A DNA stretch of 64,000 nucleotides from Polyangium sp. 15x6 (GTDB lineage Bacteria > Myxococcota_A > Polyangia > Polyangiales > Polyangiaceae): NCBI RefSeq assembly GCF_029960785.1, contig NZ_JASBQE010000036.1, forward strand, positions 1 through 64,000, read 5' to 3'. The position numbers were made by a program, and so were the translations under genes. Below the pieces are notes generated by a model. That model was not told where the DNA came from. It was given only the letters and a program-made list of their open reading frames with translations, and did no database searches. Each line of letters starts with the position of its first letter. The first letter of the stretch is position 1. This document shows positions 1-64,000 of this stretch, piece by piece.

Positions 1-1103
1 GCCGGCTCGCCGCCGCTTCGCTTGGCAATGAGCTTGTCCCGGAGCTCGTGGAGCTCTTTGAGCTTGCGGTTGAGCTCCACGCTGGTTTCCCCCGGGGGCC
101 GCAAGGGTTCCTTGCACGCTTGGAGCTTGCGCTCGATCTCGGCGATCCACGGCTCGACCGCGGCGAGCCCCGCCTCGGGCTCGTTGTTATCGAGGCAGGT
201 CTCCACGTACATCGTTGGATACATCCAGCTCTTGTCTTGGCCGATGCGGACAAACTCGTCCCAGGCGTCTCGGCAGGCCTGGAAGGGCGCGCGAAGCTCA
301 CAAGCGGCCCTGAGGATCTCCTCGGCGGTCCTTGCCTTGATGGCGCGAACAGAAACCTCGAACGCCTCGCCTTCGCCCGCGCGTGCCACGAACTCCGCCT
401 CGACCCGGCGGTAGGCGGCCGCGATATCGGCGAAGCTCCGATTTTTCGAGTCCCTGAAGCTCTTGTAAGCGGCGCGGTGCGCTTTCCAGAACTCCTCGTA
501 AAGCTCGTCGGCCTGCTCTTCTTCCGGCGTCATCGGGGGGGCCGCCTCGTCCTCGCGGCGGGTCTCCAGCCACGGGACGACCTCGCCGCGTTTCTGGGCA
601 AGGAGCGCGTTCCGGAGGTTCCCCAGGCGCTCCAGCTCGTTTTCGTAAAGGCGCGCAGGGTACTCCACCCCGCTCCCCTTCGTTTCCTCGAGCAGACTCT
701 CGAGCTTCGCGAGGAGCGGCTCGAGCACCGCGAGCCCCTCGTCGGGCCGCTCGTCGTATGCGCAGCAATCGGCGTAAAACCAGGACATCGAGCACTCGAG
801 GTCGATGCCCGAGAAGCCGAGGCGGACCAGATCGTTCCACGCCTCGCGGCAGACCTCGAAGGGGGGACGCTTGTTATAGGCTAGGTTCAAAATGGTTTCA
901 GCAATGCGCCGTCTCGTTTCGCGTACATCAAATTCGTCATCGCCTGCGCGCTCCACGAATTCGGTCTCGAGCTTACGGAAGTCGAGGGCGGCCTCGGCGA
1001 AGGTGCGGGTTCGCTGTAGCGACTTGATAAGGAGCTTGCTGTGCGCCTGCACGAACACACGCTCCTCCGGGGTCATGGTTCTGTTGGGCTTTACTTGTTC
1101 CAT
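1..1103 (-). CDS. Internally duplicated protein, candidate immunity partner (partial, runs off left edge)
   Basis: An open frame of at least 367 codons leaves the window at the left edge, so its C-terminus is missing. I do not recognise a named family. The visible part is two copies of one ~175-residue unit: copy A about residues 10-175 and copy B about 191-365. Both open with MTPEE and share a FA(E/D)xA...RxxExEFVxRAG stretch, a CRxAWxx(L/F)VRxG core and a final LRxxLxA segment. No signal peptide or membrane segment is seen, so it is probably cytoplasmic. The ATG at 1103 lies inside the last codons of the upstream lipoprotein gene (13-nt overlap), implying coupled translation. By position it could be the immunity protein for that lipoprotein; that is inference only. 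Confidence 0.75.
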   Translation of the reverse strand, partial: MEQVKPNRTMTPEERVFVQAHSKLLIKSLQRTRTFAEAALDFRKLETEFVERAGDDEFDVRETRRRIAETILNLAYNKRPPFEVCREAWNDLVRLGFSGIDLECSMSWFYADCCAYDERPDEGLAVLEPLLAKLESLLEETKGSGVEYPARLYENELERLGNLRNALLAQKRGEVVPWLETRREDEAAPPMTPEEEQADELYEEFWKAHRAAYKSFRDSKNRSFADIAAAYRRVEAEFVARAGEGEAFEVSVRAIKARTAEEILRAACELRAPFQACRDAWDEFVRIGQDKSWMYPTMYVETCLDNNEPEAGLAAVEPWIAEIERKLQACKEPLRPPGETSVELNRKLKELHELRDKLIAKRSGGEP

Positions 1104-1855
1104 TTGTCATGCCCTTTGTATTTACAGGACTCCATTCCCCAGCTCATGGGGACGGTATCGGGCCAATTTTTCTTGGCCTCGCACGTTACTCGACACGCAT
1201 TGCAGAGGGATGACTTCCAATGGGCCCCAAGTCTGTCGGCGATGCTGGCGTCATCCATGCACGCCTCATAATGGTCCAGACACGTCGGCTCGTCCTCCTC
1301 CTTCTTCGGCTTCCTCCTCTTCGCAAGCGCCTCCGCCGCCCCCGCCGCGACCGTCGCCGTGACCGTCACGCCGACGGCGATCGCGAAGGCTTCGATGATG
1401 ACCTCGGTGAAGACGACCGTGACGACCACGACGACGGTCACGACCTCCCCGATCTGCGCCCGATCCGGCATCGCCTGCCCGTTCGCCGACGCGGACGTAC
1501 GCAACATGCCCATCTGGAAGACATCCTTGGGCAGCCTCATCTCTCGCAGGGCGATCCGCATGCAACCCCCAACGTCCGGATTGGGCTGGCCCGTCGTCTC
1601 CACCTCCACGACACGACCTTCCTGGTCGACCTTCACCGAGGCGTCGAGCGTGTAGTATCCGGGCTCGATGGTGCCGCTGAGCTCATCCACACACGCCCTG
1701 AGGCGCTCTGCGGTGGCTTCAGGGATGCGCGGCCGGTCATCGGGCGCCGGAGGGCGGTAGATCTTCGCTGACGAGCAGCCAATCGGGAGGAGCGAGAGCG
1801 TCAGGCAACCGAGAAGGCCCAGGGAGAGGAGCGGTCGCCAACGCGGACGTCTCAT
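1091..1855 (-). CDS. Lipoprotein with TonB-C-like domain, hydrophobic segment and Cys-rich tail; candidate SitA-like toxin
   Basis: 254 residues. A signal peptide ends in a lipobox (LPIGC, lipidated Cys about residue 27). Residues ~45-110 resemble the C-terminal TonB-like fold often seen in myxobacterial exported proteins (ASVKVDQEGRV, then a Cys and LREMRLP). A long Val/Ala-rich hydrophobic stretch spans ~135-175, followed by a basic linker and a Cys-rich tail (Cys at about 192, 199, 218, 221, 225, 244; CxxC plus WP motif). Lipoprotein N-terminus, membrane segment, variable Cys-rich C-terminus and an overlapping downstream gene together match the layout of the SitA toxins that Myxococcus swaps by outer-membrane exchange. 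The signal and Cys pattern are seen; toxin function is inference. It could instead be a structural envelope lipoprotein. Confidence 0.7.
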   Translation of the reverse strand: MRRPRWRPLLSLGLLGCLTLSLLPIGCSSAKIYRPPAPDDRPRIPEATAERLRACVDELSGTIEPGYYTLDASVKVDQEGRVVEVETTGQPNPDVGGCMRIALREMRLPKDVFQMGMLRTSASANGQAMPDRAQIGEVVTVVVVVTVVFTEVIIEAFAIAVGVTVTATVAAGAAEALAKRRKPKKEEDEPTCLDHYEACMDDASIADRLGAHWKSSLCNACRVTCEAKKNWPDTVPMSWGMESCKYKGHDKWNK

Positions 1856-2200
1856 TGCCTGGATCGGAGCAGGAACACCGAACGCCTGTCAACGCAGCGC
1901 GTGTCTCGCCGCTTTCGACATGGAGGCCTGCTTCGCCACGCGGGCAACCGGGACGCGGCGCGGCGTGGGTTTGTCGACGCGGCGCAGCTCCGCGGTAATG
2001 GCGAGGCTTGGAAGGCAGTGGCGAACCTCTGCGCGGTCGACGGGCTCGACGACGTGGCTCGGGTCGCCGAGGAGCTTGGCTCCACCCAGAAATGAGCAGT
2101 AGGGTCGGGCTCTCTGGGTTTCCCGCGGACGGACGAAAATCGACACGTGCCGGTCGATTTCTTCGATCCAAATTCCTCGGCCGATCATGAAGGGGGGGAC
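1856..2200. other. Divergent intergenic region
   Basis: About 345 bp between the lipoprotein gene (minus) and the sigma factor gene (plus). It must hold both promoters, but no confident -35/-10 pair stands out. The only clear signal is the strong Shine-Dalgarno AGGGGGGG at 2191-2198 ahead of the sigma factor ATG. Short open frames on both strands show no recognisable protein features. Confidence 0.6.
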
Positions 2201-3070
2201 ATGGCGCGTACAACGATTCCCTCTCCGCTCACGACCGAACTGGTCGCGCTTCGTCCCGAGGTGGCACGCATTCTGCAACGTCGCTCGGACGCCCTCGCCA
2301 CCGACAGGATGCAGGAGCTCATGCTGCGGGGGCTCGCGGCGCTGTTCGGCTACACGCCGCACCCCGACGGGGTTCGGCCATGGCTATTCGGCATCGCCAA
2401 GAACCTCCGCAGCGAGGAGAAGCGTCGGGCGCGGCGCGAGCGCGAGCATTTCTGCCCGGACCTCGGCGACGCCGAGCGCACGGCGACGCCGGACGTGTCG
2501 CCGGAGGAAGGGGCTTTTCGTTCCGAGGCTCGCCGCGCGCTTCTATCGGCCTTGAAGACGCTTTCGCCAGAGCAGTTCATCGTGATCGTGCTCGTCGACC
2601 TCGCAGAGTGCACGTGCTCGGAGGCGGCCGAGCTGCTCGACATCCCGCTTGGCACCGTGAAATCACGACTCGCCGCGGCGCGCACGAACATGCTGCGCGC
2701 TCTCGGACCGAAGGAGCAGTACCTCGGCGCCCTGCCGATCGCCCTGTTCCACCGCCGCGCCCTCGCGCGCAGGGTGTTCGACTACGTATACCCGTACGGG
2801 CACTTGCTCCTCGCGTCGCTGTTCTTCGCCCTGTACCGGCCGGTGCGGCCCGAGGCTCCGGCTGTCGCGACCGGCGCTGCCCACGTCATCGGGGCGTCGG
2901 CGGCCGATCTGGTGAGGGCGACCGAGGTCTCGGGCCCGCCGACAAACCTCGCGCCGGTACCTGCGCCGCCGACTCCGCCCGCGCCGAGCGCGGCGTCGCC
3001 TGATCCGTTCGTCGCGAAACCATCGGGGCGAGGACATCGGCCGTTCCGCGGAAAGGGTTGGGCCTGGTAG
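2201..3070 (+). CDS. ECF-type RNA polymerase sigma factor with C-terminal extension
   Basis: 289 residues from the ATG at 2201, chosen because a purine-rich Shine-Dalgarno sits 2-9 nt upstream; a GTG at 2147 is the alternative. Residues ~30-75 match sigma region 2 (MQELMLRG, then PWLFGIAKNLRSEEKRR). Residues ~112-165 match region 4, with the helix-turn-helix CSEAAELLDIPLGTVKSRL. After region 4 a hydrophobic segment (about 190-215, YGHLLLASLFFALY) is followed by a Pro/Ala-rich tail, which is not part of a normal ECF factor and suggests membrane tethering or a partner-binding extension. No anti-sigma gene is adjacent; the next gene is a PEGA-domain envelope protein 28 nt downstream, a plausible co-transcribed target. 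Confidence 0.85.
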   Translation: MARTTIPSPLTTELVALRPEVARILQRRSDALATDRMQELMLRGLAALFGYTPHPDGVRPWLFGIAKNLRSEEKRRARREREHFCPDLGDAERTATPDVSPEEGAFRSEARRALLSALKTLSPEQFIVIVLVDLAECTCSEAAELLDIPLGTVKSRLAAARTNMLRALGPKEQYLGALPIALFHRRALARRVFDYVYPYGHLLLASLFFALYRPVRPEAPAVATGAAHVIGASAADLVRATEVSGPPTNLAPVPAPPTPPAPSAASPDPFVAKPSGRGHRPFRGKGWAW

Positions 3071-3098
3071 ACGCCGCCGCCAAACCCCAGTATCGATC

Positions 3099-4340
3099 GT
3101 GGAGATGCTCCGCCTCGGCCTCGTACCGGTTCTCCTCTGTGGACTCGCATCGCCCGCATGGGCAGACGCGCCGATCGACAAGGAGGAGGACGAAGAGAGC
3201 GCGGAGGACATGCGCTTCCGCGCGTTCGCGTCGCTGGGGGATCGCGAGCGGGCCGCGGGCCATCCCCGCGCGGCGGCGAGGGCCTACATGGCTGCGCTCG
3301 AGGTCCGCTCCGATCCGCTCATTGGCGGGCGGCTCGGCGTCCTGTTCGTGCAGCTTGGCCGGCCCGAGCTTGCTCCCGAGCTTTTGCTCGACGCGATCCA
3401 TCGCGCGACCACGTCGCCGAAGGAGCGTGAAGGGTTCTTCCAGGCGCACGAAGCGGCGCGCGCACAAGGATCTTGGATAGAGCTCATCGTGTCGCACGCG
3501 GGCGCGGCGGTGACGCTCGACGGCGAGCCTGCGGACACGGGGGGGCACACCGCGTCCTGGTTCTTCGTGCGCGCGGGCGAGCACGAGGTGCGCGCGAAGC
3601 TCGACGGGTACGAGGAGGCCGTCGAGAAGTTCACGGCGGTCAAGGGCGAAAACCGGCCGGTTCGGATCACGCTCAAACCGCAATCGGCGCCGCCCCCGGC
3701 CGTGCCGGCGGTGTATGAGCCGGAGAAGGATCCGCCGAAGATCGTGGCCCCCACGGTGGTGGTCGGCGAGACGAAGCTCTCGAAGCAGGAGGACCCGTAC
3801 GCGTACGACGACAGTCCGGCGACGAACCGAGGCGACGGAGAGAAGAAAGGGGTGCGGGGCTCGATTGGCGCGGGGCCGGTCGTGGTGTTTGGTGTGGCGT
3901 CGTGGATGCCCGCGGTGGGATTGGCCGTGGGGGCGAGCTTGTGGCCGAGCGAGTACGTATCCCTGGGGATTGAGGGGCGCGCCGCGTGGCTGACGACGGC
4001 GGTCGGCGGGGAACCGATCAGCGCGATGACCGCTGGCGGAATCGCGAGCGTGTGCGGACACTACAGATGGTTCTTCGGCTGCGCGCTCGGGCACCTCGGC
4101 GTGATCAACGTTGACTTCTCGTCGCAGAGCTACAAGCCAGCAAGCTTCGTGAATTTCAAGCCGGGAGCGGGCGGACGCCTCGGCGCCCGCGTCCGTGTAA
4201 CACCGTCTTTCTCGCTAAATTCGTCCGCCGATGTCCTCGGATTGTCGAGTGGCCTGAAAATCGTCGCGGGCGAAACGGTCTTGGCGGAGCAGCCTCCCGT
4301 CATGATCACGGCTCAATTTGTAGGCGTTTGGGAGTTTTGA
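3099..4340 (+). CDS. Exported TPR-like / PEGA-domain protein with C-terminal barrel-like region
   Basis: 413 residues from GTG 3099 (ATG at 3105 is equally possible). An N-terminal signal peptide ends near AWA-DA (residue ~22). Residues ~35-125 are helical and TPR-like (ERAAGHPRAAARAYMAALE). Residues ~127-195 fit a PEGA domain, an extracytoplasmic beta-sandwich (AAVTLDGEPAD, GEHEVRAKLDGYE). A Pro-rich linker leads to ~250-413, where alternating glycine/hydrophobic strands ending in phenylalanine (VGVWEF) look like an outer-membrane barrel fold. It sits between a sigma factor gene and a lipoprotein gene whose ATG begins 2 nt after its stop, so the three probably form one operon serving the envelope. 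Exact function is unknown. Confidence 0.75.
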   Translation: MEMLRLGLVPVLLCGLASPAWADAPIDKEEDEESAEDMRFRAFASLGDRERAAGHPRAAARAYMAALEVRSDPLIGGRLGVLFVQLGRPELAPELLLDAIHRATTSPKEREGFFQAHEAARAQGSWIELIVSHAGAAVTLDGEPADTGGHTASWFFVRAGEHEVRAKLDGYEEAVEKFTAVKGENRPVRITLKPQSAPPPAVPAVYEPEKDPPKIVAPTVVVGETKLSKQEDPYAYDDSPATNRGDGEKKGVRGSIGAGPVVVFGVASWMPAVGLAVGASLWPSEYVSLGIEGRAAWLTTAVGGEPISAMTAGGIASVCGHYRWFFGCALGHLGVINVDFSSQSYKPASFVNFKPGAGGRLGARVRVTPSFSLNSSADVLGLSSGLKIVAGETVLAEQPPVMITAQFVGVWEF

Positions 4341-4342
4341 CC

Positions 4343-5539
4343 ATGCGAATTGCCTCGCTTTTACCTCTCGTGTCCATCCTCGGCCTGGCTGTCGTTGAAG
4401 CCTGCTCGGCGCCACCTTCTTACAATCGTGGCGAGTGCGACCCGGAGGCGCTGGAACCCTCTCCCGCATGTCGCTCCGACGCCGGCGCCGACGCCGACGC
4501 CGACGCCGGCGGCGGGTCCGACGAGCCGGACGCGGCTCAGGCCACGTGCAGCGACGGCCTGGGGCGCTGCGTCCCCGAGCCGAGCAGCGAGTCCGCTGGG
4601 GACTGGCCGCGCACGACGATGCTGCTCTGGTACGGGCCGCGTGAGCTTGCGCCCGCGAACTGCGACGAGGCGCGCAAGCTGGGCGGCTACGGCGACGACG
4701 TGGAGTTCTTCGAGAAGTACCGACGCTTCGCGTACCTCGACGCGCCGCCTGCGGCATGCGAGTGCTCGTGTCCGGCCTCGGAAGGTTCGTGCACCAAGCT
4801 CCCCGAGACGATCGAGGTCCGTGCTGGCACGTGCGCGGAGAACGGAGCCCCCGCGCTCCCTTTCGGAGGTCCCGCCGGCTGGGACGGCTCGTGCACGAGC
4901 GCGAACGCCCTGCCGGCGGGGGCTGATTGTGGTGGCGAGCCGTGCGCGCAATCCGTTTACGCTTCTCCGCTGCCTGGCCCAACGAGCGAGGCTTGCCCGT
5001 CGATCACGAAGCCGGCCGCGTTTACCAAGACCACGGACTGGCGCTGGATAGGCCTCGCCTGCGAGGCGAAGGAGCGCGAGGGGAGATGCGAGACGTCCAC
5101 GCACCGTTGCATGTACGACCTGCCTTACCCGTTTCTCCAGTGCGTCGCGCTCCGGGGGATACACGCCAAGTGCCCCGGCAACTACGACCGATATGACCCC
5201 ATCTACCTCTACGGCGAGGTGCCCATCGATACGCGCGGCTGCACGACGTGCGAGTGCGGGGGAAGCCCGGTCGGGAGCGGGTGCATCGGAAACCTACGGT
5301 TTTACAGCGATGGCGCATGCACCGTTGGGGCGAATACGGTGGACGTGGCATCCTTCGACGAGCAGTGCACGAACGTCTTCCCGCCGGGCCGAGCACTCGG
5401 AAGCAAAGCCATCACGGACCTTGCGTACATCCCCGGCCTCTGCCTCGCGACGGGCGGAGAGCCCACTGGCGCAGCCTCGGAAGACTTCGCCGACGCCGTG
5501 ACGTTCTGCTGCCTCCCGCCGTTCGAGTTCGCCGAGTAG
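4343..5539 (+). CDS. Cys-rich lipoprotein, unknown function
   Basis: 398 residues from the ATG at 4343, two nt after the stop of the PEGA gene; this start gives a clean signal peptide with a Cys near residue 21 (VVEACS). A low-complexity Asp/Ala linker (DAGADADADAGG) follows. The rest is rich in paired cysteines (CECSCPA, CTTCECGG, final FCCLPPFEFAE), which suggests a disulfide-stabilised domain on the cell surface or in the periplasm. I recognise no enzyme motif. It is the last gene of the sigma factor operon, so it is likely expressed under that factor. Calls beyond secreted lipoprotein would be speculation. Confidence 0.75.
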   Translation: MRIASLLPLVSILGLAVVEACSAPPSYNRGECDPEALEPSPACRSDAGADADADAGGGSDEPDAAQATCSDGLGRCVPEPSSESAGDWPRTTMLLWYGPRELAPANCDEARKLGGYGDDVEFFEKYRRFAYLDAPPAACECSCPASEGSCTKLPETIEVRAGTCAENGAPALPFGGPAGWDGSCTSANALPAGADCGGEPCAQSVYASPLPGPTSEACPSITKPAAFTKTTDWRWIGLACEAKEREGRCETSTHRCMYDLPYPFLQCVALRGIHAKCPGNYDRYDPIYLYGEVPIDTRGCTTCECGGSPVGSGCIGNLRFYSDGACTVGANTVDVASFDEQCTNVFPPGRALGSKAITDLAYIPGLCLATGGEPTGAASEDFADAVTFCCLPPFEFAE

Positions 5540-5676
5540 TCAAAGCTCCCACCTATTTTTCACGTTCGTCGATCCGAATCGCCTCCTCGATCATGTAGCG
5601 CAGGTGAGGGGCGAGACTCGGACCTCCGGCGAACGCGCGCCTGGCTAAACCGAGGGCTCGACGCTCGTCCCTTCTG

Positions 5677-5738
5677 CCCGAGCCGAACACGGTCCTCCTG
5701 GCCTCGTATAACGAAAAGGCGCCGTGTTCGGCCTCGGG
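5677..5738. repeat. Long stem-loop 1
   Basis: Arms 5677-5692 (CCCGAGCCGAACACGG) and 5722-5738 are complementary except for one bulged base in the right arm, with a 29-nt loop. It lies 137 bp after the Cys-rich lipoprotein gene; the absence of a T-run argues against a simple terminator. Its loop size resembles that of the two related elements downstream but its sequence does not. Confidence 0.6.
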
Positions 5739-5751
5739 CGGGTTCTCCACG

Positions 5752-5836
5752 AAACGACCCGCAGGGGAGGGCGATGGGGGCGCGCGCGTCTGGGCAAGCA
5801 CCTCTCGCCTCCATCGTCCTCTCCTGCGGGTCGTTT
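5752..5836 (+). repeat. Covarying hairpin repeat, copy 1
   Basis: Left arm 5752-5780 pairs along all 29 positions with right arm 5808-5836. Three pairs are G.T, all with G in the left arm, so they are wobble pairs in a plus-strand transcript but C.A mismatches in a minus-strand one. The 27-nt loop (5781-5807, starting CGCGCGCGTC) is nearly identical to that of copy 2. The outer stem differs from copy 2 by paired compensatory changes, which suggests selection on an RNA or single-strand structure. Confidence 0.75.
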
Positions 5837-6034
5837 GTCCCTGCTCTTGCTACGATGTGCGCTTTCGAAAAAGCGAGAGCGCGCCCATTGACCGGAGTGC
5901 CGACAAGGCGGTTTTTCTCGGCCCGTCTCCCGGAAACCGGGTGGGTGACTCGAGTTCGTGGATCCGGTGTAGACGCGCTCTCTGACGCTTACGTTTGTCC
6001 AAGGACGGGTGTCCTGTCAAGCCAAACTTTTCAC

Positions 6035-6113
6035 CGACCGGCAGAAGAGGGCGATGGGGGCGCGCGCGTTTGGGCAAGCACCTCTCGCCTCCATCGTCCT
6101 CTTCTGCCGGTCG
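6035..6113 (+). repeat. Covarying hairpin repeat, copy 2
   Basis: Left arm 6035-6060 pairs along all 26 positions with right arm 6088-6113, with two G.T wobble pairs. The loop 6061-6087 differs from copy 1 at one base. Relative to copy 1, pair 5760/5828 C-G becomes 6040/6108 G-C, pair 5765/5823 G-C becomes 6045/6103 A-T, and pair 5766/5822 G.T becomes 6046/6102 A-T. Copy 2 lies 280 bp downstream of copy 1 in the same orientation. Confidence 0.75.
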
Positions 6114-6116
6114 TTC

Positions 6117-6200
6117 GTCACCGTTCCGAGGCGGCTGCGCCGCGCGGCGTTTCCCCATACGCGCACGCTTCACGCGACGCAGCCGCCTCGGGTCGGTGAC
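6117..6200. repeat. Long stem-loop just upstream of the 6217 gene
   Basis: Arms 6117-6139 and 6178-6200 are each 23 nt; 21 pairs are Watson-Crick, one is a T.G wobble and one a mismatch. The loop is 38 nt. The right arm ends 6 nt before the Shine-Dalgarno (TGGAGG, about 6206-6211) of the gene at 6217, so in a transcript it would form the 5' leader structure and could affect translation. Confidence 0.6.
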
Positions 6201-6216
6201 TTTCCTGGAGGTAACG

Positions 6217-6846
6217 ATGCGCGCCGCACCGCACATGGCTATGGATGACGATGACGTCGCGACGACCGTGATGACCCGCTTTGCGCTTCCGCCGCAGAGC
6301 GGGACACGCCCCAGCCTCGCGCATTCCGAGCCGCCGCGCGACAGCGTCGTGGACACGCCGTCGGCGTGGAGCCGTGCCCATGCCGCGCTCGGGGCCGCGC
6401 TCCGCAGCGTGCGCGAGCGCTTCCGCAAGGCCCGCCTCGCTGACCGCCTACCCCCGCTCCCACCACCGCGGTCCATGACGGCGACCCGCGTCTCGGTAGG
6501 CGCCGTGGCGCATGACGAACGCGGCGAGCAGCTCCTCCTCGACATCATGCGCGCGGCGCGGCCCTACCAGGACGCCGCGGTGTACGTTGCGAACTACGCG
6601 GCGGTACTCCGGAAGCTCGGGGACGACGCGTATGCCGAGGGGCTCCTGCACTTCGCGCTCTCGCGCATGCGGCCGGATGCCGAGGGGTTCGTCTCCATCG
6701 CACGTTTGCGAGACCGCCTTCCCGAATTGTCGTATTCGGGGACGCTCGTGTCGGCGCTGACTCGGTTGGAGGCCGCTGGGATTGTGGCGCTCACGGGAAC
6801 GACGGAGGGGGGCACGACGCGCGTGCTCCTTCGGGTTCCCTTGTGA
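6217..6846 (+). CDS. Small protein with winged-helix-like C-terminus
   Basis: 209 residues from the ATG at 6217, which has a GGAGG-type Shine-Dalgarno; the frame stays open upstream into the hairpin region but without a credible start. I recognise no named family. The N-terminal ~90 residues are polar and Pro-rich, probably disordered. From ~105 the protein is helical (EQLLLDIMRAARPYQDAAVY). The last ~60 residues (SIARLRDRLPELSYSGTLV, then TRLEAAGIVALTG and a final beta pair) read like a winged-helix fold, so a DNA-binding role is possible. The 5' leader contains a large stem-loop, hinting at post-transcriptional control. Confidence 0.6.
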   Translation: MRAAPHMAMDDDDVATTVMTRFALPPQSGTRPSLAHSEPPRDSVVDTPSAWSRAHAALGAALRSVRERFRKARLADRLPPLPPPRSMTATRVSVGAVAHDERGEQLLLDIMRAARPYQDAAVYVANYAAVLRKLGDDAYAEGLLHFALSRMRPDAEGFVSIARLRDRLPELSYSGTLVSALTRLEAAGIVALTGTTEGGTTRVLLRVPL

Positions 6847-6913
6847 TCAAGCTGCGGTCGCGATGCTGCGGTAAGGTCGGGCCATCCTTGCCGTTCGAGA
6901 CCGTCGCCCGCCC

Positions 6914-8011
6914 TCACTTCCAGGCAGGCGGCGTCATCCCGAGCTTGTTGTAGAAAAACTTCGCCGCCGTCCGCGAGAGCTGATCCTTCGGCTCGTACAC
7001 GTCCGGCCCGCGCGGCAAGAGCCCCGCCGACAGCGACCCGAGCCGCTTGCCCATGAGCCGCTCGACGTCGTCGCAGAACGCCTCCATCGTCGAATACCGG
7101 TCCTCGGGTTTCTTGCGCAGCGCCTTCAGGATCACGCCCTCCGTGGCCCGATCGATCCCCGGCTGCGCCTCCGAGGGCTCGCGCGGCGGCATGATGAGCT
7201 GCCTCGCCAGGAGGACCGCATAATCGTCCGCGCGGAACGGCAGCTCCCCGGTCAGCATGCGATACATCATCACCCCGAGCGCATACACGTCCGACCGCGG
7301 ATCCGACTTGTCCCCCACCACCTGCTCGGGCGGCATGTATTCGGGCGTCCCCACGGCCACCCCGGCCTGCGTGACCGCCTTGGCGGCCTCGAGCTTGGAC
7401 AAACCAAAATCCAGCACCTTCGTGTTGTAAGGCTCGCCCGGCTCGCCGACCAGAAACACATTGTCCGGCTTCACGTCCCGATGCACGATCCCCGCGCGGT
7501 GCGCCACCCCGAGCGCCGAGGCCGTCTGCGAGAGCACCGGGAGCGCGAGGTGGAGCGGCATCGTCGTCTCGCGACGCAGCCAGTCCCCGAGCGTCTCGCC
7601 GAAGAGATATTCCATCACGAGGAAAGGCACGCCGTCCGGCCGCTCCCCCGTATCGAGCACCTTCACGATATTGGGATGCGCGAGCGCGTTCGCCGCCTTC
7701 GCCTCGCGATCGAAGCGAGCGCGCGCGCCGGGCGCGCGGAGGTGCAGCGAGTCGAGCATCTTGATGGCGACCGGCTCGCTCGTGTTCCGATCGAGCGCCA
7801 GATAGATCCGGGCCATGCCCCCCCGACCGATGAGCCCCCGCACCTCGTAGCGCCCGCCGAGCACCACGCCCGTCTCGGGCGTGGGTTTGGCGCGGAGCGA
7901 CGAGACGTCCGGCGTCGCGACGAGCTTCGTGCCGTCGTACGGACAGAAGCGGTGCTCTTCATCCTCGAAACGCCTGAGACAACGCGAGCAATACATCGGT
8001 CCCCGTCCCAT
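6914..8011 (-). CDS. Ser/Thr protein kinase with N-terminal zinc-ribbon-like motif
   Basis: 365 residues (an internal ATG at 7996 is an alternative start). The N-terminus carries a zinc-ribbon-like CSRC...FCPYDGTKL (three cysteines seen). The kinase domain spans about residues 50-320 with all key motifs: glycine loop GRGGMARIY, Lys in VAIKM, catalytic HRDVKPDN (about 176), DFG (about 200) and PEYMPPEQ. No transmembrane segment or sensor domain follows, only a short C-terminal tail, so this is a soluble eukaryote-like kinase as is common in myxobacteria. Its start lies 8 nt downstream of a cytochrome-like lipoprotein gene, which suggests co-transcription. Substrates cannot be read from sequence. 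Confidence 0.9.
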   Translation of the reverse strand: MGRGPMYCSRCLRRFEDEEHRFCPYDGTKLVATPDVSSLRAKPTPETGVVLGGRYEVRGLIGRGGMARIYLALDRNTSEPVAIKMLDSLHLRAPGARARFDREAKAANALAHPNIVKVLDTGERPDGVPFLVMEYLFGETLGDWLRRETTMPLHLALPVLSQTASALGVAHRAGIVHRDVKPDNVFLVGEPGEPYNTKVLDFGLSKLEAAKAVTQAGVAVGTPEYMPPEQVVGDKSDPRSDVYALGVMMYRMLTGELPFRADDYAVLLARQLIMPPREPSEAQPGIDRATEGVILKALRKKPEDRYSTMEAFCDDVERLMGKRLGSLSAGLLPRGPDVYEPKDQLSRTAAKFFYNKLGMTPPAWK

Positions 8012-8019
8012 TCAATCGA

Positions 8020-8664
8020 TCACGGCATCGCGCCGCCGCAGATCCAGTCCGAGATCGTCTGGATCTTGTCCTCCGAGAGCGCGATCGCCGGGGGCATCTT
8101 GTTTCCGGAGCACTTGTCGACGTTCATGATCTTGTCGATGAGGTAGCTCTCCGAAGGAGCGCCCGGCTTGACGCGCATCCGCGTCCCGCCCGCGCATTGC
8201 TCGGCCGGCACGTCCACGAGATCGGCGTGCGCGTTCGCGTTCGTCAGATCGAGCCCCTGCTTCGGCGACCCGCCCGAATGGCAGCCGCCGATCGCGCAAC
8301 TCGCCGACAGGATCGCCTGCACGTCCGCGAACGCGACGCTCGCCGATCCGCAGGTGCAAACGCCGCCCGCGCACGTCTGGCCCGGCGCGCATTGGTTCTC
8401 GCAGGCGCCGCAGTTCATCGGGTCCGTCATGGTATCGCCGCAGCCGCCGCCGCCCGCGCCGCCTTGTCCGCCCGCGCCGCCTTGTCCGCCCGCGCCGCCG
8501 CTCCCCGAGTTCGAGCTCGAGCTCGCCGGTGATCCACCCGCGCCACCTTCGCCGCCCGCGCCGCCCGCGCCGTCCGAGCCGTCCGAGCAGCCGGTGCCCG
8601 CGAAGCCGAGCACGGCCGCGCAAGGCACGGCGAAAAGCCAAACCCTCATCCAACGATTCGACAT
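8020..8664 (-). CDS. Lipoprotein with Gly/Ser linker and cytochrome-c-like domain
   Basis: 214 residues from the ATG at 8664, chosen for the GGAGG a few nt upstream. A signal peptide with lipobox (AGTGC) is followed by a long Gly/Ala/Ser low-complexity linker, a small Cys cluster (NCGACENQC, CAGGVCTC) and then a domain with a CX4CH motif (CAIGGCH) and a later KMPP. This looks like a variant covalent-haem cytochrome c: the His would be the proximal ligand and the KMPP Met the distal one. CX4CH is unusual compared with CX2CH. Likely envelope-anchored, possibly in electron transfer; haem binding is inferred. Confidence 0.65.
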   Translation of the reverse strand: MSNRWMRVWLFAVPCAAVLGFAGTGCSDGSDGAGGAGGEGGAGGSPASSSSNSGSGGAGGQGGAGGQGGAGGGGCGDTMTDPMNCGACENQCAPGQTCAGGVCTCGSASVAFADVQAILSASCAIGGCHSGGSPKQGLDLTNANAHADLVDVPAEQCAGGTRMRVKPGAPSESYLIDKIMNVDKCSGNKMPPAIALSEDKIQTISDWICGGAMP

Positions 8665-8709
8665 CGACCGACCTCCAACCAAGTCATCACGAAAAAGCGG
8701 CCCCTCGGA

Positions 8710-9387
8710 TCAGCCGAGGTGCCGGTGCAAGAAAGCAATGGTGCGGCTCCAGGCGAGCGCGGCCGCCTCCGGGACGTACACGTCCTTGCGCGACTCGTGC
8801 GCGAACGCGTGCCCGGCTTCGTACACGTGGAGCTCCATGGCTTGTCCACGCGAATGCATCTGTTCCATGACCGCCCGCGCGCTATCCGCCCGGGCCCAAT
8901 CGTCATTGCTCGCGAAATGCGCGAGGACGGGGGCCTTCACCTTCGAGAGATCGAACTTGTCCGCGGGCGGGAGTCCGTAAAACGGCACGACGGCCTCGAA
9001 CTCCGGCACGACGGTGGCCGAGGCGAACGAGAGCGCGCCGCCGAGGCAGAAGCCGACCACGCCGACGTGCCCGCTGCTGCGCGGATGCTTCTTCAGGAAG
9101 GCGGCCGCGCTGCCGATCTCGTCGAGCGCGCGGGGCCAATCGAGGCCTTCCATGAGCTTCTGGGCCTCGGCGGGATCGACGGTCCAGCGCCCGTGATAGA
9201 GATCGGGGATCGCCACGAGGAACCCTTCGCGCGCGAGGCGCGCGGCGACGTGACGGATCTGCCCGTTGAGCCCCCACCACTCCTGGATCAGCACCACCGC
9301 GGGCGCCCGCTCCACACCCTCCGGCGCCACGAGCTCCCCCGGTGCCTCCGCCCCACTTTTCGTCGGAAATTTGATCGGTTCGTACAT
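8710..9387 (-). CDS. Dienelactone hydrolase family protein
   Basis: 225 residues from the ATG at 9387, which has GGAGG upstream; upstream in-frame codons lack a ribosome site. It is an alpha/beta-hydrolase with the DLH-type nucleophile elbow GFCLGG (Cys nucleophile about residue 121), an acidic residue in SNDDWA and the catalytic His in GHAFAH. The EWWGLN motif near the N-terminus is characteristic of the family. Such enzymes hydrolyse lactones or esters in the cytoplasm; the substrate here is unknown since no aromatic degradation genes are nearby. Length is normal for the family. Confidence 0.85.
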   Translation of the reverse strand: MYEPIKFPTKSGAEAPGELVAPEGVERAPAVVLIQEWWGLNGQIRHVAARLAREGFLVAIPDLYHGRWTVDPAEAQKLMEGLDWPRALDEIGSAAAFLKKHPRSSGHVGVVGFCLGGALSFASATVVPEFEAVVPFYGLPPADKFDLSKVKAPVLAHFASNDDWARADSARAVMEQMHSRGQAMELHVYEAGHAFAHESRKDVYVPEAAALAWSRTIAFLHRHLG

Positions 9388-9513
9388 GGTGCTCGCCTCC
9401 GTACATCCCTCGCGCAGGTGCGCGGGCGGGCGGAGCATAGCCTAGTTCGTCGCGGTGCGGTGGGCCGTCGAGGTGGGGGTTCGGTACGACCACCAAACAC
9501 CCTCTCGTTCGTT

Positions 9514-12171
9514 TCAGCGAAGCCAGGCTTCGATCTCCGCGATCTGCTCTTCGGCGCCTGCGCCCATGGAGCGGAAGAGCTCGAGAGCGCGGCGCGCGTG
9601 CGGGATGGCCTGGGCCTTCGCGCGGCCCGCGCAGACCCACGCCTTCGCGTGCAGGAACTCGATCGCCGCCGCGTCCCCGGGCTCGCACGCGGACTTCGCG
9701 CAGATGCCGAGCGCACGCTCCGTCTCGCCGAGGCCCGCGGCGCACGCGCCCTCCGCGACGTACACCTGACCGACGCCGGCGAGCGCGCGCGCGCGGTCCG
9801 GCGCGTCGGCCCCGAGCGCCCGCTCGATGGCCGCCGCCGACTCGATGTAGCGAGCGCGCGCCTCCGAATATCGCTCGAGCCGGAAGAGCGCCTCCGCGAG
9901 GTTCGAGGCCGCGCGGCCAATGCGTGGATGGTTCGCGCCGAGCGTGCGCTTGTACCCGGCCAGCGCCGCCTCGAACACCGGGACCGCCTCGGTGAAACGG
10001 CCCGCGCGGCCGAGGGCCGCGCCCCAGGAGTTCTGCGCCTGGAAGGCGTCGGGGTGATCGGCGCCGAGCGCCGCGACGAAGAGGTCGTACGACTCCTTCA
10101 GCAGCGGCAGCGCGTCGTCGAAGCGACCCTGATGCAAGATCGTGCTCGCCAGATTGGAGAGCACGCGGGCGCGGCTCGGGTGCGACGCGCCGAGCCGCTT
10201 GCGGACGCGCTCTTCCACGCGGCGAAAGTGCTCCTCGGAAAGCCGCAGGTTGCCGCGGCGCGTCTCGATGACCGCGCGCACCGTGGTGATGCGATCGAGG
10301 AGCGGATCGTCCGCGCCGACGAGCGCGTCCGCCTGGAGCGCCCAGCGCTCGCCGTCATCGGGACGCGCGCGCAAATAGCCCACGAAGTAGGCGAGCTCGG
10401 CGAACGCCTCGCTGGCGAGAGCGCGGCTGCCCACCCGGTGCGCGGCGAGCGCCGCGTCGAACATCTCGCGCTCGGCATCGTCGAGGCGGCCGAGCGGCTC
10501 GAGCGTGCGCGCGTGCTCGACGAGCAGCGCGGCCCGCGCGGCGGCGGCGTTCGGGGGAGCCTCGCGCGCGAGCGCGTCCTTGGTCACACGCTCGGCCTCG
10601 GTGAACTTTCCGAGCTCCCGGAGCGTCCTGCCGCGCTGCACGTCGGCGCGGATCACCACGCACGCCTCGCATGGCTCCGCGTCGGCGGGTCCGACGTCGA
10701 TCGCCACGCAGGCGTCGAGCGGCGCCATCTTCTCGACGACGGACGTCGCGCGGTTGACCGGGTCGACGCCGCCGAGCGAGAGCACCTCGACGGCGGCGTC
10801 GAGCTCTGCCAGCCGTTCGTCCAGGCAGCCGACCCGCGCGCGGAAAAGCGGATCGGGCTGCGGAGCTTCGACCAGCGCCTCGCACGCCTCGGCGCGCTCG
10901 GACCGCCAGGCGGACGCGCGCGCCGAGACCGCGCCGTCGACGGCGCCGAAGGCCTGCGCGGCATACGAGAGCCCCGTGCGATCGAAGGCCTCACGCACCG
11001 CGGCGCGGCGCGTATCGTCCCACGCGGCCCGGTGCCGCTCCTCGGCGAGCACGCACGTCGGGTGACGGCGGACGGCCTCTTTCGGCCGCGTGACGAGGAC
11101 GACGCCGAGGGCCAGCAGGGCCGCGCCGATCAGCATCGGGACGCCGAAGCGACGACGCTCCTCCGTCGCGCGCTCGAGCGCGTCGACGAGCGCGCCGACC
11201 GAGGGATGACGCTCGCGTGGATCGGGATGCAGCCCGCGCTGCAGCAGGCGGCGCACGGCTTGCGGCACCGGCGACGACGCCGGTGCGCGTGGCGCTTCCT
11301 CCCGCGCGGCGCGCGCGAGCTCGGCGACCGTGCGACCGACGAAGGGACGCTCGCCATGAAGCGCTTCCCATAACGACACGCAGAACGCGTACTGGTCGGA
11401 GGCCTCGCTGGCCGGCGCGCCCTCGAGCTGATCCGGCGCCATGTAGGCCGGGGTTCCGAGCAGCGCGCCCGTCTCCGTGATCGCCATGCCCGTCGGCATG
11501 GCCGCCGCGTCGCGGGGACGTGTCTCGGCGGCCAGACCGAAGTCGGTGACCTGCGCGCGACCATCGGCGCGCACGAGCACATTGTCGGGCTTCAGGTCCC
11601 GGTGCACGACCCCGGCTGCGTGCGCGGCGGCGAGGCCGCGCCCGACCTGCATCCAGAGCTGCACGATCTCGCGCCACGCGCGCGGCTCTCGCGTGGCCCA
11701 TGCGCGGGCCGACCCACCGGCGACGAACTCGAGCGCGACGAAGAACTGCGTTTCCCACGTCCCCACGTCGAACACGGTCACGACGTTCGGGTGCGACAGG
11801 CGCGCCAGCGTCTGCGCCTCGCGCGCGAGCCGCGCGCGCCTCTGCTCCTCCTCCGCGCGAGGCCGCGACGAGAAGCGCAAGAGCTTCAGCGCCACCTTGC
11901 GGTCGAGCTCGGGATCGTACGCGGCGAACACCTGCCCCATGGCGCCGACGCCGACGCGCTCCACGACGAGGTACCGACCGATCGCCGTGCCGCGTTTCAC
12001 GAGCGCCGGGGGCGGCGGCGGCGCGGCGGCCCCGCTCGCGCGCAGCGTCGCGGCCACCACGCGCCGGCAGCGGGGGCAGGTGTCGAGATGCTCTTCGGCC
12101 TTGGCCAAGGCGGCCCCGTCGAGCTGCCCGACGGACAGCTCGAACAAGAGGTTCTCGTCGAGGCAGGCCAT
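9514..12171 (-). CDS. Membrane Ser/Thr kinase with N-terminal zinc finger and C-terminal TPR array
   Basis: 885 residues from ATG 12171 (a TTG precedes it directly). Residues ~1-45 form an anti-sigma-type zinc finger (HLDTCPRCRR, HxxxCxxC). Residues ~65-330 are a kinase with VGVGAMGQVF, VALKLL, HRDLKPDN and DFGLA. One transmembrane helix follows (about 347-363, VPMLIGAALLALGVVLV). The remaining ~500 residues are helical repeats; from about 640 on they are clear TPRs of the kinesin-light-chain type (DHPDAFQAQNSWGAALGRAG). It lies 16 nt downstream of a lipoprotein gene and close to a sigma-like gene, a recurrent myxobacterial arrangement. The zinc finger suggests control of that sigma factor; this is inference. 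Confidence 0.88.
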   Translation of the reverse strand: MACLDENLLFELSVGQLDGAALAKAEEHLDTCPRCRRVVAATLRASGAAAPPPPPALVKRGTAIGRYLVVERVGVGAMGQVFAAYDPELDRKVALKLLRFSSRPRAEEEQRRARLAREAQTLARLSHPNVVTVFDVGTWETQFFVALEFVAGGSARAWATREPRAWREIVQLWMQVGRGLAAAHAAGVVHRDLKPDNVLVRADGRAQVTDFGLAAETRPRDAAAMPTGMAITETGALLGTPAYMAPDQLEGAPASEASDQYAFCVSLWEALHGERPFVGRTVAELARAAREEAPRAPASSPVPQAVRRLLQRGLHPDPRERHPSVGALVDALERATEERRRFGVPMLIGAALLALGVVLVTRPKEAVRRHPTCVLAEERHRAAWDDTRRAAVREAFDRTGLSYAAQAFGAVDGAVSARASAWRSERAEACEALVEAPQPDPLFRARVGCLDERLAELDAAVEVLSLGGVDPVNRATSVVEKMAPLDACVAIDVGPADAEPCEACVVIRADVQRGRTLRELGKFTEAERVTKDALAREAPPNAAAARAALLVEHARTLEPLGRLDDAEREMFDAALAAHRVGSRALASEAFAELAYFVGYLRARPDDGERWALQADALVGADDPLLDRITTVRAVIETRRGNLRLSEEHFRRVEERVRKRLGASHPSRARVLSNLASTILHQGRFDDALPLLKESYDLFVAALGADHPDAFQAQNSWGAALGRAGRFTEAVPVFEAALAGYKRTLGANHPRIGRAASNLAEALFRLERYSEARARYIESAAAIERALGADAPDRARALAGVGQVYVAEGACAAGLGETERALGICAKSACEPGDAAAIEFLHAKAWVCAGRAKAQAIPHARRALELFRSMGAGAEEQIAEIEAWLR

Positions 12172-12187
12172 CAACGCGCCTCGCGCC

Positions 12188-12838
12188 TTAGTTCACGACG
12201 CACTGCCCGAGCGCGTCGTTGCACGTGAATCCGCTCGAGCAATCGGCGTTGTACGTGCACGGCAGCCCGCCGCACTTGGCGTCCGCCTGCACGCAATGCT
12301 TCGTGGCGTCGTTGCAGGTCGCGTCGCCCGGGCAATCGGCGTTGTACATGCACGCGGCTCCGTAACAGTCCGGGGTGGCGACGGCAATCCGGCAATACGA
12401 GCCGAACCCGTACTCGTCGCGGCACACCGTACCGACGATCTCCGGCTCGCCGAAGCCGTTGCAGGTCCAGTCCGCGGCCTGCGTCTTGCCGAGGCAATCG
12501 GTCTCCGCGACCCATTTGTCCTGGCATAGATCGCTCTGCGTCTTGCTCATGATGTCGACGCACTGGGCCGCCGACGTGAACCAGGCCGGGCAGCCGGCGA
12601 GCATCGTCTTCTCGCAGTAGACCTGGAGCCGGTCCATTTCGGTGAGGCCGCTCGGCCCGGACGACGTGGACGACGACGAGCTCGAGGAAGACGACGGACC
12701 AGGGCCGCTCCCGCCCTCGCCCCCGCTCCCGCCCTCGCCCCCGCTCCCGCCCTCGCCGTTGTCGGAGCCGGAGCTCCCGGTGCCGGAGCTGCAGGCGAGG
12801 AGGAAAGCGAGAGGGAGCGACCACACGAGTTGTTTCAC
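12188..12838 (-). CDS. Cys-rich lipoprotein with Gly/Ser linker
   Basis: 216 residues from a GTG at 12838, chosen because AAGGAG sits 8 nt upstream and the start gives a perfect lipoprotein signal (LAFLLACSS). A GEGGSGG repeat and poly-Ser linker precede a domain with many cysteines. The C-terminus has two related Cys-rich repeats (YNADCPGDATCNDATKHC and YNADCSSGFTCNDALGQC), a small disulfide knot often found in myxobacterial surface proteins. Function unknown; it lies between a sigma-like gene and a membrane kinase gene, so it may be the envelope output or the sensed ligand of that module. Confidence 0.75.
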   Translation of the reverse strand: MKQLVWSLPLAFLLACSSGTGSSGSDNGEGGSGGEGGSGGEGGSGPGPSSSSSSSSSTSSGPSGLTEMDRLQVYCEKTMLAGCPAWFTSAAQCVDIMSKTQSDLCQDKWVAETDCLGKTQAADWTCNGFGEPEIVGTVCRDEYGFGSYCRIAVATPDCYGAACMYNADCPGDATCNDATKHCVQADAKCGGLPCTYNADCSSGFTCNDALGQCVVN

Positions 12839-12936
12839 GACGAGACTCCTTGGTGACGTGGATGAACACCGCGGCCAGTGCACATGCACCCCGCACCAAG
12901 GGACAGGTCGGCTCCCGTCGAGGTCGCACGAAATCG

Positions 12937-13869
12937 TCAGGTCGCATCGGGCGGAGCATCGGCGCCGTGCGATTCGCGCAAAAAGCGCGACAAGCTGAGG
13001 TCGAAGCGGCTGAGCACCCCGCCGAGCAGGCTCTCGAGGTCGTCGGGACGCAGGTGCAGGCGGCTCGCGAGGGCCTGCCGGGTCCGGGTGGCCAGAAGCT
13101 CGCGCGCGGCGCCGAGCCAGCGGGCCACGGTCGCGCGATGGGCGCCGTACATCGGCGCGATGTCGTCGATCGACAGCCCATCGAGCAAGCTGAGACGCAA
13201 GAGCGCCCGGTCGCGCGACGAGAGCGTGGCGAGCGCCTCGCGAAAGGCCGCGCGGAAGTGCTGCTGCTGGTCCAGCCGGCAGAGCCCCGCCTCCACGTCG
13301 GCCGCCTCGGGCAGCGCGGCCAGCGCGTCGTCGTCGTCCTCGACCGGCTTCGCGGCGGCCTCGTCGCTCGCCAGGAGGTGGACCGCGACCGTGCGCACGA
13401 ACCCGCCGAGGGGCCCGCGCCCGGCGTACAGCGCGAGCTTGGGTGAACCGTGGAGCTCGGTGAGCAGGCGCGTGCGTGTCCGTTGCAGCACCTCGTCGAC
13501 GCGCGCTTCGTCGGCGCGCATGGACAGGGCGCGCCGCGCCGACGGAAGCACCTCCCGCTCGAACGCATCGAGCGCCGCGTGCACGCCGCGCAAGCAAGCG
13601 GCGGCCAGATACAGGCCGCCCGCGTCGATGGCCTCGAGCTGCGCGGCGAGCGGCTCGCCCTCGCGGAGCCGGCGCGCGAGGTGACCGAACCACACCTCGT
13701 CCTCGACCTCGACCGAGGGCCACGCCTCTCGGCCGCGCGCCGCCGCCCGTTCGAGCGCGGCCTCGGACAGCGCGTCGAGCTCACCGCGCAGCGACTCGGG
13801 CAGGCCCGCCTCGAACGCGTCTCGTGCAATCTTCTTTCTCCCGATCACGGCGCCATCGTTCGTGGCCAA
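12937..13869 (-). CDS. Sigma-70-like transcription factor
   Basis: 310 residues from a TTG at 13869; a GTG at 13848 is an alternative and neither has a clear ribosome site. The C-terminal third contains a sigma region 4-like segment (TLSSRDRALLRLSLLDGLS, then DIAPMYGAHRATVARWL) that should bind promoter -35 DNA. The N-terminal half is helical and diverged from sigma region 2 but keeps the overall layout of the myxobacterial sigma-like factors. Order in this strand is sigma-like factor, lipoprotein, zinc-finger kinase, all the same way round. It probably directs transcription of its own neighbours. Confidence 0.7.
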   Translation of the reverse strand: MATNDGAVIGRKKIARDAFEAGLPESLRGELDALSEAALERAAARGREAWPSVEVEDEVWFGHLARRLREGEPLAAQLEAIDAGGLYLAAACLRGVHAALDAFEREVLPSARRALSMRADEARVDEVLQRTRTRLLTELHGSPKLALYAGRGPLGGFVRTVAVHLLASDEAAAKPVEDDDDALAALPEAADVEAGLCRLDQQQHFRAAFREALATLSSRDRALLRLSLLDGLSIDDIAPMYGAHRATVARWLGAARELLATRTRQALASRLHLRPDDLESLLGGVLSRFDLSLSRFLRESHGADAPPDAT

Positions 13870-13879
13870 GGCCGACTCG

Positions 13880-14449
13880 TCAAGGCTCGGCCGCAGGGAA
13901 AACCTCGTCGGCCGCGCGCGAGAATGCCGAAAGCGCGCTCGGCCCGAACAGCACCATCTTCACGACGGGCGGCGCTCCGTGGGCGCGCAGATCATCACGC
14001 ACCGCCGTGAGCGTCACGCGGGCGGCCGCGTCGAGCGGATAGCCGTAAATACCCGTGCTGATCGCGGGGAATGCGATGGACGACAGACCATGCTCGCGGC
14101 AAAGGCGCAGCGCCTCGGTGTAACAGCTCGCGAGGAGCCCGGGCGCGCGTGCTCCCTCGCGCTCGTAGACCGGGCCGACGCAGTGAATCACGTGCCTCGC
14201 GCGCAGGCGGAAGCCGGGCGTGATCACGGCCCCGCCGGTCCGCAAAACGCCTCCGGGCAGGGATTTCTTCACCTCGCGACATGCCGCGACGAGCTCCGGG
14301 CCCGCGGCCCGATGAATGGCGCCGTCCACGCCGCCGCCGCCGAGGAGCCCTGCATTCGCGGCATTGGCAATGGCGTCGACGTCCTCGGTCGTGATGTCAC
14401 CTTCCACCAGGGAGACTCTGCAAGGACCCACGGCGAACTCGCGCGGCAT
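13880..14449 (-). CDS. Macro-domain protein, probable O-acetyl-ADP-ribose deacetylase
   Basis: 189 residues from the ATG at 14449, with GAGGAG upstream. The whole protein is one macro domain: VEGDITTEDVDAIANAANA, GGGGVDGAIHRAAG and AFPAISTGIYGYP are the ADP-ribose-binding motifs of the YmdB/MacroD type. Such proteins hydrolyse O-acetyl-ADP-ribose or remove mono-ADP-ribose from substrates in the cytoplasm. It is divergent from the methionine/folate gene, with 153 bp between them, and its stop lies 10 nt before the sigma-like gene. Length is typical. Confidence 0.9.
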   Translation of the reverse strand: MPREFAVGPCRVSLVEGDITTEDVDAIANAANAGLLGGGGVDGAIHRAAGPELVAACREVKKSLPGGVLRTGGAVITPGFRLRARHVIHCVGPVYEREGARAPGLLASCYTEALRLCREHGLSSIAFPAISTGIYGYPLDAAARVTLTAVRDDLRAHGAPPVVKMVLFGPSALSAFSRAADEVFPAAEP

Positions 14450-14589
14450 ATGTCGCTCCTCGTTTCGGGGCGCGTACGATACGGCAGGAGGGTTCTCCTT
14501 GCATCCCGGGGCAGGGCCCTCCGAGGAGGCGGCCCGGAACACAGGCGAAAGGCGGCCGCTCGTCCGGCCGCTACGTTCCTCTCCTGTGC

Positions 14590-14595
14590 TAGGGT
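14590..14595 (+). promoter_or_regulatory. -10-like hexamer TAGGGT for a leaderless start
   Basis: TAGGGT ends 7 nt before the ATG at 14603, where no Shine-Dalgarno is present. The spacing puts the transcription start at or next to the start codon. No good -35 is visible. Confidence 0.4.
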
Positions 14596-14602
14596 GCGCG
14601 CG

Positions 14603-16506
<1,904 letters not shown>

Positions 16507-16510
<4 letters not shown>

Positions 16511-17811
16511 CGCCTCGACGCGCCGGGCTTTGCCTCGCCATGGCCTGGCTTGCCCTCGCGGGGTGTCGAGGCGCGTCTTGCGGGGCCCCTCGTGAAGAGG
16601 TGACGATCACACCCGCGCCGGATCCGCCGAAACGTATCGAGACCGTCGTGCTCACCCTGGAGGGCGCGTGGGTGACGGACCTCGTCGTGCTGGGCGAGAA
16701 TGACCTCCTCGTCGGAGGGCGGTTCTTTCGCCAGGCGCGCATCGGCGATCGCACCGTGCGCGCCGATCCCACCGAGGATCCCCCGCAGGTCCACGTTTTT
16801 CTCGCGCACGTGGTCGATGGCCAGGTCCAATGGGCGCGCGTCTTCCCCGCGATGGACCTCGCGCTCGCACGGTCTTCCGACGGAATCCCCTGGGCGGTGC
16901 TCGCGTACGAGCGTCCGATCGAGCTCGGCCCTCATCGGTACGTGCCGCGGGGCAAGGCGACCGACGTTGATGATTGGAAGACGCCGCTGGATCTGCTCCT
17001 TTGGCGTATCGATCCGGCGGGCGAACCGGTCGCCGCCATGGCGCTCGCCTCCCAGAGGGTGGACCCGTGGCCTCTCGCGGGACTCTCCATTTCGCCCGAG
17101 GGCTCCCCCGTCGTCCTCGCCATGTTCGGTGTCCCCGCGCCTCCGATTCACACGGGCCATCACCCCGCCGTCGTCGCCTCCTTCGAAAAGGAAAGCGCGA
17201 GGCACCTCCGGTCGATCGAGCTCCCCGAGGTCTTTCGTCCCGAAAGGCTTTCGATCGATGGCTCGGGCAACCTCGTGGTCGCAGGCAGAGCGGGTGAATC
17301 GTACTCCGAACGCAAGAGGGTGCTCTTGCGCATCTCCCCCGAGGGCAGACGCCTCGCGCAGACCGAGCTCGGCGACGATGACGTATTGGCCCTCGCGTGT
17401 CACCCCGATGGCCGTGCGGTCGCCATCGTGGGCCCGTCGCATTACGTGGTCATGTCCAAGCATTCGAGCGCAGGTGAGACGCGGCTCCTGGAGGTCGCGA
17501 TCGACGGACGCATCACGGCCTCCCAGTCCCTCGGTTCCGCGGTCGACGTCATCGATCTATCCGTGCTGCCCAGTGGGGATGTCGTCCTCTTCGGCACGAG
17601 CATCGAGAACGCCGAAGATTGGCGAGACTGGATCGAAATACGCGGTTCGAACGGCGAACGCCGCTGGTCGCGAATCAGCACGGAAGCGTCGGAGGCGCAC
17701 GCGTTCGCGATGGAGTCGGGGGGCACGATCTGGATCGCCGCGCGCGAGGCCGGTCAGCACATCCCCTTCGAACAACGGAAGGTGACCGTGCGACGCATCG
17801 GCACGGAGTGA
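16507..17811 (+). CDS. Lipoprotein, probable beta-propeller, unknown function
   Basis: 434 residues from a GTG that overlaps the upstream stop (GTGTGA context), so translation is coupled to the folate enzyme gene. The signal peptide ends in a lipobox (LALAGC). The mature part shows repeating strand-rich units with motifs such as LSISPEGSPVV, LSIDGSGNLVV and LSVLPSGDVVLFGT, spaced as in a beta-propeller; similar proteins are common envelope components in myxobacteria. No catalytic motif is seen. An insertion sequence sits 8 bp after its stop and has not damaged the gene. Confidence 0.75.
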
Positions 17812-17819
17812 CGATTCTA

Positions 17820-17837
17820 GAAGTCATCTCATAAACC
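17820..17837. repeat. IS left terminal inverted repeat
   Basis: Perfect 18-bp match to the complement of the right end; the match extends to 20 bp if the flanking TA is counted. Confidence 0.92.
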
Positions 17838-18239
17838 CCCCAAGAGTCTCCTGAGGAACAGGACGACGCATCCGAGGTGAACGAAGCCGAGGAAGTTTTC
17901 GGCGTGGCGCTCGTAGCGTACCAAGATGCGGCGGAAGCTCTGGAGCCAGGCGAAGAGGCGCTCTACCTTCCAGCGGCGCTTGTATCGGCGTAGGGGGCGG
18001 AGGTCCTGCGTGAGGCGCTTGCGATTCGAGCGATTGGGCGCGATTAGCTCGATCCCCCGCTCCTCCGCGAGCCGCGCGTCGAGCGCGTCGCTGTCGTAGG
18101 CCTTGTCGCCGATGAGACGCTTGGGGAACTGGGCGAGGAAGCAGTTATCGAGGGTTCGCTCGACGAGCGTGACTTCATGCGGCGAAGCACTTTCGATGCA
18201 GACGGCGAGAGGAAGACCAGAGCCGTCTGCAATGGCCAT
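17829..18239 (-). CDS. IS transposase, downstream frame (OrfB)
   Basis: The annotated span starts at an internal ATG but the frame is open up to the A5G6 slip site at 18282-18292. It supplies the remaining catalytic residues: the second Asp in IGDKAYDSD and the Glu in [13 protein letters not shown] with the Y/R/E/R spacing of the IS5 group. The fused product would be about 267 residues, a normal length. The stop is 9 bp inside the left end. Confidence 0.88.
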
Positions 18240-18631
18240 GATCTTGGTCCCCTTGCCACGCTTCGTTTTTCCAACGCATCGCCCCCCTTTTTGGCGCTCA
18301 CGAACGTGCCGTCGATGAACGCTTCGCTCAAGTCGATCTGCCCTCGGTCACGTAAGTCCCCGGCCAAGGCGTAGAGGATCCGTTCGAGCGTCCCGTCCTT
18401 CGACCACTGCTGGAATCGCCGATGGCATGTTTGGTAGGGCGGATATCTCTCGGGCAAGTCGGCCCATCGAGCGCCGGTGCGCATGATCCATAGGATGCCG
18501 TTGAGTATCTCGCGCGCATCCCTCCACGGCCTGCCACGGCGATCGGCGCGTACGCGCGGAGCAGGAATAAGCGGCTCGAGTAGCGCCCACTGAGGGTCTG
18601 TCAGGTCCACACCTGCATATGTCGCCAGCAA
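18044..18631 (-). CDS. IS transposase, upstream frame (OrfA)
   Basis: This frame encodes the N-terminal part: the helical DNA-binding region ([35 protein letters not shown]) and the first catalytic Asp in [14 protein letters not shown]. After the A5G6 run the zero frame turns into a Ser/Arg-rich nonsense tail, as expected if the true product is made by slipping into the other frame. Reading -1 at that run gives [17 protein letters not shown], the sequence normally seen at this place in IS5-family transposases. Confidence 0.88.
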
Positions 18632-18713
18632 TCGAAATGTACCGACGGCTGGAACGATGCTCGTTAGATTGATCCTACAAAGTAGGATGTTGGAGCAGAT
18701 GGACCCACTCGAC

Positions 18714-18731
18714 GGTTTATGAGATGACTTC
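18714..18731. repeat. IS right terminal inverted repeat
   Basis: Perfect complement of the left end. A short internal hairpin (ATCCTAC...GTAGGAT, about 18672-18688) lies just inside this end. Confidence 0.92.
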
Positions 18732-18921
18732 TACTTGCGCGGGGAGAGCCGTGAATCTTCACGAGGAAGCCGCCCCCGCGCAATCGCGGCGTCACGGTCC
18801 GGAGCGAATCAAACCTGCCAAGGCATTCTGCTCATCGAGTAAAAATCCGCAATAACGACGTTGTCGAGGCGACGACGTTCGGATACAGCTCCATTCCGGG
18901 CTCAACCCACAGGAGGAATGT

Positions 18922-20964
18922 ATGTCGAGTACTCGGTGGCGTTTCATGGCATCGGTTTCGGACAAGTCGATTTACGTGGCGGCTTCGTCGGATGGGAGTG
19001 ACTGGGGCGGCTCCGCGCTCATTTTCGAGCACTGGGAGACGCCGCTTCCGCCCGCCCTGACCGCGTTCCAGGGCCGCCTCTTCATGGCCCTCATCGGCCT
19101 CACCGGTCCTATTTACATGACCTCGTCCGGGAACGGTGCTTCGTGGACTGATCCCACGTCGTTGTTCGACAGCTGGCAGACCAAGCAAGCTCCCGCGTTG
19201 GCGGTCCACGGGGACCAGCTGTATCTGGGCCTCGTCGGCCTCGCGGGCGGGATCTACATCGCCACTTCCTCCGACGGGACCCGCTTCAGCGAGCCCCGGC
19301 GCCTCTTCGGAGACTGGGAGACGTCCCGCGGGCTGACCCTCGCGTCCTTCAACGGCAAGCTGTACATGGCCTTCCTCGGAAAGAGCGGGCAGGTGTACCT
19401 TTCCTCGTCGACGGACGGTCTCAACTGGGATCCGCCTGCGATGCCTTTCGGTACGTGGGTGAGCCCCGCCAGGATCGGCCTCGCGGCTTTCAAAGAGAAA
19501 CTGTACATGGGTCTCGTCGGGGAGAGCAGGCACATGTACCTGGCCTCGTCCGAGGACGGCGAGCACTGGAGCGCTCCCGAGCCCTTCATGAGCTCCTGGC
19601 AGACCTACGAGGCCCTGAACCTCGCCGCGGTCGGCGACGTGCTGCAAGTCACGCTCGTCGGCATCGAGCTGGGTGTCTACGTCGTGACCAGCCAGGATGG
19701 CTCGAAATTCAGCTCGCCCCAGGCGCTCTTCGGGGATTGGAAGGTCGGTCAACCGGTCAGCGTCACCGACATCTCCCTCCCCGATCCGACGGCTGATCAA
19801 ATCAAGAAGACACAGTCCAACCTGTCGAACATGGTGCGGTTCAACAGGGACCTGGAGACCCCCGGCGCGCTCAAAATCACGAACGCGTTCACGCTGGTCT
19901 CGATCAAGGACAACAGCGATCCCGGGCTCAACCTCGTGGTGGAGCTCTTCATCCGCACGTTCGAGGCGGTCGCCGGTGAGCTCGGTCCGGTGGGCGCCAT
20001 CGGCGGAGCCGTGATCGGTGGTCTCGTGCGTTACTGGCTCGCCGACCCCCCGCAGGACTTGCGAGCGCAGTTCGCGGATTACATCACGCGATTCGACAAG
20101 ACCACGAGGGCCGTGAGCTTGCAGCTCGCGACCTATCACGACGACGTGAAGAAGTACTGGCACGCTCCGTTCTACTTCGACGGCGGGCTTCATTCGCTGA
20201 GCGACCTGGCGACCATCGACTTCCCGCAACCGGCTACGCGGGACTACCAGCTCCTGCAGGACGCGGCGGTCCTGGAGCTCGATCGGAGCGTCTGGCGCCA
20301 GGTGCTCGTGGCGAATGACGTGGTCACGCAGTGGATCACGAACTCGCCGATCATCATCGGTGAAGATCCGGATCATCCGCCCGTCGAGTGGGCACAGGAG
20401 GTCATCAAGCGCAACCCGGCGTACAACATCACCTGGACATGGTCGGACGGCGATTGCTGCGGCTCGTACAAGGGGTGGGTGATTACCGAATACAACGTGG
20501 GAAGAGGGGCTGGGCCGTTCGATGATGGCTCGCTCAGCGCGGCCGCGTGCCATTACCTGTTCAAGGACAGCACGCCGGGGACCATCATCAACAGCGATGC
20601 CATTTACGAACGCAACACGGTGTTTTTCAAGCTCGGCCTCGAGCAGAAGGCAGCCCCCGTCGGAGCGGCTCCTCGCGGGGAGGTCAAGCTCTCCGTGGCC
20701 TATCTGCGCGCGGCAAAGAAGGGGCAGACCCTCGCCCGGCTGATCGAGGCCGAGGGGCGGCAAGCGGTGGAGCGGCGGATCATCGAAAAGGCGCAGTCCG
20801 ATTCCATCTTCGCCGCGGAGCTCCGGATACGGCCGCGCCAGGCGCTGGAGGAGTTCCTCGGCGTGAAGATCCCCGAGACCATCCAGCTCTCGATCCTGGT
20901 CGAGAGCGGCCCCGTCTTCGGGCTCGTGATCCCGCGGCAGCTCCCGCAAAAAGCCAAAGCCTGA
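18922..20964 (+). CDS. Six-repeat beta-propeller protein with nitrile-hydratase-leader-like C-terminus
   Basis: 680 residues; the ATG follows a perfect AGGAGG by 6 nt. No signal peptide. Residues 17 to ~295 are six repeats of exactly 47 residues (starting at about 17, 64, 111, 158, 205, 252), each with IY-x-x-SS-x-DG-x-x-(W/F), (D/S)W-x-(T/V) and LYM-type strands, resembling PLL/tectonin-like lectin propellers. The middle has a Gly/Ala hydrophobic stretch (about 350-375) that could enter membranes. The last ~70 residues (RRIIEKAQSDSIFAAELR, then PRQALEEFLGVKIPE and LVIP) match the pattern of nitrile-hydratase-alpha leader (NHLP) peptides. A lectin-type toxin or exported adhesin is possible; function unknown. 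Confidence 0.65.
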   Translation: MSSTRWRFMASVSDKSIYVAASSDGSDWGGSALIFEHWETPLPPALTAFQGRLFMALIGLTGPIYMTSSGNGASWTDPTSLFDSWQTKQAPALAVHGDQLYLGLVGLAGGIYIATSSDGTRFSEPRRLFGDWETSRGLTLASFNGKLYMAFLGKSGQVYLSSSTDGLNWDPPAMPFGTWVSPARIGLAAFKEKLYMGLVGESRHMYLASSEDGEHWSAPEPFMSSWQTYEALNLAAVGDVLQVTLVGIELGVYVVTSQDGSKFSSPQALFGDWKVGQPVSVTDISLPDPTADQIKKTQSNLSNMVRFNRDLETPGALKITNAFTLVSIKDNSDPGLNLVVELFIRTFEAVAGELGPVGAIGGAVIGGLVRYWLADPPQDLRAQFADYITRFDKTTRAVSLQLATYHDDVKKYWHAPFYFDGGLHSLSDLATIDFPQPATRDYQLLQDAAVLELDRSVWRQVLVANDVVTQWITNSPIIIGEDPDHPPVEWAQEVIKRNPAYNITWTWSDGDCCGSYKGWVITEYNVGRGAGPFDDGSLSAAACHYLFKDSTPGTIINSDAIYERNTVFFKLGLEQKAAPVGAAPRGEVKLSVAYLRAAKKGQTLARLIEAEGRQAVERRIIEKAQSDSIFAAELRIRPRQALEEFLGVKIPETIQLSILVESGPVFGLVIPRQLPQKAKA

Positions 20965-20985
20965 GAGGGTGTTCCACAGGCATCC

Positions 20986-21106
20986 GGACCTCACCCACCC
21001 CAACCCTCCCTCTCCACGCGGTGGAAAGGGAGGGAGTTTCCGGCTCGGTTCCGTGCCTTTCGCCCCCTCTCCGCCGCGCGGAGAGGGGGTTGGGGGGTGA
21101 GGCTCC
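20986..21106. repeat. Imperfect palindromic intergenic repeat
   Basis: Outer arms around 20986-21004 (CCTCACCCACCCCAACC) and 21088-21106 are imperfect complements. Inside are two hairpins: about 21004-21034 and 21063-21089 (CCCCCTCTCC...GGAGAGGGGG). It sits between converging genes and may end transcription from both sides, although no T-run is present. It resembles a dispersed intergenic repeat family. Confidence 0.6.
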
Positions 21107-21199
21107 GGAACCGACGTCGCCTCGCGCGCTCAGGCTGGCTCGAGATGCAAGAAACCAACGCGGGCGCGTCCGAGCCCCACGTGGAGGCTGGCCCACGCG

Positions 21200-22057
21200 T
21201 CAGTACCGCGACGGAATCCAGCGCCCACGTGCGATGGGAAGGTGCCACCCGGGGTCTTTCTCGGTTCCCCGGTATACCATGAATCGTTCACACTCGTATT
21301 CGCCGGCGATGTTCCTGCAAAACACGGCCACCTGCTTCCGGCGGTCCCCGGTCAGATCGACGACGGTGAACGGCTTCCACATGGATTCGCTGCCGTCCTG
21401 CTTTGGCGCGACATTCTCCGCGATCCAATTCTTTTCGAGTCGGACAGCGTTCGTTGCGTCCGACGCGCGAACTGCAACGAGCCCGAACGGGATGGGCCAT
21501 TTCAGCGCGCAGCCTTCCAGGTCCCATATGGTGTCGGAGAACTCGTTGCTGACCGTCGCGCGACACGCCACACCTTGTTTGTCGACGATCAGCATAGCCT
21601 CGCCGAGCGAGAGGGCTCGGGCGCTGAAGGCTGTGCTCGATCCGATCCGGAGCGTCCCTGGCGAAACCGGCGAAACGAGGAACAGTTCGACGCCCTCCAT
21701 CTCCACGCCGTGCTTCTCGGAGACACGATACAACTGGTACTTGCCACACCCTTCCGCGCCATAGAACTCGAAGTCGCCGTCCTTGTGAAGCCCTCGGACG
21801 TACACTTGCTGCGCGGAGCAGCGCAGGTCCGTCGCCGCGACCATCCGTATCCGGGACTCGACATCGTCGCCGGCACGGGACGCATCGGGCTCTGGGGCCA
21901 CGGCCGGCTCTGGGGTCCTCGGGACCCTCGTGCATTCGGTATCCTTGCCCGACAGGGTTTTCCCTTTCATCTCGCCGAAGGGGAGGGGCGGTTCTCTCGG
22001 GTGGCTACAACCAAGGGCGAACGCCATGGTCAGGGCGGGGAGCACCAGCGACTTCAT
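21200..22057 (-). CDS. Lipoprotein, unknown function
   Basis: 285 residues from the ATG at 22057; the open frame continues upstream through the 21-bp repeat array but that part is composition-driven and lacks a start site. The signal peptide ends in a lipobox (MAFALGCSHP). The mature protein has several cysteines (ATDLRCSAQQVYV, EGCGKYQLY, GVACRATV, LEGCALKW, FCRNIAGEYECERF) and strand-rich sequence. The first of these resembles the Cys-containing ATDLRC motif frequent in myxobacterial lipoproteins. No enzyme motif is seen. It converges with the propeller gene. Confidence 0.7.
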   Translation of the reverse strand: MKSLVLPALTMAFALGCSHPREPPLPFGEMKGKTLSGKDTECTRVPRTPEPAVAPEPDASRAGDDVESRIRMVAATDLRCSAQQVYVRGLHKDGDFEFYGAEGCGKYQLYRVSEKHGVEMEGVELFLVSPVSPGTLRIGSSTAFSARALSLGEAMLIVDKQGVACRATVSNEFSDTIWDLEGCALKWPIPFGLVAVRASDATNAVRLEKNWIAENVAPKQDGSESMWKPFTVVDLTGDRRKQVAVFCRNIAGEYECERFMVYRGTEKDPGWHLPIARGRWIPSRY

Positions 22058-22673
22058 TGGGACCCTGTTCGTTGCGGTAGGGTGACGATGGGAGCGTGGG
22101 TGGGACGCGCGCGTCCCGTCGTCCTTGGGCGATGCTCGCGCATCCCGAGCGAGGCTGCCATGCAACATCGTCGCTCGATTCCGCGGGCAAGGTCCGGGAC
22201 CTCGTCGGCCTGATCCGACGACCTCGTGGAGAAGGTCGGCGAAGTCGTCGAGACGGTCGGCGAAGTCGTCGAGACGGTCGGCGACCTCGTCGGTTGGTCC
22301 AACGACCTCGTCGAGACGGTCGGCGACGTCGTCGAGAAGGTCGGCGAAGTCGTCGACCTGGTACGACGACCTCGTGGAGAAGGTCGGCGACCTCGTCGAG
22401 ACGGTCGGCGACCTCGTCGGTTGGTCCAACGACCTCGTCGAGACGGTCGGCGAAGTCGTCGACCTGGTACGACGACTTCATCCAGAAGGTCGACGACGTC
22501 GTCGAGAAGGTCGGCGAAGTCGTCGTCCTGGTACGACGATCTCGTCGAGCTGGTCCGACGACCTCGTCCACGAGCGCGACGGGAAAGCCCCGCCTATCGG
22601 CGGCTCGAATGTGCGGGACGACGGGCCCTCGTGGCATGGCCCCTGCGGAGGGCCGCACCCCGGGAGGAACCTG
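22058..22673. other. Divergent intergenic region dominated by 21-bp repeats
   Basis: 616 bp between two divergent lipoprotein genes. About 360 bp are the tandem 21-bp repeats described separately. The remainder holds the two presumed promoters (not identifiable) and a GGAGG ahead of the right-hand gene. Confidence 0.7.
22214..22570. repeat. Degenerate 21-bp tandem repeat array in three frame-shifted blocks
   Basis: Units of the type GAGACGGTCGGCGAAGTCGT-C repeat head to tail. Read on the plus strand they encode heptads such as ETVGEVV and ETVGDLV. The marker CTGGTACGACGA occurs at 22358, 22464 and 22528; the spacings 106 and 64 bp equal 5x21+1 and 3x21+1, so each block shifts the reading frame by one. 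No single frame spans the array and no start site is associated. Confidence 0.75.
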
Positions 22674-24173
22674 ATGATCCGACGTACCCACGCAGCACAC
22701 GCCGCCGCGACCCTTCTTGCTCTAGCTTCCTTCCCTGCTTGCGGCGGCAAGGACGACGGCGCAGGCGGCCCGCCATCGTCGAACCCTCCGGGCCCCTCGG
22801 AGAGCGGCGCCGTGTCCGTCCACGCGAACGACCTCTGGATCGGAGAAAACGCCTCCGTCGAGGCCCCCCGAGACCTCCGCGCGATCCCCATCGAGGCCCT
22901 CGTCCCCATGGGCGGCGGGCAGTGGCGGACGTTCGAAGGCGTGGGCAAGGCGGATGGCTCGGTCGTCATCCCCGGCGTCCCCGAGGGCCCCTATGTCCTC
23001 CACGTGGGCCCGTTCGAATACATTTACACCTCGGCCAGGGTCGTCGACCTCGGCGCCGCAATCGCCGGGCGCAAGGATGCACAGCGCGCGACGGTCGCGA
23101 CCAAGCTCACCCTGGACATCACGAACCTCGATCCTTGGAAGGCCGGTGATGACATTCAATTGTTCGTCCCCAACAGCGCTGCAGGGCAGAGGCTGTTCGG
23201 CTCGGCCTCCGATAACTGGCCTGCGATAGGCGACACCAAGCTCGACAGGCTCACCGTGAACTGGTCGGCCTTCGCCTGGGGCAGCCTCATCGAAGCGGGC
23301 AAGGGGGATGTCCTCACGGTCTCCCAGCTCTCGCAGCAGACGGGCGCTTCCAGCGTGCCTTACAGCATCGTCACGCGATTCGCGAGCTTCGACGACATCA
23401 CGCAGACCGACGGGAGTACCGTCTCGAAGAGCGGTGCGTTCACCAGCGTCCCGTCGAACCTGAGCGTCTCGCTCGATGTCCAGACGACGAAATTCACGAG
23501 CCACGTCGCAGCGGTGAACCCGAAGGCCGTCGACCTGGGCACCTTCGTCGAGATCCGCACGCGGCCCGGCAACACGCACGCCCCCGCCGGCTCTTCCGCG
23601 TCGCTTCTTCTCCTCAACCTCGCCCCCGGATCCGCCGACGTGAACCTGGGCGCGATCCCCTATGGAAACCCGTATCCCGCGGCCTGGGGGAGCTCCGTGT
23701 ACGTCTCCCACGTCGTCGACGTGGCCTATACCGCGCCCGGCGTGGCGACCCCGTGGAGCGACTTCGGTATCATCATGTTCAGCCGTGATGTCGCGAGCGT
23801 CAGCGGGAAGCCCATCGAGCCGCCTTTGAGCCCGGTCCAGGACCTCGAGGTCAACGGGAAAAGCGCGTTCAGCGACCAGACGGGCGTCACCCGGACACCA
23901 CGCTTGAGCTGGAAGGCGCCAGCCGTCGGGACGCCGACGTACTACTCGATCGCGGTCTTGAAGACCGCCGGGAACCCGTTCGGGACGATTGTCGCGATGC
24001 TGCACACGAAGGACACGAAGATCGATCTGCCGCCGCGCATCCTCGATGACGCGAGCGCCTTCTATGTCCGTGTCCAGGCCCATGCGGCGGCTGTCGACAT
24101 CACGACCCACCCGTACGCCTACCCCGCAGAATTCGCGCGGGCAGACGTCTTGTCGAACATCCTCGTACCCTGA
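22674..24173 (+). CDS. Lipoprotein, unknown function
   Basis: 499 residues from the ATG at 22674, with GGAGG at 22662. The signal peptide ends in a lipobox (LASFPACGG) followed by a Gly/Pro/Ser linker. The mature part appears all-beta, with an N-terminal carboxypeptidase-regulatory-like segment (GKADGSVVIPGVPEGPYVL) and a C-terminal fibronectin-like segment (TPRLSWKAPAVGTPTYYSI). Likely a surface lipoprotein in the outer membrane. It is transcribed away from the 21-bp repeat array. Confidence 0.75.
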   Translation: MIRRTHAAHAAATLLALASFPACGGKDDGAGGPPSSNPPGPSESGAVSVHANDLWIGENASVEAPRDLRAIPIEALVPMGGGQWRTFEGVGKADGSVVIPGVPEGPYVLHVGPFEYIYTSARVVDLGAAIAGRKDAQRATVATKLTLDITNLDPWKAGDDIQLFVPNSAAGQRLFGSASDNWPAIGDTKLDRLTVNWSAFAWGSLIEAGKGDVLTVSQLSQQTGASSVPYSIVTRFASFDDITQTDGSTVSKSGAFTSVPSNLSVSLDVQTTKFTSHVAAVNPKAVDLGTFVEIRTRPGNTHAPAGSSASLLLLNLAPGSADVNLGAIPYGNPYPAAWGSSVYVSHVVDVAYTAPGVATPWSDFGIIMFSRDVASVSGKPIEPPLSPVQDLEVNGKSAFSDQTGVTRTPRLSWKAPAVGTPTYYSIAVLKTAGNPFGTIVAMLHTKDTKIDLPPRILDDASAFYVRVQAHAAAVDITTHPYAYPAEFARADVLSNILVP

Positions 24174-24227
24174 CGCCGCACGCAGGAGCACTCGGGCCGG
24201 GCGGCGCCGCCGCCTCCCGTTCCCTGC

Positions 24228-24233
24228 TACCCT
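24228..24233 (+). promoter_or_regulatory. -10-like hexamer TACCCT for a leaderless start
   Basis: TACCCT ends 7 nt before the TTG at 24241. The same hexamer occurs at the same place before the next gene (25080) and before the DUF2760 gene (48269). No Shine-Dalgarno is present. Confidence 0.4.
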
Positions 24234-24240
24234 CCACCGC

Positions 24241-25053
24241 TTGAACCCCGCTCCGCCCTCCGGCGACCCCTCCGTCCTCCTCGCCGCGCGCCTCTGCAAG
24301 GTCGTCCCCGCCCTCGCCGACCTCGCCATGCGCAGCGCCCTCGTCCTGCGCACCCTCGAGGACGCCGGCCCCTCCGCCGCTGCCCGCGCCCTCGACGACA
24401 TCACCTCCCGCGCTGAACAGACCGACCCCGCCGCCCGCGAAGTCATCGCCGCCCTCCTCCCCGTCCTCGGCGAACCCGCCCACGCCGCCTTCGTCGGCGC
24501 CCTCCGCGCCGTCGCCAAGGACGCCTCCCTCCTCGCCCTCTCCCGCCTCCTCCGCCGCAGGGCCAAACACGCCGAACCCCGCCCCACCTCGCCCATCGAA
24601 CACCGCGGCATCGCCCTCGAACCCGGCGGCCGGCCCCTCTCGCTCGGCGAGCGCCGTGCCCTCGCGCGCCGGCCTTCCCGCGCGATCCTCGACAAACTCC
24701 TCGCCGACCCGCATCCCCGCGTCATCGAGAACCTCCTCGCCAATCCGCGCCTCACCGAGGACGACGTCGTCCGGATCGCCGCCAAGCGCCCTCAAAAGCC
24801 CGAAATCGCCTCCGAGCTCGCTCGCTCCGCGCGCTGGATGGCCCGCGCCCGCGTGCGCATGGCGTTCGTCTTGAACCCCGGCACGCCCCCCGAGCTCTCC
24901 GTCCCCGTCCTCTCGCAGCTCCTCCGCCACGAGCTCGTCGAGGTCGCCGACGCCACCCAGGTCCCGGCTGTCCTGCGCTCCGCCGCCCTCGAGCTCCTCG
25001 CCCGCCGCCCGCCGCTGCCGCCCGATCCGAACGGCGGCGCCTCGATGCAATGA
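24241..25053 (+). CDS. Helical repeat (LRV/HEAT-like) protein next to type VI genes
   Basis: 270 residues from a TTG at 24241, preferred because it lies at leaderless spacing behind TACCCT; an ATG at 24327 is the alternative. The protein is helical and Ala/Leu-rich. Residues ~135-240 contain leucine-rich-variant-type units (PHPRVIENLLANPRLTEDDV, then RVRMAFVLNPGTPPELSVPV), which form a superhelical binding surface. No signal peptide. It is 38 nt upstream of the DUF2169 gene on the same strand, so it is probably part of the type VI satellite, perhaps as an accessory chaperone. Function not known. Confidence 0.65.
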   Translation: MNPAPPSGDPSVLLAARLCKVVPALADLAMRSALVLRTLEDAGPSAAARALDDITSRAEQTDPAAREVIAALLPVLGEPAHAAFVGALRAVAKDASLLALSRLLRRRAKHAEPRPTSPIEHRGIALEPGGRPLSLGERRALARRPSRAILDKLLADPHPRVIENLLANPRLTEDDVVRIAAKRPQKPEIASELARSARWMARARVRMAFVLNPGTPPELSVPVLSQLLRHELVEVADATQVPAVLRSAALELLARRPPLPPDPNGGASMQ

Positions 25054-25079
25054 CCTGGTAAGCCGCGTGCCCGTTGGTT

Positions 25080-25085
25080 TACCCT
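25080..25085 (+). promoter_or_regulatory. -10-like hexamer TACCCT for a leaderless start
   Basis: TACCCT ends 6 nt before the ATG at 25092; no Shine-Dalgarno lies in between. Confidence 0.4.
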
Positions 25086-25091
25086 CCCCGA

Positions 25092-27713
25092 ATGGAGGTC
25101 GTTTCCCTCTCCCCGCTGCCGGTCGCCTCGATGATCTGGCAGTCCGGGCCCGGCGCCTGGACCCTCACCTTCGTCGCCAAGGCGACGTGCCAGATCCAGC
25201 CCGGAAAATCGCCCCTCGCCGCGGCCCAGGAGCCCGTGCACGAGGAGGACTCCCACTGGGACGACGACGACGCCCGTAGCCTCTTCGCCCCGAGCGACCT
25301 CGCCCCCCTCAAGCCGCGCGTCGACATCACCCTCGTCGGCTCCGCGTTCGCGCCGCAAGCACAGCCCGTTCGCTCCCTCTTCGCGCGCCTCATCGTCGGC
25401 GACCTCGACAAATCGATCGAGGTCCACCAGGACCGCACATTCACCGCCGACGGCGCCCTCGTCGAGGGCCCGCGTTTTTCCCGCATGTCCCTCGCGTACG
25501 AGCGCGCCGCCGGCGGGCCCGACTCCACGAACCCCGTCGGCGTCCGGACCGACGTCCGCGACTCCTTCGGCCGCACGAAACTGCCGAACCTCCAGCCCCC
25601 CGGCCTCCTCGTCAGCTCCTCCAGCATTGCCATTGCGCCCGTCGGCTTCGGCCCGGTCGCGCCGAGCTGGCCGCTCCGATATGGAAAGCTCGGTCGTCAT
25701 GCCGCGACCTTCACTCCGCATTCGCTCATCGCGGCCCCATTGCCCGACGACCTCGATCGTTCGTTCTTCAATGTCGCGCCCGGCGACCAGCAGATCGGCG
25801 AACTCGCCGAGGACGCGCGAATCGTCCTCGAAAACATGCACCCGCAGATCCCCCGCCTCGTGACGAACCTGCCGGGCCTCCGCCCGCGCGCCGTGCTCGA
25901 AGGCCGGGGCGGCTCGCACGCCCTCTCCTTGCTTTGCGATACGCTGTGGATCGACACCGATCGCCAGCTCGCGACGCTCACCTTCCGCGGACGTATTCAG
26001 CTCGAACGCCTCGAAGAGCCGGGCCGGATCGTGATCACGCTCGAGGAGGCCACGACCGTCGTCGCCGCCGTGCCCGCCGTCCCCGGGAGGCCGGTCAATC
26101 CGGATCCCGCCATTCCCCCGCCGCCCAAGCCGCGCGCCACGACGATGACGATGATCACGCCCGACGACGAGGGCATCGACACCGTCATTCCCACGGATCC
26201 GTCGCGCACGAAAGGCGCGCTCCCGTTCGTCAGGGCCGCGACCGGGCACAACATCGTCGACGAACGCACGACGCAATCGGGCGGTCTCCCGTTCGCCACC
26301 CCGAACGCGCCGCCGGCGCAGGCCCGGGCGATCTGGGACGAGCGGACCACGCCGTCGGGCGGGCTGCCCTTCGCCAAGTCAAACCAATCCGCGAATCCCT
26401 GGCCCAAGACGACGCCCGTGCCCGCCGCGCCCGTCGCGCCGCAGCCGCCGCAGCCGACGCAGCCGCCGCAGGTGCCTCCGGCGCGCAGCTCGTCGCCGTC
26501 CTGGAAAGCGGCTGCCATGCCCGGTCAGCCTCCCGCGGCGCCGCCGCCGCCGCCCGTGGCTTCACCGTCGCCCGCGATGGCTCCGCCGCCGCCGCCCGTG
26601 CAGCCGCCGCCGCCCGTCGCGCGGTCCTCACAGCCGGGCGGCGCCCCTCGTCCTGCCGCCGACGATAGCGTGTGGGGCGCGGGCATCAGCCGCGGCGACG
26701 CCCCGGCCGGGCAATCGATTGGCCAGGTCGTCGTCGCAGCGGCCAGCGCCGCCGCGCAGGTCGCCCCGCAGGACGCGACCGCCGGCGTCCTCGGCGCCTC
26801 CAATGCCGCCGCGGGCCCCTCGAATGCGGGCCTCGCCGCGGGCAGACGCGACGACCTCCGCATTTCCCCCACCGCCTTCGGCGCGGGCGTCCGCCCCTCG
26901 GGCCGGCTCGACACGCGCGACGTCCTCCATTTGATCTGGTACAACCCCGAGAGCGTCGCGCGCATTTGCCGCGTCCCCGTCTGGCGCGCCATCCTCGACG
27001 AAATGGAGGACGAACCCGCCGACGAGACGCTGAACGATCCGGCCCCCACGAAGGATCCGATCGAGATCGAGGACACGCGCGACATCTTCGAGATCCTCTC
27101 CCGCGGCACCTCGCAGGACGTCGACCAGCTCGAAGCCGAGCTCGGCGCGGCCGTTCGACCGGGCAACAAGTTCGTCCCGTCCTTGCTCCTGCTCGCCGGC
27201 GAGCTCTCGTTCGTCTTCGACGAGCGCAAGACCCTCGAAGCCGCCGTGGCCGTGGCGACGCCGATCGCGGGCGCCGACGAGGGGCTGAAGACCGCGCTAC
27301 GCGAGGCCCGCGAATTCCTCGCGACGCCCGATCAGCTCTGCCCCGCGCCAATCACCGAGGGATACACGGCGCGTATTCGCGAGGCGTACCAGCGCGGGCG
27401 CCGCGCCCTCGGCCCCGACGCGCTCGAGCTGCAAATGGAGCGCGCGCTCATCGAGGGCCGCCATTACCAGAAGCGCCAGGTCCTCGGCATGAACGCGATC
27501 CGCGCGCACCTCTACACGAGCACCGGCACCGGCGCGCGCCCCGCGCCCGTCTACCTGCCCGAGGACATCGCGAAAAAGCTCCCGCTCTTTCAAAAGTTCC
27601 GGGCGCGTCTGCTCGTCGAGCTCTATTTCCAGGAAGACCAGTACGAGCCGCACCCGGCCGCGCTCAAGGCGCTCGCCATCGGCCGGGTGCAATCGTCGCT
27701 CGATCGGCGCTGA
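25092..27713 (+). CDS. DUF2169-family type VI secretion accessory protein
   Basis: 873 residues from the ATG at 25092 (TTG at 25074 is an upstream alternative but overlaps the -10-like box). The N-terminal ~320 residues match the DUF2169 family, found next to vgrG/PAAR effector genes and thought to help load effectors (PGAWTLTFVAKATCQI, DRSFFNVAPGDQQ). A long Pro-rich linker follows with repeated SGGLPFA motifs (DERTTQSGGLPFA, DERTTPSGGLPFA). The last ~300 residues are a helical domain of unknown fold. Its strand is opposite to the vgrG operon but the genes are neighbours. Cytoplasmic. Confidence 0.8.
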   Translation: MEVVSLSPLPVASMIWQSGPGAWTLTFVAKATCQIQPGKSPLAAAQEPVHEEDSHWDDDDARSLFAPSDLAPLKPRVDITLVGSAFAPQAQPVRSLFARLIVGDLDKSIEVHQDRTFTADGALVEGPRFSRMSLAYERAAGGPDSTNPVGVRTDVRDSFGRTKLPNLQPPGLLVSSSSIAIAPVGFGPVAPSWPLRYGKLGRHAATFTPHSLIAAPLPDDLDRSFFNVAPGDQQIGELAEDARIVLENMHPQIPRLVTNLPGLRPRAVLEGRGGSHALSLLCDTLWIDTDRQLATLTFRGRIQLERLEEPGRIVITLEEATTVVAAVPAVPGRPVNPDPAIPPPPKPRATTMTMITPDDEGIDTVIPTDPSRTKGALPFVRAATGHNIVDERTTQSGGLPFATPNAPPAQARAIWDERTTPSGGLPFAKSNQSANPWPKTTPVPAAPVAPQPPQPTQPPQVPPARSSSPSWKAAAMPGQPPAAPPPPPVASPSPAMAPPPPPVQPPPPVARSSQPGGAPRPAADDSVWGAGISRGDAPAGQSIGQVVVAAASAAAQVAPQDATAGVLGASNAAAGPSNAGLAAGRRDDLRISPTAFGAGVRPSGRLDTRDVLHLIWYNPESVARICRVPVWRAILDEMEDEPADETLNDPAPTKDPIEIEDTRDIFEILSRGTSQDVDQLEAELGAAVRPGNKFVPSLLLLAGELSFVFDERKTLEAAVAVATPIAGADEGLKTALREAREFLATPDQLCPAPITEGYTARIREAYQRGRRALGPDALELQMERALIEGRHYQKRQVLGMNAIRAHLYTSTGTGARPAPVYLPEDIAKKLPLFQKFRARLLVELYFQEDQYEPHPAALKALAIGRVQSSLDRR

Positions 27714-27728
27714 CGCGGGCAGGTCTCC

Positions 27729-28154
27729 TCAGTCGTCGTCTCTCTCGAAGATGAGCGTGCCCTGCCCATTGCCGTACACGATTCTCAGTTCATCTCCCAC
27801 GAGCTCGAAGGTGTTGGCCAGCGCCAGCGCTCGGAGGTACCGGCCCTCCTGTTCCATCACGCCCTCGCACCACATTCTCGTGCTCCCCGCGGAGGACATC
27901 GAGAGCGTGTTCCCCTCGACCGTGTAGGAGGCGAAGTAGTAGTTGCAGGGGGCTCTGCCGGTCGCTTTCCCGTCCGCCTGGAACTCCAGCGTGACGTCGG
28001 TCCTCCCGGAAGGCTCCCACACCATCCTTCCCTCGATCATGGATTCGAGTTCCCATCGCGTATTCGTCAGGATGTTCGCCTCGTTCGCCGCCGCAGGGGC
28101 GACCATCGACAGGACGGGCAGCATCGCGAACAGGGATCGCAGAACGTAACCCAT
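27729..28154 (-). CDS. Periplasmic META (HslJ-like) domain protein
   Basis: 141 residues from the ATG at 28154, with GGGAGGT upstream. A cleavable signal peptide (APAAANEA) precedes one META domain: NTRWELESM, a Gly/Thr strand pair, NYYFASYTVEGNTLSM, then ELVGDELRIVY. Two cysteines could pair. META proteins are small periplasmic or outer-membrane-associated proteins linked to stress or antibiotic resistance. It lies close to the murein endopeptidase gene of the type VI operon, so a role as periplasmic immunity protein is conceivable but unproven. Confidence 0.75.
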   Translation of the reverse strand: MGYVLRSLFAMLPVLSMVAPAAANEANILTNTRWELESMIEGRMVWEPSGRTDVTLEFQADGKATGRAPCNYYFASYTVEGNTLSMSSAGSTRMWCEGVMEQEGRYLRALALANTFELVGDELRIVYGNGQGTLIFERDDD

Positions 28155-28359
28155 GGTGTACCTCCCGGGCGCGCCTGTGGACCGTCGACGCGAACCGTGC
28201 CTCGAAGCCGGAGCAATGCGTGCGCCCCGAGCGTGCCTGCGCGGATGTGCAATCCCTGCCCTTCGCGCGAACGGGCGAGCCGGCCGAGGAGCGCGCCGAG
28301 CGGCACGCCCGATGCTGTGGTCGCGCTGCAAAGCGACAGAGCGGCCAGGAGAGCGTGTG

Positions 28360-28686
28360 ATGAAGTCATGGATCTCGGCGTGGCTGACCCTCGTGGGAAT
28401 GGGCGGAAGCCTCCTCTCCATCGGAGGGGCCTTCGCCGCGGAGGAGCCGTCCTATTGTGCAGAGGCGCGGAGGCTCGAGGCGCAGGACGAAGCGGTCCGC
28501 TTGCAATGCGCCATGATCCCGCATCTTCGCGTGTGCACCACGACGGTGGCCGGGAAGGTGTATTCGGGTAGGGCGTACTTGTGCGAGAGTCCCCTGACAC
28601 CGATCTATCAGGCTCTCTGCCGGGAGGGGGTCCCCAACCACGGCCCCCTGGAATTCACGTGCACCACAGGCGAGTTCGGAGACTGA
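28360..28686 (+). CDS. Small exported protein with six cysteines
   Basis: 108 residues from the ATG at 28360, preceded by an AGGAGA site. A signal peptide is evident (SIGGAFAAEE). The mature part of about 80 residues holds six cysteines, enough for three disulfides, and no known motif. It converges on the murein endopeptidase gene, 27 bp away. Its size, secretion and disulfides fit an immunity protein or protease-inhibitor-like protein, but that is a guess from context. Confidence 0.6.
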   Translation: MKSWISAWLTLVGMGGSLLSIGGAFAAEEPSYCAEARRLEAQDEAVRLQCAMIPHLRVCTTTVAGKVYSGRAYLCESPLTPIYQALCREGVPNHGPLEFTCTTGEFGD

Positions 28687-28713
28687 TGACGCAAACGGGT
28701 CCCCGGCTGCGGC

Positions 28714-29400
28714 TCACTCCTCGAAGCGCACGTGCAGGTGATTGTGGTGCCCTTCCCAGTACCGCACGCCGGTCATCTTCGAATCGTTGAACAGGATGAG
28801 CTTCAGGTTCGGCTCCGCGTGCAGCGCCTCCACGACGAGCTTCGTCCGCGCGTGGCTGTAATTCGGATCCGTGATCGTCACCGGCGCCCGGCGCCCGTCG
28901 GCGCGCACCGGCCGGATGTCCACGTCCGTGCCGCGCCGGTGCGAGCCGTGCGGCGCCATCTTGCCGCCCTGCTGGAAGCTGATGTCCCCGATTGCGATCT
29001 CGAACCCGTGCGGCCGCAGCACCGCGGCGACGTTCTTGATCGATTGAATCGTCGCGGGCGTCCCCCAGACCCGGTCCTGCGGCTCGTACAGATAAAAGTT
29101 GCCGTTCTCCCCCGAGAGCTGCACGAACGCCACGTTCGTCGCCTGGGGCTGATCGCCGAGCAGCATGCGCCAGGTTCGCCCGTGCGGATCGACGCGCCCG
29201 TCGGGCGATCCGAGCCGCACGACCGAGCGCTGGAACGAGAGGATCGCGCGCAGCGTCGCCTCGTCCATGATCCCGGTCTCGGGCACGGCGCCGATCGCCG
29301 ATGCGATATGCGCGTTCTTGTTGAGCTGCTTCTGGACGAGGACGACGTCGTCGTGCGCGTTGCGCCCACCCTGGCCGACCGAACCCGTGAGACGATACAT
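28714..29400 (-). CDS. MepA-like murein endopeptidase, probable type VI effector
   Basis: 228 residues. Residues ~1-80 form a peptidoglycan-binding-type domain (DDVVLVQKQLNKN, ATLRAILSFQRS). Residues ~95-228 carry the LAS/M74 metallopeptidase signature: GSHRRGTDVDIRPV (zinc His about 152, Asp about 159) and the HxH in HNHLHVRF near the end. Such enzymes cut peptide cross-links in murein. There is no signal peptide, so delivery by the type VI machinery rather than by Sec export is the natural reading. It is the last gene of the vgrG operon, 18 nt after the HEAT-like gene. Confidence 0.8.
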   Translation of the reverse strand: MYRLTGSVGQGGRNAHDDVVLVQKQLNKNAHIASAIGAVPETGIMDEATLRAILSFQRSVVRLGSPDGRVDPHGRTWRMLLGDQPQATNVAFVQLSGENGNFYLYEPQDRVWGTPATIQSIKNVAAVLRPHGFEIAIGDISFQQGGKMAPHGSHRRGTDVDIRPVRADGRRAPVTITDPNYSHARTKLVVEALHAEPNLKLILFNDSKMTGVRYWEGHHNHLHVRFEE

Positions 29401-29418
29401 GCTCGTTTCTCCGCTCTT

Positions 29419-30033
29419 CTAAGAATCAGCCATCTCCGGCGGGAATTGCGCGATCTTGCAGATCTCCCGGAACGCATTCCGGCGAACCGCCATGTCCTCC
29501 GAGCCGAGCGGCAAATAAAGCGGCCGTAGCTTCCAGGCGAGCGGGTCGTCCGTGGCCCCGGAGTGATAGATCAGGATCGAGCCCGCGCTCTTTCGCACGT
29601 TCGGATCCGCGTGATGCAAAGCCGCCCAGGCGAGCGCGTCCGCGATCTCCGGCTTGTTCATCCCGCGCGCCGCGGAGACCGCCGGGACGCCGCCGTCGAG
29701 ATCACCCGAGCGAATGATCTCGGCGATCAGGGGCTCGGCCGGGCCTACCTCGAGGTCGCGGAGCGCGAGCGCGATGGCCACCTTCATGTGGCCCTTCACG
29801 TTCGGATAAGCCCGCTGCATGGGGACGACGGCGCCGCGGCATTGCACCTCGGCGAGCGTCCGAGGAGCGCGCGTATCGTTGTCCTCGAGGCGCCTCATCA
29901 AGAGCTCCTCCGCCTCGCGCCGCTCGTCTTTGTCGAGCGCGCGCAGAGCGTCCATGTCGACGTCCTCCCGCCATTGCGGGGAAACGCCCTCGACGCTCTC
30001 GACGAAGCGCTGGAACATGGGTGAATGCGTCAC
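29419..30033 (-). CDS. HEAT-repeat-like protein, candidate immunity protein
   Basis: 204 residues whose ATG overlaps the stop of the upstream vgrG by 4 nt, implying tight coupling. The sequence consists of helical pairs resembling HEAT repeats (VKGHMKVAIALALRDL, AEPLIAEIIRSGDLDGG, ADPNVRKSAGSILIYHSG). No signal peptide, so cytoplasmic. Similar small HEAT-like proteins often follow effector genes as immunity proteins. It could neutralise the C-terminal extension of the adjacent VgrG or serve the endopeptidase; the first is more likely because of the overlap and cytoplasmic location. Confidence 0.65.
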   Translation of the reverse strand: MTHSPMFQRFVESVEGVSPQWREDVDMDALRALDKDERREAEELLMRRLEDNDTRAPRTLAEVQCRGAVVPMQRAYPNVKGHMKVAIALALRDLEVGPAEPLIAEIIRSGDLDGGVPAVSAARGMNKPEIADALAWAALHHADPNVRKSAGSILIYHSGATDDPLAWKLRPLYLPLGSEDMAVRRNAFREICKIAQFPPEMADS

Positions 30034-32858
30034 GCCGCGACCTCCTCGTCCTCGTCGTCGTCGGGTTCGGGCGCCGGCGGCGGGGGCGGTTTCAGCCCGA
30101 GCGCCTCTTGCATCGTGATGGGCACGAGCTCGTACGCCTTTCCGCCCGCGTCCTTGTATTTCCCGGTCGGGCTCGACTGCATCTGGAGCACCGTGATCGA
30201 TGTCACGTTCGGGTTGTTCGAGAGCATTTCGATTTCATGGCGCACGATCCTGCCCTCCGGAATGGGCACGATGCCGAGCACGATGTGCACATCGCCCGAG
30301 GCTTGTGTCGCCAGCTTCTTCGAGACGAGCGTCCACGCCTCGTCCTTTGCTTCCCACGCGTCCCTCGACCCGAGGTGGCCGAGCTCGATCCCGCCCGGCG
30401 TCTGCTCCAGCGTCGTCGACGGGATCCCGTCGACCGTGCGCTGGTTGGCGAAGTCCTGCGCGACCGTGCCCGCGATCGGCGGCCCCATGCCCGACCAGAG
30501 CACGAGCCCGTTCACGGGCGTCTCCACGTCCGCGTTGAGCGCAATCGCATTGAGCTCCGCGATCCGCTTGAGCGTCGCGTATTTCACATCGGCGGGCTTG
30601 ACCGCGAGGTCCGCGACGAGCTGATCCCAGAGCGCCTTCATCGTGGCGAATGCCGGCGAATCTGGCTGCACGTGGACGTCGCCGATGATCGGCACGGCCT
30701 CCTCGGCCTTCGCGACCTCCTTCGGCCGCGAGCCGTGCCCGTGCCCCGGGCTTCCGCCGACGTTGATGTCGACCTTCGTCCCCGAGATGACGATGCCGCT
30801 CCCGTCGATCCGGATGAACCCGCCGGGCCCTTTCAGCGTGATGTCGGGCGCCTGGCCGACCGCGTTCTCGCCGGCCTTGTAATGGATCTCCTTGCCCGCC
30901 TCCCGGGCATAATCGCCGCCCACCTTCTCGTGTTTTTCCTGGTACACGAAGAGCGAGTGGTCCTTGCCCGTCCGGTCCTTGCGGTTCTCTTTCGTGTAGA
31001 GGTGGAGATCCCACTCCGTGCGCTCGCGCTTCTCGCCCTTGACGACCGCGTCGACGTCCTTCTTGACGAGCAGGCGCCTGCGCAAGAAATTGACCTCGAT
31101 CTCGTCTTTACGCACGAGCTGCCGGCGATTGCCTTTGATGTGCGTGTGGTGCTGGCGCCCCGTCATCTCGTCCCGCTCTTTTTCGGTGTGCTGGATGCGG
31201 TTGCCGCCGACGGTCTCGAACTCCCAGGCCTGCACCAGTTTGTCGCGTACGTGGCCGACGGTATCGATCTCGTCGTTCTTGACGAGCTTGCGGAGGTTCT
31301 TCTCCGCTTGCATGTAAAAGAGCTCCTCGCTCTTCTGGTCCTCGAACTTGATCTCGTTGTACCCATTCAGAGCCGGCATCGACTGGCTCTTCCACGTGCT
31401 GACGGTCTTGTGCTCCGGCAGCTTGTAAGGGACCGGCTTCTCCGCATTGTAGACGCGGCCCGCGAGCACGGGGCGGTCGGGATCCCCGTCGAGGAACGTC
31501 ACGAGAAGCTCGTGCCCGACGCGCGGCAGGTTCAACCAGCCATACCCCGTGCCGCCCCAGCCCTCGACGACGCGGATCCAGCACGAGCTGTCGTCGTCGA
31601 GGTTGCCCTCGCGATCCCAGGGGAACTGCACGCGCACGCGCCCGAACTCGTCGACGTGGACCGCCTGGTCCAGGTCGATCGCATTTCGCGGCGCCACGAC
31701 CCGCACCGATTGCACGCCGAGCACCTCGGGGCGCGGCGTGACCAGCGGCGGCCGGTAAGGCACGTCCGCGAACGTCGCGTGCCCGAACACCTGCCATTCG
31801 CCCTCCGCCGACCCTTCGAGGATCGTATCCGTCGTGAGAAACGGCCGCGCGAGATCCGGGTGCGGGTGGTGATCGACCTTGAACACCACGCCCGGCGTGA
31901 GGTCGTTCAGATTGCTCTCGAATGCGATCCCCCCGCGGTCGGCCCGCGCCGCCTCGAGCGCGCGCGTCGCCCGCTTCTCGCCGGTCGGCTGATCGTGCCT
32001 GGCGACGCCCTTGTCGTCCGCGAACGGCGTATCGCCCCCGCGCCCCGCCTCGACGAACATGCCGCCGGGGATGTAATGGTACTGCTCGAAGCGCGCCTCG
32101 TCGCCGGCCTTCGGCGCCTCCGTGAAGAGCGCATAATCGGGCCTCCGGAAGTCGTAATCGCGCAGGACGAGCGCGCCTGGCCTCACGTCGCGCACGAGCG
32201 AGACCTTCGAGACGAACTCCCGCTCGGCCTCCATCGTCGGGTTGTGCTCGTACGGCACGGGCGGCCCGGGGCGAGGCGGGTTCTTGTGGAGCTCTGCGCT
32301 GAACGTGAGCAGCGAGCCATTGTCATCTACGTCCGGGAACGTATACGCGATGCCCGCCTCCTCGAGCAGGCGGCTCACGAACGTGAAATCGCTCTCGCCG
32401 TACTGCACCCGGAACTCGTGCTTCGGGTATTGCCCGCGATCGATCTTCCACGCGCGCCGGACGTTCCACTCGGTGAGGATCTTGTCGACGATGTCGGGGA
32501 TCGAGAGGTGCTGGAAGATGCGGTGATTGCGGCGCTGATCGAGCAGCCAGAGGTGCGGGACGATCCGGAAGTGATACGTCGAGAGCACCTTGTTTTGCCG
32601 GTGCTCCGCGTGCGTCTGCTCCATGTAGCTCACGTACCCGCTCCACACGCGCAGGCCGCCGCCCGTGAGGTTCAGGTAGCCGGAGCGCACCTTGAAGATC
32701 GCCGGCTGCCCGACGATCGCGCCGATGTCGACGGCCGGGTTCTCGCTGCGCACCCAGAGCGAGACCGTGAACGGCGTCGACACCGCCTCGTGGATCGAGA
32801 AGCGGCGGACGACGAGCGAGGTCTCTCCGCAATCGAAGCTCAATTCGAAGAAAGGCAT
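30030..32858 (-). CDS. vgrG: VgrG spike protein with C-terminal effector-like extension
   Basis: 942 residues. The gp27-like base and gp5-like OB fold are recognisable (SIPDIVDKILTEWNV; VDEFGRVRVQFPWDREG about residue 385-400; GWLNLPRVGHELLVTFLDGD). A beta-helix spike follows to about residue 715 (GPGGFIRIDGSGIVISG). An extra ~220 residues then appear that ordinary VgrGs lack. They contain LVLWSGMG (about 785), TLEQTPGGIELG (about 820), SKKLATQASGDVHIVLG and a later EGRIVRHEIEML, a pattern like ADP-ribosyl-cyclase/NAD-glycohydrolase toxins. The tail ends in Pro and acidic runs. The overlapping next gene is a candidate immunity gene. Confidence 0.88.
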   Translation of the reverse strand: MPFFELSFDCGETSLVVRRFSIHEAVSTPFTVSLWVRSENPAVDIGAIVGQPAIFKVRSGYLNLTGGGLRVWSGYVSYMEQTHAEHRQNKVLSTYHFRIVPHLWLLDQRRNHRIFQHLSIPDIVDKILTEWNVRRAWKIDRGQYPKHEFRVQYGESDFTFVSRLLEEAGIAYTFPDVDDNGSLLTFSAELHKNPPRPGPPVPYEHNPTMEAEREFVSKVSLVRDVRPGALVLRDYDFRRPDYALFTEAPKAGDEARFEQYHYIPGGMFVEAGRGGDTPFADDKGVARHDQPTGEKRATRALEAARADRGGIAFESNLNDLTPGVVFKVDHHPHPDLARPFLTTDTILEGSAEGEWQVFGHATFADVPYRPPLVTPRPEVLGVQSVRVVAPRNAIDLDQAVHVDEFGRVRVQFPWDREGNLDDDSSCWIRVVEGWGGTGYGWLNLPRVGHELLVTFLDGDPDRPVLAGRVYNAEKPVPYKLPEHKTVSTWKSQSMPALNGYNEIKFEDQKSEELFYMQAEKNLRKLVKNDEIDTVGHVRDKLVQAWEFETVGGNRIQHTEKERDEMTGRQHHTHIKGNRRQLVRKDEIEVNFLRRRLLVKKDVDAVVKGEKRERTEWDLHLYTKENRKDRTGKDHSLFVYQEKHEKVGGDYAREAGKEIHYKAGENAVGQAPDITLKGPGGFIRIDGSGIVISGTKVDINVGGSPGHGHGSRPKEVAKAEEAVPIIGDVHVQPDSPAFATMKALWDQLVADLAVKPADVKYATLKRIAELNAIALNADVETPVNGLVLWSGMGPPIAGTVAQDFANQRTVDGIPSTTLEQTPGGIELGHLGSRDAWEAKDEAWTLVSKKLATQASGDVHIVLGIVPIPEGRIVRHEIEMLSNNPNVTSITVLQMQSSPTGKYKDAGGKAYELVPITMQEALGLKPPPPPAPEPDDDEDEEVAA

Positions 32859-32870
32859 GACAACCTCGCG

Positions 32871-34514
32871 TCAGTACGTCGACCGCGGTGGGCGGTGCTC
32901 GTTCCGGACCGGGACCTCGGGCGTATACCGCGGCTGCGCGCCCGCCGGCTTGACCTTCCTTTGCAGCCGCTGCCGCCCGCGGCGATCCGTGGCCTCGCCG
33001 AGGATCGTGGAGCCCGGCGACTCCGTCGCGGAGTCGTGGATGTAGTGCCGGAGCAAGAGCTGGTAGGCCGGGTTCGTGTCGCGCGGCGTGAAGGCGAGCA
33101 GGCGCGCGGGCCACTGCGGCCGGCGGGGAACCGGCGGGGGGACGTACGCCCCGTGCGCGCCGGGCCCCGCGTGGGAGAGGCCCACGAGGACGGGGCTCAT
33201 GCCGCGGTACGGGTCGTCCGCGTGCGGGTCTGGCCCGTAAAACCGTGCCATGTATTCGTCCGTCTCGTACCAGTGGACGTACTGGCTCTTCGGCGCGCCG
33301 GGTTGCTCGAGGTGGAGCGCCCAGTCCTTGTCTTGCCGGAACCCGCAATACTCCTCGTACAAGCGCAGGATGATGCCGTCGAAGGGGAGATCGACCGACC
33401 CGATCGGGACCTTCGCCTTCACCATGGCCTTGTGCATGTCGCGCAGCGTGATGAACTGGAGGTGCCACTTCTTGTTCGTGCGCGGCTGGTACGAGCCGCC
33501 GACGTCGCTATGGCAACCGGGGTACCAGACCTCGAGCATCCATCGCTTGTAATCGCGCGGCTCCTGATATCGCGCATCGGCCCGCGGGCGCGCCGGCCGG
33601 TGCGGCTCCAGCGGCGGAAACGCCCGGCCCGGCTCCGTGTTCGGATCCATGAAAATGGACGTGAGCGGGAAGAGCGTGCGGAACTCGTCCTCGGCGACGA
33701 GGTGGACGCAATGCTCCACGTAGGTGTGATCGACATCCGGCAGGAACGTCCCGGTGCCCGGGCCCCACATCTCCACGGTGTCGAAGATCGCCATGAACTT
33801 CGGGTAGATCGTCGCCGGATCGATCGGCTGGTAGAACTCCCGGATGCCCAGGTCCTGGTGCTCGGTCTCGATCGACGGGATCGCGTCCGGGTTTCGCCGG
33901 AAGAAACCGGGCGAGGTCGTCTTCGTCAGGTTCGCGACGCGCTGCGCCCGCACCTGGTTCACGAAATCACGGGCGAGGGCCGCGCCGCGGCTGAAGCCGC
34001 AGACGTCGAAGTACTTCTCCTTGGCGCGCCATTTGTTGTTGTTGCTGAAGAACTCGGCCAGCATGCGCAGGCCCCACTCGATACGGGCCTTGCCGCCGGC
34101 GCCCACCGTCATGCCCGAGAGGTTCCGGTGCACCAGGGGCGTCGAGGGTTTGGCCGCCGGATCGTCCATGTTCGGCTGGGCCCGCGTGAACCAGCCGGTG
34201 TAGTCCGTGCCGACGCCGTGGTGATAGGCCTTGTCGAGGACGATCCCCTGCTTTCGATACGCCCGGAAGAGCCGCGCGACGTTCGTCGGACCATTGGGCC
34301 CTCCATCCTCGCCGTACGTATCGTTCGCGTGGGCCTCGTCGACCCAGAGGTTGTTGCCGGTGCCGTCGAAGAAGATGCCGATCCGGATGCGGGCCTTCGG
34401 GCATTCCGCCTCCCCGGTCGGGGGCTCCAGCGGCAAGCCCTGGCCATTCTCCATGGCCTCCAGCGCCTTGAGGAACGAGTCGACCCTGCCGCCGCCTTGT
34501 CCATTCTCGCTCAT
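32871..34514 (-). CDS. DUF2235 (Tle1-like) phospholipase-type type VI effector
   Basis: 547 residues. It has the DUF2235 alpha/beta-hydrolase hallmarks: IGIFFDGTGNN (about residues 44-54), nucleophile elbow CGFSRGAAL (Ser about 172) and WYPGCHSDVGGSY (His/Asp about 335). Family members such as Tle1 are phospholipases injected into competitors. No signal peptide, consistent with type VI delivery. Its ATG overlaps the upstream small gene by 4 nt and it is followed 12 nt later by a second vgrG, the usual position for a VgrG-bound cargo. The C-terminal ~90 residues are Pro/Arg-rich. Confidence 0.85.
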   Translation of the reverse strand: MSENGQGGGRVDSFLKALEAMENGQGLPLEPPTGEAECPKARIRIGIFFDGTGNNLWVDEAHANDTYGEDGGPNGPTNVARLFRAYRKQGIVLDKAYHHGVGTDYTGWFTRAQPNMDDPAAKPSTPLVHRNLSGMTVGAGGKARIEWGLRMLAEFFSNNNKWRAKEKYFDVCGFSRGAALARDFVNQVRAQRVANLTKTTSPGFFRRNPDAIPSIETEHQDLGIREFYQPIDPATIYPKFMAIFDTVEMWGPGTGTFLPDVDHTYVEHCVHLVAEDEFRTLFPLTSIFMDPNTEPGRAFPPLEPHRPARPRADARYQEPRDYKRWMLEVWYPGCHSDVGGSYQPRTNKKWHLQFITLRDMHKAMVKAKVPIGSVDLPFDGIILRLYEEYCGFRQDKDWALHLEQPGAPKSQYVHWYETDEYMARFYGPDPHADDPYRGMSPVLVGLSHAGPGAHGAYVPPPVPRRPQWPARLLAFTPRDTNPAYQLLLRHYIHDSATESPGSTILGEATDRRGRQRLQRKVKPAGAQPRYTPEVPVRNEHRPPRSTY

Positions 34515-34930
34515 GGCTCACTCCTCGCCGCCGGATCGGACATCGCTCGATCCACGCTCCACCAGTATTCCTTCGCGTCGCACATCGCCCCGGCCTCGGC
34601 CCAGGCATGCGGCGAGATCTCCTTCACGAGCCCCTCGAGCCGCTCCTGCTCGGGTCGGTCCGTAGAGGCGAGCAGCGCCGCGATGTTCTTCTGCTCGTGA
34701 AACCTCGGATCGATGCGCATCATGTTCGCGGTGAAGATCGCGAGGCTCCGCTCGTAGGTAAAACCCCGCTCGCGCCCCTTCTCGACGCAATGGGAGACCC
34801 GCCGCCAGAGGACCTCGGGCGGCAGGTGCCCCACGTCGGCCCAGTAATGGAGCTTCATGTGCCGCACGACGCGATCCACGAACGCCGAATACCCCGCGTC
34901 TCGCCGCTGAGCTTTCGTGACGAGCAGCAT
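34511..34930 (-). CDS. Small unknown protein in the vgrG operon
   Basis: 139 residues from the ATG at 34930, overlapping the stop of the FHA-DUF4123 gene (TGATG), and itself overlapping the next gene by 4 nt. It is helical with aromatic patches (MKLHYWADVGHLPPEVLWRR, ERGFTYERSLAIFTANMMR, AKEYWWSVDRAM) and has no signal peptide or known domain. Being translationally coupled on both sides between the adaptor and the phospholipase-like effector, it is likely a cargo-specific co-chaperone or part of the loading complex. Confidence 0.7.
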   Translation of the reverse strand: MLLVTKAQRRDAGYSAFVDRVVRHMKLHYWADVGHLPPEVLWRRVSHCVEKGRERGFTYERSLAIFTANMMRIDPRFHEQKNIAALLASTDRPEQERLEGLVKEISPHAWAEAGAMCDAKEYWWSVDRAMSDPAARSEP

Positions 34931-35847
34931 CAGGAGACCTCCGCCGCGAAGCGCGCGACGTGCGCGAACGGATCCTCGACGAGAAAGGCGCGAATCTCTC
35001 CGAGGAGCTCCGCCCTCTGCTTCGTCGTGCACGTCGGCAAGAACTCGCGCAGGACGACCGGATCGTAGAATCGAAAATAGAACTTTTTTCGTGTATCCGC
35101 GTCCGCGACCATCAGAAACCGCCGGAGGTGCCGCCGCAGCTCCTTGAAGCTGCGCGGATAGTCGATGAAGATCCCCCAGCGATTCCCCCAACCCTCCTCG
35201 ATGATCCGCGGGAGCAGCGAGGAGGAAGGATCGAGCTCGACGAGGTACGGCGCCACGTCCTCCAGCGCCTCGCCGTCGATCCCTTCGTACAGCGACTTGT
35301 ACCGATCCACCGATTCCCGCACGACCGTGAGGATCCGGTCCGTCCGCGCCGCGTCGAGCACCACGTAAAGCGGGCCCTCCACCTTCCGCAGCCGGTCGAG
35401 CGCCTCCACGCGCCGCGCTTCCAGCTTTCGTTTGTCCCGTAGAATCCGCTCGCGGTGCTCTTCGAGCCACTGCGCCGCCATGGGGTCGAGGTCGTCCGGC
35501 TCCGATTCGAGCATGCGCTCGAGCTCGTCCTCCTCGGGCGGCGTCGCGGCCTCGAAGTACACCATGAAATCGGTCTCGCCCGCGCGGATCCAGCCCCCGT
35601 TCACGAGCTCCTCGGCCGCCGTGATCTTCTGCCCCCCGACGAGCGTCCCCGAAGCGCTCGCGAGGTCCCGCACCTCGAAGCGCGTCCCGTCGTAGGCGAC
35701 CTCGAAATGCACGCCCGACATGTGTTTGTCGGGGACGACCCATTGCGCCTTCGGCTTCCTCCCGACGCGCAGCCGCTCGCCGGGCGCGAGCACCTTCTTC
35801 GTGCCGCCCTCCGGACCCCAGCGCAGCTCCAGGATCGCGCGCTGCAT
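34930..35847 (-). CDS. FHA domain fused to DUF4123 type VI effector adaptor
   Basis: 305 residues. Residues ~1-100 are an FHA phosphothreonine-binding domain (RLRVGRKPKAQWVVPDKHMS, then SGTLVGGQKI). An acidic helical linker leads to a DUF4123 domain (about 155-290; YVVLDAARTDRIL, RWGIFIDYPRSFKELRRHLR, FYFRFYDPVVLREFLPTC). DUF4123 (Tap/TEC) proteins load effectors onto VgrG. The fusion suggests that loading depends on a phosphorylated partner, matching the Ser/Thr kinases common in this genome. It starts 3 nt after the PAAR gene and overlaps the next gene. Confidence 0.88.
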   Translation of the reverse strand: MQRAILELRWGPEGGTKKVLAPGERLRVGRKPKAQWVVPDKHMSGVHFEVAYDGTRFEVRDLASASGTLVGGQKITAAEELVNGGWIRAGETDFMVYFEAATPPEEDELERMLESEPDDLDPMAAQWLEEHRERILRDKRKLEARRVEALDRLRKVEGPLYVVLDAARTDRILTVVRESVDRYKSLYEGIDGEALEDVAPYLVELDPSSSLLPRIIEEGWGNRWGIFIDYPRSFKELRRHLRRFLMVADADTRKKFYFRFYDPVVLREFLPTCTTKQRAELLGEIRAFLVEDPFAHVARFAAEVS

Positions 35848-35850
35848 CGC

Positions 35851-36252
35851 TCAGCCCGTCCCGTCGTCGCCGCGATTCTTCCGCGCCGCCTCGCGCTCCT
35901 GCTTCGCCCGCTCGCACTCCTCGCAGAACGGCTCGTCCGTTCGGAGCGCGTCCGCCTGCGGCGACGAGCCGATGTTCACCGTCGGGCAGCCGAGCACGAT
36001 CTTCCCGCCGTGCTCCGTCGGATCGCCGCGCCGCGCCGCGTCCTTCTTCCCGATCTTCACCGTCGGCTCGCCTTGCGACACCGCGTCGGGCGGACCGATG
36101 CAAATGAGTTTGTCCCCGACCCGCGCCGCCGGCATGTAGCCGATGAGCACCGTCGGCTCGCCCGTGATCACCGGCCCGCCGACGTGCGGCTTCGGCCCCG
36201 GATCCACCTTGGGGCAGACGTGCATGTCCGTGATGCGTGCAGCAGGAGGCAT
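35851..36252 (-). CDS. PAAR-domain spike tip protein
   Basis: 133 residues from the ATG at 36252, with AGGAGG-like bases upstream. It has the PAAR pattern: MPPAARITDMHVCP, GPVITGEPTVLIGYMPAARVGD, GPPDAVSQGEPTVKIGKKDAARRGD and GGKIVLGCPTVNIG. This cone caps the VgrG trimer. A short charged C-terminal tail with CEEC could bind metal or cargo. It lies 17 nt after vgrG and 3 nt before the adaptor gene. Confidence 0.9.
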   Translation of the reverse strand: MPPAARITDMHVCPKVDPGPKPHVGGPVITGEPTVLIGYMPAARVGDKLICIGPPDAVSQGEPTVKIGKKDAARRGDPTEHGGKIVLGCPTVNIGSSPQADALRTDEPFCEECERAKQEREAARKNRGDDGTG

Positions 36253-36269
36253 GACCCCTCGTCCCCTTT

Positions 36270-38492
36270 CTATTGCCCGATCCCCTCGACCCGCAGATCG
36301 ATCGGCTTCGGCCTCTCCGGCTCGTCCACCACCGCGAGCTTCGCCTCGTCCGGCACGATCGGCTTCGCGCCCGACCCCGAACCGGCGCTGCCGCCGCTGT
36401 TGATCCGCACGAGGTTGCCCTTGATCGTCACGCCCTTCGAATCGATGCGAATGAACCCGCCGGGCCCCTTCAGCGTGAGATCCTTCGCCGCCTCGATCAC
36501 GATCGACGAGCCCGCCTTGAGGTGGATCTCCTTCGACACTTCGAGCGCCGCGTTCTTCGCGATCTTCTCGTAGTGGTTCTTGTCGACCGTGACCGAGAGC
36601 GTCCCGTCGACGCGCTCGTTGCGATTGCCGACCACGTACAGGCTCGAATCCTTCTCGACCCGCTCGCGGCGCATCTGTCGCACCACGATGTCCTGATCCT
36701 TCTGGACGAGCAGCTGCATGTTGCCGTCCGTGATCTCGTGCTCGTCGCCGTTCACGAGCTTCAGGCTCCCGCCGCCGACGAACAGCGTCCGATCCTTGTC
36801 GGTGATCTCGATGCGGTTCACGCTCGTCACCTCGACGCGCGTACCGCTCGTCGACTCGATCTCGTTGCGCACGACGTACTTCTGCCGGTCGTGCCCGATC
36901 GTGATGATCTCGTCGTTCTTGACGTACTTGCGCAGGTTCTTCTCGGCCTGCATCCACACGAGCTCGCGCGTCTTGAGATCCTCGAACATGATCTCGTTGA
37001 AGCCGTTTCCGCCGAGCGACGAGTTGCTCTTCCACGTGCTCCTCGTCTTGTACTTGGGCAGCTCGTACGGCACGACCTGCGTCGCGTTGAACACGCGCCC
37101 CGTGATGATCGGCATGTCCGGATCGCCGTCGAGGAAGCCCACGAGCACCTCCTGGCCGATGCGCGGAATCACGATCATGCCGTACCCCGTGCCCGCCCAG
37201 CCCTGGCTCACGCGGATCCAGCACGAGCTATTGTCGTCGAACGTGCCCTCGCGATCCCACGGGAACTGCACCCGCACGCGGCCGAACTCGTCGACGTGGA
37301 TCTCCTGCCCCGGCGGACCGACCACCGTCGCGCTCTGCACGTTGTTGAGCTTCGGCTTCGGCGTCCGCATCGGCGGCCGGTACACGACATCCGTGTAGAC
37401 GCTGCGCGCCGAGATGCTCCACTCGTCCTGCGGGCTGCCCTCGATCCGCAGATCGATCACGAGCAGATCCGAGCCCTCGCCGATCTCGGGGTGCGGGTGA
37501 TGTCCGATGTTGAAGATCATGCCCGGCGCGAGATCGGGGCAATTCGTGTCGATCGCGACCTGCCGCCGGCCCATGCGCCGCCCGAGCATCGCCCGCTCCG
37601 CGCGGCCCTTGCCGTATTTCTCCTCGTGCCGCGCCACGCCCTTGTCGTCGGCGACCGGCGTGTTCCCGTCGGCCTTGCCCGTCTCGGAGAGGAACGAGCC
37701 CGGCTGGTAGACGTATTGCTCGTATTTGTCCTCGGGCGCGGCCGCGCGCGGCGACTGCTGGGCGAGCTCGTACGAGGGCCTGCGGAAGTCGTAGTCGCGC
37801 TGCGTGTGCAGGCCCGGCCGCACCTCGTGCGACAGCCGCACGTTCGTCACGAACTCCTTCTCCGACTCCTGGTTCGGCTCCTCGATGTACGGGATGGGCA
37901 AACCCCCGCGCTTCGGGCCCTTCTCCAGCTTGTCGTGGAACGTGATGTTCGTGCCCGCCTCGTCGGGGAACGTGAACGCGATGCCCGCCTCCTCCACGAG
38001 GCGGCTCATGAACGCGTAGTCGCTCTCGCCGTACTGCACCTTGTATTCGAGCTTCGGGTACGTGCCGCGATCGATCTTCCAGACGGGCGTGATCGCCCAC
38101 TCGCCGAGGAGTTTGTCGACGATGTCCGGGATCGAGAGGTGCTGGTAGATGCGGTGACCACGGCGCTGCGTGAGCAGCCAGGCCTTCGGCGCGATCCGCA
38201 AGAAGTACGTCGACTCGGCCTTCTGCCCCGGCAGCGGCGCGACGCCGTGGACCTGCTCGACGTGTGTCACCACGCCCTTCCACGTCCGCGATCCGAGCCC
38301 GGCGACGAACCGCACGCCGTGCACGATCCGAAGCGACGCGTCCTTGCCGATGATGCCCTCGAGATCGACGTCCGGCTCTTCGCAGCGGGCCCACACGGCG
38401 ATCGTGGAGAGGGACGAGACGCTCTCCTCCACCGTGAAGCGTCGAACGGACAGATCCGCGCCTGAAGCTACCTTGAGCTCGAGGATGGGCAT
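36270..38492 (-). CDS. vgrG: VgrG spike protein
   Basis: 740 residues, first gene of the minus-strand type VI satellite operon. The gp27-like region (SIPDIVDKLLGEWAITPVWK), the OB fold motif VDEFGRVRVQFPWDREG (about 385-400) and the beta-helix (LTLKGPGGFIRIDSKGVTIK near the end) are all present, with no effector extension, so cargo must be carried non-covalently through the PAAR and DUF4123 proteins. The closest relative in the window is the second VgrG at 30030-32858. The ATG has no Shine-Dalgarno but a TAGGAT at leaderless spacing. Confidence 0.93.
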   Translation of the reverse strand: MPILELKVASGADLSVRRFTVEESVSSLSTIAVWARCEEPDVDLEGIIGKDASLRIVHGVRFVAGLGSRTWKGVVTHVEQVHGVAPLPGQKAESTYFLRIAPKAWLLTQRRGHRIYQHLSIPDIVDKLLGEWAITPVWKIDRGTYPKLEYKVQYGESDYAFMSRLVEEAGIAFTFPDEAGTNITFHDKLEKGPKRGGLPIPYIEEPNQESEKEFVTNVRLSHEVRPGLHTQRDYDFRRPSYELAQQSPRAAAPEDKYEQYVYQPGSFLSETGKADGNTPVADDKGVARHEEKYGKGRAERAMLGRRMGRRQVAIDTNCPDLAPGMIFNIGHHPHPEIGEGSDLLVIDLRIEGSPQDEWSISARSVYTDVVYRPPMRTPKPKLNNVQSATVVGPPGQEIHVDEFGRVRVQFPWDREGTFDDNSSCWIRVSQGWAGTGYGMIVIPRIGQEVLVGFLDGDPDMPIITGRVFNATQVVPYELPKYKTRSTWKSNSSLGGNGFNEIMFEDLKTRELVWMQAEKNLRKYVKNDEIITIGHDRQKYVVRNEIESTSGTRVEVTSVNRIEITDKDRTLFVGGGSLKLVNGDEHEITDGNMQLLVQKDQDIVVRQMRRERVEKDSSLYVVGNRNERVDGTLSVTVDKNHYEKIAKNAALEVSKEIHLKAGSSIVIEAAKDLTLKGPGGFIRIDSKGVTIKGNLVRINSGGSAGSGSGAKPIVPDEAKLAVVDEPERPKPIDLRVEGIGQ

Positions 38493-38499
38493 GTTTGTA

Positions 38500-38505
38500 A
38501 TCCTA
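38500..38505 (-). promoter_or_regulatory. -10-like hexamer TAGGAT for the vgrG operon
   Basis: On the minus strand TAGGAT ends 7 nt before the ATG at 38492; there is no ribosome site between them. It would place the start of the ~9.8-kb operon transcript at the start codon. Confidence 0.4.
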
Positions 38506-38615
38506 CCACGCGTGCCAGACCGGAAAACAAGGGCTATTTCCCTCGTTTTCGCGTCTACGCGCCGCGCGCCCTGGCGGATTTTTTTGACGGAATCACTTTG
38601 CCGCGCTGCGTGAGA

Positions 38616-38981
38616 TCAGGGCACGGGCCCCCCGAAGAGGCCGAGGAATCGAAAGGCCCACACGACCACGAGCGCGACCGCGCTGCCGCCGGAGACATCC
38701 CTGCCAAACCTTTTCCACGCGGCGTCGTCGAGGAAACGCGCGGCGAAGACCGTGGCGATCACCACGAGCGCGAGCGGCAGCGCGAGCGGATGGAACGCGG
38801 TCGCGGCCGCGAGATCGAGGCGCAGGAGCGCGAGCGCCGCGCGCGTGAGGCCACACGCGGGGCAGGGGAGCCCGAGCGTGAGGCGGAGGATGCAGGTGGT
38901 TTGCGGGAGGAGGGCGAGGAGGGAGGCTATCGAGAGCGCCGGCAAGGCGAAGCGGAGCCGCTTTGCGGCGCTCTCGCGCAT
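38616..38981 (-). CDS. DUF2752 small membrane protein
   Basis: 121 residues from the ATG at 38981. Three hydrophobic segments are visible (ALPALSIASLLALLP, LALPLALVVIATVFAA, AVALVVVWAFRFLGLF) and the family motif PCPACGLTRA follows the first. DUF2752 proteins are inner-membrane proteins of unknown function. It begins 13 nt after the DUF898 gene; these two families often occur together, suggesting a shared membrane role. Confidence 0.85.
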   Translation of the reverse strand: MRESAAKRLRFALPALSIASLLALLPQTTCILRLTLGLPCPACGLTRAALALLRLDLAAATAFHPLALPLALVVIATVFAARFLDDAAWKRFGRDVSGGSAVALVVVWAFRFLGLFGGPVP

Positions 38982-38994
38982 GGGCTCGGACGCG

Positions 38995-40017
38995 TCAGGT
39001 GACGCGCTCCGCCTCCCACTTGAGGATGTTGCAGATGCCCCAGGGGTAATAGATGTTGCACGTGATCGACGACAGGATGATCGTGAGCAGGTACGTCCCG
39101 AAGAACCCGCCCGGATCCTTGCGGAACTGGTAGGCCCGGCCGTCGAGCTTCGTGTTCTCCCACATGAACGCGAAGATGTTGTTCGCGAACCAGGGGCCAT
39201 AGATCCCGAGCGTGCAATACACGAGGATCATGCCGAGGATGTACGTGCCGAGCAGCGACGCCGGATCGCCGTGGAACGTGAGCCGCCCCGGCTGCCCGCC
39301 CACGAGGACCTTGCTGTCGACGAACTCCTTCATTCGCACGATCGCCCACGGCGTGTAGATGCCGCAGGTGACGCTGGAGAGGAGCGTATTGATGACCATC
39401 ACCTTCGCGAGCTCCTGCGGCGTGCCCGTGTACTGGCACGGCTGGCCGTCGAGCAGGAGCGCCTCGTAATAGAAGGCGTAGAACTTGTTCGCGAACATCA
39501 CGGAGGCCGCGAGGATCCCCGCGAACAGGATGAGCCCGCCGACGAGCGAGAACAGCAACATGATGACGCCACCGGTGCGCGCCGCGCTCTCGATGGCCAT
39601 TCCGATGCCGTAGAAGATGCCGAAGATGAAGTAAGCGACGATCATCGGCACCACCGCGAAGAGCAGGTACGTGCCGAAGAGCTTGCCGCCGTCGCCATTG
39701 AACACGACGCGTTGCCCGATGCCGGGCACGCCCGCGCCCATCATCCCCATCGGCGGGCCGGGCGGCGGACCATAACCACCCTGCGGAGGCGCATACGCCC
39801 CCATGCCCGGGGCGCCGGCCGGAGGTTGTCCCCAGCCGCCGCCTCCACCACCCGGAGGCGGCGCGCCGCCCGGAGGCGGCCCCCAGCCTCCACCTCCGCC
39901 AGACGGGGGCATTCCACCACCAGGCGGATAACCACCGCCGGGAGGGTATCCACCGCCGGGAGGGTAACCACCGCCGGGCGGGTATCCCCCGCCGCCACCG
40001 TAACCGCCTGGGTTCAT
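38995..40017 (-). CDS. DUF898 (YjgN-like) membrane protein with Gly/Pro-rich N-terminus
   Basis: 340 residues. The first ~95 residues are low complexity, with four perfect GYPPGGG repeats and further Gly/Pro blocks, probably disordered and cytoplasmic. The rest is a polytopic membrane domain with several hydrophobic helices and repeated units of the type F-G-D/-x-LFGTYLL, TCGIYTPWAI, TLGIYGPWFAN and TCNIYYPWGI, the hallmark of DUF898/YjgN. Function is unknown. It heads a two-gene unit with the DUF2752 gene. Confidence 0.85.
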   Translation of the reverse strand: MNPGGYGGGGGYPPGGGYPPGGGYPPGGGYPPGGGMPPSGGGGGWGPPPGGAPPPGGGGGGWGQPPAGAPGMGAYAPPQGGYGPPPGPPMGMMGAGVPGIGQRVVFNGDGGKLFGTYLLFAVVPMIVAYFIFGIFYGIGMAIESAARTGGVIMLLFSLVGGLILFAGILAASVMFANKFYAFYYEALLLDGQPCQYTGTPQELAKVMVINTLLSSVTCGIYTPWAIVRMKEFVDSKVLVGGQPGRLTFHGDPASLLGTYILGMILVYCTLGIYGPWFANNIFAFMWENTKLDGRAYQFRKDPGGFFGTYLLTIILSSITCNIYYPWGICNILKWEAERVT

Positions 40018-40102
40018 CCGTGCACCGTCCCTGGTTGCGAGTCAGGGCGGAGCGTACAGCCCTCCGGGAGAGGGTGTAAAGATGGCTTCGCGCCTTCTGG
40101 CG

Positions 40103-42355
40103 CTAGATCTTCGTGGTCGAACTGTCTTTCGCGTCCGTACCCGCCGTCTCCTTCTCCAGCGACAGCTCGGAGACGCCGTCCTGGAAGCGGATACGCGCGA
40201 GCATCAGCTTCTCCTGCAGCGCGACGAGATCGATCGTGGCCTTCGAGATCCGATCGCTCACCTCTTGCATCTTCTTTTCGAGGCTCTGCATGAGCGGCCC
40301 GCCGCTCTTCACGACCTTCAGCGTCACGATCTGCGCGTGCAGCTCGTCGAGGCGCTGCCGGTATTCGCCCATCTGCTCGCGCGACGTCGTGATGCGCTGC
40401 TCGAGGTTTGCCATCTCCTTCTGCAGCTCGAGCAGCTTCGTCACCGACTCCTTCAGCGGGCCCGACGCCGCGGCGCTCGACAGGTGCACGCGCACCATCT
40501 CCATCCCCACCGTGCTGCGGATGTCGGTGCTCTTGAAGAGCGGCGTCGCCTCCTCGATGTCCACCTCGACCTTCGCGCCCGCCGGGATCTCGATCTTGAA
40601 GAGGTACGACTCGCCGATCCGCTCCTGCGACGGCGGCGCCTTCGCCAGCTTGAATCCGGGCGAGACCGTATGCCGCACGTACACCGTCGCCGTGTCTTGC
40701 AGGCGGTTCGTCATGACGAGCGTCTTCTTCTTCGTGTGGCGGACCTCGGTGGAGAACACGCCGCGCTGCACGCTGAGGATGCGGGCGATCTCGTCGCGCG
40801 TATCGTCCTTGCGCTCCACCACGATCTGCCGATCGAGCGCGAACGGCACGAACGCGAACGAGCGCGCCGGGATCGGATCGCTCATGCCCTCGCCGATGAA
40901 CCGACCCTCGCCGAACACGGTCACGGGCCCGCTCTCCAGCACCGACTCGGTGGGGTTCTTGAGGCGCACCGCGCGGAACGGAAACGTCGTGTTCCCACGC
41001 GCGCTCTCCGGATCGTAGAAATACACGAAGCCGCCCTCGGTCTCCGTGCTCAGGATCGACACCATCGCGCTCGTCAGGCGCGGCACCGTCATCGCCGTGG
41101 GCGACTCGAAGTGCGACGTCCCGATCGGCTCGGAGCTCGAAGACGTCGCCGCGTTCGGATCGAGGGTCGCCGTGTTCTGCATCAACCCTTGCTGCTGGGC
41201 CTCTTCCGGCGCCTCGACGACACGGACGCCGCCCGCGCGGCCCGCTTGCATGCCGTTACCCACGGCGACGACCTGCGAAGGATCGAGCCCGGCGCGGATG
41301 AGCTGCTCGCGCGCCCGGTTCGCCCTTTCGAGCGACGCGCCGTACTTGTCGCCGTCGCGCCCGTCGGCATACCCCTCGACGACCACCTGCCGCCGCGAAT
41401 TCTTGTACTGCGCCGCCAGCCGATCGAGCCCGGAGGTGTCCCTCGGTTTGTTGTCGACCATCGGCGGCTCGCGCGCCGGCTCCCTCTTCGCGGGCGCGCT
41501 GTTGGTCGCGCGCCTGCCCCCGCCTCCGCCAAAGCCCCCGAGCCCGCTCGTCGGGCCGGCGTTGCTCTTCTTGTCGGCCGACTGCGTTCGCGCCTCCATG
41601 CGCTCTTCATCACGCGCGGTGGTCGCGTCCGCGAGCCGCGCGTCGTCGAGCTCCGCGACCACGCGTTTGCCCGGGGAAAGGCCTCCGCCCGGAAGCACCG
41701 GCTGCCCCGCGTACGTCGAGCCGCCCATGGGCGGCGCTTGCGCGAAGAGATCGTTGGTCTGCAAAGTTTCTCGCTGGACCATGCGGACCGAGCGCAGATC
41801 GAAGCGGAAGGAGAGCGCCGAGCTCGAGCCGACGCCGAGCTTCACCTTGTTCCAGTCCTCGCCCGAGGTGTTGTCCACGATGGCCCACGCCTCGACCTTC
41901 ATCTTGCCGTCCTTGCCGACGGAGACGCGGTAGCTCGGCTTCCACGACGGGGCCTCGGTCACGTACGAGAGCAGGAGCTTGTGCGGCTTCGGCCCCTGGA
42001 GCTGGATCTCCATGTTGACGAGGGGCGAACCGCCGTACTGCTGGTTCTGCTGGTAGTTCTGCTGGTTGTTCTCCTGGCCGACGAACGCCGAGCCGGAGGT
42101 CGGGTACGCGACGGGCGCGGGTTTTCCCGTGGTCGCGTCGATCACGGTGAGCGACTTCAAGAAATCGTCGATCTTGTCCCCCGGCACGCTGAGCCGGAGC
42201 GAGTCACCGTCGATCTCGGCGTAGCGCTCGAAGTAGGCGATGCCGTTGCGGTAGACGACCACGCGGCCGAGCGTGGTGTCGCTCTTGACGAAGGTGGTCG
42301 TCTTGGCGCATCCGGCGAGCCAGAGGAGCGCGATCGGAGCCAGAATCTTTCTCAT
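40103..42355 (-). CDS. DUF4139 lipoprotein with inserted OmpA-like domain
   Basis: 750 residues. The signal peptide has a lipobox (LLWLAGCAK). Flanking regions fit the DUF4139 architecture: an N-terminal part (RVVVYRNGIAYFERY) and a C-terminal DUF4139 part (TLVMTNRLQDTATVYVRH, EIPAGAKVEVDIEEATPL) with a final coiled coil (about 640-720). Between them, at about residues 310-370, is an OmpA-like peptidoglycan-binding segment (VVVEGYADGRDGDKYGASLE, RANRAREQLIRAG). This would tie an outer-membrane lipoprotein to murein. An asparagine/glutamine-rich stretch lies near residue 95. GAGGT precedes the ATG. Confidence 0.8.
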   Translation of the reverse strand: MRKILAPIALLWLAGCAKTTTFVKSDTTLGRVVVYRNGIAYFERYAEIDGDSLRLSVPGDKIDDFLKSLTVIDATTGKPAPVAYPTSGSAFVGQENNQQNYQQNQQYGGSPLVNMEIQLQGPKPHKLLLSYVTEAPSWKPSYRVSVGKDGKMKVEAWAIVDNTSGEDWNKVKLGVGSSSALSFRFDLRSVRMVQRETLQTNDLFAQAPPMGGSTYAGQPVLPGGGLSPGKRVVAELDDARLADATTARDEERMEARTQSADKKSNAGPTSGLGGFGGGGGRRATNSAPAKREPAREPPMVDNKPRDTSGLDRLAAQYKNSRRQVVVEGYADGRDGDKYGASLERANRAREQLIRAGLDPSQVVAVGNGMQAGRAGGVRVVEAPEEAQQQGLMQNTATLDPNAATSSSSEPIGTSHFESPTAMTVPRLTSAMVSILSTETEGGFVYFYDPESARGNTTFPFRAVRLKNPTESVLESGPVTVFGEGRFIGEGMSDPIPARSFAFVPFALDRQIVVERKDDTRDEIARILSVQRGVFSTEVRHTKKKTLVMTNRLQDTATVYVRHTVSPGFKLAKAPPSQERIGESYLFKIEIPAGAKVEVDIEEATPLFKSTDIRSTVGMEMVRVHLSSAAASGPLKESVTKLLELQKEMANLEQRITTSREQMGEYRQRLDELHAQIVTLKVVKSGGPLMQSLEKKMQEVSDRISKATIDLVALQEKLMLARIRFQDGVSELSLEKETAGTDAKDSSTTKI

Positions 42356-42588
42356 CGGGAAGACCTCTACGTGCGAGCCAGCAGAAGGCGCGGTGCGCCG
42401 AAGGCCCTTCGACGAACGACCCGCCCCAACGATCTGAGGATGGTAAACCGAGTCCCTCGGCTTCGAGACAGAAAGAACGGCGACGGGGCCATCTCCTTAC
42501 ACAGGGGGGACATCTGCAACAGCATCCGCGTTGCTCCTTCTCCTTGGTCCCCATTGCGACCCGACCGAGGTCGGGGTAGGGAACAGGC

Positions 42589-43035
42589 ATGGCGCGCTCG
42601 ACCGACCCTCCCAACATCGACGAGCTGCGGTCGCTCGTCCGAAACAAGGGCCTGCGCGCGACGGCTCCCCGCCTGGCGGTGCTCCGCCGTCTGCTCGCGC
42701 AGAAGACGCCGGTGAGCCACGGCGACCTGTGCGCCGAGCTCGCGCCCGAGGGCTGGGACCGCGCGACGATCTACCGCAACCTGATCGACCTGACGGAGGT
42801 CGGCCTCGTGCGACGCACCGACGTGGGCGACCACGTCTGGCGTTTCGAGCTGGTGCGCGAAGGGGGCGAGCACGACAGCGGAACGCACCCGCACTTCGTC
42901 TGCAACAGCTGCGGCGAGGTGGCATGCCTGCCCGACGAGATCGTCGAGGTGAAGCCAGCGCGCGGCATCCCGCGGGCCCTCCGCAAGAAGGGGCTCGAAA
43001 TCCAGTTCCGCGGGACGTGTGACAGGTGCGCGTGA
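42589..43035 (+). CDS. Fur-family metal- or peroxide-responsive repressor
   Basis: 148 residues. The winged helix (RNKGLRATAPRLAVLRRLL, GWDRATIYRNLIDLTEVGLV) and dimerisation/metal domain of Fur proteins are present. Structural zinc cysteines are CNSCGE and the C-terminal CDRC; regulatory ligands include GDHVWRFE, HDSGTHPHF. The family controls iron, zinc or peroxide genes; which one cannot be told from sequence, but the residue pattern and lack of the long acidic C-terminus make a PerR or Zur type plausible. It is divergent from the DUF4139 gene. The ATG follows TAGGGA at leaderless-like spacing. Confidence 0.88.
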   Translation: MARSTDPPNIDELRSLVRNKGLRATAPRLAVLRRLLAQKTPVSHGDLCAELAPEGWDRATIYRNLIDLTEVGLVRRTDVGDHVWRFELVREGGEHDSGTHPHFVCNSCGEVACLPDEIVEVKPARGIPRALRKKGLEIQFRGTCDRCA

Positions 43036-43516
43036 GCGGACACGAGGGACGCTCGTAACGCTCCCGGAACCGCCTATCGCCGCCCGCTTCGCGCCGCCCC
43101 TGCCCCTCACGAAATCGATCGCAACGAGCCGACGCGCCGGCCCTTCGAACGCCCGTGCCGTTCGCTCACCGCCCCCGCGCGGTTGCTTCCTGCACGTCGA
43201 GTAAAGACAGCTACATCACACGCCGACCTTCCTACGGGTTTGCGTCTCGCTCCTACGGGTTTGCGTCTCGCTCCTACGGGTTTGCGTTTTGCTCCTCGAC
43301 CGCGAGCGGTTTTCTCCCACGGACGAGCGTTTTGCTCGCGCGCGGCCGCGTTTTGCTCGTGCGCGCCCCGCCGCGCTCCCTGCACGTCCGCCCCGGCCTC
43401 GGGGGCGTCTCCGCGCCGATCGTGTACAGCCGTACGGTTCTGCTCCCCGGCTCACGGGTCTTCTGGTACCGTCCATACCGAACCAGCGTACGCCGCTCGG
43501 TCGGGAGGATGGTTTG
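43036..43516. other. Intergenic region with short tandem repeats
   Basis: 481 bp between the fur-like gene and the helical protein gene. It includes three 21-bp repeats (43231-43293) followed by three scattered GCGTTTTGCTC motifs. No gene is convincing. A GGGAGG ribosome site lies at the right end. Confidence 0.6.
43231..43293. repeat. Three tandem 21-bp repeats
   Basis: CCTACGGGTTTGCGTCTCGC-T occurs at 43231, 43252 and 43273; the third copy has two changes. The array is non-coding. Confidence 0.8.
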
Positions 43517-44152
43517 ATGGGTGCGATCGACTACAAGCGTTTCTACCGGATTCTCACGCGATGCCAGGAGCTCGGCACGGACGCGAGTGCGCGGCCGGCG
43601 GTGGCGCGGGTCTATGCGGATGTCTTGAAGGGGTTGGTGGAGGCGTTTCTCACCGCGCACAAGTCCGTCATCGCGGGGGAGAGCGCGGCGGGCAAGGAGG
43701 GAGCGGAGGCGAATGCCGCGCTCGTGTCGATCGACCAACCTTATCGCGAGGCGCGCGCCATCGCATTGGCCTACGTGCCCACGTTGGCGGTGCCCGATAC
43801 CCTCAAGCGGCAGCCGACCGACACGGACAAGGTGACCGCGCTCGAAGACCTGCTCGACGCGGTCGACGATCACCTGGGGACGCCGTGGGCCGACGACATC
43901 GTGAACGGCGCTTTCGGCCAGCGCGCGCCCCTGGTGATCAAAGAAATCCGCGAATCGGTCGAGGCGAACACGGCGCTCGCCAATGCAAAACACGCGCGCG
44001 CGACGGCGTACGGGCCGGCCTACGAGAAGTACATGTCGTTCAAGCGTGTGGTGCGCGAGGTGCACGGGCCGTCGTCGAAGGAATACAAGCGAATCCACCT
44101 GCGCGCGGCGAGTGGGGTGGACGAGGGTGGAGACGACGGCCCGAAGGAGTGA
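43517..44152 (+). CDS. Helical protein of unknown function
   Basis: 211 residues from the ATG at 43517, which has GGGAGG 8 nt upstream. The protein appears entirely helical and soluble, with no motif I recognise (GAIDYKRFYRILTRCQELG at the start, ALEDLLDAVDDHLGTPWADD in the middle, a charged disordered tail). It is followed by a GC-rich stem-loop and then the ATPase module. It may belong to the accessory zone but its codon use matches the host. Confidence 0.6.
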   Translation: MGAIDYKRFYRILTRCQELGTDASARPAVARVYADVLKGLVEAFLTAHKSVIAGESAAGKEGAEANAALVSIDQPYREARAIALAYVPTLAVPDTLKRQPTDTDKVTALEDLLDAVDDHLGTPWADDIVNGAFGQRAPLVIKEIRESVEANTALANAKHARATAYGPAYEKYMSFKRVVREVHGPSSKEYKRIHLRAASGVDEGGDDGPKE

Positions 44153-44160
44153 GGGGACGG

Positions 44161-44198
44161 GCGGGGCGGGGCGTTCCAAGCGGAACGGCGCCCGCCCC
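44161..44198 (+). terminator. GC-rich stem-loop after the helical protein gene
   Basis: GCGTTCC (about 44171-44177) pairs with GGAACGGC-type bases (from 44182) and the flanking GGGGCGG/CGCCCGCCCC extends the stem. It begins 9 nt after the stop codon at 44152. There is no T-run, so termination is only suspected. Confidence 0.4.
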
Positions 44199-44235
44199 GT
44201 GTTCCCGTGGGATCGTTGACCGATCCGCGGACATG

Positions 44236-44259
44236 TGGTTGCCTGCGCACAGGCAACCA
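44236..44259 (+). promoter_or_regulatory. Perfect hairpin abutting the ATPase start codon
   Basis: TGGTTGCCTG (44236-44245) is exactly complementary to CAGGCAACCA (44250-44259) with a 4-nt loop; the last paired base is the A of the ATG. It replaces any Shine-Dalgarno, so it could be an operator or a translation-blocking stem. Confidence 0.6.
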
Positions 44260-45431
44260 TGAAGCGGCTGCAAGTTCAGGGCTTCGGCCCCATCCAGCAA
44301 GGCGATGTCGAGTTCGGGGACCTCACGGTCCTCGTGGGGCCGCAGGCTACCGGCAAGAGCCTGTTCGTGCAGCTGTTCAAGGCGATCGTGGATGCGGGGG
44401 CGATCGAGCGCGATTTGATGCAGTACGGGTTCGATTGGTATTCGGACGAAACCCCCGTCCATGATTATTGTTCGCTATATTTTGGTAGCGGGTTGGGGTA
44501 CGTTATCCAGAGTAGGACGGTAATTCTGCGCGACGGGAACTCTGTAAGAGTTAGTGATATTGTCAATCCGAATCCTTCTGTTCATACTGGCGATACGGTG
44601 TTCTTAATTCCAGCGCAGCGAGTTCTCGTGCTCCAGGATGGTTGGCCCAAGCCGTTTATGGCGTATGCCGGGGGCGATCCATACGCCATCCGAAAGTTCA
44701 GCGAATCACTCCGTCTGCTCATGGAGCGGGAACGCGGTAGTGAACGTGCCATTTTTCCGCGTCCGAAGCATCTCTGGGCGGAGCTGGGCTCGGTGGTCGA
44801 TGCATCCATATACGTTGGTTCGACGCTAGAACTTGAAAGGGAGGGAATGCGTAAGCGTGTTGTCCTGAAGCCATCCGGCATGAAGTCAGCATTACCGTAT
44901 ACCGCGTGGTCTGCAGGTCAGAGAGAGTTTACTCCGCTTCTCTTTGGGCTGTACTCGGTCATTCCTCCGACGTGGCCGGGTAGGGAACGAGTGGCGGATA
45001 TCGAGACCGTCATCATCGAAGAACCTGAGATGGGCCTCCACCCCCAGGCTATCGTCAGTTTCGGGCTACTCGTGCTGGAACTTTTGGGAAGGGGCTACCG
45101 GGTCATCCTCTCGACGCACTCCCCCGTCATCCTGGACCTCGTGTGGGCCCTGCGCGAGCTCTCCAGCGTGAAACCCAAGGTCGGCGTTGAGGCGCTCTGC
45201 CGCGTGTTCAACATTGATAGCCCGACGAAGCCCCTGAAGGCCACCCTGACCTCCGCCTTGCAAAAGCAATATCGCACCTACTATTTCCACCGCACCGACA
45301 GCGGCGTGATCACGGAAGACATCTCCACCCTGGACCCCGGTTCCGAGGACCCGAGCGTCGCCGGCTGGGGCGGGCTCAGCGGCTTCTCGGGGCGCATCGC
45401 GCAGATCGTCGGCGAGGCCGTGTCGCGATGA
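44259..45431 (+). CDS. AAA/ABC-type ATPase of a two-gene module (defence candidate)
   Basis: 390 residues from the ATG at 44259. It has the OLD/SMC-like ATPase signature: LTVLVGPQATGKSLF (Walker A, residue ~30), a Q-loop/insert region, VIIEEPEMGLHPQA (Walker B) and VILSTHSPVILDLV (H-loop). No transmembrane segments. The middle (about 44455-44990) is clearly AT-richer than the rest and uses codons such as TTA and ATA that neighbours avoid, so this part has a different origin. The next gene overlaps its stop by 4 nt. ATPase plus small coupled partner is a common format of phage-defence systems, but function is not shown. Confidence 0.8.
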   Translation: MKRLQVQGFGPIQQGDVEFGDLTVLVGPQATGKSLFVQLFKAIVDAGAIERDLMQYGFDWYSDETPVHDYCSLYFGSGLGYVIQSRTVILRDGNSVRVSDIVNPNPSVHTGDTVFLIPAQRVLVLQDGWPKPFMAYAGGDPYAIRKFSESLRLLMERERGSERAIFPRPKHLWAELGSVVDASIYVGSTLELEREGMRKRVVLKPSGMKSALPYTAWSAGQREFTPLLFGLYSVIPPTWPGRERVADIETVIIEEPEMGLHPQAIVSFGLLVLELLGRGYRVILSTHSPVILDLVWALRELSSVKPKVGVEALCRVFNIDSPTKPLKATLTSALQKQYRTYYFHRTDSGVITEDISTLDPGSEDPSVAGWGGLSGFSGRIAQIVGEAVSR

Positions 45432-45928
45432 CGGCGGGCAAGAAGAAAGCCCGGCCGCCGAAAGAGACGTTCCGCGACGCCGTGAACCCGTGCAAGCCTC
45501 TGCAACATCGCGAGGGGCTCCAGGCCATCAAGAGGGGCGAAGGCAAGGGGCAGATCTCCGGACAGGACGCCAGCAAGATCCTCGGCAGCGTGGACATCGA
45601 CGGCGACTGCCGGGCCACGCATCCGGAATCCAACCGCTGGGACTACGTCGTCGGCTACGAGCGCTCGGGCCAAACCATCGCCCACTTCATCGAGGTACAC
45701 TCCGCCGAGACGAGCGAGGTCTCGGTCATCGAGAAGAAGCTCGATTGGCTCGAAACCTTCCTCCAGCACGACGCGGCGCGAAACCTCGCAGCACTCCCCC
45801 GCGAGCTCCACTGGATCGCCTCCGGCCGCATCAACATCCCCCAGCACACCCCCCAGTACAAAAAGCTCCAGACCACCCTCCGCAAGCGCGGCCTCCTCTT
45901 CGCCGGCAAGACCCTCCTCCTCACCTGA
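45428..45928 (+). CDS. Partner protein of the ATPase module, unknown function
   Basis: 166 residues, ATG overlapping the ATPase stop (ATGA). A Lys-rich start is followed by a compact alpha/beta region: IDGDCRATHPESNRWDYVVG, then TIAHFIEVHSAETSEVSVIE and KKLDWLETFL. Asp in the WDY strand and an E-x-H in the next strand have a spacing reminiscent of nuclease cores of the PD-(D/E)XK type, but the Lys is replaced by His, so this is weak. C-terminal basic segment (KLQTTLRKRGLLF). Likely an effector or sensor subunit working with the ATPase. Confidence 0.65.
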   Translation: MTAGKKKARPPKETFRDAVNPCKPLQHREGLQAIKRGEGKGQISGQDASKILGSVDIDGDCRATHPESNRWDYVVGYERSGQTIAHFIEVHSAETSEVSVIEKKLDWLETFLQHDAARNLAALPRELHWIASGRINIPQHTPQYKKLQTTLRKRGLLFAGKTLLLT

Positions 45929-45959
45929 GACCTGAGCCCGTCCCCTGACCTGATCGAGG

Positions 45960-46132
45960 CGCGCGGGAGGCGTGTCACGCCCGGGGGTGGTAGGTCCTGT
46001 TGTCTGAGGGGTCGCTCTGCGACCCCGAGTTCGGGGGAACCACCCCGCGCGTGACACGCCTCCCGCGCGCCGATCGTCCCGTCCGAAGCTCACCGTCCCC
46101 GGCTCCCCGAGCCCCGACAAAAAACCCGCTCG
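45960..46132. repeat. Long palindromic repeat, copy 1 (left flank of toxin cassette)
   Basis: Perfect 21-bp outer arms at 45960-45980 and 46049-46069; an inner hairpin GGGGTCGC/GCGACCCC at 46008-46026. The segment 45983-46132 recurs almost unchanged at 48086-48237 in the same orientation, including the stretch to the right of the palindrome that ends GACAAAAAACCCGCTCG. Confidence 0.9.
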
Positions 46133-46208
46133 CGTTCCGGGGCGCATCGTGAGCCCCTCTGGTTCGCTTGCCTTGCCGCCTGCCGGTCGGCGTGCGATTC
46201 GGTCGGCC

Positions 46209-47204
46209 ATGAAAGCAATGAGGAGGCGCCGCACCGCAATGGTGGGCGTTGTGGTATTGGGCTTCGGGGGGGTCGTGCTGATGGGTGCGTGCGGGGGGGC
46301 TCCTGATCCGGGGCCGCTCGATTCGTGCGCGACTCCAGCCGATACCCCGACCGAGACGTCGAGCGAATGCGCGGAGCCGATGGAGGACGCGTGCATGCGT
46401 TACCGCATCCCGCTCCTGGGAAACCCGAGCATGGACGTGGCGTTGCGGGGCGAGTACATCGCCGCGTTCGGCAGCGCTTGCTACATGTCCGAGGGCCCCA
46501 CCCCCACGTTCAACTGCTTCTACAAAGAGGAGGACATGACGCCGAAGGGCAAAGCGTGCACGGATGCCCAGAGGATCGCCGAGGTCTATGGAGCTGCGCC
46601 GTACAGCAAGGACTACACGTGCCAGCCGGACGGCAAAGGCAACTACACCCTGCAAGTCGGTCCGGATCCCGCGATCAACATCACCATCACCTACGAGGAC
46701 GCGCCGCTCCAGTCGTCGCTCATCGAGATCAAGACCGTGCCGACGGAGGTGAATGGTCCGTATCGAAACTTGGTCGAGGTGACGCCGATCAAGCCGGACA
46801 AAGGCTTCTACTGCTCGAGCGGCCAGGTCGGCGCCGACGGCACGACCATGAGCCAGAGGGAGTGGGTCCTGGAGGTCAACCGCAAGGCGCACGGCGGCGA
46901 GATTCACTCCGATCTCGCGGGCTTCACGTGGCCTTGCGAGGATGAGAACTGCAAGCCGACGACGTGCACCGAGAAGCTCGTCCTCAAGGATCCGGATGAT
47001 GAAGAGACGCCTCGATACGATCCCGATCGCGCGGAGGTGCACCACGTGGTGCCCAGGAAGGACCTGCGCGGTTGCCGGTGGGGCACGAACGCGTACAAGA
47101 ACGCGGCCGTCATCTCGGCGAGGCTCAACCAACATCTCAAGAACAAGGTCCCGCCGGAGAAAGAGGTGACGCAGATCAACAAGGTCCCGGCGTACACGCC
47201 GTGA
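46209..47204 (+). CDS. Lipoprotein with C-terminal HNH nuclease-like domain; candidate SitA-like toxin
   Basis: 331 residues from the ATG at 46209 (later in-frame ATGs at 46218 and 46245 also leave a full signal). The signal peptide ends at GVVLMGACGG, a lipobox-like site. A long Cys-containing middle follows. The last ~55 residues carry an HNH-type nuclease core: EVHHVVPRKD (His pair about 278-279), then GTNAYKN and ARLNQHLK, with the Asn and His at the expected spacing. A nuclease on a lipoprotein is hard to explain except as a toxin delivered to other cells, as for SitA proteins moved by outer-membrane exchange. The next gene, 65 nt on, is the candidate immunity gene. Confidence 0.75.
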   Translation: MKAMRRRRTAMVGVVVLGFGGVVLMGACGGAPDPGPLDSCATPADTPTETSSECAEPMEDACMRYRIPLLGNPSMDVALRGEYIAAFGSACYMSEGPTPTFNCFYKEEDMTPKGKACTDAQRIAEVYGAAPYSKDYTCQPDGKGNYTLQVGPDPAINITITYEDAPLQSSLIEIKTVPTEVNGPYRNLVEVTPIKPDKGFYCSSGQVGADGTTMSQREWVLEVNRKAHGGEIHSDLAGFTWPCEDENCKPTTCTEKLVLKDPDDEETPRYDPDRAEVHHVVPRKDLRGCRWGTNAYKNAAVISARLNQHLKNKVPPEKEVTQINKVPAYTP

Positions 47205-47269
47205 CGCGGCCGGCGGACGCTGGCGGCGAGCCCGTTGACGCCGAGACAAACGGGGTCTAGGCGGAGCCG

Positions 47270-48052
47270 ATGATCGAACGGGTCACCCGTCACTTCGGCC
47301 GCCTCGTCTTCGACCGAGACGCCATCGTCCGCGCTGCGCTGCGCGCGTACGTCGAAGGCTACCTCAGGCGGATCGCGCGCTTTGGGTATCCAGCCTCCGA
47401 CGGCATGGAGTGGACGGGCGACCTCCAGCGAGGCGCGATCTTCAACGTCGACCTGGAAGGAAACTACGAGGTCGTGGCGTGGACCGAGGCGGGCGTCGTC
47501 GGCCTCGCGTGCGAGGACGGGCGCGGGCCGATCCAGCAGCTCGGCCTCTCGGTCGATGCGGTGACCGGCGGCCCGGACGACGTGCGCGGGGCCGTGCCGG
47601 GTCTCCCTGCCGAGCTCGAATCGACGTTCGTGCTCGCTGTCGGCATGCTCATCGTGGGGCCGGAGCATAAGGAGAGATGGGCCGGCGTGGGCTTCTGGCT
47701 TCACGGCGATCGCGCGGGAGGCACGCTCTTCGACGATCCGGCGCCCGACGGCGCCCACCGGCTGGCCGCGTGGGGCTTGCTCCACAAGGGGCGGCTCTTG
47801 CCGCTTGCGTGTGAGTCGTATTGGCCGCGCCCCGGGAAGATCGTGACGCTCCACGACCGCCCGCAAGACGCCCCCGCTCACGCGGTGATTGACGCGGTGG
47901 TCGATCGGAGGCTGAAAGGCCCCACGGAGCTCACGCCCGCAGAGCTCGAAACGCTCCTTCGCCCCACGCCCGACCCGAAACACGTGCGTGGCGCGCAGCG
48001 CAGGCTTCAAAAGGTCGGCATCACCTGGCCCGGCTCGCCCGACATCACATGA
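47270..48052 (+). CDS. Unknown protein, candidate immunity protein to the HNH lipoprotein
   Basis: 260 residues from the ATG at 47270. No signal peptide, membrane segment or known domain. It has an N-terminal helix (ALRAYVEGYLRRIARFGYP), a strand-rich middle resembling a two-layer sandwich (FNVDLEGNYEVVAWTEAGVV, RWAGVGFWLHGD) and a helical end. It immediately follows the nuclease lipoprotein inside the repeat-bounded cassette, the normal place of an immunity gene, and a cytoplasmic location suits protection against a DNase. Inference from context only. Confidence 0.6.
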   Translation: MIERVTRHFGRLVFDRDAIVRAALRAYVEGYLRRIARFGYPASDGMEWTGDLQRGAIFNVDLEGNYEVVAWTEAGVVGLACEDGRGPIQQLGLSVDAVTGGPDDVRGAVPGLPAELESTFVLAVGMLIVGPEHKERWAGVGFWLHGDRAGGTLFDDPAPDGAHRLAAWGLLHKGRLLPLACESYWPRPGKIVTLHDRPQDAPAHAVIDAVVDRRLKGPTELTPAELETLLRPTPDPKHVRGAQRRLQKVGITWPGSPDIT

Positions 48053-48080
48053 AGACCGGCCCCTGGGATAAAGAACCGCA

Positions 48081-48237
48081 CGCGCGGGGGTGGTGGGTCC
48101 TGTTGTCTGAGGGGTCGCCCTGCGACCCCGAGTTCGGGGGAACCACCCCCGCGCGTGACACGCCTCCCGCGCGCCGATCGTCCAGTCCGAAGCTCACCGT
48201 CCCCGGCTCCCCTGAGCCCCGACAAAAAACCCGCTCG
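48081..48237. repeat. Long repeat, copy 2 (right flank of toxin cassette)
   Basis: 48086-48237 matches 45983-46132 with a handful of substitutions and small indels. The far-left palindrome arm of copy 1 is missing here; shorter arms (CGCGCGGGGGTGGT and complement) remain around the same inner hairpin (48111-48129). Confidence 0.9.
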
Positions 48238-48268
48238 CCGGAAACTCCCACCTTGACGCGACACGCGT

Positions 48269-48274
48269 TACCCT
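48269..48274 (+). promoter_or_regulatory. -10-like hexamer TACCCT for a leaderless start
   Basis: TACCCT ends 6 nt before the GTG at 48281. A TTGACG at 48253 is too close to act as its -35. Confidence 0.4.
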
Positions 48275-48280
48275 TCCCGC

Positions 48281-48856
48281 GTGTCCGAAGAAGCCCCGCT
48301 CCCTCTGACCACACGGCTCTGGTTCGCCTTCGCCTGCCTGGTTCGTGTCCTCTTCGACGGCCAGTTCGCGGCCCGCGCCTTCAAGGCGACCGCCCCAGCC
48401 CTCCCGCCCCCCGAACCCGAGCCCGCCAAGCTGCCTGAAAAGGCCAAGAAACCCGAGCCGAAAAAGCCCACGGAGCCAGACCTCTCCCCGGCCCTCTCCC
48501 TCCTCGCCCTCCTCCAGCGAGAAGGCAGGCTCGTCGACTTCTTGGAGCAGGACATCGCCACCTTCCCCGACGCCGAGATCGGCGCCGCCGTCCGCGTCGT
48601 CCACGAGGGATGCCGCAAGGCGCTGCACGACCACGTGACCGTCGTCCCTGTGCGCAGCGAAGAGGAGGGGCAAAAGGTGACGCTGGAAGCGGGCTTCTCT
48701 CCGGCCGAGGTCAAGCTCACGGGCAACGTGCAGGGCAAACCTCCTTATCGAGGGACCATCCAGCATCGGGGCTGGAGGGTCGCGAAGATTCACCTGCCCA
48801 CGCCCACGGAAGGGCACGACCCGAAGATCCTCGCGCCCGCGGAGGTGGAGCTGTGA
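48281..48856 (+). CDS. DUF2760 protein, first gene of Hsp70 operon
   Basis: 191 residues from a GTG at 48281. An N-terminal hydrophobic stretch (WFAFACLVRVLFDGQFAARA) is followed by a Pro/Lys linker and the DUF2760 domain (ALSLLALLQREGRLVDFLEQ, FPDAEIGAAVRVVHEGCRKAL, KPPYRGTIQHRGWRV). The family occurs almost always upstream of atypical Hsp70 genes. Its stop overlaps the start of the first Hsp70 gene (GTGA), so they are coupled. It may be a client-specific cofactor of those chaperones. Confidence 0.82.
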   Translation: MSEEAPLPLTTRLWFAFACLVRVLFDGQFAARAFKATAPALPPPEPEPAKLPEKAKKPEPKKPTEPDLSPALSLLALLQREGRLVDFLEQDIATFPDAEIGAAVRVVHEGCRKALHDHVTVVPVRSEEEGQKVTLEAGFSPAEVKLTGNVQGKPPYRGTIQHRGWRVAKIHLPTPTEGHDPKILAPAEVEL

Positions 48857-50700
48857 CCGCTCGTTTCGTCGTCGGTATCGATCTCGGCACCACCCATTCG
48901 GCCCTCGCGTTCGCCGAGAGCGCGGCAGAAAAACCGCGCCCCGAGGTATTGCCCGTCCTCCAGCTCGTCGCCCGCGGCACGCTGGAGGAGCGGACGCTCT
49001 TGCCATCGTTTTATTACGCCGCCCACGAGAGCGAGGGCGCGCAGGGGTTGCCCTGGGACGCGGAGCGCGCGTTCGTGGTGGGTGAATATGCCCGCACGCG
49101 TGGCATCGACGCGCCGATCCGGCTCGTGTCGAGCGCGAAGAGCTGGCTCTCGCATTCGGGCGTGGACCGGCGATCGGCGCTCTTGCCGCTCGGCGCGCCC
49201 GAGGACGTCGAGAAAATATCGCCCGTCGAGGCTTCCTGGCGATATCTGGAGCACCTCGCCGAGGCGTGGACCCATCGACAAGGAAAGGAGCCATCGCTCT
49301 CGGAGCAGGAGATCGTCCTCACGGTGCCGGCCTCGTTCGACGCGTCCGCGCGGGACCTGACCGTGGAGGCCGCGGGCCTCGCCGGGTTCGAGGATCTCAC
49401 GTTGCTCGAAGAGCCGCAGGCCGCGCTCTATGCCTGGATCGACGCCGCCGGCGAGGACTGGCGCAAATACATTCACCCGGGCGACGTGATCCTCGTCGTC
49501 GACGTCGGCGGCGGCACGACCGACTTCTCGGCCATCGCCGCCACCGAGGTGAATGGCTCGCTCGCGCTCGAGCGCGTGGCCGTGGGGGATCACATCCTGC
49601 TCGGCGGCGACAACATGGACCTCGCGCTCGCGCACGTCGCGCGGCAGAAGTTCGTCGCCGAGGGCAAGGAGCTCGATCGGTGGCAAATGATCGCGCTCAC
49701 GCACGCGGCGCGCGTGGCCAAGGAGCGGCTCCTCTCGGACGCCTCGATCGAGAGCATGCCGGTCGTCGTCCCGAGCCGCGGGTCGAAGCTCCTCGGCTCG
49801 TCCTTGCGGACCGAGCTTTTGCAATCCGAGGTCGGAAAGATCCTCGTCGACGGGTTCTTCCCGGTCGTCGGGGCAAACGCCCGCCCCGCGCAGCGCGCCC
49901 GCGGCGGCCTCACGCAGCTCGGCTTGCCGTATGCGCAGGACCCGGGCGTCACGCGCCACCTCGCGGCGTTCCTCGGCCGCCACGCGCGCGCGCTCGATCG
50001 GATCGAAGGGTTTCCGAAGCGCGAGGGCCGCACGCTCCTGCACCCGACGGTCCTGCTCTTCAATGGCGGCGTGATGAAGGGCAAGGTCCTCGCCGATCGC
50101 ATCGTCTCGACCCTGAATGAATGGCTCCAGGCCGATGGCGGAAAGCCCGTGCGCGTCTTGCCCGCGGCCGACCTCGACCTCGCGGTCGCGCGCGGCGCGG
50201 CCACGTACGGGCTCGTGCGCAAGGGCCGGGGTCTGCGCATTCGCGGCGGCACGGCGCGCGCGTATTACGTGGGCATCGAGAGCGCGGTGCCGGCCGTGCC
50301 TGGCCTCGAACCGCCGATCACCGCGCTTTGTGTCGCGCCGTTCGGCATGGAGGAGGGCACGGAGGCGGCCTTGCCGCCGCAGGAGCTCGGCGTCGTGGTC
50401 GGCGAGCCCGTGCGATTCCGGTTCTTCGGCTCGTCGGTTCGCCGGGACGACCCGGCCGGCGTCGAGCTCGAATCGTGGGGCGAGGGCGAGCTCGACGAGC
50501 TCGCGCCCATGGAAGTGACTTTGCCGGCCGACGGGCGGCGCGAGGGCGACGTCGTGCCCGTGCGGCTGCGATCGAGCATCACGGAGGTCGGGACGTTGCT
50601 CGTCGAGGCCGTGCCGATCGAGCCGCAAAAGCCGGGCGAGAAGTGGAAGGTGGAGCTCGGCGTACGCGCGCACGGCGGCGAGGTCGCCGTGGAAGGCTAA
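48853..50700 (+). CDS. Atypical Hsp70 (DnaK-like) chaperone
   Basis: 615 residues from the GTG at 48853. The actin-like ATPase is clear: VVGIDLGTTHSALAFAES, phosphate loop VVDVGGGTTDFSAI, adenosine motif LLFNGGVMKGK and LLGGDNMDLAL. The usual substrate-binding domain is replaced by a short beta-rich C-terminus. Compared with DnaK this is a specialised paralogue of the type always found beside DUF2760. The second Hsp70 starts 10 nt downstream. Cytoplasmic. Confidence 0.9.
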   Translation: MTARFVVGIDLGTTHSALAFAESAAEKPRPEVLPVLQLVARGTLEERTLLPSFYYAAHESEGAQGLPWDAERAFVVGEYARTRGIDAPIRLVSSAKSWLSHSGVDRRSALLPLGAPEDVEKISPVEASWRYLEHLAEAWTHRQGKEPSLSEQEIVLTVPASFDASARDLTVEAAGLAGFEDLTLLEEPQAALYAWIDAAGEDWRKYIHPGDVILVVDVGGGTTDFSAIAATEVNGSLALERVAVGDHILLGGDNMDLALAHVARQKFVAEGKELDRWQMIALTHAARVAKERLLSDASIESMPVVVPSRGSKLLGSSLRTELLQSEVGKILVDGFFPVVGANARPAQRARGGLTQLGLPYAQDPGVTRHLAAFLGRHARALDRIEGFPKREGRTLLHPTVLLFNGGVMKGKVLADRIVSTLNEWLQADGGKPVRVLPAADLDLAVARGAATYGLVRKGRGLRIRGGTARAYYVGIESAVPAVPGLEPPITALCVAPFGMEEGTEAALPPQELGVVVGEPVRFRFFGSSVRRDDPAGVELESWGEGELDELAPMEVTLPADGRREGDVVPVRLRSSITEVGTLLVEAVPIEPQKPGEKWKVELGVRAHGGEVAVEG

Positions 50701-50710
50701 GGGGCTTTTC

Positions 50711-53470
50711 ATGAGCGCGCGGCGCATCGTCGGGATCGATCTCGGCACGACGCATACCGTGGTCGCGTGGGCCGACCCGGAGGCGAACCGGCCGCCCCAG
50801 GTCTTTCCGATCCCCCAGCTCGTGAGCGCCGGCGAAATCGAGCCCCAGCCGCTCTTCCCGTCGTTCCTTTATGCGCCCATTCCGGGCGAGGCCCTGCCCG
50901 ATCCGTTCGGGGACGCGCCCTGGACGCTCGGCGTGCACGCGCGGCGCCGCGGGGGCGAGGTCGCAGGAAGGCTCGTCGCCTCGTCGAAGAGCTGGCTCGC
51001 GCACGCGGCCGTCGATCGCACCGCGCCCATTTTGCCCTGGGGCGCGGGCGAGGACGCCGAGGACCTGCCGCGGATCTCGCCGGTCGACGCCGCGGCGCGA
51101 TTGCTCTTGCACGTGAGGCGCGCGTGGAACGAGGCGTTCCTCACGTGTCCGCTCGAAACGCAGGACGTCGTTTTGACCGTGCCCGCGTCGTTCGACGAGG
51201 ACGCGCGGGAGCTCACGGTCGAGGCCGCGCGGCGCGCCGGGTTCGAGGTGCGGCTGCTCGAGGAGCCGCAGGCGGCGTTTTACGATTACATGGCCCGGGC
51301 CGGCGAGGGCGAGCTCGCGGCGCTTTGCCAGCGGAGCGGCGGCGAGGCGCTCGTCCTCGTTTGCGACGTCGGCGGCGGGACGACGGACCTGTCGTTGATC
51401 CGGGTCCGTCCCGGTGATCAGCGCGGATCCACGGAGGTCGAGCGTGTCGCCGTGGGAAAACATCTTCTCCTCGGCGGCGACAACATGGATCTCGCGCTCG
51501 CGCACCTCTGCGAGAGCCGCCTGATCGAACCTCCCGATCGATTGCCGCCCGCGCGCTTCGGTCAGCTCGTGCTCGCTTGCCGCGCCGCCAAGGAGCGGCT
51601 CCTCGGCGACGAGCCGCCGACCGACATCGCGGTCACGGTGCTCGGAAAAGGCGCGCGCCTCATTGGCTCCGCGCTCTCCACGCGCCTCTCCCGCGAGGAG
51701 GCCGAGCGCGTCGTGCTCGACGGCTTCTTGCCGCCCGCCTCCCTCGCCGATCGTCCGCGACGCGGCGGCAGCGCGCTCGTCGCATTCGGCCTCCCCTACG
51801 AGCGCGACGTCGCCATTACCCGTCACGTCGCCCATTTCTTCGCCCGTCACGCCCCCGGCGCGCCCGCGCCGCACGCCTTGCTCCTGAATGGCGGCGTCTT
51901 TCGCGCCAAACGGATCGTCGATCGGCTCGCGGACTCGATCGGCGCGTGGAGCGCCATTCGCCCGGAAATCCTGCCGCATCCGGATCCCGATCTCGCCGTT
52001 GCGCGCGGCGCCGTCGTGTATGGCTTGTCCCTCCTCGGCCGTGGCGTACGGATTGGAGGCGGCTCGGCGCGCGGGTATTACCTCGGCTTGTCGGCGGGGT
52101 CGTCCGGGCAGCGGCAGGCCGTCTGCGTCGTCCCGCGCGGCGCGCGTGAGGGCATCCGCTACGAGGTGCCCGGACGAACGTTTTCGCTCACGGTCGGCCG
52201 CCCGGTTCGATTCCCGATGTACACCTCCGACGAGGCGCTCGACCTGCCGGGCGCGGTCGTCACGCCGGACATCGAGCGGTTTTCTGCCTTGCCGCCCGTC
52301 TCCTCGGCCTTCGAGCCGGGCGCGCGTCCCGGCGAGGTGACCGTCTCGCTCGCGGGCGAGCTCAGCGCGATCGGCACGCTGGATCTCGCGTGCGTCGAGG
52401 TGGGCGCCGAGGCCGGCCGCCGCTTCCGATTGACCTGGGACCTGCGCGAGACGAGCCCCGACACCGCGGTCGAGACCGAGGGTGGTGTTTCCTCGGGCAA
52501 GACGATGCGGCCGGGCGTGGCGGCCGGGGGCAAACGGCTGGAGGACGCGCGCGAGGCGATTGCGCGGATCTATGGCAAGGGGCGGGCGGACGTCACGCCG
52601 CGCGAGGTGAAGGATCTCGTGCGCGAGCTCGAACGGATCCTCGGCGAGCGGCCGACGTGGACGGCCGAGACGAACCGCTCGCTCTTCGACGTGCTCTGGC
52701 CGGGGCACAAGGGCCGGCGGCGCTCGGCCGATCACGAGCGGGTCTTCTGGCAACTCGCGGGGTACACGCTGCGGCCGGGCTTCGGCCACGCGCTCGACGA
52801 GGAGCGCGCCGCGAATCTGTTTTCGTTGTTCCACGAGCGTGTCGTGTTCGCGCAGGAGGCGCGCACCTGGCAGCATTTCTGGATCGCCTGGCGGCGCATC
52901 GCGGGCGGGCTCGAAGAGGCGGCGCAGGTGGCGATCCGGGACCTCGTCGATCCTTTCCTCGCGCCCTCGGAAAAACGATTGAAGAAGCCCAAGGGCATTC
53001 GCGCGGAGCCCGACGCGGACGTCGTGGACCTCGCCTCGTCGCTGGAGCGCGTGCCGCCGGCGCGGCGGACCGAGCTCGGCGGCTTTTTGCTCGAACGGAC
53101 CTGGACCGACCGTGACCCGCGGATCTGGGCGGCGATCGGGCGCATCGGCGCGCGCGTGCCCGCGTATGCGAGCGCGCACCACGTCATCGCGCCGAACGTG
53201 GCCGAGCGCTGGCTCGATCACCTCTTGCGCGAGAAATGGGCGGAGATGCCCACGGCGCCGCGAGCGGCGATGGAAATGGCGCGGCTGACGGGCGACCGAG
53301 CGCGCGACGTGTCGGAGCGGGTGCGGCGCGATGTCGAGCGGAGGCTCGTTTCGTCGGGCGCGCGCGAGGAATGGGTGCGGGCCGTGCGGGAGGTCGTCGC
53401 GGTGGAAGAGGCGGACCGGGCGGCGTTTTACGGCGAGGGCTTGCCCGTGGGGATCCGCCTCGTTTCTTGA
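50711..53470 (+). CDS. Second atypical Hsp70 with DUF3731 C-terminus
   Basis: 919 residues. The N-terminal half repeats the Hsp70 ATPase motifs (IVGIDLGTTHTVVAWADP, VCDVGGGTTDLSL, LLLGGDNMDLAL, LLNGGVFRAKRI). The C-terminal ~330 residues match the DUF3731 helical domain (ARIYGKGRADVTPREVKDLV, RSLFDVLWPGHKGRRRSADH, VFWQLAGYTLRPGFG). This Hsp70-DUF3731 architecture goes with DUF2760 and the smaller Hsp70 as a conserved three-gene unit of unknown client. The gene ends 3 bp from the convergent RNA ligase gene. Confidence 0.9.
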   Translation: MSARRIVGIDLGTTHTVVAWADPEANRPPQVFPIPQLVSAGEIEPQPLFPSFLYAPIPGEALPDPFGDAPWTLGVHARRRGGEVAGRLVASSKSWLAHAAVDRTAPILPWGAGEDAEDLPRISPVDAAARLLLHVRRAWNEAFLTCPLETQDVVLTVPASFDEDARELTVEAARRAGFEVRLLEEPQAAFYDYMARAGEGELAALCQRSGGEALVLVCDVGGGTTDLSLIRVRPGDQRGSTEVERVAVGKHLLLGGDNMDLALAHLCESRLIEPPDRLPPARFGQLVLACRAAKERLLGDEPPTDIAVTVLGKGARLIGSALSTRLSREEAERVVLDGFLPPASLADRPRRGGSALVAFGLPYERDVAITRHVAHFFARHAPGAPAPHALLLNGGVFRAKRIVDRLADSIGAWSAIRPEILPHPDPDLAVARGAVVYGLSLLGRGVRIGGGSARGYYLGLSAGSSGQRQAVCVVPRGAREGIRYEVPGRTFSLTVGRPVRFPMYTSDEALDLPGAVVTPDIERFSALPPVSSAFEPGARPGEVTVSLAGELSAIGTLDLACVEVGAEAGRRFRLTWDLRETSPDTAVETEGGVSSGKTMRPGVAAGGKRLEDAREAIARIYGKGRADVTPREVKDLVRELERILGERPTWTAETNRSLFDVLWPGHKGRRRSADHERVFWQLAGYTLRPGFGHALDEERAANLFSLFHERVVFAQEARTWQHFWIAWRRIAGGLEEAAQVAIRDLVDPFLAPSEKRLKKPKGIRAEPDADVVDLASSLERVPPARRTELGGFLLERTWTDRDPRIWAAIGRIGARVPAYASAHHVIAPNVAERWLDHLLREKWAEMPTAPRAAMEMARLTGDRARDVSERVRRDVERRLVSSGAREEWVRAVREVVAVEEADRAAFYGEGLPVGIRLVS

Positions 53471-53473
53471 CGC

Positions 53474-54472
53474 TCAGTCCTCGTCCTTCAACAAGAAATC
53501 GTTGTTGATCACCTTGAACGAGAGCCGGCCGCCGAGCGTGGCCGAGCGCGATTCGACGAGAGGACGGATCACGATGCCCTCCTTGCGGCTCTTCGTCCCC
53601 GCATAAAGGCCGCGCGCCGCTTCGAGCCAGCGATCGAGCGTGTGCTCGAAATGTTTTGCCTCCTCGCCGCGGACCTCGCGCTCGATGGGCACGGTGCGCA
53701 GGCCGTACTCCTTGCAGAACGCGATGAAGTCCGCGAAATCGAGGTAACGGCCCGCACGCGCGTCGTACACGCCGAACATGAAGACGTCGACCTCGGAGAG
53801 CCCGAGCCGGTTCTTTTGAATGCCCGGGCCGCAGAGCTCGCCTTGCACCGCGATGCCCGGGGGCAAACGGTGCGCGAGCTCGTACCGCTCCGCCATCCGC
53901 CAGACCGCATTCGGTCCAGGCGCGAGGGCCCAGTTGCGCGAGCACGCGAAAAACTCGCCCTCGGGCGCGCGGAAGAACGTCGCCGACGAGCCGTCGAGCT
54001 TCGTCGAGACGTAAAACGCCTGGCCGCGGATCTCGTCGAGCACCCCGAGCGCCGATTGCAGGCGAATCTCGTCCGTCTTCGGCACGAGCGCCGGGAATCC
54101 GCCCGCGACTTCACGCGCGTCCGGCAAGACGGCCTCGTATTTGGTGACGCCGAGCCGGTCTCGCACGTCCGTGCCGACCTCGGGGATCTCGCCGTCGAGG
54201 ATGGTGGTCGGCAAAGCGAGGCCTTGCGAGAGCACGCCGCGGAGCTTGACGGTCCGCACGCGAAACCCGCGTGACCGCATGAACTCCGCCCACGGCGCGC
54301 TCGAAGGGAGCACGCTGTCGATTTCGAAGAACACGCAGCGGTCGCCGGGACGAAATTCCCCTTTCTTGACGACCACGGTCCAGCCCATCACCCGGGCCTG
54401 TTCGATTTGATCCGCGCCCTCGATGGGCGCGAGGCTCTCCACCACCTGAATCGAAACGAGTTTGCGTTCCAC
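53474..54472 (-). CDS. RNA ligase (DRB0094/Rnl5-like)
   Basis: 332 residues from the GTG at 54472, chosen because GGAGG lies 5 nt upstream; the frame stays open for another 49 codons. The N-terminal ~100 residues form an OB-fold module (GWTVVVKKGEFRPGDRCVFF). The nucleotidyltransferase domain carries motif I STKLDGSSAT (Lys about 158), ACSRNWAL, VQGELCGPGIQKN (motif IV-like), FMFGVYD, KEGIVIRPL and a final LSFKVINNDFLL (motif V). The architecture matches the Deinococcus-type RNA ligase that seals 3'-OH/5'-PO4 nicks in duplexes, so RNA repair is likely. Confidence 0.85.
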   Translation of the reverse strand: MERKLVSIQVVESLAPIEGADQIEQARVMGWTVVVKKGEFRPGDRCVFFEIDSVLPSSAPWAEFMRSRGFRVRTVKLRGVLSQGLALPTTILDGEIPEVGTDVRDRLGVTKYEAVLPDAREVAGGFPALVPKTDEIRLQSALGVLDEIRGQAFYVSTKLDGSSATFFRAPEGEFFACSRNWALAPGPNAVWRMAERYELAHRLPPGIAVQGELCGPGIQKNRLGLSEVDVFMFGVYDARAGRYLDFADFIAFCKEYGLRTVPIEREVRGEEAKHFEHTLDRWLEAARGLYAGTKSRKEGIVIRPLVESRSATLGGRLSFKVINNDFLLKDED

Positions 54473-54637
54473 GACGTCCTCCGGACGCCACGCGCACGTA
54501 TCCAGCCAAGCTCGAAACCGAGCCTGCGGACCGCCGCGAACGGCGCGATGAGGCGGACGAAAAGGAGGCCGAAGGAGCCCGAGCGGCCCGCCAGGGTCCA
54601 CGACTAGCGGATTTCCCATGGCGCGTCAAGCGGGAAC

Positions 54638-56656
54638 ATGATTGCCTTTCTCCCGGGATCCATGCGCTCGTCTCATCAGTACCGCTCCGCCGGCGCCGAG
54701 CCACGTATCGTCCGCGTCCTCGATTTCGACAGGCTCCCGGACATCGTGCGGGAACGGCTCGTCCGCGGGCTCGCGGAGGGTGGCATGCCCGCGCCGCTCT
54801 TACGCGTCGAGGGGGACGCGGCGGGCACGATTCCGGGCTCGCGGCGCTTCTGGCTCGGCGCGGGGATCACCTCCGGGTTCGTTTGGCTCCTGCTGTGGTT
54901 CGTGCAGTTCGGTGACTTCGACGGTAACTTCGCCGTGCAGCCGCGCGTGTTCGTGCTTCTCCACGCACTCGTCGTATCGCTGCTCGCGCTCGCCGTGATC
55001 GTGCACGTGTACTTCCGGCGATCGAAGGACGAGGGCGCGCCGTTCCCGTCGGGCCGGTATCTCTTTTCGCTCGATCTCGTGGAGGTCCGCGGGCGCATTC
55101 TCACGGTGACCTCGCTCGCGACGCTCCGGCGCGTCGAGGGGCGCACGGGTGGGAGGCGCGGCGAGGTGATCCTCGTCTTCGGTGATGGCGAAGCGGCGCC
55201 GCTGCGCGTCCTCGGGGATGCGACGGAGCTCGCGGGCGAGGCCCAGGCGGCGATCGACGAGGCCACGCGCCTGGTTTTACCGGACGACCAGCCCGCGATC
55301 GAGCGGATCGATCCCTTTTTCGAATTGCGAGTCGCCGACGACTGGGCGAGCGCGGCGCACGCCGCGGAGGAAAAGAACAGCCGTGTCCCCGCATTTCGAT
55401 GGCTCGTCCTCGCGTCGGCCTCCGTGGGCGCGCTGCTCGGCCCTGCATCGTGGTTTGCGCGCAATCGCCTGAGCGACGCGTCCATGTTCAGCCAGATCCG
55501 CGAAGCGGGCGAGCGTGGCTCGGACGATGAGTTCGCGAGGAAGCACATGCAATACATCCACATGGGCCTGCGCCATCGCAGCGAGCTCGACGACATCGCG
55601 TTCGAGCGGGCGAAAAGGCGCGTGGAGTCCCTCGCGGCGTACCTGTCGATGTACCACGACGGCAAACACGCGGCCGAGGCGGACGAGCTGCTCTTCGGTA
55701 TGGTGAAGAAGGCGGATTACCTCCCGACGTATGGGATCTACCTCGCCGACGAGCGGGGTCGGCGGCACCTGGACGAGGTCGACGACGCGATGTTCGCGGC
55801 GGCGAAGCGGAACGATAGCCCCTTCGCATACCGGCAATACCTCGAAGCCCACGGCAAGAAGAACGAGGCGAAGGTTCGCTCGGAGCTCTTGCCCAAGGCC
55901 GAAATCGTGGACGCCCGGCAAAAGCAGGACGTGACGGAGCTCCGCGCGATCGAGCGCCGGTACGGAAGCAGGTGGGCCGAGGAGGTGAGCGAGTCGATTC
56001 ACCACGTGTATGCCGACCGGCTCGACCTGCTCCGGCTGCGAAAGGGCTCGGGCGGCGATGACGCGCGCGCGATCTTCCGTCCGCTGCTCACGGCGCTCGA
56101 AATGAAGGGGGATCCCAAGGTCGTGCTGGATGTGGATTTCATCCTGCCGAACGCATTTCTGGACGCGGAGATGGGCCTGATGCACAAGCACGGGACCCGA
56201 TACCACCCGGTGGGCCAGGTCTTCTGGAAGTCCGAGAAGGACGTCGAAGAGCGGATCTTCCATTCGATCGTCACGCGCGCGAGGGGCACCTTCGGCGGGG
56301 CCGTTCAATTCCAGAGCTCGACGGAGAAGGCGGCGCCGGACGTTCCTCGGCTCGTGGTCTCGATGTCCCTCGTCTCGGGCAGCGAGCCGTTCGTATCCAC
56401 GGAAGACGGTCACGTCTTCAACGATGTCCGGATCCGACTGGAGATGCACGCCGCGATCCCCGGGGAGGGCTCGACGCCGTCGTTCGTCACGACGACCGGT
56501 CGCTCCACGGAGTTTCTCCCGAACGATTACGATTCGTCGTCGAAGCGATTGCAGCTCGTCCTCGGCACCCCGGAAAAGCTGCTCGAAGACGTGTATCCGA
56601 CGCTGCTTCGCAAGGCCTCGGAGGAGCTCGGCGAGCTCCTCGCCCCTGTCCTTTGA
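54638..56656 (+). CDS. Large membrane protein, unknown function
   Basis: 672 residues from ATG 54638 (ATG 54662 is an equal alternative). Two hydrophobic helices near residues 70-130 (SGFVWLLLWFVQF; LLHALVVSLLALAVIVHVYF) and one at about 250-270 (VLASASVGALLGPASWF) place it in the membrane. The remainder is a soluble helical region with repeated tetratricopeptide-like spacing (DEFARKHMQYIHMGLRHRSE), followed by a strand-rich end. No known domain. The next gene starts 14 nt later, so the two are probably co-expressed. Confidence 0.65.
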   Translation: MIAFLPGSMRSSHQYRSAGAEPRIVRVLDFDRLPDIVRERLVRGLAEGGMPAPLLRVEGDAAGTIPGSRRFWLGAGITSGFVWLLLWFVQFGDFDGNFAVQPRVFVLLHALVVSLLALAVIVHVYFRRSKDEGAPFPSGRYLFSLDLVEVRGRILTVTSLATLRRVEGRTGGRRGEVILVFGDGEAAPLRVLGDATELAGEAQAAIDEATRLVLPDDQPAIERIDPFFELRVADDWASAAHAAEEKNSRVPAFRWLVLASASVGALLGPASWFARNRLSDASMFSQIREAGERGSDDEFARKHMQYIHMGLRHRSELDDIAFERAKRRVESLAAYLSMYHDGKHAAEADELLFGMVKKADYLPTYGIYLADERGRRHLDEVDDAMFAAAKRNDSPFAYRQYLEAHGKKNEAKVRSELLPKAEIVDARQKQDVTELRAIERRYGSRWAEEVSESIHHVYADRLDLLRLRKGSGGDDARAIFRPLLTALEMKGDPKVVLDVDFILPNAFLDAEMGLMHKHGTRYHPVGQVFWKSEKDVEERIFHSIVTRARGTFGGAVQFQSSTEKAAPDVPRLVVSMSLVSGSEPFVSTEDGHVFNDVRIRLEMHAAIPGEGSTPSFVTTTGRSTEFLPNDYDSSSKRLQLVLGTPEKLLEDVYPTLLRKASEELGELLAPVL

Positions 56657-56670
56657 GGAAACCTTCAACC

Positions 56671-59600
56671 ATGTCCGCGTCGACCCTGCCCGAACGGCTC
56701 CGCGCCCACCTCGCCGCAATCCGGCTCGATCGAAAGTCCCCCGACGCGTACACCGTCTCCATGGAGAACCTCGCCGAGCAGCTCGGCGTGAGCCACGGTG
56801 AAATGGCGGCGGCGCTCTTCACGCTCCTGCCGACAGGAGCCGTCGACGCGCTCTTGAATGGTTCGCGGTGGATCTGGAGGGATCTCGTGCGGGCCGCGCC
56901 CGGACTCGGCGAGCTCCTGGCCGTGCTCGCACACCTGAAGGTGGCGGAGGACCGGCTCGGAAAAACGGCTATCTGGGGCTTTTTCCGGCGCGGGACAGAC
57001 GCGTTGAAGAAGGCCGCCTACGATGGTTGGAACGAGGAGCTCGAAGCGGCGCTGCGCAGGTTCTTGCCTTCGCTGCGAGCGTCGCTCGATGCCGAGGTCG
57101 TTCGGGGCGTGGAATCGCTCGAAGAGCCGCTGCGCTTCGGGATGCGGTTTTCCCTCGTCCGTCACGGGCTCCTGCCAGCGCCCAAATGGACGAAGAGCGA
57201 GGTGAAGCAAATCGCGGAGGGGCTCGTCGAGGGCGGGGGGTGGGCGCCGGAGCAGCTCGAAGGGATCGAGCGCGTTTTGCCGGAAAGACCGCTCGCCGAG
57301 GCGCTCGTCGCCGCGGCCCTCGCGGACATCGCCAAGATCACGCCCGCCCAGCTCCGGCTGTTCGCGCCGGCGTGCAGCCCGGAGAAATTGTTCTCGATCG
57401 CGTCCGCGTCGTTTCATCTCACGGAAAAGCCCGAGGTGCTCGACGTCCTCCTCGAGCTTCTGCCGCCCGCGTTCGTCGAGGGTCTCGAGCGTGTCGCGGG
57501 GAAGGTGCCGACCCGCGGCGAATACCTCTCGGTGGAGCGAAAAAAAGAGCGCGCGGCTTTCGCCCTGGCCCTGCTCTCGCGCCGCGCGAGCCGGGAGGGC
57601 CGATCGCTCGAACCGCGGTTCCCGGCGGCGGCCGAGGTGGCCGTGCAATCGATGATGTTCGGGGAAGTCGTGCTCGGGGCCATGACGCCGGAGGATCGCG
57701 AGGCATTTTTCCAGCGCACGCCCTCCGTGTACCGCCCGTATGCGGAGAAATATCCCTCGGTGGCGTCGGCGCGCTGGGCCGTCGAGCGTATTCTCGACCA
57801 TGTGGACCAGAGCGCGCTCCTGCGTGCGACGGGTATCTTCGGGGCGCGCGAGGCGGCGGCGCGGCTCGGAGAGGCGACGACGGAGATAGCGAAGGCCCGG
57901 CTCGCCAGCGCGCTCGGAATTCAGCCTTCGCCCGAGGAGGCGCGCGCGCTCGTCGAGGTGTGGTTGAAGGACAAGAGCCCCGCGTGGGAACAGGCGCTCG
58001 TGCTTCAGCAGGGCGCGGATGTCGCGGAGGCGTTGCGGGCGCGCGTAGGCAAGAAAAAGGTGTCGGTCCGGACGCTCGTCGAGCGTATTGGTCCGGATCT
58101 CGTCATGAGCCGCGAGATACGCACGCTCGCCGCCGAGCTTTCGGAGGGCGCGCGGACCGAATCCACGCTGCACGCTGTCGCCGCGGCCTCGCTTCGCCCG
58201 GATGTCGTCGCGCTCGACGAGCCTTTCCAGGCCGCGGAAGAGGATGTCGCGCGGGTCCGGGACGCGCTCGAAGCCGTGTCAGCATATCGGATTCCCGATA
58301 CGCCGGACCGCAGCGCGCAGGTACCGACGCTGGTCGATTCCGACGCTCCCCTCGTGCTCCGCCTCCTGCCCGAGTTCCGAAACAAACCACGCGGGCCCGA
58401 GGTCGCCCTCGTGGCACTGGCGCGATTCCCCCGCGATCCGGCATTGGCATTCGTGGTGGCCCTGCTCGCGCCCTGGTCCACGGACGGGATCGAGGACATG
58501 GCGGAGATCCTCGGGGAGCGCTTGGTTTCCCCGTTTCTCGAAATCGTGCGCTGGGAGGACGCAACCCAGCGGAGCACCCCCGAGCGGCGCGCGGCGATTT
58601 TGCGGGCGCTCGGCGGTTTTCCGGACGAACGATCGCTCCCGGTCGTGCTTCCGCATCTCGCCCGGGAGGACAAGGACGTCGCGCAGGCCGCGCGCGAGGC
58701 GCTCGCTTCGTTCCTTCGCAAGGGCGTGGGGCGTGAGCGGATCACGAAGGAGCTCGCGGTTTCCCTGAGAAAGCAGCCGCTCGCCGTGCTGCCGCTCTTC
58801 GCGAGCGTCCCGGTGCCGGAGGCCCTGAAGGCGCTCGAAGCGCTGGATCGAAAGCTCCTCCGCACCGCCGCGGCCGCGCGCGCATACGAGGCCGCGCTCG
58901 TGCTCGCGCGAGGCGCCTCGATGGGAGAGGTTGTCTTGCCAGACCCGCCGCTCGCGATGCTCGACGGCCCGCCGCTCGCGACGCTCGACGCGCCGGCGAA
59001 CCGTCTCCAGGCCCTGGGTGGGCGCGTCGCGGCGTCCACGGGGACGGACGTGCACGTTTGGTCGGTATCGACCGGCGAGATCGAGCGGACGGTGGCGCTC
59101 GCGCCGCATCAGGAGGCCGTGCTCGTCCTCGGCGGGGAAGCGCTCGTGCTCGCGGAAGAAGGGCCCCTCGATATCGTCGATCTCGCCACCGGGCGGCGCC
59201 GCGAGGGCGTCATCGAGAGTTACGAGCATTTCGCCGTCGTCCCGGACGAGGGAGGCGAGCACCTGGCCATGCCGCGGCAATCGGGCCAGGACACGGGCAT
59301 CGTGTTCGCGGACGTGCGCAAGAAAAAGATCACGCAGGACGTGGATCTCGACGGGATGCCGGAGGCCTGCTTTCCGTTTCCGGGAGGCGGGTTCCTCATC
59401 TCCGATGCAGGGTCCGTCGCCGTGTGGGATGCAGCGAAGGGAAAACCTCGGGCCGTCGTCTGGGCGGCGTCCCAGGACGACGAATGCGATGACGAAGACC
59501 CGCGGATCGGCGTCCCGTTCGCGCGGGGGACACGCGTCGCGCTGGTGAGGGCAGCGTCGGTCTCCATTCATGGATCGGAGGACGGGAAGAAATGGAAGCT

Positions 59601-59949
59601 GCTCCGGGAGCACGAGGGGCTCCCCGAAGGCGCGATGGTCGTCGTGGGGCGGGAGAGCGAGGTGTTCGCGGTGACGTCGCCCGAGAGCACCGCCGTCGCG
59701 CTTTACGACGGCGCGGGTTTGCCCGTCGGGAACATTCGTTTGCCCGAAGGTTTTTCGGTGGACCGGTTCGTCGGGACGTGCTTGCTCGCGACGAAGGCGA
59801 GGGCCCTGGCGCTCCTCGATATCGGAAAAAAAACGTGGCGCGCCGGCGTGGGTTTGCCCGCGGACCTGTCGGCGTTCACGGTCGAGCCGGGCGGCGTGGT
59901 GCTCGCCGCGCTCGTGGATGGTCGAATCGTTCGCTGGAAGCCGTCCTGA
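56671..59949 (+). CDS. Large HEAT-repeat plus beta-propeller protein
   Basis: 1092 residues from the ATG at 56671. After an N-terminal winged-helix-like stretch (ENLAEQLGVSHGEMAAALFT) come ~700 residues of helical repeats, with clear HEAT units near 600-700 (FPDERSLPVVLPHLAREDKD). The last ~320 residues form a beta-propeller (VAASTGTDVHVWSVSTGEIE, EAVLVLGGEALVLAEEGPLD, VALYDGAGLPVGNIRL). No signal peptide. Scaffold-like architecture; function unknown. It ends directly against the convergent stress-protein gene. Confidence 0.7.
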   Translation: MSASTLPERLRAHLAAIRLDRKSPDAYTVSMENLAEQLGVSHGEMAAALFTLLPTGAVDALLNGSRWIWRDLVRAAPGLGELLAVLAHLKVAEDRLGKTAIWGFFRRGTDALKKAAYDGWNEELEAALRRFLPSLRASLDAEVVRGVESLEEPLRFGMRFSLVRHGLLPAPKWTKSEVKQIAEGLVEGGGWAPEQLEGIERVLPERPLAEALVAAALADIAKITPAQLRLFAPACSPEKLFSIASASFHLTEKPEVLDVLLELLPPAFVEGLERVAGKVPTRGEYLSVERKKERAAFALALLSRRASREGRSLEPRFPAAAEVAVQSMMFGEVVLGAMTPEDREAFFQRTPSVYRPYAEKYPSVASARWAVERILDHVDQSALLRATGIFGAREAAARLGEATTEIAKARLASALGIQPSPEEARALVEVWLKDKSPAWEQALVLQQGADVAEALRARVGKKKVSVRTLVERIGPDLVMSREIRTLAAELSEGARTESTLHAVAAASLRPDVVALDEPFQAAEEDVARVRDALEAVSAYRIPDTPDRSAQVPTLVDSDAPLVLRLLPEFRNKPRGPEVALVALARFPRDPALAFVVALLAPWSTDGIEDMAEILGERLVSPFLEIVRWEDATQRSTPERRAAILRALGGFPDERSLPVVLPHLAREDKDVAQAAREALASFLRKGVGRERITKELAVSLRKQPLAVLPLFASVPVPEALKALEALDRKLLRTAAAARAYEAALVLARGASMGEVVLPDPPLAMLDGPPLATLDAPANRLQALGGRVAASTGTDVHVWSVSTGEIERTVALAPHQEAVLVLGGEALVLAEEGPLDIVDLATGRRREGVIESYEHFAVVPDEGGEHLAMPRQSGQDTGIVFADVRKKKITQDVDLDGMPEACFPFPGGGFLISDAGSVAVWDAAKGKPRAVVWAASQDDECDDEDPRIGVPFARGTRVALVRAASVSIHGSEDGKKWKLLREHEGLPEGAMVVVGRESEVFAVTSPESTAVALYDGAGLPVGNIRLPEGFSVDRFVGTCLLATKARALALLDIGKKTWRAGVGLPADLSAFTVEPGGVVLAALVDGRIVRWKPS

Positions 59950-60486
59950 TCAGGCCGCGCGCTGCTGCTCCTCCTCGTGCCGGAGCTCGATCCGGCCATG
60001 CCGCGCCGGGAATCCCGGGGCGCCCGTCACGGCCGAGCGCACGCGGCTGACGATCGCCGAAAAGAGGCCCGCCGAGGGGTCCCAGTATTCCGCACGCTCG
60101 ACCTCGACCCGCAAGAGGGCGATGTTCGGCTCGTCGAGCCCGCGCGGGAACCAGAGGCGCAGCGTCGGGTTCCAGAGTTTTTGCATTTTTTCCCGATCGC
60201 GGACGACCCGAGCCATGCCCGCGATGGAGACGTACCGATCGTCGTTCGGATCGGAGTATGCGATGTTCACGTGGTGATCGGCGTTGATCTCGCGCACCTT
60301 CTCGGTCTCGCAGGACGTGAAGAACCAGAGCGCGCCGTCCTCGTCGAGGGCCTCGCACGTGGCCATCGGGCGGCTGTGCAAGGTGCCGTCCCCGTGGGTC
60401 GTGGTCATCATCGCCACGCGGATGCCCTTCACGAGCCGCCTCAGCTTTCGCATCGCCGCTCCCTGACCATTGCCGTCTTTCGCCAT
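59950..60486 (-). CDS. PNPOx-like general stress protein
   Basis: 178 residues. It fits the pyridoxamine-phosphate-oxidase-like split-barrel family (general stress protein 26 type): VKGIRVAMMTTTHGDGTLHS, DGALWFFTSCETEKVREINA, VNIAYSDPNDDRYVSIAGMA and NPTLRLWFPRGLDEPNIALLR. Such proteins bind flavin or F420 and act in redox or stress response. An Arg/Gln/Glu-rich tail ends the protein. Length is normal. Confidence 0.88.
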   Translation of the reverse strand: MAKDGNGQGAAMRKLRRLVKGIRVAMMTTTHGDGTLHSRPMATCEALDEDGALWFFTSCETEKVREINADHHVNIAYSDPNDDRYVSIAGMARVVRDREKMQKLWNPTLRLWFPRGLDEPNIALLRVEVERAEYWDPSAGLFSAIVSRVRSAVTGAPGFPARHGRIELRHEEEQQRAA

Positions 60487-60614
60487 GTGCGTCCCCCTCC
60501 TCTCCCGCGAGACGCATAAGGCCAGGACGGGCGCCGCGCGAGCCCCTCGCTCGCCGAGGGCAGAAGCCGTGCGCGGCCGCGCGCCTTCCGCTGCCCATGC
60601 CCGGCCGGTTCATG

Positions 60615-60620
60615 TTATAC
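60615..60620 (+). promoter_or_regulatory. -10-like hexamer TTATAC for a possible leaderless start
   Basis: TTATAC ends 7 nt before the ATG at 60628; no ribosome site is present. It departs from the TAnnnT form seen elsewhere, so support is weaker. Confidence 0.35.
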
Positions 60621-60627
60621 GCGGCGC

Positions 60628-61470
60628 ATGGAATGGAGCCGAGACGATGTGCTCGCGGTCGTGAAGAGCTCACCCGACCGCGTCGCCGCGCATGACAAAG
60701 CAGGCTGGGTGGGGCTCTTCGCGCACGGCGCGGTCGTCGAGGACCCGGTGGGCGGGCCGCCCGCGCGGAAGGGCGCCGATCCACGCGACGGCGACGACGA
60801 GCTCGGGCGCTTTTACGACGTGTACATCGCGCCGAACGACGTGCGCTTCGAGGTGCTCGCGGACGTGGTGCAAGGGCTGACGGTGGTGCGGGACGTGAAC
60901 ATCACGACGCGCACGCCGAACGACGCGCGCGTGGCGCTGCCGGCGTATCTGATTTACGAGCTCGGAGAGTTCGACGGGGCGTTGCGGGTCAACCGCATGC
61001 GAGCGTTCTGGGAGCTCCGGGGCGTGACCGCGGCGGCGCTGAAGGGCGGGCCGAAGAGCCTGATCGCGATGACGGGGCTCACGGCGCGCATGTTGCGGAT
61101 TCAGGGTTTTTCCAACGTGTCGACGTACCTCGAAGGCCTCTGGCGGGGTATTTTCGAGCGCGGGCACGAGACGGTCGAGGAGCTCGCCCGCGCGATCCGG
61201 GAGCGGGATCTCGCCGGACTGCGGGGACTCTTTACGGATGACGAGCCGCGGATCGAGATCGATCCGGGCAAGCGGTATACGCCGCGCGGCGTGTTCGATG
61301 CGCTCGGACCGGGAGCATCGCTCGAGGTCGAAGCTCCGATTTCCGCGGGGTTTTTCACGGGATTCCGTTGCACGCTGACGGCCCACGGCGCGCGCCGGAG
61401 CGGCATGGGGCTGCTCGAATTCGATCCGCACACGCGGTCCTGCACCTCGGCGCGGCTTTTCCTGGGATGA
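60628..61470 (+). CDS. Double NTF2-like (SnoaL/ketosteroid-isomerase fold) protein
   Basis: 280 residues. Residues ~10-140 and ~185-280 each resemble an NTF2-like cone (KAGWVGLFAHGAVVEDPVGG, GRFYDVYIAPNDVRFEVLAD; then IRERDLAGLRGLFTDDE, PRGVFDALGPGASLEVE). The fold serves small-molecule binding or isomerase activity. The stop overlaps the TetR regulator start by 4 nt, so this is probably the regulated target of that repressor or shares its ligand. Confidence 0.75.
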   Translation: MEWSRDDVLAVVKSSPDRVAAHDKAGWVGLFAHGAVVEDPVGGPPARKGADPRDGDDELGRFYDVYIAPNDVRFEVLADVVQGLTVVRDVNITTRTPNDARVALPAYLIYELGEFDGALRVNRMRAFWELRGVTAAALKGGPKSLIAMTGLTARMLRIQGFSNVSTYLEGLWRGIFERGHETVEELARAIRERDLAGLRGLFTDDEPRIEIDPGKRYTPRGVFDALGPGASLEVEAPISAGFFTGFRCTLTAHGARRSGMGLLEFDPHTRSCTSARLFLG

Positions 61471-62108
61471 GCGAGGACAAACGTTTCCGGAAGACGCCTC
61501 GGCAGGAGCGCTCGCGCTCGACGGTCGAGGCCATCCTGGAGGCGAGCGCGCGAGTCATCGGCGCGGAAGGGCCGGCGAACGCGACAACGCAGCAGATCGC
61601 GCACCTCGCCGGCGTGAGTATCGGTTCGCTCTATCAATACTTTCCGGGCAAGGAGGCGCTGTTCGGCGCGCTCATCGAGCGCGCGATCGACGACGACCTC
61701 GAAGCCATTCGAAAGGCCGTGGACGCGTCGAGCGCCCTTTCGTTCGTGGAGGGCGCGCGGCTCGTGCTCTCGCGTGTGCTCGACCTGCCCATGAAGCGGC
61801 CGCGGCTTTATGCGTGGATGATCCGGTATTTGCCCGAGCTCGGGCTCTTGCCGGCGTCGCAGCGGGCCGTGCGCGAGAGCGCGCGGGAGACGCGGCGGTT
61901 TCTGGAGATTCACAAGGGGGCTCTGCCCCCGGCGGACCTCGACGCGATGGCGCTGATCGTCGTGGGCGCCGTGCGAGGCGCGCTGGAAGCCGTGGCCCGC
62001 GAGCGCCCCGAGCTGCTCGAAAATGAGAGTTTTCTCGACTACATGGCCGACCTGGCCCTCGGGCTCCTCGACCGGACCGCGGCGCGCGCGGCCGGCGCGA
62101 AATCTTGA
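61467..62108 (+). CDS. TetR-family transcriptional repressor
   Basis: 213 residues from the ATG at 61467 (ATGA overlap). The N-terminal helix-turn-helix is typical (TPRQERSRSTVEAILEASAR, NATTQQIAHLAGVSIGSLYQ, YFPGKEALFGALIERAI). The C-terminal half is a helical ligand-binding domain (RPRLYAWMIRYLPELGLLPA). It likely controls its own operon with the NTF2-like gene. Ligand unknown. Confidence 0.92.
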   Translation: MSEDKRFRKTPRQERSRSTVEAILEASARVIGAEGPANATTQQIAHLAGVSIGSLYQYFPGKEALFGALIERAIDDDLEAIRKAVDASSALSFVEGARLVLSRVLDLPMKRPRLYAWMIRYLPELGLLPASQRAVRESARETRRFLEIHKGALPPADLDAMALIVVGAVRGALEAVARERPELLENESFLDYMADLALGLLDRTAARAAGAKS

Positions 62109-62230
62109 GGGGCCGTCGGGGGTCGAGGTTCAAGGTTTCGAAATCATTCAGTTTCGGATGCGAGTGGAAATCGGGAGCGGGCGCCCCCATAGTCTCCTCG
62201 TGGCCGGCGCTCGCTGGCCGGGAGATCACG

Positions 62231-62791
62231 ATGACCACGACCACGGTAGGCGCGCTTCACGATGTCGCAGAGGCCCCGCTGTTCCCGCGTGATCGCCCGC
62301 TCCCTCCCACGCTGACCGTGCGCCAGGCGCGGGACGCGTACCTCGCGGAGAACGGCTTCACGACGGACGAATATACGGCCGAGACGTTCTCGTTGATGAT
62401 CTTCGGCGGGCGGGCCAAGGTGACGCTGCCGAACCCGCCGCCGCGGCGCTGGGCGATCGCAATGCACGATTTGCATCACGTGGCGACGGGGTATGGCGCC
62501 AACCTGATCGGCGAGGGCGAGATTGCGCTCTGGGAGCTCATGGGCGGCTGCGAGACGTGGATCGTGTATCTGCTGAACGCCTCGGCCGCGACGCTGGGAT
62601 TCGTGCTGTCGCCGCGCCGCATGCTGCAAGCGTACAGGGACGCCAAACAGGCGAAGGCGCTCTACCGGCAGGGGATGAAGGTCGAGGAGATGCTCGACAT
62701 GCCGCTCGGGGATCTGCGTGAGCGGCTCGGGATCCCGCGCGAGGGCCTGGCGAAGGGCGAGCGCGCGGTCGTGGCGAAGCGGCGCGCCTGA
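62231..62791 (+). CDS. Coq4-like protein
   Basis: 186 residues from the ATG at 62231, with GGGAGA upstream. The core HDLHHVATGYGANLIGEGEI contains the HDxxH signature of Coq4-type proteins, where it binds zinc, followed by GGCETWIVYLLNASAA and a helical end. Coq4 proteins organise or catalyse a decarboxylation step in ubiquinone synthesis; bacterial homologues also occur with polyketide-like pathways. Here the neighbours do not define the substrate. Confidence 0.75.
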   Translation: MTTTTVGALHDVAEAPLFPRDRPLPPTLTVRQARDAYLAENGFTTDEYTAETFSLMIFGGRAKVTLPNPPPRRWAIAMHDLHHVATGYGANLIGEGEIALWELMGGCETWIVYLLNASAATLGFVLSPRRMLQAYRDAKQAKALYRQGMKVEEMLDMPLGDLRERLGIPREGLAKGERAVVAKRRA

Positions 62792-62809
62792 GAGGTTTTC
62801 GAGAAAAAC

Positions 62810-63793
62810 CTATCCGCGGAAGGTGCTCGAACGGTTGAGGAGGTCCCCGCACGCCGCGTCGTATTCGGCGCGCATGCGGCGGACGAGCGTCTCCACGCTG
62901 GGCGCGTCCGTGATGCTGCCGACGCCCTGTCCCGCGCTCCAGATGTCGCGCCACGCCTTCGCGGCGGTGTTGCCGCCGGAGCCGAAGTTCATGGTGGATT
63001 TGTCGGCCGAGGGGAGGTTGTCCGGGTCGAATCCGGCCGCCGCGATGGCGGGCTTGAGGTAATTGCCGTGAACGCCCGTGAAGAGGGACGAATAGACGAT
63101 GTCCTTCGCCGTCGTGTCGACGAGCATTTGCTTGTAGGCGGGCATCGCGTTCGCCTCCTCGGTGGCGATGAAGCGCGTGCCGACATAGGCGAGGTCGGCG
63201 CCGATCGATTGCGCGCTGAGGACGTCGCGGCCCGTGGAGATCGCGCCGGCGAGGCAAACCGTGCCCTGATAGAACTTGCGGACCTCGGCGACGAGCGCGA
63301 ACGGCGAGAGCGTGCCAGCGTGGCCGCCCGCGCCCGCGCAGACGAGGATGAGGCCGTCGACGCCCTCCTCGATCGCTTTCTCGGCGTGCCGCACGTTGAT
63401 GACGTCGTGGAGCACGATGCCGCCGTACGAATGCACGGCCTTCACCACCTCGGCCGGCGGGCGCAGGCTCGTGATGATGATGGGCACCTGATGCCGGACG
63501 CAGACCTCCATGTCGTGCTCGAGCCGATCATTCGAGCGGTGCGCGATCTGATTGACCGCGAACGGCGCCACGCGCGCGCCGGGGTTTTGCGCGCGGTATT
63601 CATCGAGCTCGGTCTTGATCCGCGTGATCCAGACCTCTAGCTGCTCCTTCGGGCGCGCGTTGAGCGCCGGGAAGGACCCGACCACGCCCGCCTTGCACTG
63701 GGCAATGACGAGCTCGGGGCCCGAGACGATGAACATGGGCGCGCCGATCACGGGGAGCGTGAGGCGGCCTTCGAGGCTCTTGGGAATCGGCAT
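62810..63793 (-). CDS. Nitronate monooxygenase family flavoprotein
   Basis: 327 residues. It has the 2-nitropropane-dioxygenase/NMO TIM barrel: LPVIGAPMFIVSGPELVIAQ, GVVGSFPALNARP, ILVCAGAGGHAGTLSPFALV, AGAISTGRDVLSAQSIGADL, YVGTRFIATEEANA. These FMN enzymes oxidise alkyl nitronates, or act as reductases in lipid metabolism. The gene converges with the Coq4-like gene. Length is normal. Confidence 0.9.
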   Translation of the reverse strand: MPIPKSLEGRLTLPVIGAPMFIVSGPELVIAQCKAGVVGSFPALNARPKEQLEVWITRIKTELDEYRAQNPGARVAPFAVNQIAHRSNDRLEHDMEVCVRHQVPIIITSLRPPAEVVKAVHSYGGIVLHDVINVRHAEKAIEEGVDGLILVCAGAGGHAGTLSPFALVAEVRKFYQGTVCLAGAISTGRDVLSAQSIGADLAYVGTRFIATEEANAMPAYKQMLVDTTAKDIVYSSLFTGVHGNYLKPAIAAAGFDPDNLPSADKSTMNFGSGGNTAAKAWRDIWSAGQGVGSITDAPSVETLVRRMRAEYDAACGDLLNRSSTFRG

Positions 63794-63973
63794 GGTCGGG
63801 GTCCTCCGGGGAAGCGTCCAAACGTCGTAGGCCCTAGAGGCGCCTCACGTCAAGAGGGCTGCGATCATGGCCTCTATACCAAGTGCTCGGGTTTCGCCAA
63901 ATTTGTGCCCGAACACGAGCGACGTGGTAAGCGCGACTCGATGGACGCCGGGGGGCGTCCCGCCGGAGGAATC

Positions 63974-64000
63974 ATGTCGCGTCTCAAGGTCATCACCCTC
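63974..64000 (+). CDS. Start of a gene cut by the right edge
   Basis: An ATG at 63974 is preceded by GGAGGA at 63965-63970. Only nine codons (MSRLKVITL) are visible, so no product can be named. Confidence 0.5.

Follow-up and report, generated by a model that had tools for sequence, protein, structure and literature searches.

The spacer between the genes that we call LIPO and DDD, in a 64-kb stretch of Polyangium DNA which was analysed as a whole and is here termed the window, carries long hairpins in the order C-A1-M-A2-B within 677 nt (Table 1). Comparison of the copies of this array leads us to conclude that its hairpins are probably a genus-restricted family of intercistronic or leader RNA hairpins, and suggests that in these Polyangium spacers it is the fold of the messenger RNA that has been kept in evolution. 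We regard it as highly probable that the array is transcribed and that its structure is under selection. That the LIPO-DDD spacer would be a tandem array of long hairpins acting in RNA, as processing or end-protection elements, is a more tentative reading to which we give somewhat less than even weight. Intercistronic and leader RNA hairpins are known as a kind; as far as we have searched, a clamp-and-loop family of them in paralogous operons is new. Searches of PMC open-licence full texts yielded nothing on this array, nor RNA work on such elements in Polyangium. The array offers a clean case of long intercistronic hairpins which have diverged in sequence while keeping their pairing and, often, a constant position ahead of the ribosome site. 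If the reading is true, it shows how each member of a large family of myxobacterial paralogues could be controlled separately through its mRNA.

Table 1. Hairpin array of the LIPO-DDD spacer and the genes around it (window coordinates)
Feature	Position	Strand	Description
ECF-type sigma factor gene	2147..3070	+	upstream of PEGA gene
PEGA-domain protein gene	3099..4340	+	overlaps LIPO start
LIPO	4328..5539	+	403 aa, Cys-rich, paralogous in the genus
Hairpin C	5670..5745	+	left neighbour of A1; from BLAST and fold
Hairpin A1	5752..5836	+	arms 5752-5782/5806-5836, 31 nt, 90% complementary, 23-nt loop
Module M	5868..5985	+	conserved folded stretch separating A1 from A2
Hairpin A2	6035..6113	+	arms 6035-6062/6086-6113, 28 nt, 93% complementary, 23 nt between
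Hairpin B	6117..6200	+	28-30-nt arms; ends 16 nt 5' of the DDD ATG
Shine-Dalgarno-like GGAGG of DDD	6207..6211	+	read from sequence
DDD gene	6217..6846	+	209 aa; genus-only in the genomes searched

LIPO is lipoprotein-like, judging from its N-terminus, and at the thresholds applied neither LIPO nor DDD matches a Pfam or NCBIfam family. There is no tRNA in the spacer, and hairpin B ends 6 nt before the GGAGG. An earlier, sequence-only reading of the window had described A1 and A2 as a two-copy element with a shared 27-nt loop. Both hairpins were found as inverted-repeat arms at the positions which it had given, and the shared loop stood, the loops being identical except for one base, but not its size, as 23 nt lie between the arms. 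The pair changes on which that reading had rested its case for a conserved structure were all present: C-G at 5760/5828 corresponds to G-C at 6040/6108, G-C at 5765/5823 corresponds to A-T at 6045/6103, the G-T pair at 5766/5822 of the first copy has no mismatched counterpart in the second, and every non-Watson-Crick pair (three in copy 1, two in copy 2) places G in the left arm and T in the right. Folded as RNA, the plus strand of A1 reached -72.5 kcal/mol (z -8.2) and its minus strand -59.7 (z -5.9), while the corresponding values for A2 were -62.6 (z -7.2) and -56.9 (z -6.6); not one of 200 shuffles folded as well, for either hairpin on either strand. On a strand-neutral hairpin score A1, A2 and B obtained 27.4, 25.6 and 23.9, respectively, and they are among the 13 hairpins of the window that score at least 16. 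Another genome of the genus, used as background, yielded 20 such hairpins in 400 kb (twenty 20-kb stretches), which amounts to about one per 20 kb; three of the 20 score at least 23.9, all of them long and repeat-like, and several of the 20 look repeat-like by eye. Since background hairpins with scores as high as those of A1, A2 and B are rare, their origin by chance is excluded. No Rfam family matched the window at its gathering score (0 matches), in agreement with the earlier remark that no named family has this loop; the matches below gathering are mostly to microRNA-precursor models, a likeness shared by long hairpins in general.

The description as a two-copy element had to be given up. 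A covariance model of A was built from 42 copies, the alignment leaving out the half copies of A at loci L037 and L150, and L203. Among the best 150 of 14,521 candidates scored in the window's own genome, this model placed A at 10 sites with E < 1e-13, and one further match was at chance level (E 1.85). When the model was run against a sample of 60 genomes of the family, three were matched, which are the three members of the genus in that sample. A DNA search of 59 genomes gave matches with E up to 0.01 in 20 of them, strong only in the six of the genus, namely the window's own and the five others included in the search. Neither search gave a strong match to A outside the genus, and the weak matches in 14 genomes outside it (best 1.8e-4, over 27 bases) we take as chance. 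As many as 40 of the 42 copies share their strand with at least one of the ECF sigma, PEGA, LIPO and DDD families in the fetched locus, the two others (L035 and L148) having none of the four nearby, and the best-scoring strand of the model is the operon strand at all nine testable own-genome places (best 150 of 14,521 candidates). A palindrome dispersed over the genome was rejected, nine of the 10 own-genome places found among those best 150 candidates lying in one operon family. Of the 42 copies, 27 precede a DDD that enters the leader counts given below; for the other 15 the next 0.7-1.5 kb contain no credible DDD, and LIPO accompanies 12 of them on the same strand. It is therefore with the operon family, more than with DDD by itself, that the array is associated.

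The earlier reading had made further copies its own check, and copies with compensatory changes were found in the A alignment (42 rows, 30 pairs), which we compared with 500 column shuffles. In A, 88.4% of the cells are paired against 85.4% in the shuffles, 39 cells against 18.9 are changed on both sides, and the covariation score is 0.193 against 0.145; none of the 500 shuffles attained any of these three values, which are to be read as non-independent counts, the copies of A being related by descent. Two other measures were near the shuffles and not clearly raised, namely the number of pairs changed on both sides (11 against 8.3, equalled in 43 of 500 shuffles) and the number of pair types (39 against 36.6, in 80 of 500). 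Structures slid by +2 and +3 gave 12 and 11 double-changed pairs against the 11 observed, at lower scores of at most 0.132. For B (17 rows) 92.0% of the cells are paired, compared with 85.7% in shuffles, and 30 cells are changed on both sides, compared with 12.7 (0 of 500, as also for the covariation score), while the double-changed pairs numbered 7 against 5.0 (52 of 500) and the pair types 18 against 15.0 (20 of 500). Thus, by the cells and the score, pairing is conserved beyond sequence in both A and B. The earlier contention that structure and not sequence is conserved holds in its first half, the pairing being kept, but not in its second, as the TGGG loop and much of the A stem are conserved in sequence.

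Counting sense G-U pairs against A-C mismatches separates selection at the RNA level from correction of palindromes, and we made this count in hairpins that had been found with equal weights for both. All hairpins together gave 254 G-U and 96 A-C. Taking one hairpin, the first, from every cluster (33 clusters) gave 99 and 38. The binomial p of 1.9e-7 treats cells as independent and is only a guide, because the copies share a common ancestry and clustering at 80% similarity does not make the clusters wholly independent. Twenty-six of the clusters lean to G-U, three to A-C, and four are even. The large B cluster alone is without strand bias (15 G-U, 15 A-C), and in A a single column holds 17 of the 34 A-C cells. 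The unpaired linkers show little strand skew (AT skew -0.02, GC skew -0.02), which gives no sign of a mutation process biased by strand; the fourfold sites of DDD have T over A, 660 against 504. The plus-strand, or transcript, reading that had been proposed from the two window copies is thus favoured by a G-U excess in many copies, as well as by the covariation scores on A and B.

The same counts bear on a different account, which we consider unlikely, namely that the hairpins are DNA palindromes kept near-perfect by template switching during replication (quasipalindrome correction) and spread by duplication of the operons, with no function in RNA. Template switching is reported to homogenise the arms of inverted repeats (PMC7202029, PMC8604942). 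The operons are indeed duplicated and rearranged, and their arrays vary: the order C-A-B is found at L085-L088, L093, L099 and L109, and C-A-M at L145 and L148, while shortened arrays at L034, L037 and L144 are broken within hairpins. Unequal recombination between A copies would interconvert such orders, for instance by turning C-A1-M-A2-B into the C-A-B found elsewhere, and this too would fit the account, as does the B cluster without strand bias. Palindrome correction gives no reason, however, for G-U to exceed A-C on the operon strand, and it is disfavoured because the 99:38 excess, with so little skew in the linkers, is not what it predicts. A G-G mismatch beside CAG, which persists in 14 of the 42 A copies, and the TGGG loop, invariant in 42 of 42, also speak against arms and loops that are simply kept as palindromes.

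Selection on the folded RNA, which we prefer, concerns an array whose parts are found elsewhere in the genus. Besides the window, module M occurs at L034, L138, L145, L147 and L148 with 79-95% identity to the window copy, several of these copies having an outer GGAGGGCGCG/CGCGCCCTCC-like stem; its six copies are spread over five of the six genomes of the genus, the sixth having a less close match of 72% (L091), and it is absent from the 24 other genomes searched. At L138 (G003:C117) LIPO and hairpin A are retained, B is reduced to its tail and, by eye, a few DDD-like codons follow directly, so that this is possibly a decaying copy.

Related hairpins in the same spacers have a common YCGCAG/CTG(G/C)GG-like clamp and different stems. 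Such a clamp, in which a left-hand YCGCAG faces a right-hand CTG(G/C)GG, or one closely similar to it, is carried by 50 of 86 strand-neutrally scored hairpins, and these 50 fall into 11 stem clusters, in 5 of whose representatives a G-G mismatch lies inside the clamp. Their own arms pair at 11.1 of 12 inner positions, compared with 6.6 for swapped arms, a contrast that shows differing stems and not selection, because the hairpins had been chosen for pairing. The pattern CGCAG-N(40-69)-CTGGGGNCG is not enriched in the window's own genome, where it has 37 matches and the reversed pattern 81, and among 30 of the 37 there were three true clamp hairpins, one at the known locus on C111 and two on C223. 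The latter two are adjacent (G000:C223, about 73.1-73.3 kb, L268) and are followed, by eye, by a terminator-like stem and a further hairpin; a distant LIPO relative lies about 2 kb away from this array, which has no credible DDD. In the diverged spacers of L104, L110, L113-L115, L117, L118 and L120, a hairpin with CCCTTCCCGGG-type arms and then a close T run stand between LIPO and DDD.

Relatives of DDD were found in 6 of the 59 genomes searched, all of the window's genus, with 7 to 14 matches in each and 68 in total, 7 of which, weak or fragmentary, were left out of the loci; likewise, among named genomes the DDD alignment scan gave 15 loci, all from Polyangium (P. fumosum, sp. 6x1 and sp. 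y55x31). Leaders were counted at 50 of 58 DDD loci, eight (L116, L119, L121, L125, L129, L132, L136 and L137) having been dropped for want of a clear start codon. The last hairpin ends 10-40 nt 5' of the assigned start codon in 26 of these 50 leaders, where the start codons were hand-picked from candidates, several diverged ones being doubtful and L122 being a broken gene. At least one hairpin of score 15 or more (the cut-off used for leaders, that for the background being 16) lies within 600 nt in 42 of the 50, which are paralogues and orthologues and not independent. The nearest upstream gene among the other three families is LIPO at 34 loci and ECF at 5, with none in the fetched stretch at 11, and the array is therefore not dependent on one upstream gene. 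Two possible relations to the ribosome site were rejected. Hairpins that keep the Shine-Dalgarno sequence open did not explain the arrangement, as the predicted opening, computed for 26 of the 50 leaders, was no better than with shuffled upstream sequence (above the shuffled mean in 16 and below it in 10; means 0.38 and 0.32 shuffled). In the window group loop A could pair with the Shine-Dalgarno sequence (ACCTC/GAGGT), but inspection by eye showed no covarying change.

The closeness of the hairpins to DDD in those 26 leaders would also be expected if they were its regulatory target, a winged-helix-like C-terminal part of DDD binding the palindromes, as DNA operator or as mRNA leader, and feeding back on its own expression. 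This part is modelled as helix-helix-strand-strand, winged-helix-like, and weakly matches PadR/MarR winged helices (best 5zi8_A, E 0.024), with no structural match of E up to 0.001; confidence in the model is low (mean pLDDT 59; residues 131-190 about 78). With 15 of the 42 A copies lacking a DDD, a DDD-specific role is therefore not general. Usual operators, moreover, are unlike 30-bp stems with 23-nt loops, and on the whole we think it unlikely that DDD is the reader of these elements.

Intercistronic and 5'-leader hairpins that direct processing or stabilise messages are familiar as RNase III sites and ompA-type leaders. The Polyangium hairpins resemble these in that long stems separate genes which probably belong to one transcription unit and often directly precede a ribosome site; by inverted repeat and fold, a long near-perfect stem is present in A1 and A2. 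They differ in that several hairpins, alike in clamp and loop motif, make up an array which is repeated in paralogous operons of one genus, and their cleavage is hypothetical. RNase III-type processing or mRNA end protection would be the likeliest mechanism, a putative one to which we lean with clear reserve. The near-perfect stems of 28-31 bp would then have two tasks between the cistrons, processing and the protection of ends. At A and C, RNase III cutting double-stranded RNA, or a block to exonucleases, would separate the ECF-PEGA-LIPO message from that of DDD, whose 5' end would be capped just before its ribosome site by the last hairpin (B, or one of A type in arrays that lack B). The two messages could thereby decay and be translated independently.

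A role as transcription terminators or attenuators appears decidedly unlikely. The eight loci of the diverged group (range L104-L120) do have, by eye, a GC-rich stem followed by a run of 4-7 T, as such a role would require, but in the window no run of at least four T directly follows A1, A2 or B (by eye), and a scan for intrinsic terminators (GC stem plus T run), which allows only short loops of 3-8, found 0 sites in 5400-6950, where shuffles had a mean of 1.4. A further idea, which is a long shot, is that the clamp hairpins (YCGCAG ... CTG(G/C)GG, the A type with a TGGG loop) might be a new RNA recognition family linking the paralogous Polyangium lipoprotein operons, in which one protein, perhaps DDD, or loop-loop contacts between paralogous leaders would read the shared loop and set which copies are expressed.

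REP/BIME elements, with their RAYT proteins, are likewise extragenic palindromes in mosaic arrays. REPs are described as 20-40 bp long, usually present in over 100 copies per genome and tagged by GTAG or CGTC, whereas the Polyangium hairpins are about 80-120 nt long, occupy 10 A places (best 150 of 14,521 candidates) and are bound to operons. An origin by REP/RAYT was rejected on the low copy number and on the sole Y1_Tnp match of the window's own genome, which is partial and lies on a contig, C74, that has no A copy. A mobile REP-like or MITE-like hairpin element of any kind is very improbable: the hairpins are multi-copy, extragenic, palindromic and mosaic as it would be, but nine of the 10 A places among the best 150 candidates lie in one operon family, no strong match occurs outside the genus, and that single partial Y1 transposase match is the only one in the window's own genome. 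Stem loops are also found beside multi-copy lipoprotein genes in Borrelia (PMC2775950); those are described as IS605-specific, in which they differ from the Polyangium hairpins, whose own-genome transposase match stands on a contig apart from A.

The window contains other repeats. A 160-nt repeat occurs at 45976-46133 and 48079-48238, the two copies being 96% identical; a long inverted repeat (45958-46071) surrounds the first copy, and two partial relatives are present elsewhere in the genome. Tandem repeats of a TCGTCGA-rich stretch occupy 22189-22568.
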